Both the position numbers and the translations under genes were made by a program. Under the pieces are notes generated by a model. It saw only the letters and a list, made by a program, of their open reading frames with translations. It was not told the origin of the DNA and searched no databases. Shown piece after piece: positions 1 through 64,000 of a stretch of 64,000 nucleotides of DNA. The stretch lies in assembly GCA_025642065.1 (NCBI GenBank), contig JAODUP010000320.1, positions 501,001-565,000 of the forward strand. Direction: 5' to 3'. Source of the DNA: Paralvinella palmiformis. Lineage: Eukaryota; Annelida; Polychaeta; Terebellida; Alvinellidae. Numbering within the stretch: position 1 is the stretch's first letter; the number at the start of each line of letters is the position of its first letter.

Positions 1-88
1 GTGACAGGTGAGGGAGGCGAGTTCTCAACCACTCCAACATAGAGGCTGTGCCGAATAAGCGACAGCCTGAGGAACCCCCCCCCAAACA
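1..88 (+). repeat. SINE-A 3' tail (truncated copy)
   Basis: This matches the 3' end of the full SINE copy at 27592-27950 (read on its minus strand). It carries the shared block GGCTGTGCCGAATAAGCGAC, then CAGCCTGAGG and a C-rich, then CAAA-type tail. The copy is cut by the window edge, so its tRNA-like head is not visible. The same block recurs near 5065, 18360, 27620 and 60720. Confidence 0.75.
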
Positions 89-96
89 AACATTTG

Positions 97-590
97 CCTG
101 GTCTGCTATTCGCTGGTGAATATTTACTGGATTTCAAATCGGCCTAACCTGCTATTGGCTAGTGAAAATTTACTCTATGAAGTCTGATATTGGCCGCCGA
201 ATATTGACTTCATATAAAACCAGGTTTGGCTTAGTATTGCCCAATGAATATTTACTTCATATCTAATCGGCATGATCTGCTATTGGCTGGTGAAGATTTA
301 CTCCATATCAAATCAGACTGGCCGCTATTGATCACTGAAAATTTACTCTATATCCAATCAATCTGGCCTTCTACTGGCCAGTAAAGATTTAATGTAGATC
401 AAATATTTATGCTAACCAAATCAGCCTCATTTGCTATTAGCCTGTTAATTGTTACTCCGTATCAAATGGACTTGGCCTGCAATCACCCGGTGAATGTTTA
501 TTCCACAAAGTTGGCTAGTGACTAATTTTTAATATAACATTAGCCTGGTCTGTTATTGACTGGCAAATGTCTACGTAATGTCACATCATC
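97..590 (+). repeat. Degenerate ~47-bp minisatellite
   Basis: About ten imperfect copies of a unit whose consensus reads roughly CTGCTATTGGCTGGTGAATA followed by TTTACTCCATATCAAATC. Units begin near 98, 145, 188, 225, 270, 315, 360, 425, 470 and 540. Each holds an ATTGG (inverted CCAAT) core and a TTTACT block. The copies are strongly diverged, so the array is old. No coding potential is seen. Confidence 0.7.
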
Positions 591-1286
591 CCCGTCCTGT
601 TATTTAAACAGTAGAGTTATTAAATTATAAATAGTTATGCTGCTAGGTATCAATGAGTTATTAGTTATTAGGACTATACCAGTTACGCCAGTGATCGAGT
701 ACACACGTATCGTAAATAGCTTTATTTACTACAAACCAGAATCTGTCTAATTTAAACGCCAATTAATAACCCAAATGACCTACACTTGAGCATAACCAAC
801 GCACAACTGCCAATAACGAAACCAGACTTAACGACATACCTGTTTGTCCGTTCCAACTGGTGTCGAATTGTGCGGTGCTACAGACATGCCATTGCTACAG
901 ATACCATTTGTTAAACGCCACAGTTTAAACACGCAACAGAAAAATCGGGACACTGCGATACGCACTTCGCATTTCATTTGGTTATAGTACATTTCAATTT
1001 CTGTGCAGAATTGCACCAAAGAGAGATTCCTTATCGGACGCCATTGGCATACAGAATTCGCATAGCCATCAATCGGTGTCCCTGGTTCTCCTCGCGCTTT
1101 CTTCGATACAATCAGAATCTTGTAATGTCCCCTCTCGCGATTAAAAACGATACTTTTTATAAGATAATCCGAGCCCACCGTGACTACTGGAGTTAGACTA
1201 AATGTTGGTAGTAATCTGTATATAGCTTCAAACACGGGGATGCAAACATATACCGTTAAATGGGAAACTAATTATGTCGGGATACC
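591..1286. other. Intergenic, no recognised gene
   Basis: AT-rich sequence with no recognised element. A 135-codon open frame lies on the minus strand at 828-1235, but its translation shows no motif I know and it has no visible splice or repeat context. I do not call it a gene. Confidence 0.4.
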
Positions 1287-1323
1287 GAGCGAGTGAGTGA
1301 GTGAGTGAGTGAGTGAGTGAGTG
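1287..1323. repeat. (GAGT)n microsatellite
   Basis: About nine GAGT units. The following ~380 bases hold scattered ATAACG and GTAACG motifs (1540-1620) and no gene. Confidence 0.9.
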
Positions 1324-1705
1324 GTCATCATAAATTTCATCAAGTTAAAAAAGTGTTTTCTTATTATTATTTACCAAAGTGAATTTGTGAATCATGAGTA
1401 GCGACGAAGTAGCGACAGTAGCGACGAAACGCCGTGAAGTAAGTATTTTCCACCGTTACTATTTACAAGTTATGTGAGAGTTGCAGCGATATATATGTTG
1501 CAACCTTTCAATGAAAAGTTTCCACTGAAATATAACCTAACTATAATCCATACCGTAACGGAACCATAACGGAATATAACATGGCATAGCATAACGTAAC
1601 AAAGAATAACGTAACATCATACATTACAATGCAATGCAAAAGGCATAACGCACGGCTATATAGGGAGGTTTATTCAGCTAGTCGAACCCTGAGTGAAGTT
1701 GAATT

Positions 1706-1764
1706 CAGCGTCTGTGGTGTCGACCTATTGTTATGTAGAGGTTTCTTTTGAACCACAGCAAATA
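1706..1764 (+). repeat. Repeat E, copy 1
   Basis: A 59-bp block sharing CATCTGTGGTGTCG-like, AGGTTTCT-like and ACAGCAAAT landmarks, in the same order and spacing, with 22001-22059 on the same strand. In both places similar sequence continues for about 90 bases. Family unknown. Confidence 0.55.
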
Positions 1765-1863
1765 TTTGTTGGTAAACTGTGGTGTCAAAGTAGTTATCTT
1801 GTAAATGTATTAGCTTATTGTTGTGCTGTGATTTCAAATGGTGTATTGTATATGCGTTTTCGC

Positions 1864-1865
<2 letters not shown>

Positions 1866-1916
<51 letters not shown>
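1866..1916. repeat. (TA)n microsatellite
   Basis: About 25 TA units. The spurious open frames here that read as alternating Tyr-Ile are products of this tract. Confidence 0.95.
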
Positions 1917-1921
<5 letters not shown>

Positions 1922-2567
1922 TATATAACTAGATAACAGGCAGACGTGTTTGGTTGATGCCATCTTGGTGAGAACTTCCATTGGTACTCGCCTATCTATG
2001 CCATAGTCAGTGGCTCAACGTCAGTAATTAATTGCGTGCTTTATTCAATTATTATTTTGTGATTAATAATTTATAGGATTTTGGGTATATATTAGTGCTT
2101 AGTAATAAAATGTTTAGCATCATCATAACTGCCTTAGAAATTAGTTATTAATATTACAAAATGAAGATCAGGCACACGTCTTCGAATACTAATATGCTAT
2201 GACGTTACCATAAGTGTCATGTAACCAAGTCAAACTACTTTGTTAATCTACTTCAGTTCAAGTAACTGGAAGTAACGAAGTCAGATTTCAACTAACTACT
2301 TTTACTTGTAACAAAGTAATTGTATTTGCGGTAACGCTACTTTTACTTATTAAGTCATAATATAGCCTATGATTTAAGAGACAATTGATACTGTTGCTGC
2401 AAATTATTATTACATTGTCTATCTTTGATGAATTTATGGTAAATAAATATATTTTAATGTGGTTTCGTATTGAAATGAGTTTTGTAAGAATGCTAACATT
2501 TGGGGGCGAATCCATATAATCCATATATCCGTATAAATACTGGCAAAATTTGACATTCCTGTGAAGA

Positions 2568-2750
2568 TGATTGATGTTTTACGGCCACTTTTGTGCACAA
2601 TGTAGGCTAAATGGGCCGAGCGACCTCCAAAGGTAATGAGACGAAGTGAAAGACGAATGAACCTTCAGATATGCCCACGCCGGAATTCGAACACGGGTGG
2701 TAGTGATCTGTGGTCCAACACGCTACCGCTAGACCACGGGGGCGCCCCCT
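2568..2750 (-). mobile_element. SINE-B, full-length copy with target duplication
   Basis: A 183-bp tRNA-derived SINE flanked by identical 15-bp target duplications (acattcctgtgaaga, at 2553-2567 and 2751-2765). Read on the minus strand it opens with a tRNA-like head: GCGCCCCCGTGGTCTAGCGG, an A-box-like segment, then a B-box-like GTTCGAATTC. A unique body ending in GGCCGTAAAACATCAATCATC follows. Six other copies lie in the window. The exact duplications show insertion by target-primed reverse transcription. The tRNA part is not a functional tRNA gene. Confidence 0.85.
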
Positions 2751-2999
2751 ACATTCCTGTGAAGAAAGATCCATGGTATGAGACTTGGGGATTGGTGACT
2801 TCAGTGTATAAACAGATTGTTAGGATTATTGAGGGTTACTCGATTTGTTACTAGAAACATGAAAGTGTCCCCAGTCATAATGTGACATATTGTGCATTAT
2901 GTCAATAAAATATTTAATAAGCATACTGACCATTTTGAGAGAAAACAATAATGATGTTTAAAATATTTATTACCCCATCTACATCAGTTAGTCGAAAAG

Positions 3000-3720
3000 G
3001 CTGGCATTGAACAAACGTCTAGGGTGTTTATTATCTGGATCTGCAGATACTAAGGATTTCATCAAAGTATCAGGTAAATCAGCTCTGTCAAACTTCCTGG
3101 ATCACATATTGAACCATCTGGATACTTCGTTATCTAATGATCTCGGATGTGCCAGCCCGCCATGCCATGATTCAAATAGCTCTGGGGGAGGCATCCCTAG
3201 CTTCACAATAAAGATGGTATTAGACTCAGCAAGGTAGTCACTGGCTGGCAGTGTAACTGTTGCAGCCTACTGATCTCTTGTCATAAAGAAGAGGTTTGTC
3301 AGCAGGTACATTCGAGCTATTACATTGAACCATTGGAACCCTTGGCATTTCCTCTTCAATACCTACATATGAAGCCAGCTGCTTTCCTTCGTTGTACCAT
3401 CCCTAGAATTCTATACGAATGTCATCTCTCAAACATTGAATCTCTGATTTGATATTGTCAATCATTGCAACAGTAACTCCAACACCCTGTAGACTACTTT
3501 TCAAACCACGAGCCTTAGTCTTGGTGTCGCTATCCCAATCTCAACGACTTACACTAAACTCTGGATAGACATATGAATTAACCATAGCATCAAGGCAAGT
3601 TCACCAAATGTTTCCAAAGAAGAATGAATGTCTTTCAACCCAGCACGTCTTGCACAAACCTTTAACTTTTTCGTGACGAGTATTGGGGCAATATTGTTTG
3701 AGTGCAAGCTCCAGGAATTT
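3000..3720 (-). pseudogene. hAT-type (ZMYM1-like) transposase relic
   Basis: Reading the minus strand in shifting frames gives blocks in the order expected of the hAT transposase family that also gave rise to ZMYM1-like genes: LCKTCWVERHSFF near 3650-3620, then KARGLKSSLQGVGVTVAMID, IRIEF(stop)GWYNEGKQLAS and NSSNVPADKP, and finally a C-terminal part with WFNM and LPDTLMKSLVSADPD (3150-3010). Stops and frameshifts separate the blocks, so no functional protein is made. The catalytic residues cannot be checked in such a fragment. The family is recognised from remembered motif order and was not searched. Confidence 0.6.
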
Positions 3721-3884
3721 TAGTTTCTGGGGGAATTGTAGAATAATCAATGTGTGGTTATTTAAGAATGACAAATTTGCAGTACTACTGTATATACTAG
3801 TTATTATGACGCCAAATGGTATATTGCATTCAAAGATGTAGGATCCCTACTAGAGATGGGGGTCCTGCCCCAGGGAGGTGAGGG

Positions 3885-3917
3885 TCCGGACCCCCCCCCC
3901 CCTTAGATCCGTCACTG
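3885..3917 (-). mobile_element. hAT-like terminal inverted repeat
   Basis: On the minus strand the sequence from 3917 reads CAGTGACGGATCTAAGGGGG, a typical hAT terminus (CAGTGGCGGATC followed by a G-rich run). It lies about 170 bp outside the 5' side of the transposase relic and may be that element's end. I did not find the partner terminus. Confidence 0.5.
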
Positions 3918-5064
3918 GACTACACGTTCAGCTGATGCTAACTAATATTTAAGACCCGTCATTAATTTGCCAACCCATTTTTGAAGGCTCACTTAATTAT
4001 ACAATGTTTCAGCAGAAGCCATTTTTGTTTTCAGCAAGATTCATCATAATTAAATGTTTAATCGCATTAGCGACAACAACTTCGAGAATCAGCTTTTGCT
4101 GAAGTTGAACAAAAGCTTTCTTCTGCGAACTGAAGGTCGGAGCACATCTGCACGTCTGTGGGTGCAATGAAATTAAGGGGGCAGCTCACGTCTGTGGAAG
4201 CAGTGAATTTCGTTCACTCTTGCGCACCGTGTATTCGGTTTATCATATTTTGTGTTACAATCAATTTTATCTTCTACTCTACTTTACTTCAATTAATTTC
4301 AGAAAGTAGTTTTACTTTTTACTCAAGTATATGTTTGCACGTTTACATTTTGAAGAGGCTTACTTTTACTTCTACCCAAGTACAAAATAATAGCAGTTCG
4401 TCAACCCTGGGCATAGCCTACACCAGCATAACATATTAGACGTTCGGCTGTTTTTGTACAATATTGCTTTGACATTTATTGATCTACGGGGATACTAAAT
4501 TGGTTTTAGTGTTTGCTGAATTTATGTTCATTTAATATAAAATAATAGTTAGTATTTAAATGTATATTTTACTCTGAATTAATTATGCGAACTATATAAA
4601 TGAAAATATATCATTTAAGCAATATCATAGATATTACAAGGACATCGAGGCGAATCCCGATTTTATACCACCCTGCCACCATTCAAAATCAAATTAAAAC
4701 CCAGCTAACGCAGCACTGGCTACCAAATAGTTTGTTTAAATTGTGAAATGTACGAAAAGTGCGCGTCTGAAAATACGAACACTTGGAGTGACATCCCGTA
4801 TACTGTACATAGTGTACCAAAAGACCATAATCTATTTTATATACACATCAACTTAAAATACATGCTAATGTATAGGAACGCTCACCCAGAAAGGTCTCAA
4901 ATAAATTGGCGACGGTGACGTCAAGAGGCGCCACAGTAAGTAATAGAACATTAGTCATCAAGTTATATATAGATTATATAATATCAATCAGTGGCTTCTC
5001 AGTCCAGTACGTAGGTACTTCCACGTTCATATGAGCGTGATACATTTGTCACGCACGAATTTGA
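3918..5064. other. Intergenic; possible second hAT end
   Basis: 4265-4410 is a run of ACTTTTACTT/AAGTA motifs ending in CAACCCTG, which resembles the subterminal repeats and end of some hAT elements. A similar run lies at 2235-2350. The rest is AT-rich with nothing recognised. Confidence 0.35.
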
Positions 5065-5107
5065 TTTGGCTGTGCTCAGTCAGCGACAGCCTGGGGTAAA
5101 TCCCCAC
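5065..5107 (+). repeat. SINE-A 3' tail fragment
   Basis: Contains GGCTGTGCTCAGTCAGCGAC, then AGCCTGGGGTAAATCCCC. This is the SINE-A tail with its GGGG/CCCC hairpin intact. Confidence 0.6.
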
Positions 5108-5502
5108 ACTACACACACGTACGAAAAGAGAGAGAGAGAGAGAGCAATTCAGACTTAACCAAATTAAGTAGCTGGTACAACAAAACACTCTGTTTACATT
5201 GTAGTCAAAACTTCATCCCCGTCTACTATCTAATCAATCGTCTTGCCTCCCCAGCCTGCCGACAGCCTCTTAAACCACTTCTAATGCCTGCACACAACAC
5301 AACCTAACCGACACAGAAAAACAGCCATCATAATACACAAAGTCACAGCCAATCCACACATAATACTCCCCTTGTTTAAAAAAGACCCATACATCCGACA
5401 AAAACCAAACAAAACACAGTAAATCTTTTGTAAAGGTTCGGCACTGGTCAGTCCGAGTCCGGAACTTGACAAATTCATTTTCAGAAACAGAAGCTCCACG
5501 GC

Positions 5503-5609
5503 GAAGTCAAAGATGAAACAACTTTCAGATATGTCCACGCCGAGATTCGAACCCAGGTGGTAGTGATATGTAGTCCAACACGCTACTGCTAGACCACGGA
5601 GGCGCCCCT
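5503..5609 (-). mobile_element. SINE-B, 3'-truncated copy
   Basis: The minus strand reads the tRNA-like head (GCGCCTCCGTGGTCTAGCAG, B-box GTTCGAATCTCGG) and the start of the body through GTTGTTTCATCTTTGACTTC, then the match stops. The body beyond is missing. Confidence 0.75.
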
Positions 5610-5818
5610 GTGGAGGTGTAGGATTATGTTTGTTTAGATGTATGTAGGTTTGGGTTTATATAAGAGTAGCTTTGTTTACGTTTTATTGAGATTTGACCTT
5701 TTATGGATGTTTCGGTCTTGATTACTTGAGCAATACTATCATAATATATATATATATATATATATATCCTAGAATACACACACCCACGTACGCACGCGCA
5801 TACTCACACGCAAACATC

Positions 5819-5845
5819 TAGGTCTAGTTTTCTTTTAGGTCAATG
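5819..5845 (+). mobile_element. Solo terminal repeat of the P-superfamily MITE
   Basis: Reads taggtctagttttctttta then GGTCAATG, which nearly matches the right-hand 27-bp terminus of the elements at 12817-13381 and 15828-16429. The left side runs into (AC)n-like sequence, so the rest of this copy is lost or unrecognisable. Confidence 0.6.
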
Positions 5846-6409
5846 CCTCACACAAATGCAAGTATTGTTCTACTTATAGTAATAAATGTGTATCTTTTGA
5901 CACAGTTAACTGTTCTCTTCGTGCATTTATTTATACCTTACATACACACTGTACTTCTCCTGACAAAAGGTATACACGTTTCCATAAGGGGCGAACAAAT
6001 CAGGGCCTGCGAAAACATATCAAGGCTGGTTAAAAATGCTCATAGGTCCCATGGACCTGTACAATTTCTGGCAAGTTGCACACGCCGTTACACTGTTGTG
6101 TAATAGTTGACACGCTGCTGTATAATTGAGAGAAACGTACTGCTATTTACATATAATTTGAGCTCCGGCGTCCGTTTGGAACAACAACAACAACGCATAT
6201 ATTATAATTACGATATGCTCCTGTACGCTGACCTACATCGAAATCCAATAGCTGGCGTTGGGACATGAGAAATAGCGGTCAGGTTATGAAGAGCTTAAAC
6301 GCAGAAGCAAATATCGATGTGTTCGGCTCCGTTTTGTCAGCAATTTTGGGCTTTTCTAATCCGGGCATAATAGGAAAATCATCTACCAATCCAAACTCTT
6401 CAAGTCTCC
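5846..6409. other. Intergenic, nothing recognised
   Basis: No protein, RNA or repeat signature beyond short simple-sequence runs. Confidence 0.4.
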
Positions 6410-6478
6410 GCGCGCGCGCGTGTGTGTGTGTGTGTGTATGCGCGCGTGTGAGTGTGTGTGTGTTCGCGCGCGCGTGTT
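6410..6478. repeat. (CG)n/(TG)n compound microsatellite
   Basis: Alternating purine-pyrimidine tract of CGCGCG and TGTGTG blocks interrupted by short variants. This composition could adopt Z-DNA. Confidence 0.9.
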
Positions 6479-6514
6479 GTTTCTGGCAAAAATGAAATAT
6501 GAACTATTGTAGTT

Positions 6515-6585
6515 TTAAGGCCCGTTTTGTGCACATGATAGGCTAAATGGGTCGAACGATAACCAAAGGTAACGAGACGAAGGGT
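6515..6585 (-). mobile_element. SINE-B body fragment
   Basis: The minus strand carries the SINE-B body segment with CCATTTAGCCTATCATGTGC and GGGCCTTAAAAC-like landmarks, without the tRNA-like head. A (GTT)n tract follows at 6586-6640. Confidence 0.65.
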
Positions 6586-6640
6586 TTTTGGTTGTTGTTG
6601 TTGTTATTATTGTTGTTGTTGTTGTTGTTATTGTTATTAC

Positions 6641-7099
6641 GTCGGTAAATGTAAATTAGTCTTACTCGAAGTTAAAGTGAGACGAGCGGATATTTTTTCT
6701 TGGCTCGATTTTCACTGAGCGAATGACACACTTATTGCTCCTTAGACAGTCGGGAGTTAAATTACCGAGAAGCGAACCATAACTCGTTTTCGAGTAGAAC
6801 CATACACGACCCAAAATGGGGGAGCCACTGAAAACGTGTCAGCAAACAATGGTCACGAAACTGTGACGGACGCAAACCGTAGGCAGGACCAACCACGTAA
6901 GACCATTGTAGAAGTATGCCCAGTGTGTAGCTGTAAGATAAAAAAAAGATTGGTTATGGATGTTTTGGAAATGTTCTCGAGTTAGCCGAATAGGCTATCA
7001 AAACAAATTAGCTATTCCTTAAGCTATATAATATGCTAATGAAACAACGTTAGAGAAATATTGGTGTACGCCTCTTCAAAATCCGTGAAATATAGTTTC

Positions 7100-7101
<2 letters not shown>
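6641..7101. other. Intergenic, nothing recognised
   Basis: No coding or repeat signature seen before the (TA)n tract that starts at 7102. Confidence 0.4.

Positions 7102-7139
<38 letters not shown>
7102..7139. repeat. (TA)n microsatellite
   Basis: About 19 TA units. Confidence 0.95.
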
Positions 7140-7140
<1 letters not shown>

Positions 7141-7290
7141 CTTCCTAGATGAGCAACACACAACACACACCCAAACACTTAATATTCCTTTCATATACAC
7201 TTTCGTGAGACATTTATTCAAATCAGTTTATAGAATTTCCAGAATAGCATAGTCCTCGATGGTAATAATAAGTATCTCACTTCTCCGCTT

Positions 7291-7466
7291 CAGGGGGTGA
7301 CTCCATAGCCTAACAGGTAGCGCCATTGGCCGCAGATCTATAGTACCTGGGTGCAAACCCCGACAGGACTATGTTAGAAGGGTGTTTCATCATTACCCTT
7401 GGAGGTCGCTCGGCCCTTTTAGCCTACCTGGTGAACAGAAGTGGCCTTAAAACAGCCACATTTTCA
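7291..7466 (+). mobile_element. SINE-B variant copy
   Basis: A diverged tRNA-like head (ACTCCATAGCCTAACAGGTAG, B-box region GGGTGCAAACCCC) precedes the standard SINE-B body (GGAGGTCGCTCGGCCC, TTTTAGCCTACC, AGTGGCC). The altered head suggests a separate subfamily. It lies about 550 bp upstream of the TLR first exon. Confidence 0.65.
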
Positions 7467-8014
7467 ACACTTAGGTCCGCTTTAAATCAGCTGCGTAACA
7501 AATGCTCTAACTCGAAACACCGAGTCCAGGCTCTGACGTCAATGTTTTATGCAATCGCAAAAAAAAAGGATAGCGCAAAGTGTTCGTGTAGACGTCCATT
7601 GACGTAGTGGCTCAGTGTGCCCAGCGAGTTATATCTACGATTTATGTTGCCACAGTGAAGGCAAAGCGCTATTGTTTACATTACAATTGCACTACGCCGA
7701 CCAGCGATTGGAATGATATTCTATCAACGGTAGAAATCTCTCCTTTGGGCACCTTAAACCACTCATCGGTTGACTCGCAACAGCAAACTTTGAAAACCTC
7801 CAGATTTAAATTCGGATTCGTCATATTGGGCCTTTCTGGTCTAGCCGAACAGGCGGCCGTTAAAAGGTAACAAGATTTTGTGCGAACGTATGCTTCGATT
7901 TGGACGGCGAAGAGTCTTCACGGTGTGACTCCGGATGGGTGGCTCGTTATTGCGACGATCCGACTTGGTTAAAGGCAGGTCACAGAAGTGTTAGATGTTG
8001 TTTACCTGACGATA
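7467..8014 (+). promoter_or_regulatory. Upstream region of the TLR gene
   Basis: Between the SINE-B copy and the proposed TLR start codon. It should hold the promoter and 5' UTR, but I see no convincing TATA box or initiator. Open frames of 60-87 codons here (7607-7870, 7900-8082) show no known domain and are not called as genes. Confidence 0.35.
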
Positions 8015-10953
8015 ATGGCCAATATGTGGAAGTGTTGCTGTATGGTGGCTTCGGTGCTGGCAGTGTCAGACGTGCAAGGTGAACAAATAGACGCCGAAGT
8101 GCTGTTTATAAAGATATGACAGCGTATATTTTGCTTGCATTTATCACGTATTTCGCTTTTTAATTTAACACGCATGTAACTTCTAAATGCCTATCGTAAA
8201 TGTAAATCATAGATTGAAAGGTGATGTTGTAAGAAGCAACTGGGTCAAGAAACCAGGAAGCGTCGCTCTAGATTTGCTTCTTTTTCACAAACAGAATACA
8301 AAATATAGACATTTAGATATTATAACAAAAACAAAACTGGCAAACTTAAAATACGCACACACAGGTTAGCGTTACACGAGTGGTTAGTACACGTTACTGA
8401 TGGTGTTCTATTTGTCGTTCTACAGCCAACCTCTGTCGAAGGCGCAACGAGGTATTAGATTGTTCCAATTCGACAATGCGTGGTATGCTGAGTGGCGACC
8501 AGCTGGGGAACATAACGGAGCGAGAACAGATAACTGTCTTAGATCTATCCTGGAACAGCATAGTTTCAATAAGCAACGAGACGTTCAGATGTCTTCCAAA
8601 ACTAAAAACGCTCTCTTTGTCTCACAACCGGATAAATTTTAGCACGACCTATTGTCCATTCCGATGTTTATCACGTCTGGAGAATCTTGACATCAGCGAC
8701 AACGTCGTTCCAAGCGATGATCCATCGCATGCAGCTTTATTCGGAAACTTATCGAACCTGTTGCATCTGACAACCGATGGCGTACCGCCTTCATCTCTGC
8801 CTACTGGCCTGGCCTCTCTCGAAATGCTGAATCGCTTAACCGTGAAAGGGAATCTGGTTTTCCTTTCAAACCGAACCTTCAGTGATTTGCGAAAATTAGG
8901 GATAAAGAATTTGGCCATAAAATGCAGTTGCCTGACTCACATCGAAGCCGGTGCCTTTAGGGAACTTTCTTACCTGGAATGCCTCGAACTGCACGATTTG
9001 CCCTTTCTCAAGCTGTCCTCGCTGGTCGGTCCATGGACTGGATTGGGTCAGTCGGTTCAGTCGCTATCTCTGTGGCGAGTTGGCGGTCTGACGAGAAGTC
9101 CAATGGAGCCGGTGACGGTGGAAGAGGAGTTCTTCCGCAGCCTAAGCAACACCGGGCTGAAACGTTTAGAAATGGACGACAACTACATCACGCTGATACA
9201 CCTGACTCATGTCTGGAGGTACCTCGGCGATCTGGAGTACTTCTCGCTGGCTTATAATTCGCTGATCCAGCTATCGCCTTTGGCCAACAGCTTACAGAAT
9301 CTTACAAAGCTTAGGTATCTGGACGTCAGTCAGCAGTATCGTACATCGTTCATGACAGGGCCAGAATTTTATATGCGTGACTGCCGTCACCTGTTGAAAA
9401 GGTTTTCGCCTCCTCTGTCAAACGTACGAGCCCACGAAGGACCAACGCAATCCAAGATAATCGCTTCTGATACCGATACGAATTCCCTACACATCTACTA
9501 TCCACCGGCCTTGGAATACTATAATATCTCGTTCGCCCTATTTCAGACTAATATGTACGAGTTGCACATACACCAGGCGGACAATGTAAAGCTGCTCAAC
9601 GTAGCAGGCAACCGAATAAAGGTTTTGGGTTCGAAGCTGGTCTTTGTCGACAAGCCGAAGCACGGAATTACGATGGATGTGAGCGGAAACGAGATAATCA
9701 ACATCTCGTATGGCTATTTCGACCTGAATTCCACCGCCACCGTCATAGAAAGGCTGATCCTACGCGCCAACCAACTAGGCGACATAATGGCTCGTATAGG
9801 CTGCGATTGCATCAGCAGTTTAAGAAATCTGAAGCACATAGATCTGTCTGACAACCGGATAAAGACGCTGCCATTTAACACCTTCCATCGCATGGACCTT
9901 TTGGAAACCATAAACGTCGGCAACAATTCGATCAGAAATTTCGACCTCTCACTCAGCGATCACATATCGCTGAAGCATCTCGACCTCTCCAACAACCTCA
10001 TACAGCAGTTCGGTGGGAAAATGATGGACAAATTGGAATCGTTGGCCGAGCGCCACAATTTGACGATCAGCCTTCTCGGCAACCCGCTCTTCTGCAGCTG
10101 TCACACGTTGACATTTCTGCGCTGGGTGAAGCGACACCGAGACGGGGGCAGGATACGGTTTGACCATTTGGACAGTTACACCTGTCTGTACGGAGGAAAG
10201 ATGGTCTACTGGAAGGCGCTGGATGGAATAATCGCCGACATCCGGAGCGAATGCGACAAGAACTTGTATATCAAGGTTGGCTCGTCGCTGGGGGCCTTTG
10301 TCGTCTTGGTGTTTGCGCTGTCGATATTCATCTATCGACACAAATGGGACATCAAGTTCTGGCTGATCGGAAGGGTCATCGATAGAAAGGCGAAACGCGA
10401 TGAGGCCGAGCGGGGTGTGGTCAGATATCGCTACGATGCGTTTGTCTCCTATCACCAAAAGGACATCGAATGGGTGATAGGAGTCTTACTGCCGGAGGTG
10501 GAAGGCTGCGAGGCAAACCAAATGCGCCTGTGCCTGCATCATCGAGACTTTGAGCCCGGGGCCCCGATCGAGGAGAATATCGTGCAGAGCATCAAGAACA
10601 GCCGGAAGACGCTTCTGGTGGTCAGTAGACAATTTTTGACCAGTCATTGGTGCCACTTCGAGATTCAGATGGCCCGTACGAAGAGTTTCGACATCGGTCG
10701 CGATGTCATTGTCCCGATACTGATAGAGCCGGCTCTGGAGATTATGAAGGATCCGAACCTATCTAAAACGCTACTAAATATCTTTAGAAGACGTACCTAC
10801 TTGGAATGGCCGAGCGATCCGCTCGACCAGGCGGCCAGGATAGCGTTCAGGGACAGCCTCCATCGGGTGTTGCGATGTCCCATCTCTAGGCGGATTCGAT
10901 GTGAATGCGGACGCTCCGTTTGTCCTTCGCCAGCAAGTCATCGTTTTTTGTGA
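8015..10953 (+). CDS. Toll-like receptor (single cysteine cluster), two exons
   Basis: Cell-surface or endosomal innate-immune receptor whose TIR domain recruits MyD88-type adaptors. I place exon 1 at 8015-8078 (MANMWKCCCMVASVLAVSDV, a signal peptide; donor G|GTGAAC) and exon 2 at 8426-10953 (acceptor CTACAG). The join restores phase and gives 863 residues. The alternative is a start at ATG 8476, but that drops the N-terminal cap (LCRRRNEVLDC), and an in-frame stop at 8398 rules out an unspliced longer start. About 17 leucine-rich repeats follow, then one membrane-proximal LRRCT cap (NPLFCSCHTLTFLRW), a transmembrane helix near residues 640-660 (GAFVVLVFALSIFIY), and a TIR domain at about 691-838 with box 1 YDAFVSY and box 2 LCLHHRDFEPG. 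The single LRRCT is typical of V-type/scc TLRs. The ligand cannot be inferred. The gene appears intact. Confidence 0.92.
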
Positions 10954-12114
10954 GACGTACGCACTCATGTCTGTACGGACATACAGAAACACATATACAC
11001 AGGGCCGGATTTAGGCATTAAGAAGCCCCTGGGCTAATAGCGTTTGTTTGAGTTTTAACAGGGCCCCTCTAGTCTTTTAAACCCTGCGCTGCATACACAC
11101 TCAAATCAGAATGAATTTGTTTGACATTTAAAAATACGCCATTAGATAAAACCCACAAGTTAGTCATTTCACCCTTTCAATACAGCAAAACGTCCTTCAC
11201 ATAGAATCAACATCAAGCATCCTAGATGCTATCGTACGGAATTGACACAATTCAACAATCCACACGATTTATTCATCTCTACGATATCAGTGGGGACATT
11301 CGTTACTGTTTTCGAACACCACACGATAGCATCTCGTTTATTAGGTTTAGTATAAATAGTACAAATTCTGAAACTCGGATGGCCTTCTATGATTGAAGTC
11401 AAGATAACAATTATATGCTCGGAAAAGGTTGAGTTGCTTAATCCATCTTGATTCAGGTTTGTTCCAGTGACCTGCAAAGGTTCCATAAGAACAACCTTCA
11501 ACTTCCATAAGCACAACGTTCAACCTACCAGCTATCAGTACAGTAAGGAATCATCACGGGTATCAAGTTCCGTGTGTATCATCGTCGTAGCGTTCTATTT
11601 GGTATTACACTGTTGTAGACGACAAGGACCAACCTTCAGGGAATAAACGTCCGCCGGATGATTGCCATATGAACTGCTAACCGCCGTCACCGGAAAATAA
11701 CCAACAACGGATAGTGTGTCAGAGTGTCAGTTGTCGGTGACGAGGAAAACGTAGTTCTGGGTCAAAACAAGTGCAATGATGGTAAAGTTACGCTATTCTT
11801 TCTAGATATAAAGATCGATTATAGAATACTAACTGGTTACGTTTTACCAATACGAAACAACAAAACCTGGCCCGCTGTCGGCAAAATGACATATAGCACA
11901 GCATTTTACATCCATGTGTAGACCGGGTTATCATTGGTAATGATGTGATGACATGCAAGGTGGTCGTGAAAACGAAACATAGCTCTAGAAAAGTTAATGC
12001 AAAATATTAATAAAGAATTGCTATATTTAAATAATATGGATTTATTGTGCAATGCTTTTATATATAATATTGATAATTCTGCGACGACCCAATCATGAGG
12101 ACAAGACCCCCCCC
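10954..12114. other. Downstream of TLR; intergenic
   Basis: Holds the TLR 3' UTR. Possible AATAAA signals are at 11642 and 12009, and neither is compelling. At 10998-11090 the sequence CAGGGCCGGATTTAGGC and a later GGGCCCCT resemble degraded hAT-type ends. A 95-codon minus-strand open frame at 11229-11516 has no recognised motif. Confidence 0.4.
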
Positions 12115-12142
12115 CTCTCTCTCTCTCTCTCTCTTTTTTCCC

Positions 12143-12186
<44 letters not shown>
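12115..12186. repeat. (CT)n followed by (TA)n
   Basis: About ten CT units, a T/C-rich spacer, then about 20 TA units. Confidence 0.9.
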
Positions 12187-12189
<3 letters not shown>

Positions 12190-12808
12190 TTTGATGACTT
12201 TCAATTTGATAGTGAAGATGAGAATTGATGCTGTAGCAAAGACAAATTCGATAAAGGAAATGTACATCTATAGAGAATAAATTCGCCAGTTTATTTACAT
12301 AAGCCAAGCACAATGAACTATTTACGAATTATGGAGTTATACATGCAGTAAATCCATAATTTTTTTTAAATTAACTAAAAACTGTAATCTTGTGACGGTG
12401 CCTACTGATCATATAAAGCCATATCCTTGGTGTTACGAATCTAGTAGGAATCATAGTGTGCCATTAAGGAGAAGCCCTATTGCGGTGGGTGTCCAGGATC
12501 AGTTGATCAGTAACATTGAATTCAACTGAATATGGTCTAATCCCTGACCAGATGCCCGTATCAGGATAATTATCTAGGATCGTAGGTTTATATAAAACGC
12601 TACAAGAACATGTCACTTGTCCAGGTTCGGGTACATGGTTTGATTTGATCCTCACCATTAAGATACACACTACATGCGTTGCTGCATTGTGTATCTACCC
12701 ACCCAGGTGGTGTTTAGACACGACGTATTCGAAGCATGTTTGATCCCCTTAAAAGGGCTGTATACATAAAAATTACTTTGGCCATGCAGATACATTCATT
12801 CATTGATA
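12187..12808. other. Intergenic, nothing recognised
   Basis: AT-rich sequence up to the target duplication of the P-superfamily element. The open frames present are short and carry no motif. Confidence 0.4.
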
Positions 12809-12816
12809 TTAGGGCC

Positions 12817-13381
12817 CATTGACCTGAAAGAAAACTAGACCGAACACGGCCGCCGATTTGATGCCAAACAGGTCCCAACTTCCGGTCGTGGAAAAAAGGA
12901 ACGCAGACTGCAAAATCGGGTTTGTAAACATGGTGAATTATTGTTGTGTCGTTGGTTGCATAAGTAATACAAAATGAATATCTTTTCATCGGTAAGTATA
13001 AGGAACACATTTAAAATAAATGTTAAAGCGTTGGGGTTTTTTGCCTGGAAATTAAGCTTAACTATTATTATATTTAACCTATTCGACAACCCCCCTTCTG
13101 TTTCTGGCGTTTGATCCCAACTAAACTAGATCTACGGACTTACATAAAACAACATTTACATATATCATGGCATATAATAGGATAGGAATAATACAGATTG
13201 TCTGCACACACAAAATTATAATGTACACATCACAATAAATGTCCGTATTCTTTGGTTCAAAACTCGAAGTGCAGCTGTTTTAACGTTGCTTTTTGCCACT
13301 ACCGGAAGTCAGCGCTGTTCGGTCATGGTGGCCCATTCAAACATGACTGACTGCTCGGTCTAGTTTTCTTTCAGGTCAATG
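12817..13381 (+). mobile_element. Non-autonomous P-superfamily DNA transposon, copy 1
   Basis: A 565-bp element with perfect 27-bp terminal inverted repeats beginning CATTGACCTGAAAGAAAAC. It is flanked by 8-bp target duplications, TTAGGGCC (12809-12816) and TTACGGCC (13382-13389), a 7/8 match. Inside, at about 12930, ATG opens a frame reading MVNYCCVVGCISNTK, then a stop. This resembles the start of a C2CH THAP DNA-binding domain, and a GTAAGT donor-like site follows at about 12993. THAP domain plus 8-bp duplication fits the P-element superfamily. No transposase catalytic part remains, so it depends on another copy or is dead. Confidence 0.75.
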
Positions 13382-13389
13382 TTACGGCC

Positions 13390-14063
13390 ATATAGTTTCT
13401 ATGTATCTGCTTCTGATATGCTGAAAGCAAACCTCTTAACAACTTTAGAGCGTTTTATCACCTTGAAATGGATACTAATAAACTTGACCATGTATACGGA
13501 TGTAATGTTTATTATGTCTTGAAAAATACCATTTCAGCCAGCTTTAAAGGTGTATGTTATGATGTTTAAAACGTATTAATTAATACAATGATAAACACTG
13601 CTTGATTAGCTGTGGCTGTAAATAGTAACTGTTCACTACAGTAATTTAATTCGATATTTAAATATTTTCACAGCAAAGGTGGTGTATAGTTATGTGTCCA
13701 TGACCGTCCAATATACCATCATACATAATTCTTGCCAATAATTCAGCTCACTATATAGTTTATATCCGAAACGTGCATGTACAGAAGAGGTATGGAAGTA
13801 GAGTTTAAACAACTTTCCTAAACACCTGTACGCGAATAACCAAGATAAAACCCAACCAGTACGTTAATATAATCTTGTTAAAGAACTCGGACCTCAAGTA
13901 TTAAAGCTTTTCTCCATGGTATTTCTTATAAATCAAATATACATGTAAGAACGCCACTAACCGCAAATAGTTTATATTTTCTTGGAGACAACATTCACAT
14001 TGATAGAATATATGACAGTAAACGGAACAATCCTATATTCAAATGTTTATGGTGCTTTCATAA

Positions 14064-14106
<43 letters not shown>

Positions 14107-14882
14107 GTTTGATTTATATAGCGCCACATTCAGCCATGAATGTAGTTGTCAACCATGCGTTATTTAATGTTATGATCATTAGAACTAAATGGACAACCAC
14201 AACTTTTGAAGAATATAGGCTGGATTATTACTACGGATCCCCAATTAAGAAGTCTTTCGTTCTCCGGCCAATTTTATTATTTAAAACGTTTTACAACTAC
14301 GGGTTCGATGATTCAGAAATCAGATTATTGATCGTAACGCATGTTCTTATTTTCGAATGTAAAATAAACTCTTTGTGACGTATGCAATTAGTATTAGTTT
14401 GTCACACTTTTGATGTTGCACATGATAAAACATGAATATCAGTTAAGTAAATGTTTGCGTGTTTGCTATAACGAGACTTCTTCCAATTTAGTTTTAACTC
14501 ATTCATTCATGATAAGAATGAGTTCTCTATGGCTAGTTTCCTATGCCCCGTAGTCAACTTGTGTTATTGATTTTTCATAGTGAACACCTGATTATATATT
14601 TCAGCGTGGAATGCTTAACTGATCATGGTTTACGCATGCAGTTGCTATGTTTTGTTGTGTGTGCTATTGACAATTCATATGCGTTGTTCACAGTGTTACT
14701 TTTTATTTCAGTCGCTTGCCAAACAAAGTACACAAACAAAATTAAGTGTACAGTTCCAAAATGATAACATTAAGAACCATCAGGGACGTCAACAGTCAGC
14801 TAAATATCACACCCTTCTGATTTTAATAATAATATTATGTATATTATCACATATCATGTCATGATTGTGATAGGTATTATGG

Positions 14883-14883
<1 letters not shown>
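13390..14883. other. Intergenic; (TA)n at 14069-14104
   Basis: AT-rich. Contains an 18-unit TA tract. The open frames around it (13982-14378, 14543-14864) are not supported by any motif. Confidence 0.45.

Positions 14884-14977
<94 letters not shown>
14884..14977. repeat. Perfect (TG)47 microsatellite
   Basis: 94 bases of uninterrupted TG, the longest perfect dinucleotide run in the window. It is likely to be highly polymorphic. Confidence 0.97.
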
Positions 14978-14981
<4 letters not shown>

Positions 14982-15283
14982 TTCTGATTGGTTATGAGAT
15001 AACAATAAGCACAGAAATAATCATTTATTGATTATCACTGGTAAAATGTCGGCGTGTCTTCCATGACCAGGATTGAACCAACGAGAATGTTTCACGATAT
15101 TTTTGTGATGTCGAATTATCTAGGTTGAAATGTTGCATTGTGTTCGAAAAGAGATGTGTCGAAATCGGAAGGCTAGTTTGCTAGACAAAATAGTCATTTA
15201 TAATGGAGCTAAATCCCTTTTGGGTTAATAGTGGTTCGGAAGCCCGGAAGGTGCACTTGTTGGATAAACGAGGTTTCAATAAC

Positions 15284-15333
<50 letters not shown>

Positions 15334-15827
15334 CTCTGTTCATGAAATAATTAATCAATGATTGAACAAATAAAATATAGCAAAACATCAGAACAACAAG
15401 GATATGTCGATTATTACTGGGGGAAACTGAAACACGCACACACACACACAGACTCTCTCTCTCGAATCGTCGCATGCATCCATACACAAGATCGGCGTAG
15501 CTTGGCAGCAGACGATAAACTAATACAATCAAAAGAGTTATCATGCAGGAACACTGATTTTCCGTTTAAAAATTGCGCGATGTTACCTTCGGAAAACCAA
15601 TAGGCCTATTCCCGCCTATCGTGGCATATTACAAATTTACATATCTTACTTGACTACGTATACATCGAGGGCCGGGGGTGTACACTGTCTTAGGAATTAT
15701 AGTCGAAACGAGATTGTTCATGTGTAATTGAGTCCTGTACGCTTGTTTCCGGTATACATACATTGAACTTTGAGTGAAAACACGTGACGTTCGATAGGGC
15801 GTCAATCATTCTCTTCTTCGTTGAAAT
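14978..15827. other. Intergenic; (TA)n at 15288-15331
   Basis: No gene recognised. A 22-unit TA tract lies at 15288-15331 and a short (CA)n/(CT)n run at 15435-15462. Confidence 0.45.
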
Positions 15828-16429
15828 CATTGACCTAAGAGAAAACTAGACCATGCACGCCCGCCGATTTGTTGGCAAACAGGTCCCAACTTCCGGTTGG
15901 GACAAAAAGGAACGAAGACTAAAATCAGGTTTATAATCATGGTGAATTGATGCATAAGCCGTGGAAGTAATACAAAAAGAAATATCTTTTCATTGGTAAG
16001 GAACACATTTAAATTAGCTGTTAACGCGCGTTGTTGAGGGAAATTAAGCTTAACTATTATTTTTTTATTTTTTTTTATTTTTTATTTTTTTATTATATTT
16101 AACCTGTTCCACAACTCCTCTGGCGCTTGATCCCACCTAGACTAGATTTACGAACTTGCATAAAACGACACATACATATTTAATGGCATATAATAGGACA
16201 GGAGTAATGCAGATTCTCTGTACACACAAAATTATAATGCACACATCACAATAAATGTCCATATTCATAGGTTCAAAACTCGAAGGGTAGCCGCCGCTTT
16301 ATCATTGCGTTTTGCCCCTACCGGAAGTCATCGCTGTTTGGTCATGGCGGCCATTGACCTAAAAGAATGATGGCGGCACAATCGAACACCACTGAGTATT
16401 CGGTCTAGTGGGGTTTTTCCGGGTCAATA
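15828..16429 (+). mobile_element. Non-autonomous P-superfamily DNA transposon, copy 2
   Basis: A 602-bp copy of the 12817-13381 element in the same orientation. Its ends read CATTGACCTAAGAGAAAACT and (right, degraded) GGTCTAGTGGGGTTTTTCCG then GGTCAAT. The 8-bp target duplications are GTTGAAAT (15820-15827) and GCTGAAAT (16430-16437), a 7/8 match. The THAP-like exon is present but broken by a stop (ATGGTGAATTGA). It keeps CISRGSNTK and a GGTAAG donor-like site, showing a few codons that copy 1 has lost. A T-rich expansion (16060-16100) and a small extra block near 16343-16375 are specific to this copy. Confidence 0.75.
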
Positions 16430-17051
16430 GCTGAAATACAAAGAGCTGACGATAGGACAAAAAGTAAGTCACTATTAGCAAGTGTAAAACATGGTGTGCA
16501 TTGTATCCTGGGGCGTTGACTATAATGAAAGCCATTCGCAGATTTGGCTTCTAAATGATATTGTTCAACTCTAAACTCACCTCTACTACTCCTAACCATA
16601 ACAAACGATCTGAGGGCATTTCTTGTCTAATCATTACTTGATTGGGTCTGGCAATGCATAGCTTTGTTATGACGATTAGATCTTGACAAAGAGAAGAAAA
16701 AAAAAAGAAACGGTGTAGGGCCTAATGTTATTGTATGCTGGCCCGCAACCACTTAACAGCAGCGGTTTCCGTCATAAGCCGATGGGGTACTTCTGTTATA
16801 ATGATCTCCCTGTTTCGGCCTATTAAGGCATAAATGAAGGTCGTGGCAATGTAATGTTCAGTTATTATCTTATTTTGTGGCATTCTTTTGTTGCAAAAAC
16901 AATAAATAAAAAGTATCAATCGATCATTGAAAACCGAAGCATAACAATACAACAAGATTACATGACATAACACGCAGCTCCTCATCCCTATTTTCGGCAT
17001 ACGCAATAAAACGTAGTTCCTAAGGCGGTATGACGAGCCTTTGGTTTTGAA
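16430..17051. other. Intergenic, nothing recognised
   Basis: No coding or repeat signature recognised. Confidence 0.4.
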
Positions 17052-17183
17052 TTAATAATAATAATAATAATTAGAAACTTCTATTTCGCCAATATCCTCG
17101 AAAGGAATCGAGCTTAGTGGCGCACCTAGTACAGGGGTTGGGGAATCTCATAGTCAAAGTACAATTGAAAATTCATTAACAAA
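17052..17183 (-). mobile_element. CR1-like LINE, extreme 3' end
   Basis: The minus strand matches the 3' UTR seen in the copies at 55642-56000 and 57906-58215 (TGTACTAGGTGCGCCACTAA, GATATTGGCG, AATAGAAGTTT). It ends in an (ATT)n tail. Heavily 5'-truncated, with no coding sequence left. Confidence 0.65.
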
Positions 17184-18338
17184 TTTTAGCGCAGCTTGCT
17201 TTAGCATCAATATCACATTGGAACTGGGTTGCGATTTTGTTTTACTGATTAATTTAGATTGCATCCATTGTTCTTGAGATGTGTCTGTGTTTACGAACAA
17301 TCTAAAATCATACGAGACTGGCCCCAAATATACGCATAGGTCGATTATTGGGATGGACCGAAAATAGGAAATTAATTGATATAAAATATTGCATTTTGGA
17401 TTTTATGTGATTTCCCTATTTCTTTGAATTTAACACAATATTGCTATGGTAGTATATAGTCAGTGATTGGTCAGTGATGGTATAACTGTCAGCTTCGGCA
17501 AGTGTTCGAATTGTGAGATGTTTGCGCATAAGTTGCTTACATCCAACGTGCAGAGTACACGGGTATACTGATGCTGAATTAAAATTGTATATTTGGTGTC
17601 GTAAAAGTGCGAGCTGCAGTAAATAACTGCGCTTCGTGCACATACAAACACACACATTGTTTACTATTTTGAGACCTTGTCATGTTGAACTTATTTTAAC
17701 AACATCAGTTGCAAGTGACTTTCCTACCGAGTAAATATATGTGTCGCCTTATTCAAAGGTCAAAACGACATAGATATAAGCAATTCAGAATGTTGCGAAC
17801 TTGGCTAACCTAATGATTGGCAACTAATTGTTTTGACTAATTGTTTGCTAAATTGACTAATTCAAATTTAATACCCTTGTCAAAAGATTATATGTAAATG
17901 AATGCTAGAGAAATCCTTAAACCCGGCGTTTTCAATTATAGTTCAAATAGATCACGTGGATGGGCAATTTAGTTTAGACAAATCTCACCTAACTGCATAT
18001 ACTAACGGAGATTAAATTAAGCGTGATGAACGTTACCTTATGGTGATTAGCTGTTAGGTTTGAATAAATTACAGTATTTATTCAAGATTGAGGCGATATT
18101 TCGTTCTAGTCCAGTCCAGTAATAATTCATTGAGGATTTTTGCTTCTTTATTTTTGCTTAGTTCTTCATCTGCTTCTATATGTAGGAAGAGTGTGCACAA
18201 CACAAGTTTGTCACATGTTCAATTCAAGTTGTGATGTTGGCTAACGCGCCGAGAGCCTATAAAAGGCCTAACTTTTCATCCTGATGAGACTACAACTTGC
18301 GATACCGAACCTGCCTGACTTGTTACTTGTTGAAAATT
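17184..18338. other. Intergenic, nothing recognised
   Basis: AT-rich sequence without a recognised element. Minus-strand open frames at 17416-17657 overlap one another in different frames and show no motif. Confidence 0.4.
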
Positions 18339-18380
18339 GGGGTGGAGACCCCCTAGCTGTCGCTTATTCGGCACAGCCAC
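18339..18380 (-). repeat. LINE 3' terminal block shared with SINE-A
   Basis: On the minus strand it reads GGCTGTGCCGAATAAGCGAC, then AGCTAGGGGGTCTCCACCCC. The first part is nearly identical to the SINE-A tails, and the second forms the same GGGG...CCCC hairpin. It lies at the 3' end of the LINE, where the element's own reverse transcriptase would bind. Confidence 0.7.
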
Positions 18381-21234
18381 ATGGTGTAGACTCCTGTTGT
18401 GTCTTTGTTGTTAATAGGGGTCTTTCAGGAGAAGTGGGGCGATAATGTCTGGTCGTTATGTTGATTTTCTTATAATCAATGATGCTAGGTGATGATGATA
18501 TGAGAGTTTGTAGTCTTCAGGGAGGAGATCACCTTTTAGTCTTCTTCTGTACATCGTGGGGGGACGGGGAGTTGACCAGATAAGGTACAGGGTTGTGTTT
18601 GTTGATAGTGAAGGCAGAGTGCTAGGGATGACGGGCGGGTGAAGTTGACTGTGTATGACCAGAAACGTAGTCGTCTGAGTTGGATGTCGGCCAGTCTCTT
18701 GTTAAGGAAGTTATGTCCGACTATAGTGGTGGTCTGGTACCAATCCTCGCATCATGATCCGTGGTCTGTGTAGGTTGATTCGAGTTGATTGAAGACGAAC
18801 ATGTCGATGGGATGGTTGAATATGCCAGGGTTATATTCATCATGTTCAATCACTTTTAGGCACGTGGCTTTGTTCGCTAGTTGGTCAGTTCGGTCGTTGA
18901 CCTCAAGGTTAACGTGGCTTTGAACCCAATAGATTTTGACTGCATGCAACTCAGCTAATGTTATCGGGGTGTGGTTTGGGTTTATGCCTCTGATTTATTT
19001 GTCTGTTTTTTTAATGAAACATGCCCAGGATGGGGTTCCGTTTCCTTGGAAGCAAGCATCGGTGTAGATGCTGATAGTTGGTGTGTTACTTTCATTGAAG
19101 TTAGCAATTCTGGTTGTGGCTGCTATTGCTATTCCTTCAGGATCAACTTTCTTCTAGATAGGGTTCTGTATGATTACTTGAATTGGTGGTTCTAACCATG
19201 GAGCAGGTTCGTTGGACCTTCGGATGTGATTAGAGGTATGCCAATTTCCTTTCTGGAGCCAAACTGCCCTAATTTACCATGAGACATCGTTAAAAACTAG
19301 GATCTTTTTGTATTTCTTCTTGAACTCTGTCTACAATGTCGGTTTGAATGGGTTTGGAAGCAGTTCTTAGGAGATATGTAATTGTTTTCTTTTTTAATAG
19401 AAGACGGATGGTGGTGATTCCTGATTATCTGTATACCAAGATGCAGCTTACTTCATTGGGAAGGCCCAAGATGTATCGTAGTGATATTCTTTATATTCTT
19501 TCTAATGACTGTAAGGCTGAGTTGCAGGCCATTAGGAGGACGGGAACAACATATAATAGAAGAGACTGTATCAAGGACTTGCATAGAGTCATGAACAACT
19601 TGGTGTTGACTCTCATATTCAGATTTGTGATGGCCTTGATCAGGTTGAATGGTGGAGTCTACTTTACATTTAATTTCTGCTACATGGCGGGCGAAGGCGA
19701 GGCGAGTGTCTATATTTGTAATTGTTGACCATTTTCAGATTTTGCTGGACGAGGTTAAACTTATGCTGACTTTATCTAGATATGTTGAAGGCCGTGGTCT
19801 TGGTCTAAGCTGGGGAGAAGTATAAGCCTAAGCCATTGGCTGCCTTGTCTACTGCATTTCGGGTTTTCTGGAGTTTTTGTGTTGGGCTAATTCCGTATGA
19901 AATCAGCACAAGGTCATGAGACAGGGGCACTGTCAGGAGTAGGGCGACAAGAGCATTAAAGAAAAGGGCGACTGAGTTGATTCCTGGGGACATCCAGTGG
20001 TGAAATCATGGTGTCGGAAATGGTTCCTTGGAACTTTACATTTATATTTCGGTTTGTTAAGAAGTCTTCTATCCATGTGATAATCATAGCAGGTAGATAA
20101 GGGAATCCAGCATGGAGAGATGATCTACGCGCTCAAATGCCTTGTCCAAATCTACGAAGGCGACAAACTCTGGTTTGATTCTTTTGGTGCTTTTTCTAGC
20201 TGTGATCTTGGTTACTAAATGAATGGTAATGTCCAGAGTGGATCTTTTGTCTTGGGTTTTTCCACAGAAGTCTCGCTAAAATAATTTTCTCCATTATTTT
20301 AGAGAGGATGGACAATGGGGATGACTATTGCCATCTTCCATCGTTTCGGTAGTTTTCCTTCAGTCCGCGATTGGTTGAATAAATTGAGCATTCTCTTCTT
20401 AAAAGAACGGGGGCTTGGGTATAGAAAGTGTGGGGAATGCCATCCTAACAAAGGGTTGTCTTTCTGCATCTTCTAAGCACGGTCTACAGTTCGTGAAAGG
20501 TAAAAATCTTGTTTCTATCCGGATGTTTCTGTTTTGCTGTTGCTAAGTTGGATTGCCTTGGCTGTGGTGGTGTTCTTGGGTAGAGTAGTCTGATCAACTC
20601 GTGTCGTGAAATCATCAGCGAGTCTGTTAGCTTCATGTTTATGATTGACAGTTTTGGATATTTGAGGAAACCCTTTTATCTTTTTTGACTTAATTTCAGC
20701 TAGTTTGTTGCGCCATATATCACGCTGTTGTTTATGTTGAATATTTTGGCGAGTTGTCTGACTTATTTAGTCCATTTTCTGGCTTCTGGAGGGAGGGAGG
20801 GAGGAAGGAAGGATAGGGGAGATTGGGTGGTCTTAGTTTTTTTTATATGGGTCCTGCTGCCATGTATATGTTCTGAAGTAGTAATTGCAGGCGATGCTCA
20901 AGTGATAGATTTGTGTCTGGGTCTGGATCTGGACATTATCTTAATTTCTCCGCAAAGAGATCCCAATTTGCTTTCTCTGTAATCCATCTTGGTGGTGTAT
21001 TGATTCTTTGGTGTATTCTGCAATGAGCTGATTGTATCAATGCTGTTAGCTATGTGATCCGAGCTGAGGCTTTCATTTTGGTGACAATGTGTAGCTGTGA
21101 ATAGATGCAGGAACACAATGACTAGATCCACTGAATAGCCCTAAACAGTGGCTGGAACATTTGGATCGTTTATCACGATGTTATCGGATCTATTTAGTTG
21201 GTCAAATAGATGACGTTCTGGTATGGTGACGAGT

Positions 21235-21326
21235 GGCATTGAGGTATCCTGCTAGAAGAAAGTTGTCGGCGTCTGTTGTTGGCATTGAGGTCTCCTGCTA
21301 GAAGAAAGTTATCAGCAGGTGCTGTT
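21235..21326. repeat. 46-bp tandem duplication inside the LINE endonuclease
   Basis: Two adjacent copies starting GGCATTGAGGT at 21235 and 21281. 46 is not a multiple of three, so the duplication shifts the reading frame across the conserved LLAGDLNA motif. It is visible directly in the sequence. Confidence 0.85.
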
Positions 21327-22000
21327 GCTAGCTCTAAGTCAAACAGGTGTTGTGGGAAAACGTATGTTTTGTTCTTGGATCGTTGTACTGTTATGGTTAG
21401 AGTTTATCAGTCTTTATTTGGTATGTATTTGGGGTGGGAATATGTGGTACGTCGGCTCTGACTGCTGTGGTGATTTCTCTGCCAACTGTAGGCGAGTTGA
21501 TTATTCTTGGTTTGTTGTACACAATGTACCCTGGACGTTTTGGTGGGTGAACGTTCTTAGTGAGTGTCTCCTGAAGCATGGTGATTTCTGGATGACTGTC
21601 CTGGATGGTGGCTAACAGGAGATTTTTGTTTGATTGGAAACCTCTAATGTTCCAGGGGATAATTGTCACGTTCCCTGGGTTGGTGACTGGGTTGCCAGTT
21701 TCGACGATATTCGTGTTGTTGGCAAAGGGATTATTTTTTCTGTGGTTTCTGTTGACTTTTGGGGGCAACCTCAGACGATGATATGCCACTGTCTAGGACT
21801 GAGTGAAGCATCTGATCATGGGGGGTTGATTTTTCATCAGCATTTAGGACCTCCTTTGCCTTGCTGTGCAGCTGCTTCAGTAATATCTTGAGGAGTTCAT
21901 TGATGGTGTCCGCTGTTTTCATCAAGTGACTCGTGTGAGTCCGTACTGTTTATATAGGTAAGATTATTTTAGCTATTCAAAGCCAGAATGAAACAGAGGA

Positions 22001-22059
22001 CAGCATCTGTGGTGTCGAAATGTTCTGATGTGAAGGTTTCTCCTGAACTACAGCAAATT
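22001..22059 (+). repeat. Repeat E, copy 2
   Basis: Partner of 1706-1764, same strand: CAGCATCTGTGGTGTCGAAA, then AGGTTTCTCCTGAACTACAG and CAAAT. A second GTGGTGTCAAA motif occurs downstream in both copies. Confidence 0.55.
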
Positions 22060-22346
22060 ACTGCTGACTGCAGCCGTTTTCTTGTATATGTATTTGCTTA
22101 ACATTCAACCACAAGCCCGCGCTGTTTACTGCGAGCTGTGGTGTCAAATGATACTTTTGTATGGGCTTCCGTTTTATGTACGTAGACTACATATAACTGC
22201 TTCCCAGTGAAGGTGACATGTTTGTCACATACGAAAACCGGATTAGCTGGGTCTCACAGGCTGAGTAGCCCATATTTGTTATCAATATTTATTGTTTATT
22301 TACGCACACACGTACGCACGCACACATGAGCATACACACACACACA

Positions 22347-22383
<37 letters not shown>

Positions 22384-22400
22384 AACATGTGTGTGTGTGT
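22060..22400. other. Intergenic with simple repeats
   Basis: Contains (CA)n-like runs and a (TA)n tract at 22350-22377. No gene recognised. Confidence 0.4.
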
Positions 22401-22545
22401 GTTTTAGGGTACATAGTAAGAGGCAACAGGCACAGAGCATCAACATATCTAAACATCCTTCGAAACCTACCTCCATAAATCTAAATACAACTATACATAC
22501 ATTAATCTAAAAATAAAATGTTCCATACCTCCACATATTGACAAA
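22401..22545 (+). repeat. Repeat C, copy 1
   Basis: About 145 bp that matches 47221-47370 on the same strand at roughly nine bases in ten by eye, apart from a 6-bp indel. Landmarks are AGAGGCAACAGGCACAGAG and TTCCATACCTCCACATATTG. Both copies follow TGTG-type sequence and GTTTTAGG. Family unknown, possibly a MITE. Confidence 0.65.
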
Positions 22546-22929
22546 TATGTCACGCCCACAGGAAAGCGGCTACATGCAGGCTACGTACAAAAAGCGGAAG
22601 TGTGTGTGTGTGTGTGTGTCTTCGTAAATAATTCTGACAAAAGAGTCTTAAACGGCGAAAAAATATGACAACCCTGGGGGTTTTGATTAGAGCTATGTTG
22701 TTTACTCATTAAATTTATCTTTTTATTATTATAAATCCTTAGTTTTATGAGCCGAAGTCCCAAGTGGCCCTCAGCAGGAGAAAGCTTTAAAGTTGGCTTG
22801 GAGCCCGGCCTTTAAACTGGTATATCTGTATTAATAAATGTGTATTGGTTTGCAAAACATCTGACAAAAGAGTCTTAAACAGCGGTGAATATGACATTGG
22901 TTTGGACTGTACGAGATCATCATCATCAA

Positions 22930-23043
22930 CACACACACACACACACACACAAAGAGAGAGAGAGAGAGAGAGAGAGATACTTTTCCATACACACTCAAAT
23001 ATTTGAGTTCTCACACCGTACACACTTCATGTAGCTTAATTAT

Positions 23044-23088
<45 letters not shown>
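22930..23088. repeat. Microsatellite cluster (CA)n(GA)n and (TA)n
   Basis: (CA)n then (GA)n at 22930-22978, and about 21 TA units at 23046-23088. Confidence 0.9.
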
Positions 23089-23089
<1 letters not shown>

Positions 23090-23090
23090 G

Positions 23091-23843
23091 GTCCAAATAA
23101 TTAAGGGTTTATTATAATTAAAAAAATGAAGTTTAATGAGATTTAGTTTTTAAAGAATTGGGCTGATATGATCCTATTTTCTAGTATTTGTCACTTATAT
23201 ATACAGTCTGTTTTATTTTAAATTCTCCTCCATCAAGTCCAATTTTACTCTCCAGATTTGTTTTCTCATAAACGTAGCTTTTTCTTGTAGTTAGTTATTG
23301 TAGTTAGTTAAAAGTTCTCTTGTAGTTAACATTAGCACAGATAGTCGTCAACTTACGACTTACGTACACAACTTGCTACTGTTCGAACTTTACGACCGGC
23401 AGCACGACTTAATGTGCATTTTAATATGTTGTGCCATATTCATATTTGTTTGTCAGTATTTCCACAAATTTGGGGGATGAAACGAAAATAAATAAATTAA
23501 AAATATATATATTATATCATTACACGGTATAATACATGTAAAGTAATTCGACGACTACCTTTAATATTCTTTATGTTGAATGAGATTTTTATTTGTGTTT
23601 ATTTCAACTGGCTAGATGTCTGTATCTGCCAGTGTATGACGTTTTTCTTTTATAAACATAAATAAAATTAACTTATCTACCCATGAATATGCTGCTAATT
23701 CAAGCGCATAGATCTTTGTAATAGAAAGATGGTTTTTCCCATTTATATATTATATACGGGTAATATTAATTAAGAAGATGTTTGCCAGTAAATATTTGAT
23801 TATTGTATAAATTTTCGATTACTTGAGAAGGTTAAAAATAATT
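23091..23843. other. Intergenic, nothing recognised
   Basis: AT-rich. On the minus strand the bases just past the tRNA (23834-23838) are a T5 run that can serve as its RNA polymerase III terminator. Confidence 0.45.
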
Positions 23844-23962
23844 TGCCCCGGGTGAGGATCGAACTCACAACCTCCGCATGTCTCATAGCGGCCACCTCAG
23901 CTACTGCTGAGTATGAATACTGACTATAAGTACGGCGCGCTAACCGATTGTGCCACCAGGGC
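23844..23962 (-). tRNA. tRNA-Ile (anticodon UAU) with 45-nt intron
   Basis: On the minus strand a complete cloverleaf can be drawn. The acceptor stem GCCCTGG pairs with CCGGGGC (one T-G wobble) and the discriminator is A. The D-arm is GCAC-AATCGGTTA-GCGC, with one A-C mismatch. The anticodon stem CCGTA pairs with TGCGG (one T-G wobble) around loop CTTATA-A with anticodon TAT. The T-arm is GTGAG-TTCGATC-CTCAC. The intron (23924-23880) sits between positions 37 and 38, the canonical place, and eukaryotic tRNA-Ile(UAU) genes are known to carry introns. The mature RNA is 74 nt before CCA. The perfect stems and T5 terminator distinguish it from the tRNA-derived SINE heads nearby. Confidence 0.9.
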
Positions 23963-24585
23963 AGCTGTAAATTTCAGTCTTAGTTATTATTGTGATACAT
24001 ACATTTGTTCAACATTCCTTATTAAATTATTTTATAGAGTTTGTTAATAGTATGAAGAATATATTAAATGGCTTATGACCTATGCGAAGTAATATTTTAC
24101 TGCAAAATATTATTTACTTGGTGATTAGAAAAGCAATCTAACCGGAAATTGTCCGATTCATCATTCAGCCTTGACCCTTTGATGTCATCAAATTTACCAA
24201 CTAGGCAGTGCTTAGCGTGAATATTTCTCGTAACAGTGATAAGAGTCTAGACTCAAGTTGTTGTTATTATGTGTTTGCCCGAATAGTTGTTTGTTTATGG
24301 TGTGTATATAAATAAGTCTTATAGTTAGTGTTAAATATACAGAGTGTTAGCATGAAACAACCCTCATATAACGTTATTACCTTTACAAACGTCAACATTT
24401 ACTATAATTTAGATTAGATCTATTTTCTACGTTGATTAACCAGTTTTATCATTTATGTATATTGAGTGTAATATTGACCACAGTTTATATTCCTGATATT
24501 GAAAGATATTCGTGATGATAATGTTATAACATAACCTTGATACCAACTATGTAACACGTTCATAAAATTGTTGGTTGTAATGTAT
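23963..24585. other. Intergenic, nothing recognised
   Basis: AT-rich, with no coding or repeat signature. Confidence 0.4.
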
Positions 24586-24956
24586 AAGGAACTGGACTAT
24601 TCGCCCACGATTTTATTCGCCTTGCAGTTAATTTCGACCCGGTTTATATTCATCATCCCCCTCGATTCTATTCTCCCATCAGTTCAAATACAATTTATTG
24701 CCAAATAGATCAAATACAATGTAGGCTGTTGCTATTGGTCCGGACATACATCAAAATAGCTATAGCTCCGGCAATTCAACTGTGCATGCGCACCTTCCGA
24801 AATATCCTGTAGAATATAACACTTCCGGCTACCAGACACCTTACGAATTTACTAAAGCTCCAGCACTCTGCTTAGCATTAATCCTAAATCGAAGTATTTG
24901 TGTAATTCTGTCATGGGAACATGCAGTATCTTGTGGGTGGGCAACCATGTTAAATG

Positions 24957-25022
24957 GCACTCTAGCAGGGTATTTAGGCTCCATCTTTCCATACTGCTCC
25001 CCTATGAGTAGTGAGGGATGAG
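24957..25022 (+). repeat. SINE-A internal fragment
   Basis: Contains CATCTTTCCATACTGCTCCC followed by a GAGTAGTGAGGG match to the middle of SINE-A (27670-27715 read in reverse). The GGCACTCTAGCAG upstream matches its CACTCTGGCAG. The tail is missing. Confidence 0.65.
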
Positions 25023-25775
25023 ATATGAACAACCCGTCAATAATAAAAAAGGGACCACATCTTAAATAAAATAAATGCTTGCACTTTCTTGTGATTGATC
25101 ATGAAATGAAAGAAAATCAGTATTAATTGTTATTTATTCCACTTTATTTATTATGTAATATTTGTCAATTGAAACATGACTTAGTTGATAAGTGCAAACT
25201 GAATATTGTGACATTTCCTAGCAGCAGGTGCATTATATACCAGTACGCAACAGAAACCGGAAATGTGCCTGACCAATAGCTATAAAATTGTGCTTACAGT
25301 CTGGACCTATAGCCACTTTGTACCAATGTATTATCAAATAGTTAAAATACAGTTTTTTTCCAAATATAAAAAATAGATTGACAAGAGCAGCAAAACATAT
25401 ACTGGTATACAGCAGAAGTTTAAATCCGTGTGCATGGTTTGTGGATCTTGCTGACCTCACAGAGTAGTTCCTTTCCATCCAGTTTGTTCACAACATGATC
25501 ATCCCACAATTCAAAGATCTTTGTGTGCTAATTTTATGCATTACAGTTTACACCCACTTCAATTTTTTTGGACAATCAACTGTGCTTGCATATCCATTAA
25601 GTTAGCCTCTTGGTGGAGCAAGTTAAGTAGCAGGTAGAATTGGGAGTTGTGTCGGTGGAATTTTTAATACAGTCATCGGTGCCAGCCCTTACCGTCATTA
25701 TTTGTAAATGTTGTTGTAATGTAACATTAACAATGTGAACTTACCAGGCCACATACCGGTATATGCCATTTCAGA

Positions 25776-25776
25776 C

Positions 25777-25842
<66 letters not shown>
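25776..25842. repeat. (TA)n/(TG)n compound microsatellite
   Basis: TA units interrupted by a short TG block, followed by a T-rich run. Confidence 0.9.
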
Positions 25843-25843
<1 letters not shown>

Positions 25844-25946
25844 TTATTTTTTTATTATATAACACAACAAGGGCGAATAGTTCCTTTTATTAAGGACTAA
25901 TAACAATAAAGGGCAAATAGTCTTTTTATACTGTGGGTGAATGTCC

Positions 25947-27331
25947 ATAACCTGTTGTAGACTAGACCTTTATTCAGTATTGTTGTTTAAGATCTTTAAA
26001 TATTTATCATTTGTATGTGCTAGCAGTTTGTATTGTAATAAGAGTCAGTGGCTGTGGGTGATATTTGTTTCACATGGATAAAATCATATTACTCACAGTT
26101 CATTTCAGCAAAATATTACAAAATCTGTGATTAGCCGGTTGTACAAATCATCACATCTTGCTAATACAACAACAAAAATGATGTACTTAATTAACAGTCG
26201 TATTATGACACATAAATGGGTATTGTGTGTAAGTGAGCAAATCTATTTATCAGTCTAATCTTGTTTTACTTAGAAAATTAAACACTGCTTAATAACTTAA
26301 TCCATACATTGTATGGATTTCTTAGTGTTTGAATTATAGCTTAATTCATATTTGTCTTCAAGTCATGGCTTGTCAAAGAATGTTGATTACAAAACAAAAT
26401 CATGAATTTTTATACTCAAATGATTTCTTGGAAGTGAGAATGAATCCATAAAAAAGCGCTTCATATACTAGGATTTTGTGGGCAGTTTACTGTTTGAAAA
26501 CGATATTCTGGACAGTACAGTCTTTGGTGAATGTCGCTTTAAATGAAGGAAAACAGTTTCCGCAATTATATTTTCATTTGACTGTGCAATCTGAGTACTT
26601 CATATTTAAATACTGCAATCTTAATAAATAACTTTTGTGACATTATATACTCGTAATTGGAGAAGCTTAAAACATCTGTGACCTTCATTAAGATCTTTCA
26701 CGTTGAACCATATCTGGCTTTCTTGTGTTAGGAAGTGTGTTGTGTTTTGCAGGTTCCTGTGGCTTGAGATGGCACAGATGATGTCCACTTGCAACATGTT
26801 TATTCTATATTTTAATATAAAATAGAGGCTGTGTGGAAAAATACACAATTTATCAATCCTGACATTTGCAAGTGATACATGTCAAACATAGATAATTAAA
26901 CATTCCTAAATGCATAGGATGAAACATGATAATTAATCCTTAGCCTCTAGGAAAAATCAGTTGGTTTCTCCATCTCCAGCTGAAGTATTTCATTTGCACT
27001 GGGGTATTGAGGGGATCCAGAAGTCATCAGTTGGTCATTTCCTGGAAATGTAACATACTTCCCAACAGACTTAGTAATTTGGTGTCCTGAATTAAAAATT
27101 TAAATTATTTCCAAGATAATGGATTTAAGGGAAATATTAGTGTGCTTGTGAATATGGGGCATTTATCTATATCATAAGTCTGTCCAGCTGTGATCTTGTT
27201 GTAAAGGCAACCAGCCAGCCCAATTGGTTCATATGGTGGCAATTTCAGCTAGACAGTTGATGGTTTAATTAGTGGGATTCACCATTGTGTGCTATAATCA
27301 TGGTTGTAAAGAGATCACGATTTAGTTTTTA
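25947..27331. other. Intergenic, nothing firm
   Basis: Mostly AT-rich with no recognised gene. The minus strand at about 27089-26954 has a short open stretch (ITKSVGKYVTFPGND and on to a stop) that could be another part of the transposon whose BED finger lies at 27332-27457. This is a guess from position and orientation. Confidence 0.35.
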
Positions 27332-27457
27332 TTATTTGGCAGTAAGTTCCTGCATTTCTTTGTCACATTTCTTGCATGTTGCCTGAAATTCTGCTTTCCC
27401 CACAACTTTAGTCTTATCAAAGTATAACCACGTACAATCCTGTTTTTTGCCAGACAT
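27332..27457 (-). pseudogene. BED-type zinc finger relic (hAT-like transposon)
   Basis: A 41-codon frame starting at ATG 27457 begins MSGKKQDCTWLYFDKTKVVG and continues with a CKKC pair and DKEMQELTAK before a stop. The tryptophan, the YFDK block and the CxxC spacing resemble the start of BED fingers in hAT transposases. The expected downstream histidines and catalytic domain are not found next to it, so this is a truncated remnant and not a host gene. It lies 135 bp from the SINE-A insertion. Confidence 0.55.
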
Positions 27458-27591
27458 TATGAAGTTGCATGTATATTGATAAATTACAAACTGTAAACTA
27501 CACAATACTGTACTCTCAAATGTTGCAGACTCAGGTTTTTTGTTTATGGTATGTATTCAACATTAGATAACTATCAATAGTAAATCTATGT

Positions 27592-27950
27592 TATTTTGTT
27601 GTTCGGGGAGAATCCCCAGGCAGTCACTTATTCAACACAGCCTCTATATTGGAGTGGTTGAGAAACCTCCTCCCCCACCACTCACAGGGGAGCAGTATGG
27701 AAAGATGAAGTCGAAATAGCCTGAGGGTGGTCACTGCCAGAGTGTTTTACATTATTAGGGGGTCTTTAACATCCTCCTTTATTTTTAATAATTCAGTAGT
27801 AACGGCAGCACCATATAACGTGGTCAGCCACCCACGATGTTGTGAGCCAAGAAATTAATCCCTGGAAAGTTTCGACCTCTTGCTGGGATCGAACCTGTGA
27901 CCCTCGGCACCAAGTGCTGGGTGCTTAACCGCTTGGCAACCGAAGCTCAC
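27592..27950 (-). mobile_element. SINE-A, full-length copy with target duplication
   Basis: A 359-bp element flanked by identical 14-bp duplications, tagtaaatctatgt (27578-27591 and 27951-27964). On the minus strand it starts GTGAGCTTCGGTTGCCAAGC GGTTAAGC, an A-box-like tRNA head. The B box GGTTCGATCCC follows near 27893-27883. A unique central region comes next. The tail is GGCTGTGTTGAATAAGTGAC, then TGCCTGGGGATTCTCCCCGA and a short A/C-rich end. The head resembles a Ser/Leu-type tRNA. The tail matches the 3' end of the LINE at 18339, suggesting that LINE family mobilised it. RNA polymerase III transcription is expected from the A and B boxes. Confidence 0.88.
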
Positions 27951-27964
27951 TAGTAAATCTATGT

Positions 27965-29425
27965 GAATGCTCACCTTATAAAATATACCCATCCTGGCTA
28001 AATGCCAAGTCCTTAACATCAACTCGGTCATCCCCTAAAGAAAAGAAACAAATAAGACTTCACACCATCCACAGAGTCATCCAGTTATAAACATATGCAA
28101 AAATAATTATCTAGCATAAATAACAATTGATTTTAAATAGCATTTCATTTTTTGTGTTGCCAGTTTATTTAATAATGGATCAGTTTATCAGAATTTTGTG
28201 ACAAGTTTTGGTTGGTTTTTGAATGCAGGTTGCCGCTTTGCTTAAGATGTTCTTTGGCTATCTGATTGAATGAATGGCTGCTCATCACGATCATGGCCAT
28301 TGTGTGTGTGTAGGTGGCCAGCATTTCATCCATTGTGATATCACTATGGCAGGAGTTGTTTTTCCCAGCTAGCTAGCAACTCCAAATTGGTGAGCTTTTC
28401 TCTTCTGGGTAAGATATCGGTGCTAAGGAAAATATTACGAAACTGTCTGACATTGTGTCCTATGTTGTTAACTTGGGACAAATGTAGAGGTAGGGAAGCT
28501 AACGAGGCAAGCACAGCACGTGAATGGCAGTGTGTGGGGGAGCGCTGTAATGTACGTTTGTCGCAATTTAAAAAAAATTCTTAGTTCCTCAGAGCGATTT
28601 TGAGATGCTTCAGACATAACGTGATATCATTTTTGTTCATGTGGGACGAAATATCAATACGAGAACATCAAAAAGTGCACTCGATATACTTTGGTCCTTC
28701 CAAATCCGTGTAAAATACAATGAAAATGTTAGGAACTGTCTCAGTACCGTTAATTCCAGTGTACGTTTGGTTTGATACAGGTGGGTATGTGCTAAAATAC
28801 GGAAAAATAAGTATTATTGTTGAATAGTCCTCGGATATTTAGACAGACGTTATAGTGATAATTTCCATAACACTGAGATATATCCTAGATGTAAAATATG
28901 TTCTGAGTTAGTCCTTATGAGACATCATTAAATCATATATCATCCGTCTCTTAATTACTCTTATTCAAATCAGTTATCATAATCTTATCTGACACTGACA
29001 AGATCTCTTGATCTGTGCTGCCTACCAACGTGTTTGTACTTAACCAATGTTCTGCTTATCAGGTGTCTTTAAGTAGCTACATCCAGTAGACTCTCATAAA
29101 CACATCGTATGAAATACTGCCGTGACAGATTTGTTCTGTGATGAACTAGCCCATGGGCAGAGACATCTTTGCAAGGAGGTGTTGATGTGGCATCTCCAGT
29201 TAGGTTCCTAGGATGTTTGCCACTGATAGCTGGGCATAGTCACTACACATAAAAAAACAATGTATCATACATTGTACGGAAATAGCTTTACTGGCTGATT
29301 TTACTGTGAAATCATATTGTAAGTGTTCCAATGTTCTTAGAATAATTAGCTTATGATTTTAATGTAAACCATTATCTAGTTTTGGCACAAAATGGCCTTT
29401 GGTTGCCAATGTTAATTGTAATAGT
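27965..29425. other. Intergenic, upstream of TMF1
   Basis: No recognised coding sequence. 28480-28570 is locally richer in CG and could be near a promoter or 5' UTR exon of TMF1, but I cannot identify a start site. Confidence 0.35.
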
Positions 29426-29439
29426 TCCCAACAAGAATA

Positions 29440-29630
29440 AGGGGTGCATCCGTGGTCTAAATGGTAGGGTGTTGGATCACAGATCACTACCACCCGGGTT
29501 TCAGTTCTCAGCGTGGGCATATCTGAGGCGTGTTTCATCATTGAATTCGCTTCATTACCGTTGGAGGTCGCTCGACCCATTTAGCCTACCATGTGCACAA
29601 AAGTAGCCACAAAACATCGATCATCAATCA
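29440..29630 (+). mobile_element. SINE-B copy with near-exact target duplication
   Basis: tRNA-like head CATCCGTGGTCTAAATGGTA, a damaged B box (GGTTTCAGTTC) and the full body to an ATCATCAATCA tail. Flanks tcccaacaagaata (29426-29439) and tcccaacaataata (29631-29644) match at 13 of 14 positions. Confidence 0.8.
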
Positions 29631-29644
29631 TCCCAACAATAATA

Positions 29645-30587
29645 TCAAACAGAACTGTCTCCAAACATTCCCATGGAAAGTAACTAGTACATTATATTAT
29701 GCAAAGCATCTGATGAGGCAGAGCAGATTCAGTCATAACTGAGTGATTCTAAGTGGAAAAAGATATTGTGTTTAGTTCTATGTTGTAACATCCTTCTTGA
29801 TCTAGGTCCTTTTGAGCGAAGCTAATCGGATACTCAAACACAGATGTCTGTATCTTGTTGTCCCTAGTCATACTGAAGTGATAGTAAATCAACTACTTGC
29901 CTATCACTAGTCTGACTGGCCAACCCGGATTTGTGTGACCAATTCTAATAGGAAATGGTCGGTTTGGTATTGACTGATTTTGTGTCTAATGCTTGAGATC
30001 ACAGTTACCTAACTTTGATTTTTTTTGCCGACCTTCTGTTGCTCAATTTTGAGATTAGAGTTATCATTTTGTCACCGAGTCAGAACTCCAAATGTTTCAA
30101 AACTTTAGCCTGTCCCAAGCTTTTCACTGTTAAAACATATTAAAGCTAGATCTATCTGTGGTTATGTTGCTTGATGAGGGTGTTCCAATAGTTTTGTCAT
30201 TAAAAAGCTGTGCTGTAGATGTTGAAGTCAGTGTTTGAGAGTGAAATCAAGTTTAAAAGAAGAGCTCACTTTCAGATAATATGACAGAAATGTATAAAAC
30301 GCATGGTTTTATGGTCAGAAGGAGTAGAGTTGTGTGCTCTGAAATCAGTGAGCATAATTATCTTGTAGCCAACTCCCTCTGGATTAAATTAGGTCACAGA
30401 TGTTCTGGCTTAACCACCATTCTCATGACCTTACCTGGTCCTGGATTAAATCTTCTAACTACAGCTAACTGAAACAGGTGTCAGTTCAGTTAAATTAATC
30501 TGACAGTTCAATGGACACTTGGTACTACAAGAGTACAAAACAATCTTCATAAGGAATTTCATTATATCATTTTCTTTACCTAGTTCG
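29645..30587. other. Intergenic, nothing recognised
   Basis: No coding or repeat signature recognised. Confidence 0.4.
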
Positions 30588-30779
30588 AGGCACCTCGGTG
30601 GTCTAGCGGCGGCAGCGTGTTGGACCACAGATCGCTACCGCCGTGTTCGAATCTTGGCGTTCGCATATCTGAAGGTTTTTTCATCTTTGACTTCACTTCA
30701 TTACCTTTGGAGGTCACTTTGTCCATTTAGCCTACCATGTGCCCAAAAGTGGGCGTAAAACACCAATCGTCAGTCAGTC
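30588..30779 (+). mobile_element. SINE-B copy
   Basis: Head CACCTCGGTGGTCTAGCGGC, B box GTTCGAATC, complete body and a (GTCA)n-like tail. The flanks are only loosely similar (about 12 of 17), so this insertion is probably older than those at 2568 and 29440. Confidence 0.75.
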
Positions 30780-31379
30780 AATTCTCTACTTAGTCCAGTA
30801 ACATATGAGGCTGTTTGAACCACCTATACGGTAATATTCATAAATATGCTTTTGTTCTGAAATTATACGCTTGGCTGACATTTGTTTACATCATTATAAT
30901 CAGGTCATACAAACGGCGCTTTTACCCAGTGATGTCCGACTTCAAGAACGTCCGGTCTGTGTCTGGCTTCAAAATGGTGCCATCCACAGACAAGTTATAG
31001 TTGATTCACCAGCATGTGGAACTGGATTTTTTCATCTGTGGCTGATCGTGTTCATATTTCGACATCATTTAAGATCTCTGCAAACACATTTGTAGTAGTC
31101 CTGAAAATTTGAAATGAAACTGAACCGTTTTATTAAAGACTATGTTTTTGAGACGTCTCTCTTAGGAGTAACCTCTTAGCTGTGTGTCCCTGGTTTGGCT
31201 AGTACCGGGGTTAGAAATCACCCACTGTGTGATTGATTGATGGCTTGGAAATTGGATCCAGATGACTGACATTGATAATATCTCAATATTCCTTTTAGTA
31301 ACAGTATGAATCAAATTATAACTAATCTCTAAAGTAGATGGTTTGATTCTGACAAAATTATCAAGGTTCTGTTGGAAGG

Positions 31380-31411
<32 letters not shown>

Positions 31412-33050
31412 AGGATATATATATATATTCACTCACCCAAAGCAAATAAGGCTGATTCTCTACCATTGCTCAAGATGAGAGACCACATTTCTGTAATAAC
31501 AAAAAGCACTCTACAGTTGCAGCTTTATTTATCTGACTTTCAGTAATCCTGTGTTTTAGAATAATAAAAGGTTCTCTGGGATTAATATAATGACACAAGT
31601 TAATATCATCCAAAAGTCAATTTGCAATAGCCTAGGGTGATATTTGACACCGATATTTTTATGTTATATTCCACGCCCATTGATTTGTTTACATAAAATA
31701 AACATCCAGTCTGACTGTTGTTCAGTATGTGGGTATTGTGACAATATGATATTTTAGGTGATTTTACTCAAAGCACTGGTATTTCTATTATTAATAGTAT
31801 GAAGGGAGAGTACTGCACTGAGGCATATACTATGTGAATGGTGCAGTTCCCATATTCTGTTAAGCAAACGATGTCCAGGGATGATTTTGATCAATTTGGA
31901 TGACAGATATATCTATTGTAAAACAATACATGTTAGCAACATGTGATTCCTATCATGTTCCCTATTGGTGAACACAATAGGCATCCCTGTGCGGTTAATT
32001 GGCAATCATTACCGTACAAGATGTATAAATAGTGGTGATGAGGTGGCAGCAACATTGCAGGCCACTTCAGCATGGGGCATGGTTGTGGTCCAAAAGTATC
32101 AGTCTGGATGGTGGAGCAGGGCAGTTGCAGGCCACTTTGGTCTGGGGTGGAGCAGTTGTGGGCCAGAAGTATCAGCCAGCTTAGAGGCCTACTCTGAAAC
32201 TTAGTAAAAAATCTGAATGATCAGTGTTGTTTACTGGTGGAAACAATGTTGAAGAGGTGTGTGTTAAGACCAGATTAAAACCCCTCAACTTGAAGTTCAA
32301 GAGATTATGGATTTGTACTCTCAACTGACAACCTGTTCCAAAAAGTCAGGGCTGAAACGCTAAACACACAATCGCAATATGAGTTTTGACCTGATTGAAG
32401 TACTTGCAATAGTATCTGACTGGATGGCTTGTGTTTTCAGCATGACTTTCTATTGGACACAAATTCACACACAGGTAGTCCACTGAAGTGGACACACAGT
32501 TTAACCAGCAACCGATATAGTTTTTGATGAATTGGGTTGATATGATCAAGTTATCATATACTTGTCACCATATGAACTGCACCATTCTGAAATAGGCTGA
32601 AGACACCTGATGTTGTAATCAGATATACCGTAAACAGGAAGTTATGGTCGTCCTTTTGATGTTTGGATGGGCCAATGGTAGTCTGTATGAGAAATAGCAA
32701 AGATGTGAATCACAGTACTCAACAAATGCCTTTAGACAGTGAATGGTAGTAGGCAATGATGTGACGTGTTTAATGCATTTGTTGAAAAGAGCCCTTAGAT
32801 ATTTTACTGACTCATTAGAGGTAATGGAAGATTCGGAATGAGCACCCTACAGAGTTGAACACCCTCCAAAGATGCAAATAGGTTTTGATCTGTCAGCTAT
32901 TAATCAGTTATTTTATAAGGAAGTGTCACTATATATTTATTACATTTTTACTCTATGCTTTACACACACACACACACACACATACATTATCTTGATATTT
33001 TAGATTGTAGGTACACTGGATAATTATATTATCACCTGTTTTTTTTACAG
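30780..33050. other. Intergenic or TMF1 5' UTR intron
   Basis: Contains (TA)n tracts at 31380-31428 and a (CA)n at 32965-32982. The polypyrimidine run and TTTTTTACAG ending at 33050 form a strong splice acceptor, so at least one TMF1 5' UTR exon probably lies upstream. I could not place it. Confidence 0.45.
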
Positions 33051-33084
33051 AAAGACCAGACCTGCTTGGTGAAGGGGTATAAAA

Positions 33085-36000
33085 ATGAGTTGGTGGAATA
33101 ATACTGGGATCAGCAGCCTGGCCTCTGTTGCCCTGAAGACAGCTCAGAAACGTATAGACAAAGTGTTAGATATACAAGGAGAAGATGGTGAGTTTAGTCG
33201 AGTGTAGTATTATGTATGAAGACGTGAAAATATTTTTGCTGAAAAGTTGTATTCATGTAATTTATAAAATTGTGCAATTATAATAATAATATAATTAAAA
33301 TTATAATGAAATGTAATGCAAGGGGTGCAAGCTGTATTTGATCTTTTAGTTCTTTAGTCATCTTTAATATAGGATGTGTTATATGATCTTTAATTCTTCA
33401 TTCATTCAGACAACAGTTCACCGCCTCCAGTGCCAACAAGTTCAGAAGAAGTCAACACTTCTCCAACATCCACGGACAGTCCAGCGGAGGACAGCGAATT
33501 TTGGAATAAATGGATGTCGACTGATAAACTGTCTTCCCTCAGTTCTAAGGTCAAAGCCAAGACTGCTAGTTCAGGAGATGAATATTTGGCAGAACCTGGT
33601 GCAGAAAAGGGAACCTTTTCAAAGGATTTCTTTGCCAGCACACTGTCTGCGTCATTGTCCAAGGCTCAGAACCTTAAAGGTATCGGTAGATCTAGCATCT
33701 TGAAGTTAAGGTCACAGTCATCAGCCAAGATTTCTGAATCTGACATCCAAGGTGAATCAGAGCAAGAAAGGGATGATGAAGCAAAGCCATCTAGCAAAGT
33801 GATGAGTGGCTCTACTGAAGTGGGACTCGCAACAGGATCTTCAGAAAGCTTCACTGATGATCATCATCAGGGAGATACCAAAGACTCGGAATTGACAAGT
33901 ACTAAGGTTCCTGTTACAGAGCCACTAAAGATTATTGTTTCTCTGGCATCACCTCAGGTATCCACATCGGGTGGCAGTCTGTTAGCGACTGGGGTTGGAC
34001 AGACAACAGATGTAGGAGACAGACAGTTGGATCATGGCATCACTGAGACATCTGTTGAGGATCTTTTAAATGAGCCCGACGATGCACCATCTGGCTGGGG
34101 TGATGTTAGCCTCAGCATTCTCACTGAAAGTCAGGCTTCATCTGTATCCAGCACAGCTGGTGAGACATCCGAAAGTACAACTCTCATCAAAGAATCCACA
34201 TCAGCAGACATCTGTGATAAACCTGTAGATGTGATTGGTAGAGATGGTGCAGAGAAAGAGACCGCTGGTCCCCTTCCAGATTTACTGGCTCCCAAGCCAG
34301 TGCTCTCTGTGGTGGAGGTGGAGGCAAATGCATGGGATATTGCTGAACTGACTGATTCTGCTCTTGATGGTGTCGCTATAGAAGGTGAGCAGGTCAGTGT
34401 TAAAATTCAGCAGTCTTCTGGAGAAGCTCAAATAGATCAAGCTAATCTGAAGACTGCTGATAACCATCAAGTACTAGATGATGATGATGATGGTGAGAAA
34501 ACTAGGCATGAGACACAGATAACAGATGATTTGAAGAGTGTGGATGAGATACAAATAGGAGAGGATGTAGAGACTACAAGTGAGAGACAGATAGAAGATG
34601 ATGATGTAAAGACTCCAGATGAGAGACAGGTAGAAGGTGATGTGGTGACTGTTGGTGAGAGGCAAGCTGCAGACATGTCGGATTTGGATGATGCCGAATC
34701 TTCAAAGAATTCCGAACATCAGCCTGCTGCAGATCAGTCAGATTCTAGGACTGTAGAGTCTGATCAGGAGGCAGCTTCACTCATCATTCAAACGGAAGAG
34801 ATGTCTTCCAGTCTGCAGAGATCTGACGAGGACACAACAGATACGACAATGCAGGATGTGATGGATGGTATTAGTACAAGAGAAGCGTCATCAATGGAGG
34901 GCAGCACAGATACGCAGGATGAGCTGTCGAGCAGTAACCGCACATTGACAGCTGATGAATTTGATTCAGTAAAGGTGTCCTCCGGATCTTCTCAAGTCAT
35001 CCTGGCAATGAATCCAGATGATGGCCATACTTGTGATGAGACAGTAACAGAAAGGACCATACCGGAGCAAGCACCTGCTGGGGATTTGGTGAAGGAGACT
35101 CCAGAAACAAAAAAAGAAAGCTTGCCAAAAGATGAGGCACCTGTAGTGAATCAGGAAGGCGGAGCCAGAGAGAATCTCACGTCAAGTAGCTACGTTAAGA
35201 ACATGTTGGAAGAGGCCATGGTGGAGAGCATGAAAGACACAGATTCGCACACCGATTCACATTCATCTTCTGACATGGTTAGGATAGAGTCAGGCCCGAC
35301 CAGTGGACACACTTCTGCAGATGAAATAGAGACGAACACATCTTCTGACATAGAGATCATCTCTCACATATCAACACCAACGCCAAATGGTGAGAATCGA
35401 CTGTTCGACCTATCTCCACTCCGGCATGCACTCAGTCGGACGATGCACCGGAACAGCCCTCCAAGTCACAAGAGGTCGGACAGTGGCTCCAGTAGCCAGA
35501 GTCGCAATGGTGACGAATTGGTGTCGCCGGATGGTGCCCAGAAGGCAGGAATTCTGACCAGGCAGATGACGCAAAGAAAAGAGAAGAAAGATGTAAAAAA
35601 AACAGAAGAACCAGGTCAGTTCCTCAACTCTTAGTCGTATTCACCATTTTACATACGACAAAACTTTTACTCTCTCTCTGATCTCTCGTTTTGCTGCATC
35701 TCACTACTGTAGAATAGAAAGTATACAATTTTAGTCAAAGATATTAATTATGTTTCGCTAAGAAGTAGTCATAGACCCTTGGTGATATGTGCAAAAAGAG
35801 TTCTTGAATATGACTTTCTGTGAGACCCACTTAAACTAGGCACCCATCGGATATGACTCATTTTGTCTATCAGGTATGTAGTAATTCTTACCTACTACAC
35901 ATTTTGATATAAAAATCCCATATATATATATATAGATAGATATATAGATATATGCATAATACAGAAACAGGTATAGATATGATACAGGAACATTCTAAAA

Positions 36001-39000
36001 TGTTATGCAGTAAGAGTTTGAAACATTCCGACTCCGCAACCTACCAACAACTCGAGAATATAACAATCATTGTCCTTGATTCCACTAATTTTTTGCCAGG
36101 TCGAAAGGCATTACTAATCTACCCATGGTAGAAACACAAAGATAAGCATAGGGGATGGTAGAAACTGGGCAGTTATTGGATAGGTATTTGGTAGAAACTA
36201 ATTTTCATATGAATGAATGAGTTAGTATTTTGGTCAGCTTAGTTACTAAGCTATTAGAGATCACATTGTATTTTCTTACTGATCTGTAACCAAAATAATG
36301 AATGACTTTAAGGTAATTGGGGTGGGGGGGGGGGTCAAACTGTTGTATGAATTGTTTGAGCATTAAATAATGTGATGAAAATAGTTTTCGTAACAGCATT
36401 TAGCACAGGAGTCGTTTTAACCTTTACGTTAAATTAAATGAGAAAAAAGTATGAATTACGTACTTTATCTGTTTTTATCATTGAGAATTAGTTTGGGTCA
36501 TTTCTACTCTAAATATACGGTAGAAGGGTATTTCTTACCCAGAAGTAAATACCTGGTAATTGTCGTACATATAGAAACGTGCCGACACTGGTGCAGACAA
36601 ACTATTATAAAGGAGAGTTTTTAATCTACCCTGTCTAAAATATGTTAAAAAGATGGTTGATAAAATTGAGGATGAGCTGTTACAGCATTTAACATTTGGT
36701 TCTTGATATTTCACCGTAGGCCATTTATCGTTAGTTGAAATTATCACCTAGATGTGTAATAGGCGAGTTGTTTATAGTTCTGGTGGTTTTTTTTATAATC
36801 CAGAATCACTGAACATTACAGAGTAGAGACAATACTAAGACGGGCATTAATTTGTATTATTTCAGCGGAGATGTCCAGTGCTTTAGATGCAGACAGGCTG
36901 CTGAAGGTATGTTCAGCTGTTGTACTGACAGCATTCTGTAGCAGCGGTGAGCATGCATGGCATGACTATAAGTTATTATATGTTAATTATGGTCATGTGT
37001 TTCATATGTTAATGATCAGTTAATTAAATCCCCGTTTTTTGGTTGAGATTTATCGTCCAGGTCGGCAATCCGTTTCCTTTAATGCATAAGCATTTGTCAA
37101 TGCTGCTGTAAGTGTAACAATTTTGTTCCGTTTTCTACGTATGACATTAATAAATGTTTTGCTGGTGTATAGTTTGCCTAGAGCCATATAGTTTGTCATA
37201 CAGAGAGGCTGAGATCAGTGCTAATAGTAATAGTCGTGGCCAGCGTATTGTATTTCTTAACCACGAACTAAAACAATTCCGATCAAATCTGCCAAATACA
37301 CAAAAGCTCACTATAGTACGGTCCATTTTGCAGTAGATGCAGCACTGTCTGACCTTAATAACTGATTATGATTTTTAGCCTTCCTCTATGAAAAATTATT
37401 TTTGGCTAGATATGATGCTGAATAAATTTTGTAATGATATATGTACAAAATGGATATGGAAATGATAAAATATGCTCAGTAACATAAAAGTCTGTATCAC
37501 CATTCATTCTCATATGTTATATAAGCTTTTATCTTGTATCCGAGTACCAGCCATCGGCAATGTTTGTTAAGCACTATGAACTGTTCCATTTAATGCTAGC
37601 TCCCGGAACCCATTCCTATTTGCTTGCAACCAATCCAAGAAAATTTGGAAAACGTTTCCACGGTAACTAGTATAAGCACTGACTTCGATGCTAACCGAGC
37701 AGACTGTGACACGGGTGACCACAGCACTGTGCATGACATGTTTCACCTGCAGCAGGTGCGCGAACTAGTTAAGTGATGATGCCAAACACACCCCGTTCTG
37801 GCTGTGTACAAACACACACACACATGTGTGTGTCTTATATATATATATATATATACATATATGTTTGTATAGTGTACGGTAGAATCAGTATTTCTTTTCA
37901 CTGTGTTTATTTGGGCTAGAGGCTACTTCTTTTCCCTTACACTCTGGTTATTGATGTTTAAAGTTGACACATGAACTATGATATACTGGAAGCTAGATAG
38001 CAAATGCCATGAAGGTTTAGCCAGCTTTGCAAAAACATGACCACTGTGCCCCTTTTATTTATTCACTGCCAAATGTTTAATGCTCAGCCTGTTAAAGTTT
38101 CTTTTTTCTTCACACACACACACACACACACACTCTGAAGTTTTATTTGCACATCCTAACCTATTTCCTAGCTAAGCCTCTGATGTGGGATATTAGATTG
38201 ATGTTGTAAAATATGATCATACTAGAAGAGGATTACTAACTGTGCACAATTGTATAATTGGTTTTATTGATGACTTTAAACATTAATGACCTCGGTAGAT
38301 GTAACTGCCTAGGTTGGCTCATTGTTTAGATTGCTTGCTCATCGATGTTTGGCAGAACTAGAAGTGGTAGACGGTGATATGCCAGGCTTATGCTTATCCG
38401 TGTGTCCGATACTGAGCTGTGGCGGACTGTTGCTGTACCCGCAATCACTAGAGTAGATGCTACTAATAAACATATTTAGCGTACATGGATATTAACAGCA
38501 GGCCGATGTTATATGTCAGTCTTGCTAACAGACTGAGAAGAATCAACTTGTGATACGGTTGACCCGATGCTGTCCCGGCAAGTCGGCCAATCACGAACGT
38601 GCACTGTATTGGATGAATAAGATTTATGCGAAATTTCGTATTTTGGGGAATGCTTCAAAATATCCAGGCCATAGACGTTGGTTTTTTTATCTGAAAAACT
38701 TTTAGCAACATTTTGTGTTGGTGTCTGTCCGTAGAGTGATTGCAAATGAATTGGTGCCATGACATAGAAAATGTTATCGCATCTCTAACAGGTCTACCAG
38801 CCATCCTCATCAAATTCTCATCCATCCATCCATTTGGCTGGATGGACAGACAACCTAAAAACCTGTTGAAAGATTATTTGCTTTGCAGTGAGTACTGAAA
38901 TATTGTGTCAGTGGTTTTTTTTGTGTGTGTGTTCAGTTGCATCCCTTTTATGGTGATTGGATTATTTTATTTTTGGTCGTGTGGTGTAAAGCAATCAGTC

Positions 39001-40120
39001 CTCCTTTTTCTTTGACCACCCAGTGTTATTAGTCTGTTGCTCGTGATACAGATAAATGATGAAGTTATGTTTGATTAGAAATGTCATAACCAGTCAGTTT
39101 AAAGATTTTGCCAAGGTGCTTGCTGCCAGATGATTTCTTCGAGTGAACTGATCTATTCTGCTGTCGGCTACTGTCCACATACCGGTGTATGCATGGTGGA
39201 CCTTTGGTTTAGCTGCATATTTTACAAGTTTCAGTCCAGGTTGTTAATGCTGTGCACGTTAGTGGCCGCAAAATGAATCACATGATGGCGCCATGATCTG
39301 TGGTCTTGATGCAAGCTGTGTTCGCTTAAAGTCAAAACAGTGCCTTTTATGGTAACTAATTCTGTTTCACTGAGCCTTGACTTAGCATCTGTAAACGGTC
39401 TGTAGAAAAGTGGTGAGTTGCCAGAACGATTGGTGTGCATTTCCTATTATAAATAAGAGCATAATTCCTGTTGAATAGCATATTTTAAACTGTTATAACT
39501 TAGCTTCGCACCTTCGTGTGGAGATGGGCTGTTTTCCTGGCCCTGTTTAGAACCAATGTCGTGCTTATAATTGAAAAGATACACGATGGATGTATTTGCC
39601 ATTTTTCATGATGTAAATGTATGCAGCCTAAACTTATCATCCCAGTGATAATTGTAGTCAGCTATTTAGCATCAAAAGCAATCAGCTTATGAGTGCTTTT
39701 ATTGATTCCATGACCTTTCTGTATGTTGGAGTTGTGGCACTGCCTAGCTAACATACGATTATCTCTTGGCTAAACAGCAGCAGCGAGAAGGTGAAAATAC
39801 AGATAACAGTCGATGATATTTAATCATGCTGCTCAATAGTCTGAGCTCGTTAGTTTGCCTCCGGGTATCGCATTTTCTTGGGACATAGTGGAAGGCAGTT
39901 TTTTTAAAGTGAACATCAGGTTTTGCTTTGGTTAGGTAATTGTTTAAAGATATATTATCATTTGACAATTGGTAATTTCTGTGTTTTGATCGGATCTGCA
40001 TTGCTTCATTTGTTTCATATGTTTTACACATGCTATCAATGTTGAAATGTTTCCCAAAGAAAGTGTTAAAACTTTTAAAGTTATTATTATTAATTTTTAT
40101 CAGTTATTTTATTTACATTC

Positions 40121-40156
<36 letters not shown>

Positions 40157-43100
40157 GGGGATGGTGATGGTTTTGCAATTTGAATATTATATTATATCAG
40201 TATGAATGTTTCTTTTGCATGTATAACAGCCTAACATTTATACAGAATTTTTGCACTTTTTCTCATCATATTTATAATCAATTATTCTACTGTTTCATTG
40301 GACATTTGTTGCTATTTTTCTGGCATCTACTACAATTGATTCTCTATGCTTTTTTTTCCATTTACCATATTTGCTCTGTATATTCATCCAGAATCAAATA
40401 TTCAAATCTATCACTGGGCAAAAGTAATTAATTCAAAAATAATCCCACAAAACATGCTATTTCTCAGTGGCTTGTCTCGCTTTTTGGTGGGAAAAGTATA
40501 GCCCTGCATAGTTAATTGTGTAAAAAGTTATGACATATCGAAATGAAAAGCTTCAGGAAAACACCTAATTGCTGCATGTGTGGTGGTGCGGGGAGAGAGA
40601 CTAACGGGTTGTGTAAGCGTATAGGTTTGCTAATCAGTTATGATTTATTGTGCTGGTTTGTATCTTATGTATTCAATTTGTGGTCAGTTGATTTCATATA
40701 CAATAAAAATTGACCTCTTATTAGGCTTAGTTTAAACGAAGGTTTATTCGGTCAAGAATGTGGCTGCTGCTGTGATGCAACACAAACTGACCCATCTGTA
40801 ACCAGCCAGCCGAGGCACACAGTAAGGTTTATAAGATGGGCTGGCATTTATGGGCCAGTGTGAGCAACCATATATAACAATAACTAATAAGAATATCGTA
40901 CTTTCACATTTAAATTTTGAAAGAATAGACTGTGAATGAAAAATAAATAATTGATGCAGATGTAGAGTAAATAGATTAGTCTGAGCTGTACAATTATTAG
41001 TCTCACACATTTGAGAATTATTCAGCAAAGTATGGAATTAAACTGCAGAATGTTTGAATCATTCCAAAAACGATTAGAAAACGTAGAAAAACCATTGTCC
41101 CGCTGACAAACCAATGGCACTGTCCACTGTCTGACAGATGAGGTTATTGGCTGGTTGATCAAGAATTCAGATAGTTGATCTGTTTGTCTTATTTTAATGC
41201 AACGATTGCATGACATCCGGTTAATTGACACCCCCGATTAAACCGGAGCTGGTTAATTAAACTTGACTTAAGCATTGACGTAATTCAGTGATGGATATCA
41301 GTTCTGCTGAAATCTCTGGTTGAGTTGTGTAAGTTGTGATTTTATTGTCCATGAACAGAACTGATCACAAAATATAGATCATCATGTAATATTAATTGAT
41401 CTTAGTCTCCCATCTTATCAGTCACATTACAAATCACTTTAACAACAACAAAATGTTACACCTAAATAATAGTTGTAGTCTATTGTGTGTTGTGGTTTCT
41501 GGATCCTTCAATGTCAGTCGTATGATTTTTTTCATTGACTTACGCAATTTAAATGTAATTTCTTGTTTTAATTTATTCATGAGGCACAGTTTTAAGTGAA
41601 TTCAGACCAATTAAATACTGATGACTAACCGGATATTTGTTGCCAGTCGTGTTGTATGTATATCAAGAACAGCAGGCTAAAATGTGTTGTGTCTTCATAC
41701 AGAAACTAGCGGAGACTGCGGAAATCCTCGATGCCAGAGAACATCGAGTCATGGAGCTGAGTCGTGAAAATATCGACCTGCAAGAGGCTAACAACATACT
41801 GAGACAGTAAGCAATTATCTTAGATATTGTATACTGTTCATTGACACATATTTCTATATATTAATCAAAAGTTTATGTGTAAACACCAATGTTATGATAA
41901 TTAACATAATCATTAACTTCATTTTTTCAGTGTGTTTTTTAGTTTTTAAACCAAATTAATAAACATGATAAAAAAAATGAAACTAACTTAGTGACTATGT
42001 AAGTTTACTAAATAAAAAATTAATAATATTGAGTTAGATTATTTAAAATAAGTGAATTTCTGTATATGAAAATTTACTGAAAATATTAATATAAAGGTAT
42101 TTTGTCCATTATCACTGATAGTATTTTCATCAGTTACACCATTTTTTAGAACAGTCATTTTTTTTACTTCGCTGTGAAAGTTTTCTCACAGTCTCATGAT
42201 ATTTGTGAAAATCAGTATTTTTACGAGACTGAAGATTCACTGATAAAACAAGTTATATTTATGAAAATTATTATTTTTACTAGGCAGTTAGAGCAGTCAG
42301 AAGAGGCTAGGGAAGCAGAAATGACTGACCTGAACACCTTGACAGAGGAGTTTACCAAACGGATGTCAGAGGCTGAGAAAAAGATACAAGCTGTTATTAA
42401 GGTACTATCAGCCAAACTTTAATGGTAAAGTGTTTGTCTTATTTTTAATGATAATGAACCTCTGATGGGCTCATGACCTGTTTGCCACTGTGATGATGAT
42501 TGACTAGTAATTATTTTAATGTTTATGTATCTTATAGGAAAAGGATGCCGCAAAGAGGAAGTTAGTTGAAACAGAAGCCGAACTAGCAAAGAGAGCTAAT
42601 GATAAGGCAATGGAGAGAATAATGAGAGAGAAAGATCAACAAATAGTGGAGCTGTTGGAAGAAGGTAACATAATTGCCTTATATGTTCGAGGAAATAATC
42701 CTATAATATAGTATGAAAAAGGCTATTCATCTTATACCCAAATAAAACACGAAGGGACAAATACTTTATGGCACTTAACAATCAACAAACCAAACTATCA
42801 TGGCTCTCTGTACACTGACATATCCTGTTTCATATAACATATTATATCGTACAACTACTGTATACACTCACATATAAGTCGCACCTGTTTTTAAGACCAA
42901 TAAACCCTCCTTGAGTCAAACCCGCATCTGTTCGTGTTATCATGTCATCACCTTCTTCGTCGGAGTCAGTGTTGTATTTGTCATACTGTTTAGCCCACAA
43001 TACATCATCTTCCGTGCCATCTAAACCATTGCTGATTTTCACCCACCATATGAGGATAGGTAATGACGGCTGCTTCAGGTTGCCTGTTGCTGTGTGTTCA

Positions 43101-45854
43101 TTTCCGTAATGCTGTTTGAAGTAGTTTATTAGTCGTTCCCATGTGCCAGCTTTGGAAGTAATTAACACATTGTTAGCTGTAATAATTTTCCTTTGATGTG
43201 GCTTCTATGGTCATACTTTGCATGGCCTCATTTACCATTACTATTACACACACACATATCTTAATAATAATGACAAGTCTTTGTGATTACATCACTAATT
43301 AGGGCATCAGATTAAATAATCATGGTGCTTATCACGATTAAGTTTGGATTTGAAAGACAACAGAGAAAACACACCTAATAAATTTGTTTATTGTTCATAT
43401 ATTGATTATTAATGTTGAAAAACAATATAATTGTATTTCCCCCTAAATTATGCCAAATATTACCTTCCCTTTTAGTCCGACCTGTGTATAAGTCGCACTC
43501 GATTTTGGCGTTGATTTCGGAGTATAAAAAGTGTGACTTATACGCGAGTATATATGGTATATCACATGTCACATTTTATTTTTAACTACAGTAAACTCAC
43601 CACAAGTTCATATAGTGCATACTGTCATGCAATGTCACAGACTGTATGTTTTGACAGAATAAACAGTAGCCACCAAAAAACATCAAGAGCCTTAAGGCAA
43701 AAAAACAGACCTAATTTTCCATGCCAATTAGCTGACTAAACAATACCTCAAAATTATTTATCATGGCTTCTAAAGTGAATGGATTAACTGTCCATTGGTG
43801 CTCTTATGTCGAGTTCATCTTTGAAATCCGTTGCGTCAGATTCAAAGTGGGCATCGCTTAACCCTGTTGCTGTGTCAAATACAGAAATAGAAATCTAATA
43901 TCACAGGAGTTTTATTCAAAGCGGTTTGATGGGTATTTTGTGTGGAATAAATATTTGCGCCATTAGACTAATGCTACGTTGTTCTTCATATTTTAAGGGG
44001 AAAAATTATCCAAGCAACAGTTACAAAGTAACAACATCATAAAGAAATTACGCGTCAAGGAGAAAGAAAATGAATCGTCACTCAAAAGTCAGAGGTGAGA
44101 AGTAATGACCGTTGTAAATGGTACTTAAGTGTTAGATATAGAATTACTGCATAAAATAATTCTGAATAACGTGATTTCAAATACAAAAATATTACACGAG
44201 TCTTGTGGATGTCTCATTTTAGGACAAAACTTGACGAGCAAAAAGCTGAGATTGAACGACTTCTCACCGTTCTCGATAACAAAATGGACAACGAGAAGAA
44301 ACAGGCCGGTATGTTTGCCTTTCCGTAGTACGCTTTGGTTTTGCGACGTGCACGCAGCGAGAAAAACTGTTTTGTCTAATTGTTCGCAAACAACTCTCGT
44401 ACCTTGTCCCATTGATTCATAGAAGAAATCCTCATTTCAGAGGCCATTAGTCAGTTAAATAATGCAGTCCTTCTACAAGAGGCAGAAATCAACCGACTGA
44501 AGGTAAACTTATCTGAGTCCGTCATTTGTCTCCATATTCATTCTGCATCCTAGATGTTTTTACGATACGCGTATGGATCAGTGTTTCGGAGCAGACCTTT
44601 AACTGTTTCATTGTATGTTTTATCAGAGCGAGTTGGAGGACTGTGTTGAGAAGAATCGCAGTTTCCAGGTCATACTTGACAACTCTTACAAGTAAGTGTG
44701 TGAACCCATTGATAGGTTTCGTTGATCATCATCCGAGCATTGTCATCAATTTGGTATTTATCCCCGTTTTTTATCACCACCTGAGCCATGTAATTCCTTA
44801 TCCGGTTTAGATTTGTGCAGAAGGCGTAGACAGCATGTTTAGAAAAATACATTAGCTTATTTATGAACACAGAACTTAAGAAATGCTTAATAGTTAATCT
44901 AGCATTCTGATGTTCCCAACAAAATTATACATTGTTCATTGTATTGTTATTTAAATTTGTGCCAAATTATTATGTTATACAGCATATATTATATCTTCTT
45001 CTCTGTTTATTTCGGTCACACTACTGTTAGGTCTCTTCAAACTAATTTTTTGTTCTTGTTGTTATGGGGCCTTCCAATAATAGCACAGCAGTTAGAGCAC
45101 TGCACTGCATACCACCCAAGTTGTGGGTTTGAATCCAGCCAATCCCTTGTGTTTGTGGGATTCGTTTCGCTAGACAGTGGCCCCTCATTCAGTTGTCCAA
45201 GGCTAAACAACTCACCGACAACTTGGTTATAATTCCTATATACAGTTTATAATTCATTATTCGGCACTGGTTATGTATTTGATTGACATTTTATTAGTGA
45301 TCACTTGATATTATATTTCCATCACATTTTCCATCGGAGTTGTACAGTCATGTTTAATAGCCAAATTAATCCAATCGTGCATTCCACTCATAGAGAAATT
45401 GGCGAGCTCCACAAGGCACAGGCGGCCAGAGCAAGTGAAGCGCAGGAGTTTGCACTGAGTGCTGAGATCAAGGCCAAGGAACAGCTCCAGGTGACGTTAG
45501 AACAGTACAAACAGAGGATGAAACAGGAACAGGAGGGTCTCATTACACAGGTATCTGACAGAACTCCATGTCTGGCTGATAGCTTTATGTGATCTAAGAG
45601 CAGTGAAGGGATCTGGTTAATCTCTGACCTGATCGTTGTCAGCTTTGTTAATTGAAAGACGCTGCCGAGTCATAAGTGCTTGTATAGCGTGTAATAACAG
45701 TAATAATAGTGTAACTTTAATTACCAGTTAGAGCTTTTCACTGGCATTGTACAGTGGACCCCCCCCCAACACCCAATTAGAAATTTTAATTCATGAATGT
45801 TATTTGCCAGAAAGCACCATTAAATTATTAAAGCAGGTTGTGAATTTTGGTTAC

Positions 45855-45897
<43 letters not shown>

Positions 45898-48800
45898 ATA
45901 TATAAAAAAGTATTAGAGGCTTCAATGTATAAATTGATTGCTATGTTTAAAAAAAATCTTGTCTCAGTTGATAGGTTAATTAACAGTTCATAATGTAGTA
46001 AGTTTGTTACACTACATAACCTGCAATACATTAAAATCTCTCAGCAATCATTGCCGTAGGAAAAATGCTATTATGTTTGATCTTAATTGGAAAGTAATTG
46101 AAACTATTTGTTCTTTCTTCTCTCGATCTAAGATTCCAAATTCATGATCTGAAAGAGAATACTAATACGCGGATTCTCCATACAGGACAATTATTAGTTG
46201 TTAATATTGAATAATTGTATTAAATAATTAGCTCTCTTTGTTTGGGTAATGTACAGATTGAAGACTTACAACTGAGCTTAGGACGTATGGAGAAGGAACA
46301 TGGACGTCGTGAGGACATTCTACGCCAGGAAATAGCCGACTTACAAAAGGTGTTTATTTGTATTACGCATGCATGCACACACACACACACACTGTCACAT
46401 CAAACAAAATTATTGGTCATCTTAACGTTTTTGTCAATGTTTCAGAGGTTACAAGAAGCAGAGGAGAGAAACCAAGAATTGACACAAAGTGTTACACAAG
46501 GTAGAACATATTAACATTGTTGTCAGCCCAAAAAAAGATTTCTTGGAGATTATTGTTCAGTTAGTAAATGTGATATTATGGAGACCCTACATGTGATCAG
46601 TTGAGTCGGATAATTACTGGATGAGGAGGGAACAAAACACCCATAGCTACTTGATGCTCAGATAATAACCTTTTCAATATGACTGTAATACGGTGTAACA
46701 AATAATTTGTTTTGCAGCAACTAGGCCATTACTGAGGCAGATCGAAAACCTGCAGGCAACGTTTTCTGCTCAGACAGCATCATATGAGAAGGTGGAGAAG
46801 AACCTCACGGAACGTCTAAGTAGGCATCCAGGATTGTTGTTCAGATATAACAGAGGTTAAACGGCAGTCACTTCTGTAAAAATAATGCCCCGGGTGAACC
46901 ATGATAGATCACATTATAACTGTGTCTTCCTTTGTTTAAAGAAGTGCTCATAAGTCCGACTTAAATGTTTTGTAGCTGAAGCGCAGACAGGATTGGCATT
47001 AGCTCAGGAGAAAGAACGTAACGCCATAGACCGTGTCATAGAAGTGGATGTTAAACTGTCAACACTCGAGTCACAAGTATCACAACTACGACAAGAGAAG
47101 TCTCGTCTACAGGCGGCTCTCGAGATGGAAAAAACTAAACTAGAACTTCTAGAGGATACAAGAAACAAGTAAGAGAGAGTATTAAATAGTGGGAAATCAC
47201 AGAATCAAATCAATTGTCTTGTGTTTTAGGATACATATAGAGAGGCAACAGGCACAGAGTATCAACATATCTAAACATCCTGTGAGACCTACCTCCATAA
47301 ATCTAAATATAAATACAACTATACATACATTAATCTAAATATAAAATGTTCCATACCTCCACATATTGATACATATATGCATATGCCTATGCAGATCACT
47401 ACGAGAGAGATCATGGGAATAATCCTTCTACCGCCCAAATCGGGATATTGGTCAACTGCGCATGCTCAGATTAGAGGGTTAGGGTTAGGGACTGTTGGCA
47501 TGCATGTAGTGGGCCCGTGGAACAGACATTTCGTGACTTTGGTACTTATTTGGCTGGTAGCAGGATATTTCCCTTGCGCGCTCTCCTACCACCTATGTTC
47601 GAATCTCAGCGTGGGCATATCTGAAGGTTGTTTCATCTTAGACTTGGCTTCATTACCTCTGGAGGTCACTCGGCCCATTTAGCCTACCATGCGCACAAAA
47701 GTGGCCATAAAATATCAATCATCAATCATCCTATGCATGTGTCTGGGCTACTCATCAGTCTGTGGGCCACAGCTATTTCGTTTTTCTTGTGTGCTAATGT
47801 GTGTGTGTGTGTGTGTGTGTGGACCTGTATATTCACACAGTCACTATTTGCTTTCTTTAGTGAAACAGCACAGTTAGAGGCACAGAAACTGAATTATCAA
47901 AAAGAAATTGATGAGATGAGGAAAGAAAAGGTAAATATTTTGTTATAATATAGCACTTAGTTGTCGTCTTGTCTCAGGGATATTTCATCTTTCACTTCAG
48001 TTCATTACTTTTATGGGTTAATTGCTGAAATGTCGTTATATAAAGTAAAGTGATGGTGAGGTTTTCTTCTGAGGTTACCTTTAGACTTACTGGGAAAAAA
48101 AATATATATATATAAATATATCTTGTGGCAATTTATTTGAATGATATATAAGAATAGTTTTTGGTATTTTGTTTTTGAATTATTATCAGTAATTAAGCCT
48201 ACGATTGTCGAGATGGTTGTTAAATGTGTTTGTTGTTATCCCGTTGTGTTGTTCTTAATCATATAACTTCATATATTTATACTATCATTCACTAGATGTT
48301 GTTAGAAAATCAACTAGAAATGGAAAAGGTTAGAACAGAAGCTGAGAAGAAAAAGATAAACATGTTACATGAACAGCTTCGAGAAAAGGTATATTAAAAT
48401 GTGGACATTTATCTTTTAAGAGCAATACACATGTGTGAGTATAATACCTGAACATATAATGTAATATAATATGTTCAGGTTGTTTGATTAAAATATGTGT
48501 GACATCATACAGAATTATCATCATTTTAGTAAGCGTGCAAACTATATTAAGACTATTTTTGATAAGGCACTTACCATCCTCATGTTATGACATGGGTAAA
48601 GATTTTTTAAATGAATGCTGGTGTCATTCGATATATATGACTAAGTCAGCAGATACTTGTGACAGATAGCTAACCATTTGATCTGAACCATTCGATGTCA
48701 GATTGTTGTTCATTTTATCTGCGATGAACAAAAGAGATTTTCTGACCATCTTGTTTGTCTGTTTGAGGAAAGCTAGTGAGCTTCTTTTTTCATCCTGTGA

Positions 48801-50781
48801 TTAGTTAGAGTTTACTGGTTTTTTAACAGACTCTACCCATGATACATCAAAGAACTATAATTATGTGTCTGTGTGTGTGTGTGTATATACCCAGTTTCTG
48901 GACTATTAGAACCATCTGGTTGTAATGAAAACATCATGTATCCAAGAAAGAGGACAGTCATCTCTACATTATCCAGAACTAAGGATTACTTTTCCAGTCA
49001 TTGTTATTAAAGAATTTTTAAGCCTTAACACATTTATGAAAATTTTTAAAAGATATTATTATTATTATTTGAAAAAATTATGCTTTATGATATTGCAGAT
49101 CATTATACCTTTGTGATTTGGACAATGTTACATCTCTGGGAAATCCAATCATACTTGTCTGTCATATGATACTTTTATCCAGCCGTGTTTATCCATTTGT
49201 TGTTATTGATACTCGAATGTCGGATCAATTAAATGTGAAATGTATAGTAAGTATAATCATTTGTCCATCCAGGAGATACAGCTGATGCAGACACGTAAGG
49301 CTGCCACTAGCCCGACCCCATCTTTCTCAAGAGAAAGTAGTTTTACAGCTGAATCTTCAATAAATATATCACAGGTATGTACTGTAGCTGATAATCCATC
49401 AATGATATTACTAGAAACCTCTGTGTGTGTTTCTGTGTGTCTGTGTGTTTCTGTGTGTGTGTGTGTGTTTGATAATATCAAAAGTCTTTCTGTATCAGAC
49501 TTGTTAATGGTGAGACATTACATGTCTCAGCAGGAAAAGTCACTCCTCACTATACAACCCCTGATGAACTATCTGGAGATTGTATTTATGATTTGTTATT
49601 CTTTGTGCCAGTGCCTTATACCACGCTGTTATTACATACACAACACAACACACACACACACACACAATTTAGGATAATAATGCACATTCGATAAAACATT
49701 CCATACAGTGCCAGATTCTAAATGCCAATAATTATCATGTTATAATATGTTTACATATTAACATGTTGGCTCATTGTGTTAAATTAAAGCAGATGTACTC
49801 GCAAATAAATGTTGTCATATGTGCGATGATAAAAGATTAAATATATGGTTTTAACTAAATGTCGGCATAGTGGTCACTGGTGGTGTGTTTATTTCTGTTT
49901 TAGCACGAAGAAGTGTTGGAGAAAACCCTGATGCTAGCCACGGCTAATGGCGGAAAGACATCTTTGTACGAGAGCCTCAAACAAGCAGGTGCCACTACTA
50001 TACTAGAGAACCTCCAGGCTCAGCTAAAGATGCGTGATGGTGAAATAGCCCAATTACAGGTAAAGGCTTGTCTCGTTTGAAATGACTTGGTAATTTGTGG
50101 GTAATAGATAACCATTGTCTATGAGTATGAATGGAATTTGTCGTTGTTATAAGTCAGTTGGCTGTTGGACAGCTTAGATCTGTCTAGCTGTCTGCATGCA
50201 CACACACACACACACACACAAGTATTTACAACCAGTCATTCTAAGTATACATTTGATGTTTTATACTGATTATATGGGTTGGGGTTCATTTGATCATAAT
50301 TCAGTCAGATTTAGAAAGATCTTGAAAACCTATATTCATGCCTTTAAATACAAGTTTTTTTATTGATTATTCAGGGAACCATCTCAATGTAGGACTTTAC
50401 TAAATGGGAAGCTACTTTCGGTTCTGAAACCAAGCACCACTTCTCCATCTAAACATACATTAGCTGCTACTTTAACGTGTTCTAAATGCCTTATAAATGA
50501 ACATTCTGAATCGATATCATGCGTACTAATTATCAGGGTTAATTAAAAATGAGATAATAATGTATGGTCCTTATTAGGTGTTTATTTACCAACCTAATTT
50601 GACAGAATGAATCGGACAGCTCTTCTGGGTTAATTAACACAGAACTGTGAGGAATATTTGGGTTTGAAACTATACATTTTGGCAGACACTACTATGTTAA
50701 GTAACACATTACTGTCATTGTATAAGTATAATACTTAAATAAATAGTTAGTGTGTCATTCTAAGGTTGTTTATTGATATGG

Positions 50782-50818
<37 letters not shown>

Positions 50819-51298
50819 TATTATTAGCTAGAATACTGAAAGGAAATTCAGAAGCACCCCTGCCACAGATATTATTCCAGTATTCAGTTAACAATTTAAA
50901 TAAATATTAAACATACTTATAATGAATTGAAATTATTATTCAATTAGAATTTAAATATGCTAATAAATAATTTCAGTATTGAGTATGGGGTCAATGTAGG
51001 GTTATATCTACTTCGTTTTACATATTATTGATATTATCTGGATCAAAATTCACACACACATACACACACACACAGTTCGTAGCAGTTGAATCAAGGAGAC
51101 AACATTTTTTTCTTGGCTGGCATCCATATATCTAAACCTGGAATTTGAGTTAATTTATCATCACAGCATGATGCAAATTAATTGTAATCAACATCTTTTG
51201 GTAATATTTCCAATGTATGTAGTGATCATGGAGACAGTAAGTTGGGGTTCATGACACAAATTTGTTGTATCCAGAAACCATAGTATATTGGACAGCAT

Positions 51299-51342
<44 letters not shown>

Positions 51343-52387
51343 AAGAGGGAGAGAGGGGGGGAATCGTTTATACCTATGAGATATTGCCATGGGGTGACTT
51401 CCATGGGAAATATTCTACAAATATAGTTAAGGAACTGACTGAAGTGCAGCCTGTGTGGGATTTCCACTAAATGTAGCTGTATCCCTACTGCTGCCAAACG
51501 GCATGAATTATCCATGTCAGCTACTGCATTACCCCGGTATCATGCACAAATTATGGACTGGAGTTTCCTTTTTATTTCAGAGTGAAATTCAAGAGTTGGA
51601 AAGGACCCGAGAGTCCATGGCCAGAGAATTAGTCTCGTTAACAAATCAGAATGAGCTAATAGAAGACCAGCTCAAGGAATATCCAGAGTTTATACAAAAG
51701 TACAAGGTATTCTGATTGATTTAGCTTACCAAATCATGATGTAAAAAGTATACTATATATTTTGCATGTTATTGTCATGATTTCTAATACAAGCACAATC
51801 CCAATCTTCAAGAATGAAGGCATACGTTAATGTAGACGTACTCTTTTTATAGTGCCCACTGTTATTTGTTATGATACACCCATTATCATCAGAAGTAAAG
51901 TAAAACATGGCTGTATTTATGTGGAGATGTGCACATTTCTGTGTACATTCCAGCATACTTGCTAGTATATTTTATAGATAATTATAGTCTATTTATGAAA
52001 TTACTCAGACATGCACACATCCCGGTCCTTTAGAAATTATTATTTATTTGTCTAGTGCAAACACTACGTAAAGCAAAATTTCATTATACCTGTTACATCT
52101 TTGTACATTGTACTTGTTTTTCAAACAACTATAGGATCTCGATCAGCGCTATAACGCCTTGCTGATGATGTACGGCGAAAAGGTAGAAGAAGCCGAAGAA
52201 CTTAGGCTGGACCTACAAGATGTGAAGGATCTCTACAGGGCACAGGTAATTAGGCTGACGGCTGCACATCTTAAAACATTCCCAGAGCATTTAAATTTTG
52301 TGGTAAAACTTTCTGGCTCGTTCGTCAGACCAATTCTCATCCGTGCCTTTCTATTTTCAGATCGACGAGCTTCTGAAGAACAAGTGA
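33085..52387 (+). CDS. TMF1: TMF1 golgin (TATA element modulatory factor), 22 coding exons
   Basis: Golgi-rim coiled-coil tether that binds Rab6 through its C-terminus and captures vesicles through its N-terminus. Exons: 33085-33187, 33410-35614, 36866-36906, 41703-41806, 42284-42401, 42538-42664, 43998-44094, 44223-44308, 44441-44502, 44627-44691, 45394-45550, 46257-46349, 46446-46500, 46718-46819, 46976-47168, 47861-47930, 48296-48388, 49273-49374, 49904-50059, 51581-51706, 52135-52245, 52361-52387. All are GT-AG and phases agree, giving about 1430 residues against 1093 in human. The start MSWWNNTGISSLASVALKTA matches the conserved TMF N-terminal motif. Coiled coil fills residues ~784-1430; EGEKLSKQQLQSNNIIKKLR, RPLLRQIENLQAT, TTILENLQAQLKMRDGEI and YGEKVEEAEELRLDLQDVK are family hallmarks. 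Exon 2 is a long acidic, Ser/Thr-rich, probably disordered linker. An acceptor at 33050 implies an upstream 5' UTR exon. Confidence 0.95.
34510..34684 (+). repeat. In-frame acidic tandem repeat in TMF1 exon 2
   Basis: Four to five copies of a 36- or 39-bp unit encoding ETQITDDLKSVD, EIQIGEDVETTS, ERQIEDDDVKTPD, ERQVEGDVVTVG and ERQAADMSD (about residues 402-459). It is preceded by a (GAT)n run encoding five Asp. The units keep the frame and the ExQ register while the rest varies. This suggests repeat expansion within a disordered linker and explains part of the protein's extra length. Confidence 0.8.
36907..41702 (+). other. TMF1 intron 3 (4.8 kb)
   Basis: The largest intron of the gene. It holds (CA)n/(TG)n and (TA)n tracts (37810-37862, 38113-38133, 40125-40151). 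No open frame with a recognisable motif is seen on either strand. Confidence 0.7.
42861..43552 (-). mobile_element. pogo/Tigger-like DNA transposon remnant
   Basis: Ends are inverted repeats: TATACACTCACATATAAGTC at the left and, on the opposite strand, TATATACTCGCGTATAAGTC at the right (about 20 of 24 positions agree), next to TA dinucleotides. The minus strand at 43168-42842 is open and reads ISNGLDGTEDDVLW followed by an acidic DSDEEGDD, which resembles the C-terminal end of pogo-family DDE transposases. The catalytic core is deleted. It sits in TMF1 intron 6, antisense to the gene. Confidence 0.65.
45066..45235 (+). mobile_element. SINE-C, a third tRNA-derived SINE
   Basis: Within TMF1 intron 10. 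Head ATAGCACAGCAGTTAGAGCA (A-box-like) and GTGGGTTTGAATCCAGCC (B box), then a body with TTCGCTAGACAGTGGCCCCT and a final AACTTGGTTATAATTCCT. No second copy is seen in this window, so its family status rests on the tRNA-like head alone. Confidence 0.55.
45859..45892. repeat. (TA)n microsatellite
   Basis: About 17 TA units in TMF1 intron 11. A C-run lies at 45760-45768. Confidence 0.93.
47221..47370 (+). repeat. Repeat C, copy 2
   Basis: Partner of 22401-22545 in TMF1 intron 15, same orientation. It carries a 6-bp insertion relative to copy 1 within the AATCTAAATA run. Confidence 0.65.
47575..47732 (+). mobile_element. SINE-B, head-damaged copy
   Basis: In TMF1 intron 15, 130 bp upstream of exon 16. 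The B box GTTCGAATCTCAGCG, body and an ATCAATCATCAATCATC tail are intact. The A-box part is replaced or unrecognisable. Confidence 0.72.
50783..50816. repeat. (TA)n microsatellite
   Basis: About 16 TA units in TMF1 intron 19. A (TA)n(GA)n tract follows at 51297-51342. Confidence 0.93.
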
Positions 52388-52685
52388 GACTACTGCAGTG
52401 CTTGCGTCATTATTTACTGATGATGCTACTTTATTCGTGCTTTAAAACTTTGCATTTCAATGCGTCGTCTTACTGATAGATCCACGGACAGTGCTTTCAT
52501 GATGGGTTATGAGTCTGTATGAAAGAGATAATTATTTCACTTGTAAAATATAGGTCATGATTAAGGTCATGTGTACTTATGCACGACATGTTTTATAAAA
52601 CCTGTACAGAGTTAAGGCATGGGAGTTGCCAAGTGATTTAAAACAAACAAAAACATTCCTCAAACATCACCTGCTAAACTGACTT

Positions 52686-52691
52686 AATAAA
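52686..52691 (+). terminator. Candidate TMF1 polyadenylation signal
   Basis: AATAAA about 300 bp past the stop codon, followed by a TTTGTGGGTTGG GU-rich stretch. This is the first canonical signal downstream. Use is inferred. Confidence 0.5.
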
Positions 52692-53928
52692 CGACTTTGT
52701 GGGTTGGCCTTATTTCCCATGTTATTATCGTGGTTGTGAAAAGAACCCAAAACAAATCTCTGTTTTCGCTGTGTCTGCATTTATGGTGCGATATCAAAGC
52801 AGTAGCCGGTGGGGACATTGTTGTATATTCCAGATCACTCTGTGGTTAGGTTTTATAGAGGATGAGAACAGTTGTCTGATGTAGCTGTTCAACTTCATTT
52901 CTTGTGTTTGAATGTTGTTGTGTATTTGGCTCAGATTGTCGGCAATAGACGAAGTGCTGTAAGACAGCAGTTCTCCATATGTAAGTGGTGGGAATGTGGG
53001 AACAGCCAAAAACTAGACATTACTGTCAAAATGTTGTTAAGATTGGAGCCTTGTTTATGTATAATGTGTCCTTTATTTTATTGTGCATTATTTATTTATG
53101 AATACACGTCCAGCACAAGTGGACAGATATTAAATTAAGAAACTTAGCATATTATGACTAAACTTGTGAAGCTGTGATATAGGGTTGACTGTTGGTTCAG
53201 TACTGTGTTGGGATTACACAAATAGGCCATTGTTGTTGAATGTTGTTTCATATTATGTTCTTTTCAGGGTTCCTGTGCTGCGAATGTTTCATGCAATATC
53301 ATGTTATTTGTTTTTCTTTGCATCTCAACTAAATGTGAAACGAGTCCATATCTTCATTCTCCGACAGGCAGGTGACACACCCATTATGTCATTGTTGGAA
53401 GCCCGTTATTAATTTTCTCATGTCAAGTCGTATTTCGGTGCGGGTCTGAAAATAATTCTTAAACCAATTGTACCACTTTTAACCAGCCGCAGGATCTTTT
53501 AGATTAACGATGCTGTTATACTGTGACGGTTCATCTCGGTTCATGTATGAGCGTCATCAGAACATTGTGCGAGTGTAAATATGGTACAAGATAGCTTAAG
53601 GATGTCTTGCCATGTAGATATTGGCACTCAATTGGTGATATGCTACTCATACTTATCGTTCAGATGGGGAAAATAAATTATATTTTGGGTAAACTCTGCT
53701 TAGTGAATGTGCATCCATGAAAGCATGACAGTAGTCTGCCTGATTCCATACACGGTTCTCAATATGTTACACGCTCCATAAAATACTAAACGAGGACGTA
53801 GACACAAAATAAACTCACACACACTAAAATAATACATATATATACTCAAATGTGTTCACTAATTTATTCATTACTTACAAACTGTCTAACCCATAACCTG
53901 AAGCCAATCCATAGTCTGAGAACATTAA
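52692..53928. other. Intergenic between convergent genes
   Basis: About 1.2 kb between the two proposed polyadenylation sites. Open frames of 60-88 codons occur, but none shows a motif or conserved splice pattern. Confidence 0.45.
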
Positions 53929-53934
53929 TTTATT
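53929..53934 (-). terminator. Candidate ATP synthase d polyadenylation signal
   Basis: TTTATT on the plus strand is AATAAA on the minus strand, about 100 bp past the stop codon at 54036. Another TTTATT lies about 70 bp further on. Confidence 0.5.
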
Positions 53935-54035
53935 TATGAACCAAGCCAGATTTTGTCTAATAATGAATTTGGAATCTTCTACAATTGTAACAAATCCAAA
54001 AGATCACCACACGTAGCTATCTAAGGATGCTGCTA

Positions 54036-57000
54036 TTAGTTAATTGTATGTGGATTATTCTCTGGTTGGTCTTTCTTAAGATGAGGCCAGAACGTTGGTC
54101 GCTCGACCGGATTGCGGGCCTGGTCAGGGAAGTAGTCGACGTACATCTGATGTGTCATGTCTTCATACGGAGGAACAGAGTTGATATTATCCAGCTGAAA
54201 TAGGAGGGTATAAATTTGTTATCAGTTATCAAATTAACACATAAAGAAATAAATTAGTGTAGAAATGGCACAAGAAATGTAAAAATATACACCAACTTCA
54301 TGAGATATGACATGAGTATGTTTAAAACCTCTTTAATATTTAAGTCATCACAAAGTTTTCACAATATACATTGGATTGCACCATACAAAATACCGAGTAC
54401 CACTTCAATTTTGAAATTCTTACGTTTATGAATAAACTGTTAACAACACTACAATAACATGCAATGTATGTTTGTTAAGACCTAAATTATGTACCACTTA
54501 CAGCCATCTAGTTTAACCTAAAATGATAGCACAATATTTCCGAAATAGTTCCATAACTTTTTAATATAGGATGCTAATCTCATTCACAAACACTTCTCAT
54601 ATTAAGTAATATACAGTGTGGCTTCATTATAAATCTTTATTATTTGGACTGAAGATATAAAATATTCAGAGTTTTTCCACTGAAAATAGTTCCATATCGT
54701 GGGAAGTTTACCATTTGCAAAAATTCACAAAGTTTTAATACTGTATTTCTCACAACCGAAGACACTACCAAGGTTACCAATTGCATCAAGTAGTTGATCT
54801 AAGCTAGCGAAGTGAATATTTAATATGAGCTTTTAATTACATATTACAGATGTGGGTGGTTTCATGTGACATTGCTTATCCAATCACCACCATCCATTTA
54901 AAAAAATAATTATGATTACTCTTATCCCAATTCACAGCAATTATTCACGTTTTATTAATTACACATAGGGAATAAAAACTTGTATTCTTCCATCAGTATC
55001 ATACATGTATGGGTGAGTCCATTATGTGAGAGCTGGTGGTATGTATCCAAAATTCAGCAACAGGTCATTATCACGTCAAACCTTGAGCAAGAAGATGCCG
55101 AAACAAAAAGTATTACTCCTTTAGAGAAAGGTACATCACCAGCTAGAGAGTCACTCCTTTAGAGTAAGGTACATCACCAGCTAGAGGATCTTCTGTGATA
55201 CTGTTCCAAACCACCGAATAAGACAGGGAATGGCTATATTATTATTCGTATCAACTTTGTATCATAACACAGTCACAGAATCAAACATAGGAATAAATAT
55301 CCCTGTAATAACCAATAAAATTGCTGCCTTTCATGAAATTTATAATTCCAGCATATAAATAAATGTGAAGTGGCATTTGGTTGGACAACATTATTATAAC
55401 AAGATAAAAATGACTGTACTGAATTATCAAGATGAAAATACAACATAATTATACTTTCTATATTGTGTTACCTTGTGGTTATTTTTTATGTTTCCAAATG
55501 GAGAAAGTATGTGAAGAGGTGGTCCACGCATCAGTAAAAGTTTGTTTTTAAAATAAGTTCACAAAATGCAAATCTTACATTTTAAAGTAAACATGCCAAC
55601 AGGTTTTTTTTATATGTATATTATAATAATATATATTCAATAAATAATAATAACAAACTTCTATAGCACCAATATCCTCAAAAAGAAACAGGCTCAGTGG
55701 TACACCTAGTACAGGCATTCGGCACTATCATAGTCAAGGTATGATGCCAAACTCATCAATAAATGATCAGATGCATGGGAAACTTAGGAGGGATAAGCAA
55801 GACTGAAAAAGTGAGGTTTCAAATCCTGACAGAAAGAAACTATGCTAAAATTGCTATTTGATTACTTAACATGTTCACCGGATGAGTTCCAAACAGTAAG
55901 GACAGCAATTGAAAAAGCACGAGTGCCCGCATGAGTAAAGCACACTTAATAGCAGGACCAATTGAAAGGCACTGTACAGTGGTTAATGAATGATAGGACT
56001 ACCAACCACTCAACAGTAGTAAACTAATTGAACCACAAACTGAGTAGTCTGTGTCTGGTAATATAAAATATGTACCCAGAAAGGTCACATTTACTGTGGA
56101 TCTCCACAGTTATTGTTGTACATCATTCAAGCCAGTGGCTCATACAAATGATTCATACGAGTGCTAAGTTCCATCTTCCAAGTATTCCATTAATGGAATA
56201 GTACCAGTTTGTCTTTGCTAGGCAGTAATAAAATATGAAATGGCTCTACCAAAAATCATTTTAAATCTGCCAGACGATAATTATTATAATTAATCATCCT
56301 CCCCCAATATAAGCCCACATAATGTCACTTACCAGTTGTTTACTGTCATCAATCATTTTCTGCAAATTGGCGACATATGCCTTGGACTGTTCTTGCTGAA
56401 AACCAAAAGAATACATGAACATCAATTACTCAAGTATCTGAACACTGCAATATTAAATTAAAGCTCAAGTACAGAACAGCATTTCATTTTCTCTATTAGA
56501 CAGTTGGGGTGCAACAATTATTATTCCCCCCATCCCATTCCTTACGCCTATGATTTTATTTAAACAAATCCAAGATTTGAACACAAATAAACTACCATAA
56601 AAACTTCTCAACTTATACACGAGTCATAGTTCATTGATTAATGAAACGATAGAAATCACTGCTCACAATTGAGACAGTTTTTAAAAATAATTATAACATC
56701 AAAAGAATTACGAATGGAAATCAAAGGTGACAAACAGCTCTTGATCTATTTGTGGACCTTAGAAGCAAAATGTGTATCAGGCCGTCATCATACGTGGAGG
56801 GTGTACGTAATTATGGAAAAAATGGTGTGCAAGCCCAGCTGCAGATTTACCCAGTTTCTCCTGCATGTTATACACAAACACTAGGTATTTCCAGAAAGTT
56901 TTCTGCTCAACAAGTTATACATGGAAGATGTTAATGTTGCATGATGCCTAGTACTTGCAAGAACATGCCTCTTTTTTAACCAATAAACATCCTACTAAAA

Positions 57001-60000
57001 TATGCCATCACATCTCGTTCAGATGTGATGGCCAAATATATGGTCAATTCCAATTCTAATAGATCTTATACTATGTGGTGTATGATTTGCACATAAAAAA
57101 GATATCAATTTTTATCCACTAATTATAGATGTTGTTGCATTGCACCATCATGAGCTGTTCAAATCGGGAATTAATGAGGTAACATATTTCTGGTCTGAAA
57201 ACCTTTCTAGCCACACCGATTCAAATGTCACACACAAGTGTCTTACTTGGTCAGGGAGCAAATCATGCATAATTACATCTACGGGGCAAATTATGGAATA
57301 GGAGCAAGAGTAGATACTTGAAGATGAAAAAATGCCGAAAAGGAAAGCACTATTTACAGTAATATCTTACCAACATATTATGGTATTACTCATTATTTTA
57401 CTGAAGGAAGAGTTAAAATATTTTTTGTGGACGTGATCATTTCCTTTGGCAAATTCATCAATTCAAATAATTTTTAAAAATAGAATTGATGATATAATGT
57501 TTTAGGGGATGGTTGATTAAACATTTTGTATGCTGTGTCTTCACATAAAAACAACAACAATCTGACATAAAATGAGTGACAATAACCAGATATCTGGAAC
57601 AGCAAAGTGGCTTTTACAGTTAAGTTATTTTGAGCAGTTTCTCCGAACTCTGAAGCAGAGAATAATGATAATAAACGTGGAAAAGGTGGCAGCTACAATT
57701 CTCAGATTTAATGGACTAAGTATGAGTCATTGGTATTTTTTATTATTAAATCTAGCCTTGTGCATGATGTATTATCCACATAAAAATCATGATAACGTAG
57801 GACTCCAGACACAGCTCAATGTTTTTTTAACAGAGCCAGCCCAGAGCTATAAAGTAATACAAGCAGCCTACACTGGCAAACATTTGTGAAAGTTCATTTC
57901 ACAATGTATGAAAAACTTCTATTACGCCAATATAGTCAAAAAGAATCGAGCTCAGTGGCACACCTAGTACAAGAGTTGGGCAAAGAATGCAAAGTTCATC
58001 AACAAATGATCAGATGGAGGGATAAGCAAGTCTGAAAAGGTGAGTATTCAAATGGTGACAGAAAGAAATTACGCTATTTGATGATTTAACGTGTTCAGGG
58101 AATGAATTCCAAAGATTAGGGACAACAACTGAAAAAGAAGGGTCACAGCATGAGTTTTAACTCTGGGAACATACAACAACTGAAAACCAGATGAACGATG
58201 CTCTCCTGGCTTGGTTGATAAAGAAAGCGTGGAAAATAGATATGAAGGTTCTCTGGAATAGACAATTTATTAAATATAACATAAATTATCCTTGACAAGT
58301 TGGCCCATTTTTGGTGCCCCGTGACCTACAATTAATTATTATTTTGGTACCACACTCACTGGTACTGAATGATTTCAACAAAAAAGGGACTCTATCAGCA
58401 ATCACATTAGACCTGAAAATAGTACACTTCAGTCAAACATTTTAAAACAGAATCAAACTGTACTGGACCATCTAATCAAACTCTAATTAAGCACTGAATT
58501 GTAACATCTTTAAAATAAATAAACTTACAGCAGTCTTCTCATCTTTGTCAATCTGTACTTTCATATTCTTGGCATCTTTAGGGTATGGTATAGTCACTGC
58601 TTGGTACTGAAAAGTAAATAATTAAAGCACCCTATATATACCACCTTCTACTAATGGTGTTTTGCTAAAATCCTAGGTATTTAGAATTTTTTCATTCCCT
58701 ACGAGTTCACCATGAATATATGCATCCATATTCAATTCCATTTTGACAAGTCCAATTCCACTCAATTCAATATCAAATTTTTTAATTCCAATTCCATTTT
58801 TACTGACTCTTTTTTACAATGAGTAGGTACTCCGAGTACCTACTAGGAATACCTACTCAGAGTAGTTTATATAAGTAGGTTTGTCATGGAAGAAATATTT
58901 CTGAATTAAAAGGTAAATTAATTTGTAGATTTAATTTATTTTTGTTGGAAACTTCAATTCTAATTCATCAATTCCATTTTTTAAATAATCTATTCCAATT
59001 CCAGACCATGTCAATGCATGTAAACTCACCGCTTTCTCAAACTGGTCTACCATTGCCGGTGCTGCTATCCTCGAGCGGTAGTATGCAAAATCGATTTTTG
59101 GTAGACTCTCATTATGCTTGTGTACTCTGCCGAAGATACCAAATAATGGCTGTCAGATTGTATTAAACTGGTGGAGTTAAGTATAATCATAAATTATTCA
59201 AAACTCATGAATAATAATGAAATTGTACAACTTCAGAGAAACTGTAAACACTAAAATTTAATGAAGTGATTAATTTGCTGGTTAGCTGGACCACCATGAC
59301 CAAATAACATGACAATTATGTCTCTGACTGCTACTGAGAAATTAGACCTTTTCTATAGTTGTTTACAAATTTAATTTGGTAAGGGTACTCTAATTGCATT
59401 ACAAATATCAAGGTTAGGGTTTGAATTATAATGTTATTTAGATGTGTGAGATGTTTCTCTGGGCACTGGGGTTCTCTAGCCAATTGTTAAACTTAGCAAT
59501 AAATTTCACAAAATGTTTATTCTGCTATTATTAACAAGTAAGGCTATCAGGAATGGCCAATGCAATTACCATAATTCAATTCTAATTAAATAATAAATGG
59601 CAAAATGAAAGAAAATTAATTATAGTAATCTTTTTAAAGTTTCCAAAACACACATATTGATTAAGTCAGTACACAACTCTCATAGCTGCCAACATTTGAA
59701 AATTGGAAAGAGTAATAATTTTTGCATGAAATGTGACCTATGGCTAACACGACACTTCGCATAATAAAACCATGTAATTTATCGATACCAGAAAATTTTA
59801 CATCATAGGTATTTTTTGGTGAAAAGTTCACCTGCTTTTTCATTTAATCAGATTTTTCCCACATTTAATAACAATTAAGTCATCATGCACAAGTCTGCAC
59901 TTTCAGTATATGATTACCCTACATATTCTACCCTATACTAAAATCTTCATAGGATTGTTGTATTATTTATTATCATAATATTAACATAAATTAGGGAAAA

Positions 60001-62279
60001 AACACAGCAGTCAAACAAATAAACATGACAGAGAAACCCACCATATAAACAAGACCAAGTGCTTTTATTTACTGTAAACAAAGACAACTGGCCAAGCAGG
60101 AGAGAGTATTTGAGTCACATCATCATCATGCAACATGGACGTTTACCAGCCAAGATCACTAGCTCATCAAAATCTCTCCCATCCTTCAAGCACGTTCCTT
60201 ATATTCAGTAAATATTTATAAATATGACCACTGAAGTCGTTACAGCAGTATATTGTGGCATTGTTTCAGATCTGGAAACTATTGGATGATAAATATTTGT
60301 CGTTTATCATGCATGACCCATTTTCTGCTGAAAATAGGTCCAAAATCCAGCCTACAGTTGGGAACAGTACTTTTTAGCGATGGTTGTTGAGGTATCGGCG
60401 TAGATGTTTTAAACTATGATACTTTTTTTCACCATGAAGAGCTCCAAAACAGCGGAAAATCATTCTATGACAAATGAACTAGAGACTAGAGCATATCTTG
60501 CCTCAAAATGGCAGTAGCCCGGTCAGGTTAGTGACTACTCACTAGCCAGAAGACAAAATCCACATGTACCGGTGTCTGGGCTACTGATTTTTCAGCCCTG
60601 GAGCAGTGCCATATTGCTTTGGTATCTCTGTATGAGGTAACATTGTCATTGTACGAAACAGAGGATCTCCTGCACCATTCTGATTCACTGGTGCAGCAAA
60701 GGCTTTCAAGCACAGAGGCTGTGCTGAACAAGTGACAGCCTGGGTATACTCTCCGAAATACAAGCATGCAAGCTGTGTGCGGCTAAGACAGTGTCAGAAC
60801 TACGTAATGGTTGGCAGCTCTGAACTCTACGTTGCTGAGTAAAAATGAACAAAAGCAAATTTTCAAAAGGATACAAATCAATGTGACCTAATCCACAGAG
60901 ATTCTGGTTTAAAATGATAACTGACCAATTTCTACGGACATAATTCTAAATTCATTTTAGGAGGAGAATGTCTATAAATTGAAAACAACATTCTGTTTAT
61001 GGTGAAGGTACTCTGAATGTACTATGAAAGTATGAGTACTTCATGAATGTACTCAAGTAAAGTACTGAGTACTTCCTGTTATGAGTACAGAAGTACACCT
61101 GAGTACACATAAGTACACCAAACTGTCTACGAGTACATCAGCCCAACCCTGCTAACAGATCAACCAGACAGATTTCATGTAAAGTTCACTGTCCATTTAC
61201 GCTTTAAGAAAATGTCAGTTCAAATGGTCTTGACAGTTAGATTTATTCATATTTAAGTCATTAGTGGTGTTATTTTGTTAAGTCATAAATATATTATGTG
61301 TATGAAAGAGATTTTTGACCCATACTGCCAACAACTGAAACAGAATGAGCTATCCTGATTAAGGTCACCTGATTTTTACAAGGCTGTAGAAAGTCTGACA
61401 TTTATATGAAATTCAGTATTTCATGGTTCCCACAGCCAAGGAAATGTTATTTTCTACAGCTATACTGTTTAGTCAGGTTTTTTGTTCTAAGTGGATTTTT
61501 TGAAAGGCAGTATTTTTGTAAAATTCAAGGACATTTCCTGGACCTGGAAAATGAATTTCTTATTTTCCAGGTTTTCTATAACACATGGGAACCCTGATTA
61601 TTTGTAAAGCTGCACGGCTGTTCTATTTCTTTGATTTTTGTTTGTATCCCTTCAAAACTATGAAAAGCATCTTCTACTTTCAACCCAAATGTAACTACTA
61701 CGTGTTCGGCCGCCATATTTGAGCGGAAGTAACAGCCAACGAGGAATAACTGGCGCATGCACATTGAGTGGTTGGACCTATAACCCTGAGGTACAGGGTT
61801 CCAATACTCGGATATGAAACCACTTCGTTTTTACAAACATGGAAATTTTTCAATAGAATTATAAAATTATCATACAATCTGCTATTCACCCAAAATTCGC
61901 TTATATGAATGTATTAACGCTCGGGGAATGGTGTATAGTATTTCCGGTAACGGCCCAAACAGGGTCTCCACCACTGGCACCAGTAATATATTTCATACTT
62001 TTTTGGTAATTTCAAACGTATTAAAGTACATGCAGTCAACGAAAGACACAAGTGGCACTAAAACAATGAACAGTTATTGACAGATCAACAATCCTGAAGA
62101 ATTAGTGACCTCTCTGGTGACATTGCACTGATTGCATTTAAGATTCGAGACAAGTACCTTGAAACAAACATGTCAGATTTTGCTTTGAATGCCCGGTAAG
62201 CTTCTTTCTGATTAGGTGGCACTCGCTTAGCTAGTGCCGCCCAATCAACAGCTGACTTTGCTACACGTTTCGATGACAT
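54036..62279 (-). CDS. ATP5PD: Mitochondrial ATP synthase subunit d, five exons
   Basis: Subunit d is part of the peripheral stalk that holds F1 still while F0 rotates in the inner mitochondrial membrane. Exons in order of translation: 62279-62158, 59126-59030, 58606-58529, 56395-56333 and 54194-54036, all GT-AG with matching phases. The 172-residue product is close to human (161). Family landmarks are KSAVDWAALAKRVPPNQK (residues 8-25), LPKIDFAYYRSRI (49-61), MVDQFEKAYQAVTIPYPKD (66-84), EDMTHQMYVDYFPD (131-144) and the C-terminal PTFWPHLKKD (154-163). The start ATG is at 62279. An in-frame stop follows soon after the first donor, so splicing is required. It is convergent with TMF1. No defect is seen and the gene should be functional. 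Confidence 0.95.
55642..56000 (-). mobile_element. CR1-like LINE, 5'-truncated 3' end
   Basis: In ATP5PD intron 4, same strand as the gene. The minus strand reads FSIAVLTVWNSSGEHVK and then ..SFCQDLKPHFFSLAYPS, the C-terminal end of CR1/L2-type reverse transcriptases (..FSVxAPxLWNSLPEH..LKTxLF..). The family 3' UTR and a (TTA)n tail follow. Internal stops are present. Confidence 0.75.
57906..58215 (-). mobile_element. CR1-like LINE, 5'-truncated 3' end
   Basis: In ATP5PD intron 3. The minus strand reads YVPRVKTHA, then after a frameshift FSVVVPNLWNSFPEHVKSSN and ISFCHHLNTHLFRLAYPSI with a stop, followed by the same 3' UTR as at 55642 and 17052. This is the best-preserved C-terminus of the three copies. 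Confidence 0.8.
58822..58844. repeat. Perfect 23-bp palindrome
   Basis: AGTAGGTACTC-C-GAGTACCTACT: two 11-bp arms around one base, in ATP5PD intron 2. A smaller inverted pair (CTACT-CAG-AGTAG) lies 10 bp on. It may be a tip of the GTAC-rich element type seen at 61010-61150. Confidence 0.8.
60711..60756 (+). repeat. SINE-A 3' tail (diverged copy)
   Basis: Reads CAGAGGCTGTGCTGAACAAG, then TGACAGCCTGGGTATACTCTCC. The ~150 bp before it (60560-60710) is vaguely similar to the SINE-A body, so this may be an old full copy. It is antisense to ATP5PD. Confidence 0.6.
61010..61150. repeat. GTAC-rich degenerate array ending in CAACCCTG
   Basis: About ten GAGTACTT/AAGTACA motifs spaced 8-15 bp apart, followed by CAGCCCAACCCTG. 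Such subterminal arrays next to CAGGGTTGG-type termini are typical of some hAT elements. The other end was not found. Confidence 0.45.
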
Positions 62280-62700
62280 TCTACACGATAATTAGCAGAA
62301 CAAACTTCTTCGACCAGCTTCTCTGCCCTTCCCAGTAAAATGTCACCGGTAGCCAGTAAGCGTTGCATCGCTTTCCTGTATACTATATACCGAAAGGTTG
62401 TAGCACACTATAATTAATCCGCTAACTCTATTATTTTTAATTTAGTTCAATTTCTTTGGGTTTGTGTACTAAAAATGGAATAGCAACAATGAAAAATTAA
62501 ATTCAGTCTTACAGTTACCTTTATATATGTGATAGGATAAATCATTTAATCGTTTATTAACTTCTGACATTGTCCTGTTTATTAGACTAGTTACCTTGAT
62601 AGACTTTCTACATTAACACCGAATGTAACGAAGACAGGCTTTTGTCTGTCCGTAATAACGGTCTTAATTGGCTGTCTAAATATATATATTTTAAAATCAT
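62280..62700 (-). promoter_or_regulatory. Region upstream of ATP5PD
   Basis: Lies 5' of the start codon on the minus strand and should include the promoter and 5' UTR. 62290-62400 is less AT-rich than its surroundings. I see no TATA box at a convincing distance. Confidence 0.35.
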
Positions 62701-62719
62701 GGTAGTCTCTATTTCTCCT

Positions 62720-64000
62720 CATGCCAGAACCTATCGAGTCTAGTCTTAAATGTGTTGAATGTCCAGCTCGATCTGTATGAATATAAGCTGGAATCGAATT
62801 TCAATCATTAGCTATTCCGTATTCGTTGGCTGAACACATTTCGTCTCATACCCAATCAGACTAGGATCAGCATTCATGAGACCTTCTTAACCACCTGAGT
62901 AACATGTGAATAGAATTTCAACTCCTCATCTACCATCACTCCCAAATTTTCCTTTGGTGTTGAGGCCAGTAGGAGGTCATTCATCTCATAACTGTGGTGA
63001 ATATTAGCTCTCCATAGAAGGGCCTAGGTGAAAGACGTTACATTTGGACCCGTTAAACCCCAATAGGACCAATCTACTAGGATGTCAAGATCTTTCTGCA
63101 ACTAGAAATTTTCAGACATAAACCGGACAGCATGAAATAGTTTGGTGTAATCTGCGAAGATCTTCATGGGATCTGATACTTCATCTGCATGGTAGATTGT
63201 TTATTAATAAAAGAACAAGATTGGGCCCAATACACTGCTCTGATGTATACCGCAAAGGATATCGGCTCATGTAGAGATTTTGCCAGTGACCAGCATGTCT
63301 TCTACACAGAATGAAATTCTGTATCCAGCCCAGTGTTCTGACTTTGATGCGGAGCATTTTCAGTTTATTGTTTCAGTTACAGCTAGGGGGGGGATGCGTT
63401 ATATATAAGCAATGCTTCAAGCATCCTCCTTTTCAACATTCTACATGTGTTTGATTTCACTAAAATTATGTATTATGAATGTTGAAATAAACGAATTGAA
63501 TTTAGGAACATCCGTTGTTTTCACCGTGTCGAACGCCTTTCTATGGGGGAACCACTATCTATTATTCAGGACCATATAATTTAAATGATGCAATCAGCTG
63601 TCATACATGATTGTCGAGGGACAAATCCGTGCTGAGCATCGTCGATATGTCATATGTTAACTAGGCTAACTGGTCTTTAACGATCGACTCCGCCATCTTC
63701 CCAATAACTGCATGATGTGAGTCTGACAGGTCTGAATAGTTCCCCGTAATCACCTTCTTTTCCTTCTTGTGGATTGGTGTTAATCGGGCCTCCTTAAATG
63801 CACTGATAGGCAGGTTTCCTTATATGACTTCTTGAATATGGTGCTCAGGCCTCGTTATTCCCGACTGCTTTAGTTTGATGATCCGTGGATGGAAACCGTC
63901 TGGACCTGCAGACGCGGCGATTTTTAACCGTTATAGCTTCCTTCCAAGGATCTCTGGGGTAAATTTAAGTTAACTATTACCGAGGGTGGGCTCTAACTTG
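62720..64000 (-). mobile_element. Decayed CR1-like LINE reverse transcriptase
   Basis: Minus strand, running in from beyond the window edge. Motifs in order: ARLTPIHKKEKKVITGNYS (about 63790-63735), DDAQHGFVPRQSCMT (about 63640-63597), KAFDTVK (about 63540), SSVLGPILFLL (about 63237-63205), KIFADYTKLFH (63162-63130), and a C-terminal LGVMVDEELKFYSHV and TFKTRLDRFWH (62960-62720). The spacing and wording fit the CR1/L2/Jockey group. Stops and frame changes occur, and the catalytic FADD has become FADY at 63147, so the element is inactive. It begins about 440 bp upstream of the ATP5PD start codon. Confidence 0.8.

What the first reader, a model, noticed from the sequence alone, without database searches (positions are those of the whole stretch)
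18339..18380. SINE-A and an RNase-H LINE appear to share a 3' end: a SINE/LINE partner pair in one window
The minus-strand LINE at 18339-21930 ends in GGCTGTGCCGAATAAGCGAC plus a GGGG...CCCC hairpin. The 359-bp SINE at 27592-27950 ends in the same block and hairpin (GGCTGTGTTGAATAAGTGAC, TGGGGATTCTCCCCGA). AAAGACCCC-type sequence upstream of the tail is also similar in the two. SINEs are known to borrow the 3' tail of the LINE that mobilises them. Solo tails at 1, 5065 and 60711 keep the block, and the 5065 copy keeps the hairpin, as expected if it is the recognition signal.
Basis: partly seen in the sequence, partly recalled or inferred. Interest (0 to 1): 0.75.

Follow-up and report, generated by a model that had tools for sequence, protein, structure and literature searches.

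The report
LINE and SINE sharing tail, target
In this animal genome a self-copying gene parasite (a LINE) and a short parasite that probably rides on it (a SINE) carry the same two-hairpin RNA tail, and most sampled copies of both lie about 30-40 letters downstream of a TATA box, where gene reading starts, some of them in front of histone genes.

Summary
The LINE/SINE end match was reached by 0 of 20,000 shuffles. In the window's own genome, LINEs of three families (best copies 99, 52 and 43% identical to one ORF2 protein) end in this tail: 27 elements in 25 of 28 loci examined. SINE-A ends in it too, with duplications of 8 bp or more in 25 of 30 copies. Its closest tail is LINE family B, not the window's family-A-like copy; a family-B fragment does lie at 5151-5506. 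Beyond the finding: both kinds insert at a fixed distance downstream of TATA boxes. A TATA match starts 31-40 bp upstream in 22 of 30 SINEs, 7 of 10 held-out SINEs, 11 of 18 LINEs and 6 of 7 held-out LINEs, against 117 of 720 background bins. Three LINE copies end 47-75 bp before histone start codons. SINE/LINE tail sharing is a known kind; a LINE targeting RNA polymerase II start sites looks new. No unrelated SINE could be tested as a control.

The parts
18319..21928 (-). Degenerate 5'-truncated LINE copy, family-A-like (APE endonuclease, RT, RNase H remnants; many stops and frameshifts; middle of RNase H and part of the 3' UTR deleted)
18355..18378 (-). LINE tail, stem 1 (GGCUGUGC..GCGACAGCU)
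18339..18353 (-). LINE tail, stem 2 hairpin (GGGGG..CCCC)
18319..18338 (-). LINE 3' terminal stretch ending CAACAAGTAACAAG, like the (ACAAG)n end of family A
21948..21956 (-). TATATAAAC, start 28 bp upstream of the LINE's homology start
27592..27950 (-). SINE-A, full length (head with box B-like GGTTCGATCC, body, LINE-type tail)
27619..27642 (-). SINE-A tail, stem 1
27604..27618 (-). SINE-A tail, stem 2 hairpin UGGGGAUUCUCCCCG
27578..27591 (-). 3' target-site duplication of SINE-A (ACATAGATTTACTA)
27951..27964 (-). 5' target-site duplication of SINE-A (ACATAGATTTACTA)
27974..27987 (-). TATATTTTATAAGG, start 37 bp upstream of SINE-A
1..90 (+). 3' end of another SINE-A copy, cut by the window start
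5068..5109 (+). Diverged tail with both hairpins, element not assigned
5151..5506 (+). Fragment of LINE family B: ORF2 C-terminus (KDPY) and 3' UTR, 83.6% over 329 bp, broken off 15 bp before where the tail block would start
60714..60763 (+). Tail of an unassigned element (stem 1 good, stem 2 weak)
24966..25022 (+). Fragment of the SINE-A body (86% over 57 bp)

Best explanation
SINE-A is a non-autonomous element mobilised by a lineage of RNase-H-bearing, APE-endonuclease LINEs (at least three families, A, B and C, in this genome). SINE-A RNA ends in the same two adjacent hairpins as the LINE RNAs, followed by a short family-specific terminal repeat. The LINE reverse transcriptase most likely recognises this 3' structure and starts target-primed reverse transcription from it. 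The same machinery is steered to RNA polymerase II start sites: where both are clear, the target duplication begins mostly 19-24 bp downstream of the start of a TATA box, and the element ends up 31-40 bp downstream of it, in the orientation that the TATA box would transcribe. Shown by sequence: shared tail, true 3' ends, duplications, shared TATA-anchored target. Inferred: RNA recognition of the hairpins, mobilisation of the SINE by LINE proteins, and recruitment by TBP or the initiation complex.
For: Tail on 27 LINE elements in 25 of 28 loci whose ORF2 match reaches residue 1100 or more. Exact LINE duplications of 10-15 bp in 8 of 19 loci; SINE duplications of 8 bp or more in 25 of 30. Window LINE contiguous with its tail. 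Stem 1: 98.7% of cells paired over 19 sequences; both stems 95.6%, against 37-61% when slid; one two-sided change (family C, U-A to C-G). Fixed-distance TATA: 22 of 30 SINEs (0 of 20,000 re-anchorings reach 22; 3' side 3 of 30), held-out SINEs 7 of 10, LINEs 11 of 18, held-out LINEs 6 of 7; background 117 of 720 bins. Histone targets: LINE A between a TATA box and the ATG of an H2A gene, duplication GCTCGCTATCAGTTA; LINE B before an H3 ATG, ACCAAGTTTTCGCA on both sides; LINE B 3' end 47 bp before an H2B-like ATG.
Against: Covariation does not exceed column shuffles (242 of 500 reach it): the stem varies too little. Stem 2 is short or misaligned in several copies. The SINE loop (UGAUUAA or UGAAUAA) equals none of the three LINE loops, and the terminal repeats differ (AAACC, ACAAG, CAAG, CAAAA-like), so the exact partner family may be unsampled or have diverged. 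11 of 40 SINEs and 8 of 25 LINEs lack a TATA match in the bin. The motif is partly palindromic: the reverse strand gives 15 of 30 in the same bin. No unrelated element of this genome could be tested as a control (10 unanswered calls, 107 to 129). The -40..-31 bin was chosen from the first SINE profile, so only the held-out P values are clean. LINE sites are not all independent: L041, L045 and L078 share one repeated target. The copies are the best-scoring ones, not a random sample. In L044 the 5' side of the LINE is not the promoter of the gene at its 3' side.
Confidence: 0.85

Rival explanations
1. The block at 18339 is a separate SINE or solo tail that landed by chance at the end of the LINE; LINE and SINE are unrelated.
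For: Unassigned tails exist in the window (5068, 60717), and one LINE (L037) is nested in such a tail.
Against: The window LINE matches family A through the 3' UTR into the tail; 27 LINE elements in 25 of 28 loci carry the tail.
Confidence: 0.02
2. The tail is shared by descent only: SINE-A acquired it long ago from a LINE, but was mobilised by some other LINE.
For: Loop and terminal repeat of SINE-A match none of the three sampled LINE families exactly.
Against: SINE-A and the LINEs share a rare target, a fixed distance from TATA, which points to the same integration machinery.
Confidence: 0.1
3. The TATA signal reflects DNA shape (bendable AT-rich DNA, TA microsatellites or nucleosome phase) and not promoter recognition.
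For: Two LINE flanks are TA repeats (L037, L054); the motif is partly palindromic: reverse strand 15 of 30 in the same bin, and TATAAA[AGT] forward in 26, reverse in 19 of 40.
Against: The main peak is one 10-bp bin on the 5' side (22 of 30; the next bin has 10); the 3' side has 3 of 30; dropping SINE flanks with TA runs of 6 or more units removes none of the 40; three LINEs are at histone genes.
Confidence: 0.2
4. The block is conserved for protein coding: read in one frame, the window LINE gives ..MWLCRISDS* through it.
For: The frame is open through the block in the window LINE.
Against: The three intact ORF2s stop 6-14 residues after DPY, before the 3' UTR.
Confidence: 0.01

Closest known systems
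Stringent-type SINE/LINE pairs (58 SINEs, Table 1 of Ohshima 2013, PMC3747384; passages and that table read), e.g. eel UnaSINE1/UnaL2
   Same: SINE shares the 3' end sequence and a stem-loop with a LINE, followed by a short terminal repeat
   Different: Two adjacent hairpins here; the LINE carries RNase H; a shared promoter target in addition
SINE pairs whose LINE is named I, Tad or Vingi: mosquito Gecko with I-74_AAe (MosquI), Mg-SINE with MgL/MGR583, SINE2-1_BG with Tad1-24_BG, Anolis SINE2-1 with Vingi-2_Acar (same table); butterfly Flambeau with R1 (PMC6685494, passages read)
   Same: LINE tails borrowed from clades that I recall as RNase-H-bearing or close to the I group
   Different: That table lists no mollusc pair; I saw none of these described as promoter-targeted
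Dictyostelium TRE5-A (non-LTR; about 47 bp upstream of tRNA genes; ORF1 protein binds TFIIIB proteins including TBP) (PMC5911963 passages, PMC5391098 abstract)
   Same: LINE integrating at a fixed distance from a transcription complex that contains TBP
   Different: Pol III genes and an L1-clade LINE there; TATA boxes, histone genes among the targets, an RNase H LINE and a SINE here
R2, R1 and U2-targeted LINEs (R2 and Utopia seen in search listings only; R1 recalled)
   Same: Target-specific LINEs, some in multicopy genes
   Different: They cut one defined sequence (recalled); here the target duplications differ in sequence and only the TATA distance is fixed

Membership tests
Stringent-type SINE/LINE pair | SINE and LINE share the 3' end sequence at the true 3' end of both | tested here: met
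Stringent-type SINE/LINE pair | Stem-loop in the shared tail | tested here: met
   only one two-sided change, covariation not above shuffles, stem 2 short in several copies
Stringent-type SINE/LINE pair | Target-site duplications on the SINE | tested here: met
   25 of 30 copies with 8 bp or more
Stringent-type SINE/LINE pair | tRNA-derived Pol III head | tested here: inconclusive
   Box B-like GGTTCGANCC is in the sequence, but Rfam gives no tRNA match on the SINE at E up to 1
Stringent-type SINE/LINE pair | SINE moved in trans by the LINE through the tail | not testable with these tools
   needs a retrotransposition assay
I superfamily of LINEs (RNase H bearing) | APE endonuclease, RT and RNase H in one ORF2 | tested here: met
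   P0002: PF14529/PF03372, PF00078, PF00075
I superfamily of LINEs (RNase H bearing) | ORF1 with CCHC zinc knuckles | tested here: inconclusive
   CX2CX4HX4C-like stretches visible by eye in the ORF1 of L043, no Pfam match
I superfamily of LINEs (RNase H bearing) | RT phylogeny placing it in a named clade (Nimb, Ingi, I) | not tested
   no reference RT library on hand
TRE5-A-like, transcription-complex-targeted LINE | Fixed distance from a promoter element | tested here: met
   TATA match at -40..-31: 17 of 25 LINE sites, 29 of 40 SINE sites; no unrelated element as control
TRE5-A-like, transcription-complex-targeted LINE | Contact with TBP or its complex; Pol III targets; L1 clade | not tested
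   no binding assay; the named targets seen are histone genes, so it works like TRE5-A but is not filed as a member
R-type sequence-specific LINE | One defined target sequence | tested here: not met
   target duplications differ between copies

The most novel reading that the evidence does not exclude
A LINE lineage, with a SINE that rides on it, integrates at RNA polymerase II start sites by docking on TBP or the initiation complex at TATA boxes. Each new copy is thereby placed under a ready-made host promoter, and SINEs are seeded into promoters. It would be the Pol II counterpart of TRE5-A and Ty3 targeting, with histone gene promoters among the targets.
Probability: 0.6. Interest if true: 0.92.

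Novelty: new variant of a known kind. Interest (0 to 1): 0.85.

Why it matters
SINE/LINE pairs are usually argued from tail likeness; here a second, independent mark, the insertion target, ties the SINE to the LINE lineage. If the TATA targeting is real, it is a LINE that picks Pol II start sites. That could explain how 5'-truncated copies are still transcribed, would make these elements natural probes of promoters in this genome, and could suggest an RNA-templated insertion tool aimed at promoters. It also makes an open question testable: does a LINE endonuclease read the host transcription complex rather than a DNA word?

Tried and rejected
AAAGACCCC likeness: rejected. ORF2 coding through the tail block (MWLCRISDS): rejected once intact ORF2s were seen. 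Template jumping between LINE A and SINE-A at L037 as direct proof of a shared enzyme: rejected, because the LINE has its own 13-bp duplication inside a pre-existing tail. L054 (LINE A joined to a full SINE-A, no duplication found) stays open. Covariation as proof of the hairpins: not strong enough. Three scans of viral contigs found nothing; one of prokaryote contigs gave 25 pattern matches, none a relative. The 734-aa window ORF did not name the species. SINE central-domain families (V, Meta, MESC and others, recalled) could not be compared; the MetaSINE and Matetovici 2016 papers are not held. That the host is a mollusc was my early guess and is not shown.

Full report
What is in the window. 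The minus-strand LINE ends in GGCTGTGCCGAATAAGCGACAGCT followed by a GGGGG..CCCC hairpin; SINE-A (27592-27950, minus strand) ends in GGCTGTGTTGAATAAGTGACTGCC followed by TGGGGATTCTCCCCG. End-anchored, the match scores 30, reached by 0 of 20,000 shuffles. Over the whole SINE against 401 bases of the LINE end, 2 of 1000 dinucleotide shuffles reach it, and one further unexplained place of the window (near 26,780-26,840) scores as high against the SINE end. SINE-A has a perfect 14-bp duplication. The five window tails fold into two hairpins or parts of them, z-scores -1.6 to -3.7; the second hairpin is lost or weak in two. The upstream AAAGACCCC likeness is chance.

Identity of the LINE. The window copy is broken by many stops and frameshifts. 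A read-through used only as a query found P0002 (52% identity), P0003 and P0004, intact ORF2s, among 7 proteins at E 0.001. Pfam finds EN, RT and RNase H in P0002. P0002 matches loci of the window's own assembly (594 Mb, 2597 contigs) at 99%. Of the 30 loci returned, five (L031, L032, L042, L043, L044) carry the match from residue 1 to 1187-1198 with no stop. P0002, P0003 and P0004 end 6-14 residues after DPY, so the block lies in the 3' UTR.

LINE 3' ends. Of 30 loci, 28 have a match reaching residue 1100 or more of P0002; 25 of these carry the tail beyond it, on 27 elements, because L045 and L049 hold two each: family A 18, B 7, C 2 (the tails of L035 and L041 are damaged but recognisable). 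L051 diverges first, L052 runs off its locus, L054 has a full SINE-A in place of the tail; L039 and L055 have no C-terminal match. Family A ends ..GGCTGTGCCCAATAGGCGACAGCCAGGGGTTCCTACCCCAAACTTCAACAAG(ACAAG)n, family B ..ACTCCACCATAGAGGCTGTGCCAAACAAGCGACAGCCTGGGGATACTCCCCGAACTACAAG(CAAG)n, family C ..AGAGGCCGTGCCCTACAGCGACGGCCTGGGGTATAAATTCCCCATAAC with an A- and C-rich end (one copy; the other, L056, breaks off inside hairpin 2). Exact duplications of 10 bp or more were found in 8 of 19 LINE loci; 4 more gave 7-9 bp, which may be chance, and 7 gave none. The window LINE aligns to family A from 21928 to the tail with an internal 3' UTR deletion; its last segment is 82.6% identical over 86 bp. 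This refutes the idea that the tail at 18339 is a separate insertion.

SINE-A. One search gave 4992 first-look candidates, of which 40 were scored; apart from the window copy these are 89-91% identical to it. The 30 fetched copies reach from position 1 or 2 to 355-359, and 25 of 30 have duplications of 8 bp or more (the 23 bp given for L022 is odd). They mostly end CCCCGAACAACAAAACC(AAACC)n or the like. Tail likeness to the SINE consensus, gaps left out: family B 60 of 74, A 54 of 72, C 53 of 71, window LINE 52 of 71. Family B also shares ACTCCAMCATAGAGG up to the block. A family-B fragment is in the window at 5151-5506 (83.6% over 329 bp); it breaks off 15 bp before the tail block.

Structure test. 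On 19 aligned tails, 95.6% of cells pair, against 37-61% when the partners are slid; stem 1 alone pairs in 98.7%, stem 2 in 89.5%. There is one two-sided change (family C, U-A to C-G) and otherwise one-sided G-U changes or unpaired cells. The covariation score does not exceed column shuffles (242 of 500 reach it), so the structure is conserved but not proved by covariation. Stem 2 is shifted between families and short in several copies.

Target. LINE 5' flanks showed TATA-like boxes. This was then tested on the SINE set: a TATAWAW match with at most one mismatch starts 31-40 bp upstream of SINE-A in 22 of 30 copies; the other 10-bp bins from -300 on hold 1 to 10; the reverse strand holds 15 in the same bin, the motif being partly palindromic. 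Random re-anchoring reaches 22 in 0 of 20,000 trials, and the 3' side has 3 of 30. Ten further SINE copies of the same search, fetched afterwards, gave 7 of 10. For LINEs: 11 of 18 first-set sites (their own background bins hold 61 of 408, summed) and 6 of 7 later-fetched sites, anchored on the start of homology (8 stretches fetched; L076 dropped because the LINE starts outside it). Background is 117 of 720 SINE bins; binomial P is 2.3e-4 for the held-out SINEs and 1.1e-4 for the held-out LINEs. The bin was chosen on the first SINE set, so its own P (6.6e-12) is post hoc. Where a copy has both, the TATA-like word lies mostly 19-24 bp before the start of the duplication. Both window elements fit: TATATAAAC 28 bp before the LINE's homology start, TATATTTTATAAGG from -37 before SINE-A.

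Histone genes. In L031, LINE A lies between a CATATAAAAG box and the ATG of an H2A gene, about 75 bp from the tail, with a 15-bp duplication; a second histone gene, by its sequence H2B, is divergent on the other side. In L043 with L071, a long LINE B copy with a 5' UTR lies 59 bp before an H3 ATG, with ACCAAGTTTTCGCA on both sides and GATAAAG upstream; an H4-like ORF stands further upstream. In L044 the LINE B 3' end lies 47 bp before an ORF that starts like H2B and breaks after some 30 residues; its 5' side is not that gene's promoter. Pfam scored the histone fold in L043 and in both L031 genes; the names H3, H2B and H4 are recalled from the sequences. All three LINEs are co-oriented with the gene at their 3' side. 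Several other copies (L041, L042, L045, L047, L049, L078) share one repeated target containing GGTAACGTTAG, which in L041 and L045 has TATATAAAC upstream.

Mechanism. Most likely, ORF2 protein binds the two-hairpin tail of its own or of SINE RNA, nicks DNA near a Pol II start site and primes reverse transcription there. The distance from TATA to the nick, about two turns of DNA, is too long for an APE endonuclease to read by itself (inference), so recruitment by TBP or the open promoter is the simplest account. TRE5-A, whose ORF1 protein contacts TFIIIB proteins including TBP, is the closest precedent (PMC5911963, passages read; PMC5391098, abstract read).

Novelty. SINE/LINE tail sharing is long known, and pairs with I-, Tad- and Vingi-named LINEs are listed (PMC3747384, Table 1 read). 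A 2023 bivalve survey says LINE donors are known for only three of eight bivalve SINE families (PMC10294476, passages read); whether this host is a bivalve is not known here. Searches for LINE targeting of TATA boxes, Pol II promoters or histone clusters (listings read) showed me no such case in the open-access library; subscription papers and Repbase were not searched.

Limits. The species is not known; clade names were not tested; copies were the best-scoring ones, not a random sample; some sites share a target; no unrelated element served as control; no experiment shows mobilisation.

Noticed in passing
L031 789-1160 and 1237-1287; L043 5180-5695; L044; L071: LINE copies inserted 47-75 bp before the start codons of histone H2A, H3 and H2B-like genes, co-oriented; contig C1800 holds histone genes with both a LINE A and a LINE B copy.
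   Followed up: partly
L041, L042, L045, L047, L049, L078: Several LINE A and LINE B copies at one and the same repeated target (..GGTAACGTTAG..), preceded by TATATAAAC in L041 and L045; the repeat is not identified.
   Followed up: partly
L037, L038, L040, L041, L052, L058: Several family A copies start at nearly the same point (position 1843-1851 of the L032 reference): a recurrent 5' truncation or a short subfamily.
   Followed up: no
L054 1509-3508 (LINE-oriented coordinates): LINE A, cut before its tail, joined within 11 bp to a full-length SINE-A; no duplication found; possible template switch.
   Followed up: partly
L036, L045, L049, L057 and window 5068-5182: A tail directly or closely followed by a 5'-truncated LINE in the same orientation, as in end-to-end template jumping or nested insertion.
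   Followed up: no
L011 1983-2033 (-), L040 5036-5086 (+): Another repeat family with a different body ending in the same kind of tail (loop UGAUCUA or UUAUCUA, CAAG-like end).
   Followed up: partly
window 26780-26840: ATAGAGGCTGTG-like stretch that scores as high as the LINE against the SINE end; chance or a decayed tail.
   Followed up: no
window 5512-5616 (-): A second tRNA-like SINE head (GGTTCGAATCTC) next to the LINE B fragment; wanted as the control family, but the search did not complete.
   Followed up: no
window 23844-23962 (-): Rfam tRNA match over 119 bases, probably an intron-containing tRNA gene.
   Followed up: no
window 8476-10953 (+): 825-aa ORF with leucine-rich repeats and a TIR domain, like a Toll-like receptor.
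   Followed up: partly
window 33430-35634 (+): 734-aa ORF with no Pfam match and one distant database relative (P0001, 34%).
   Followed up: partly
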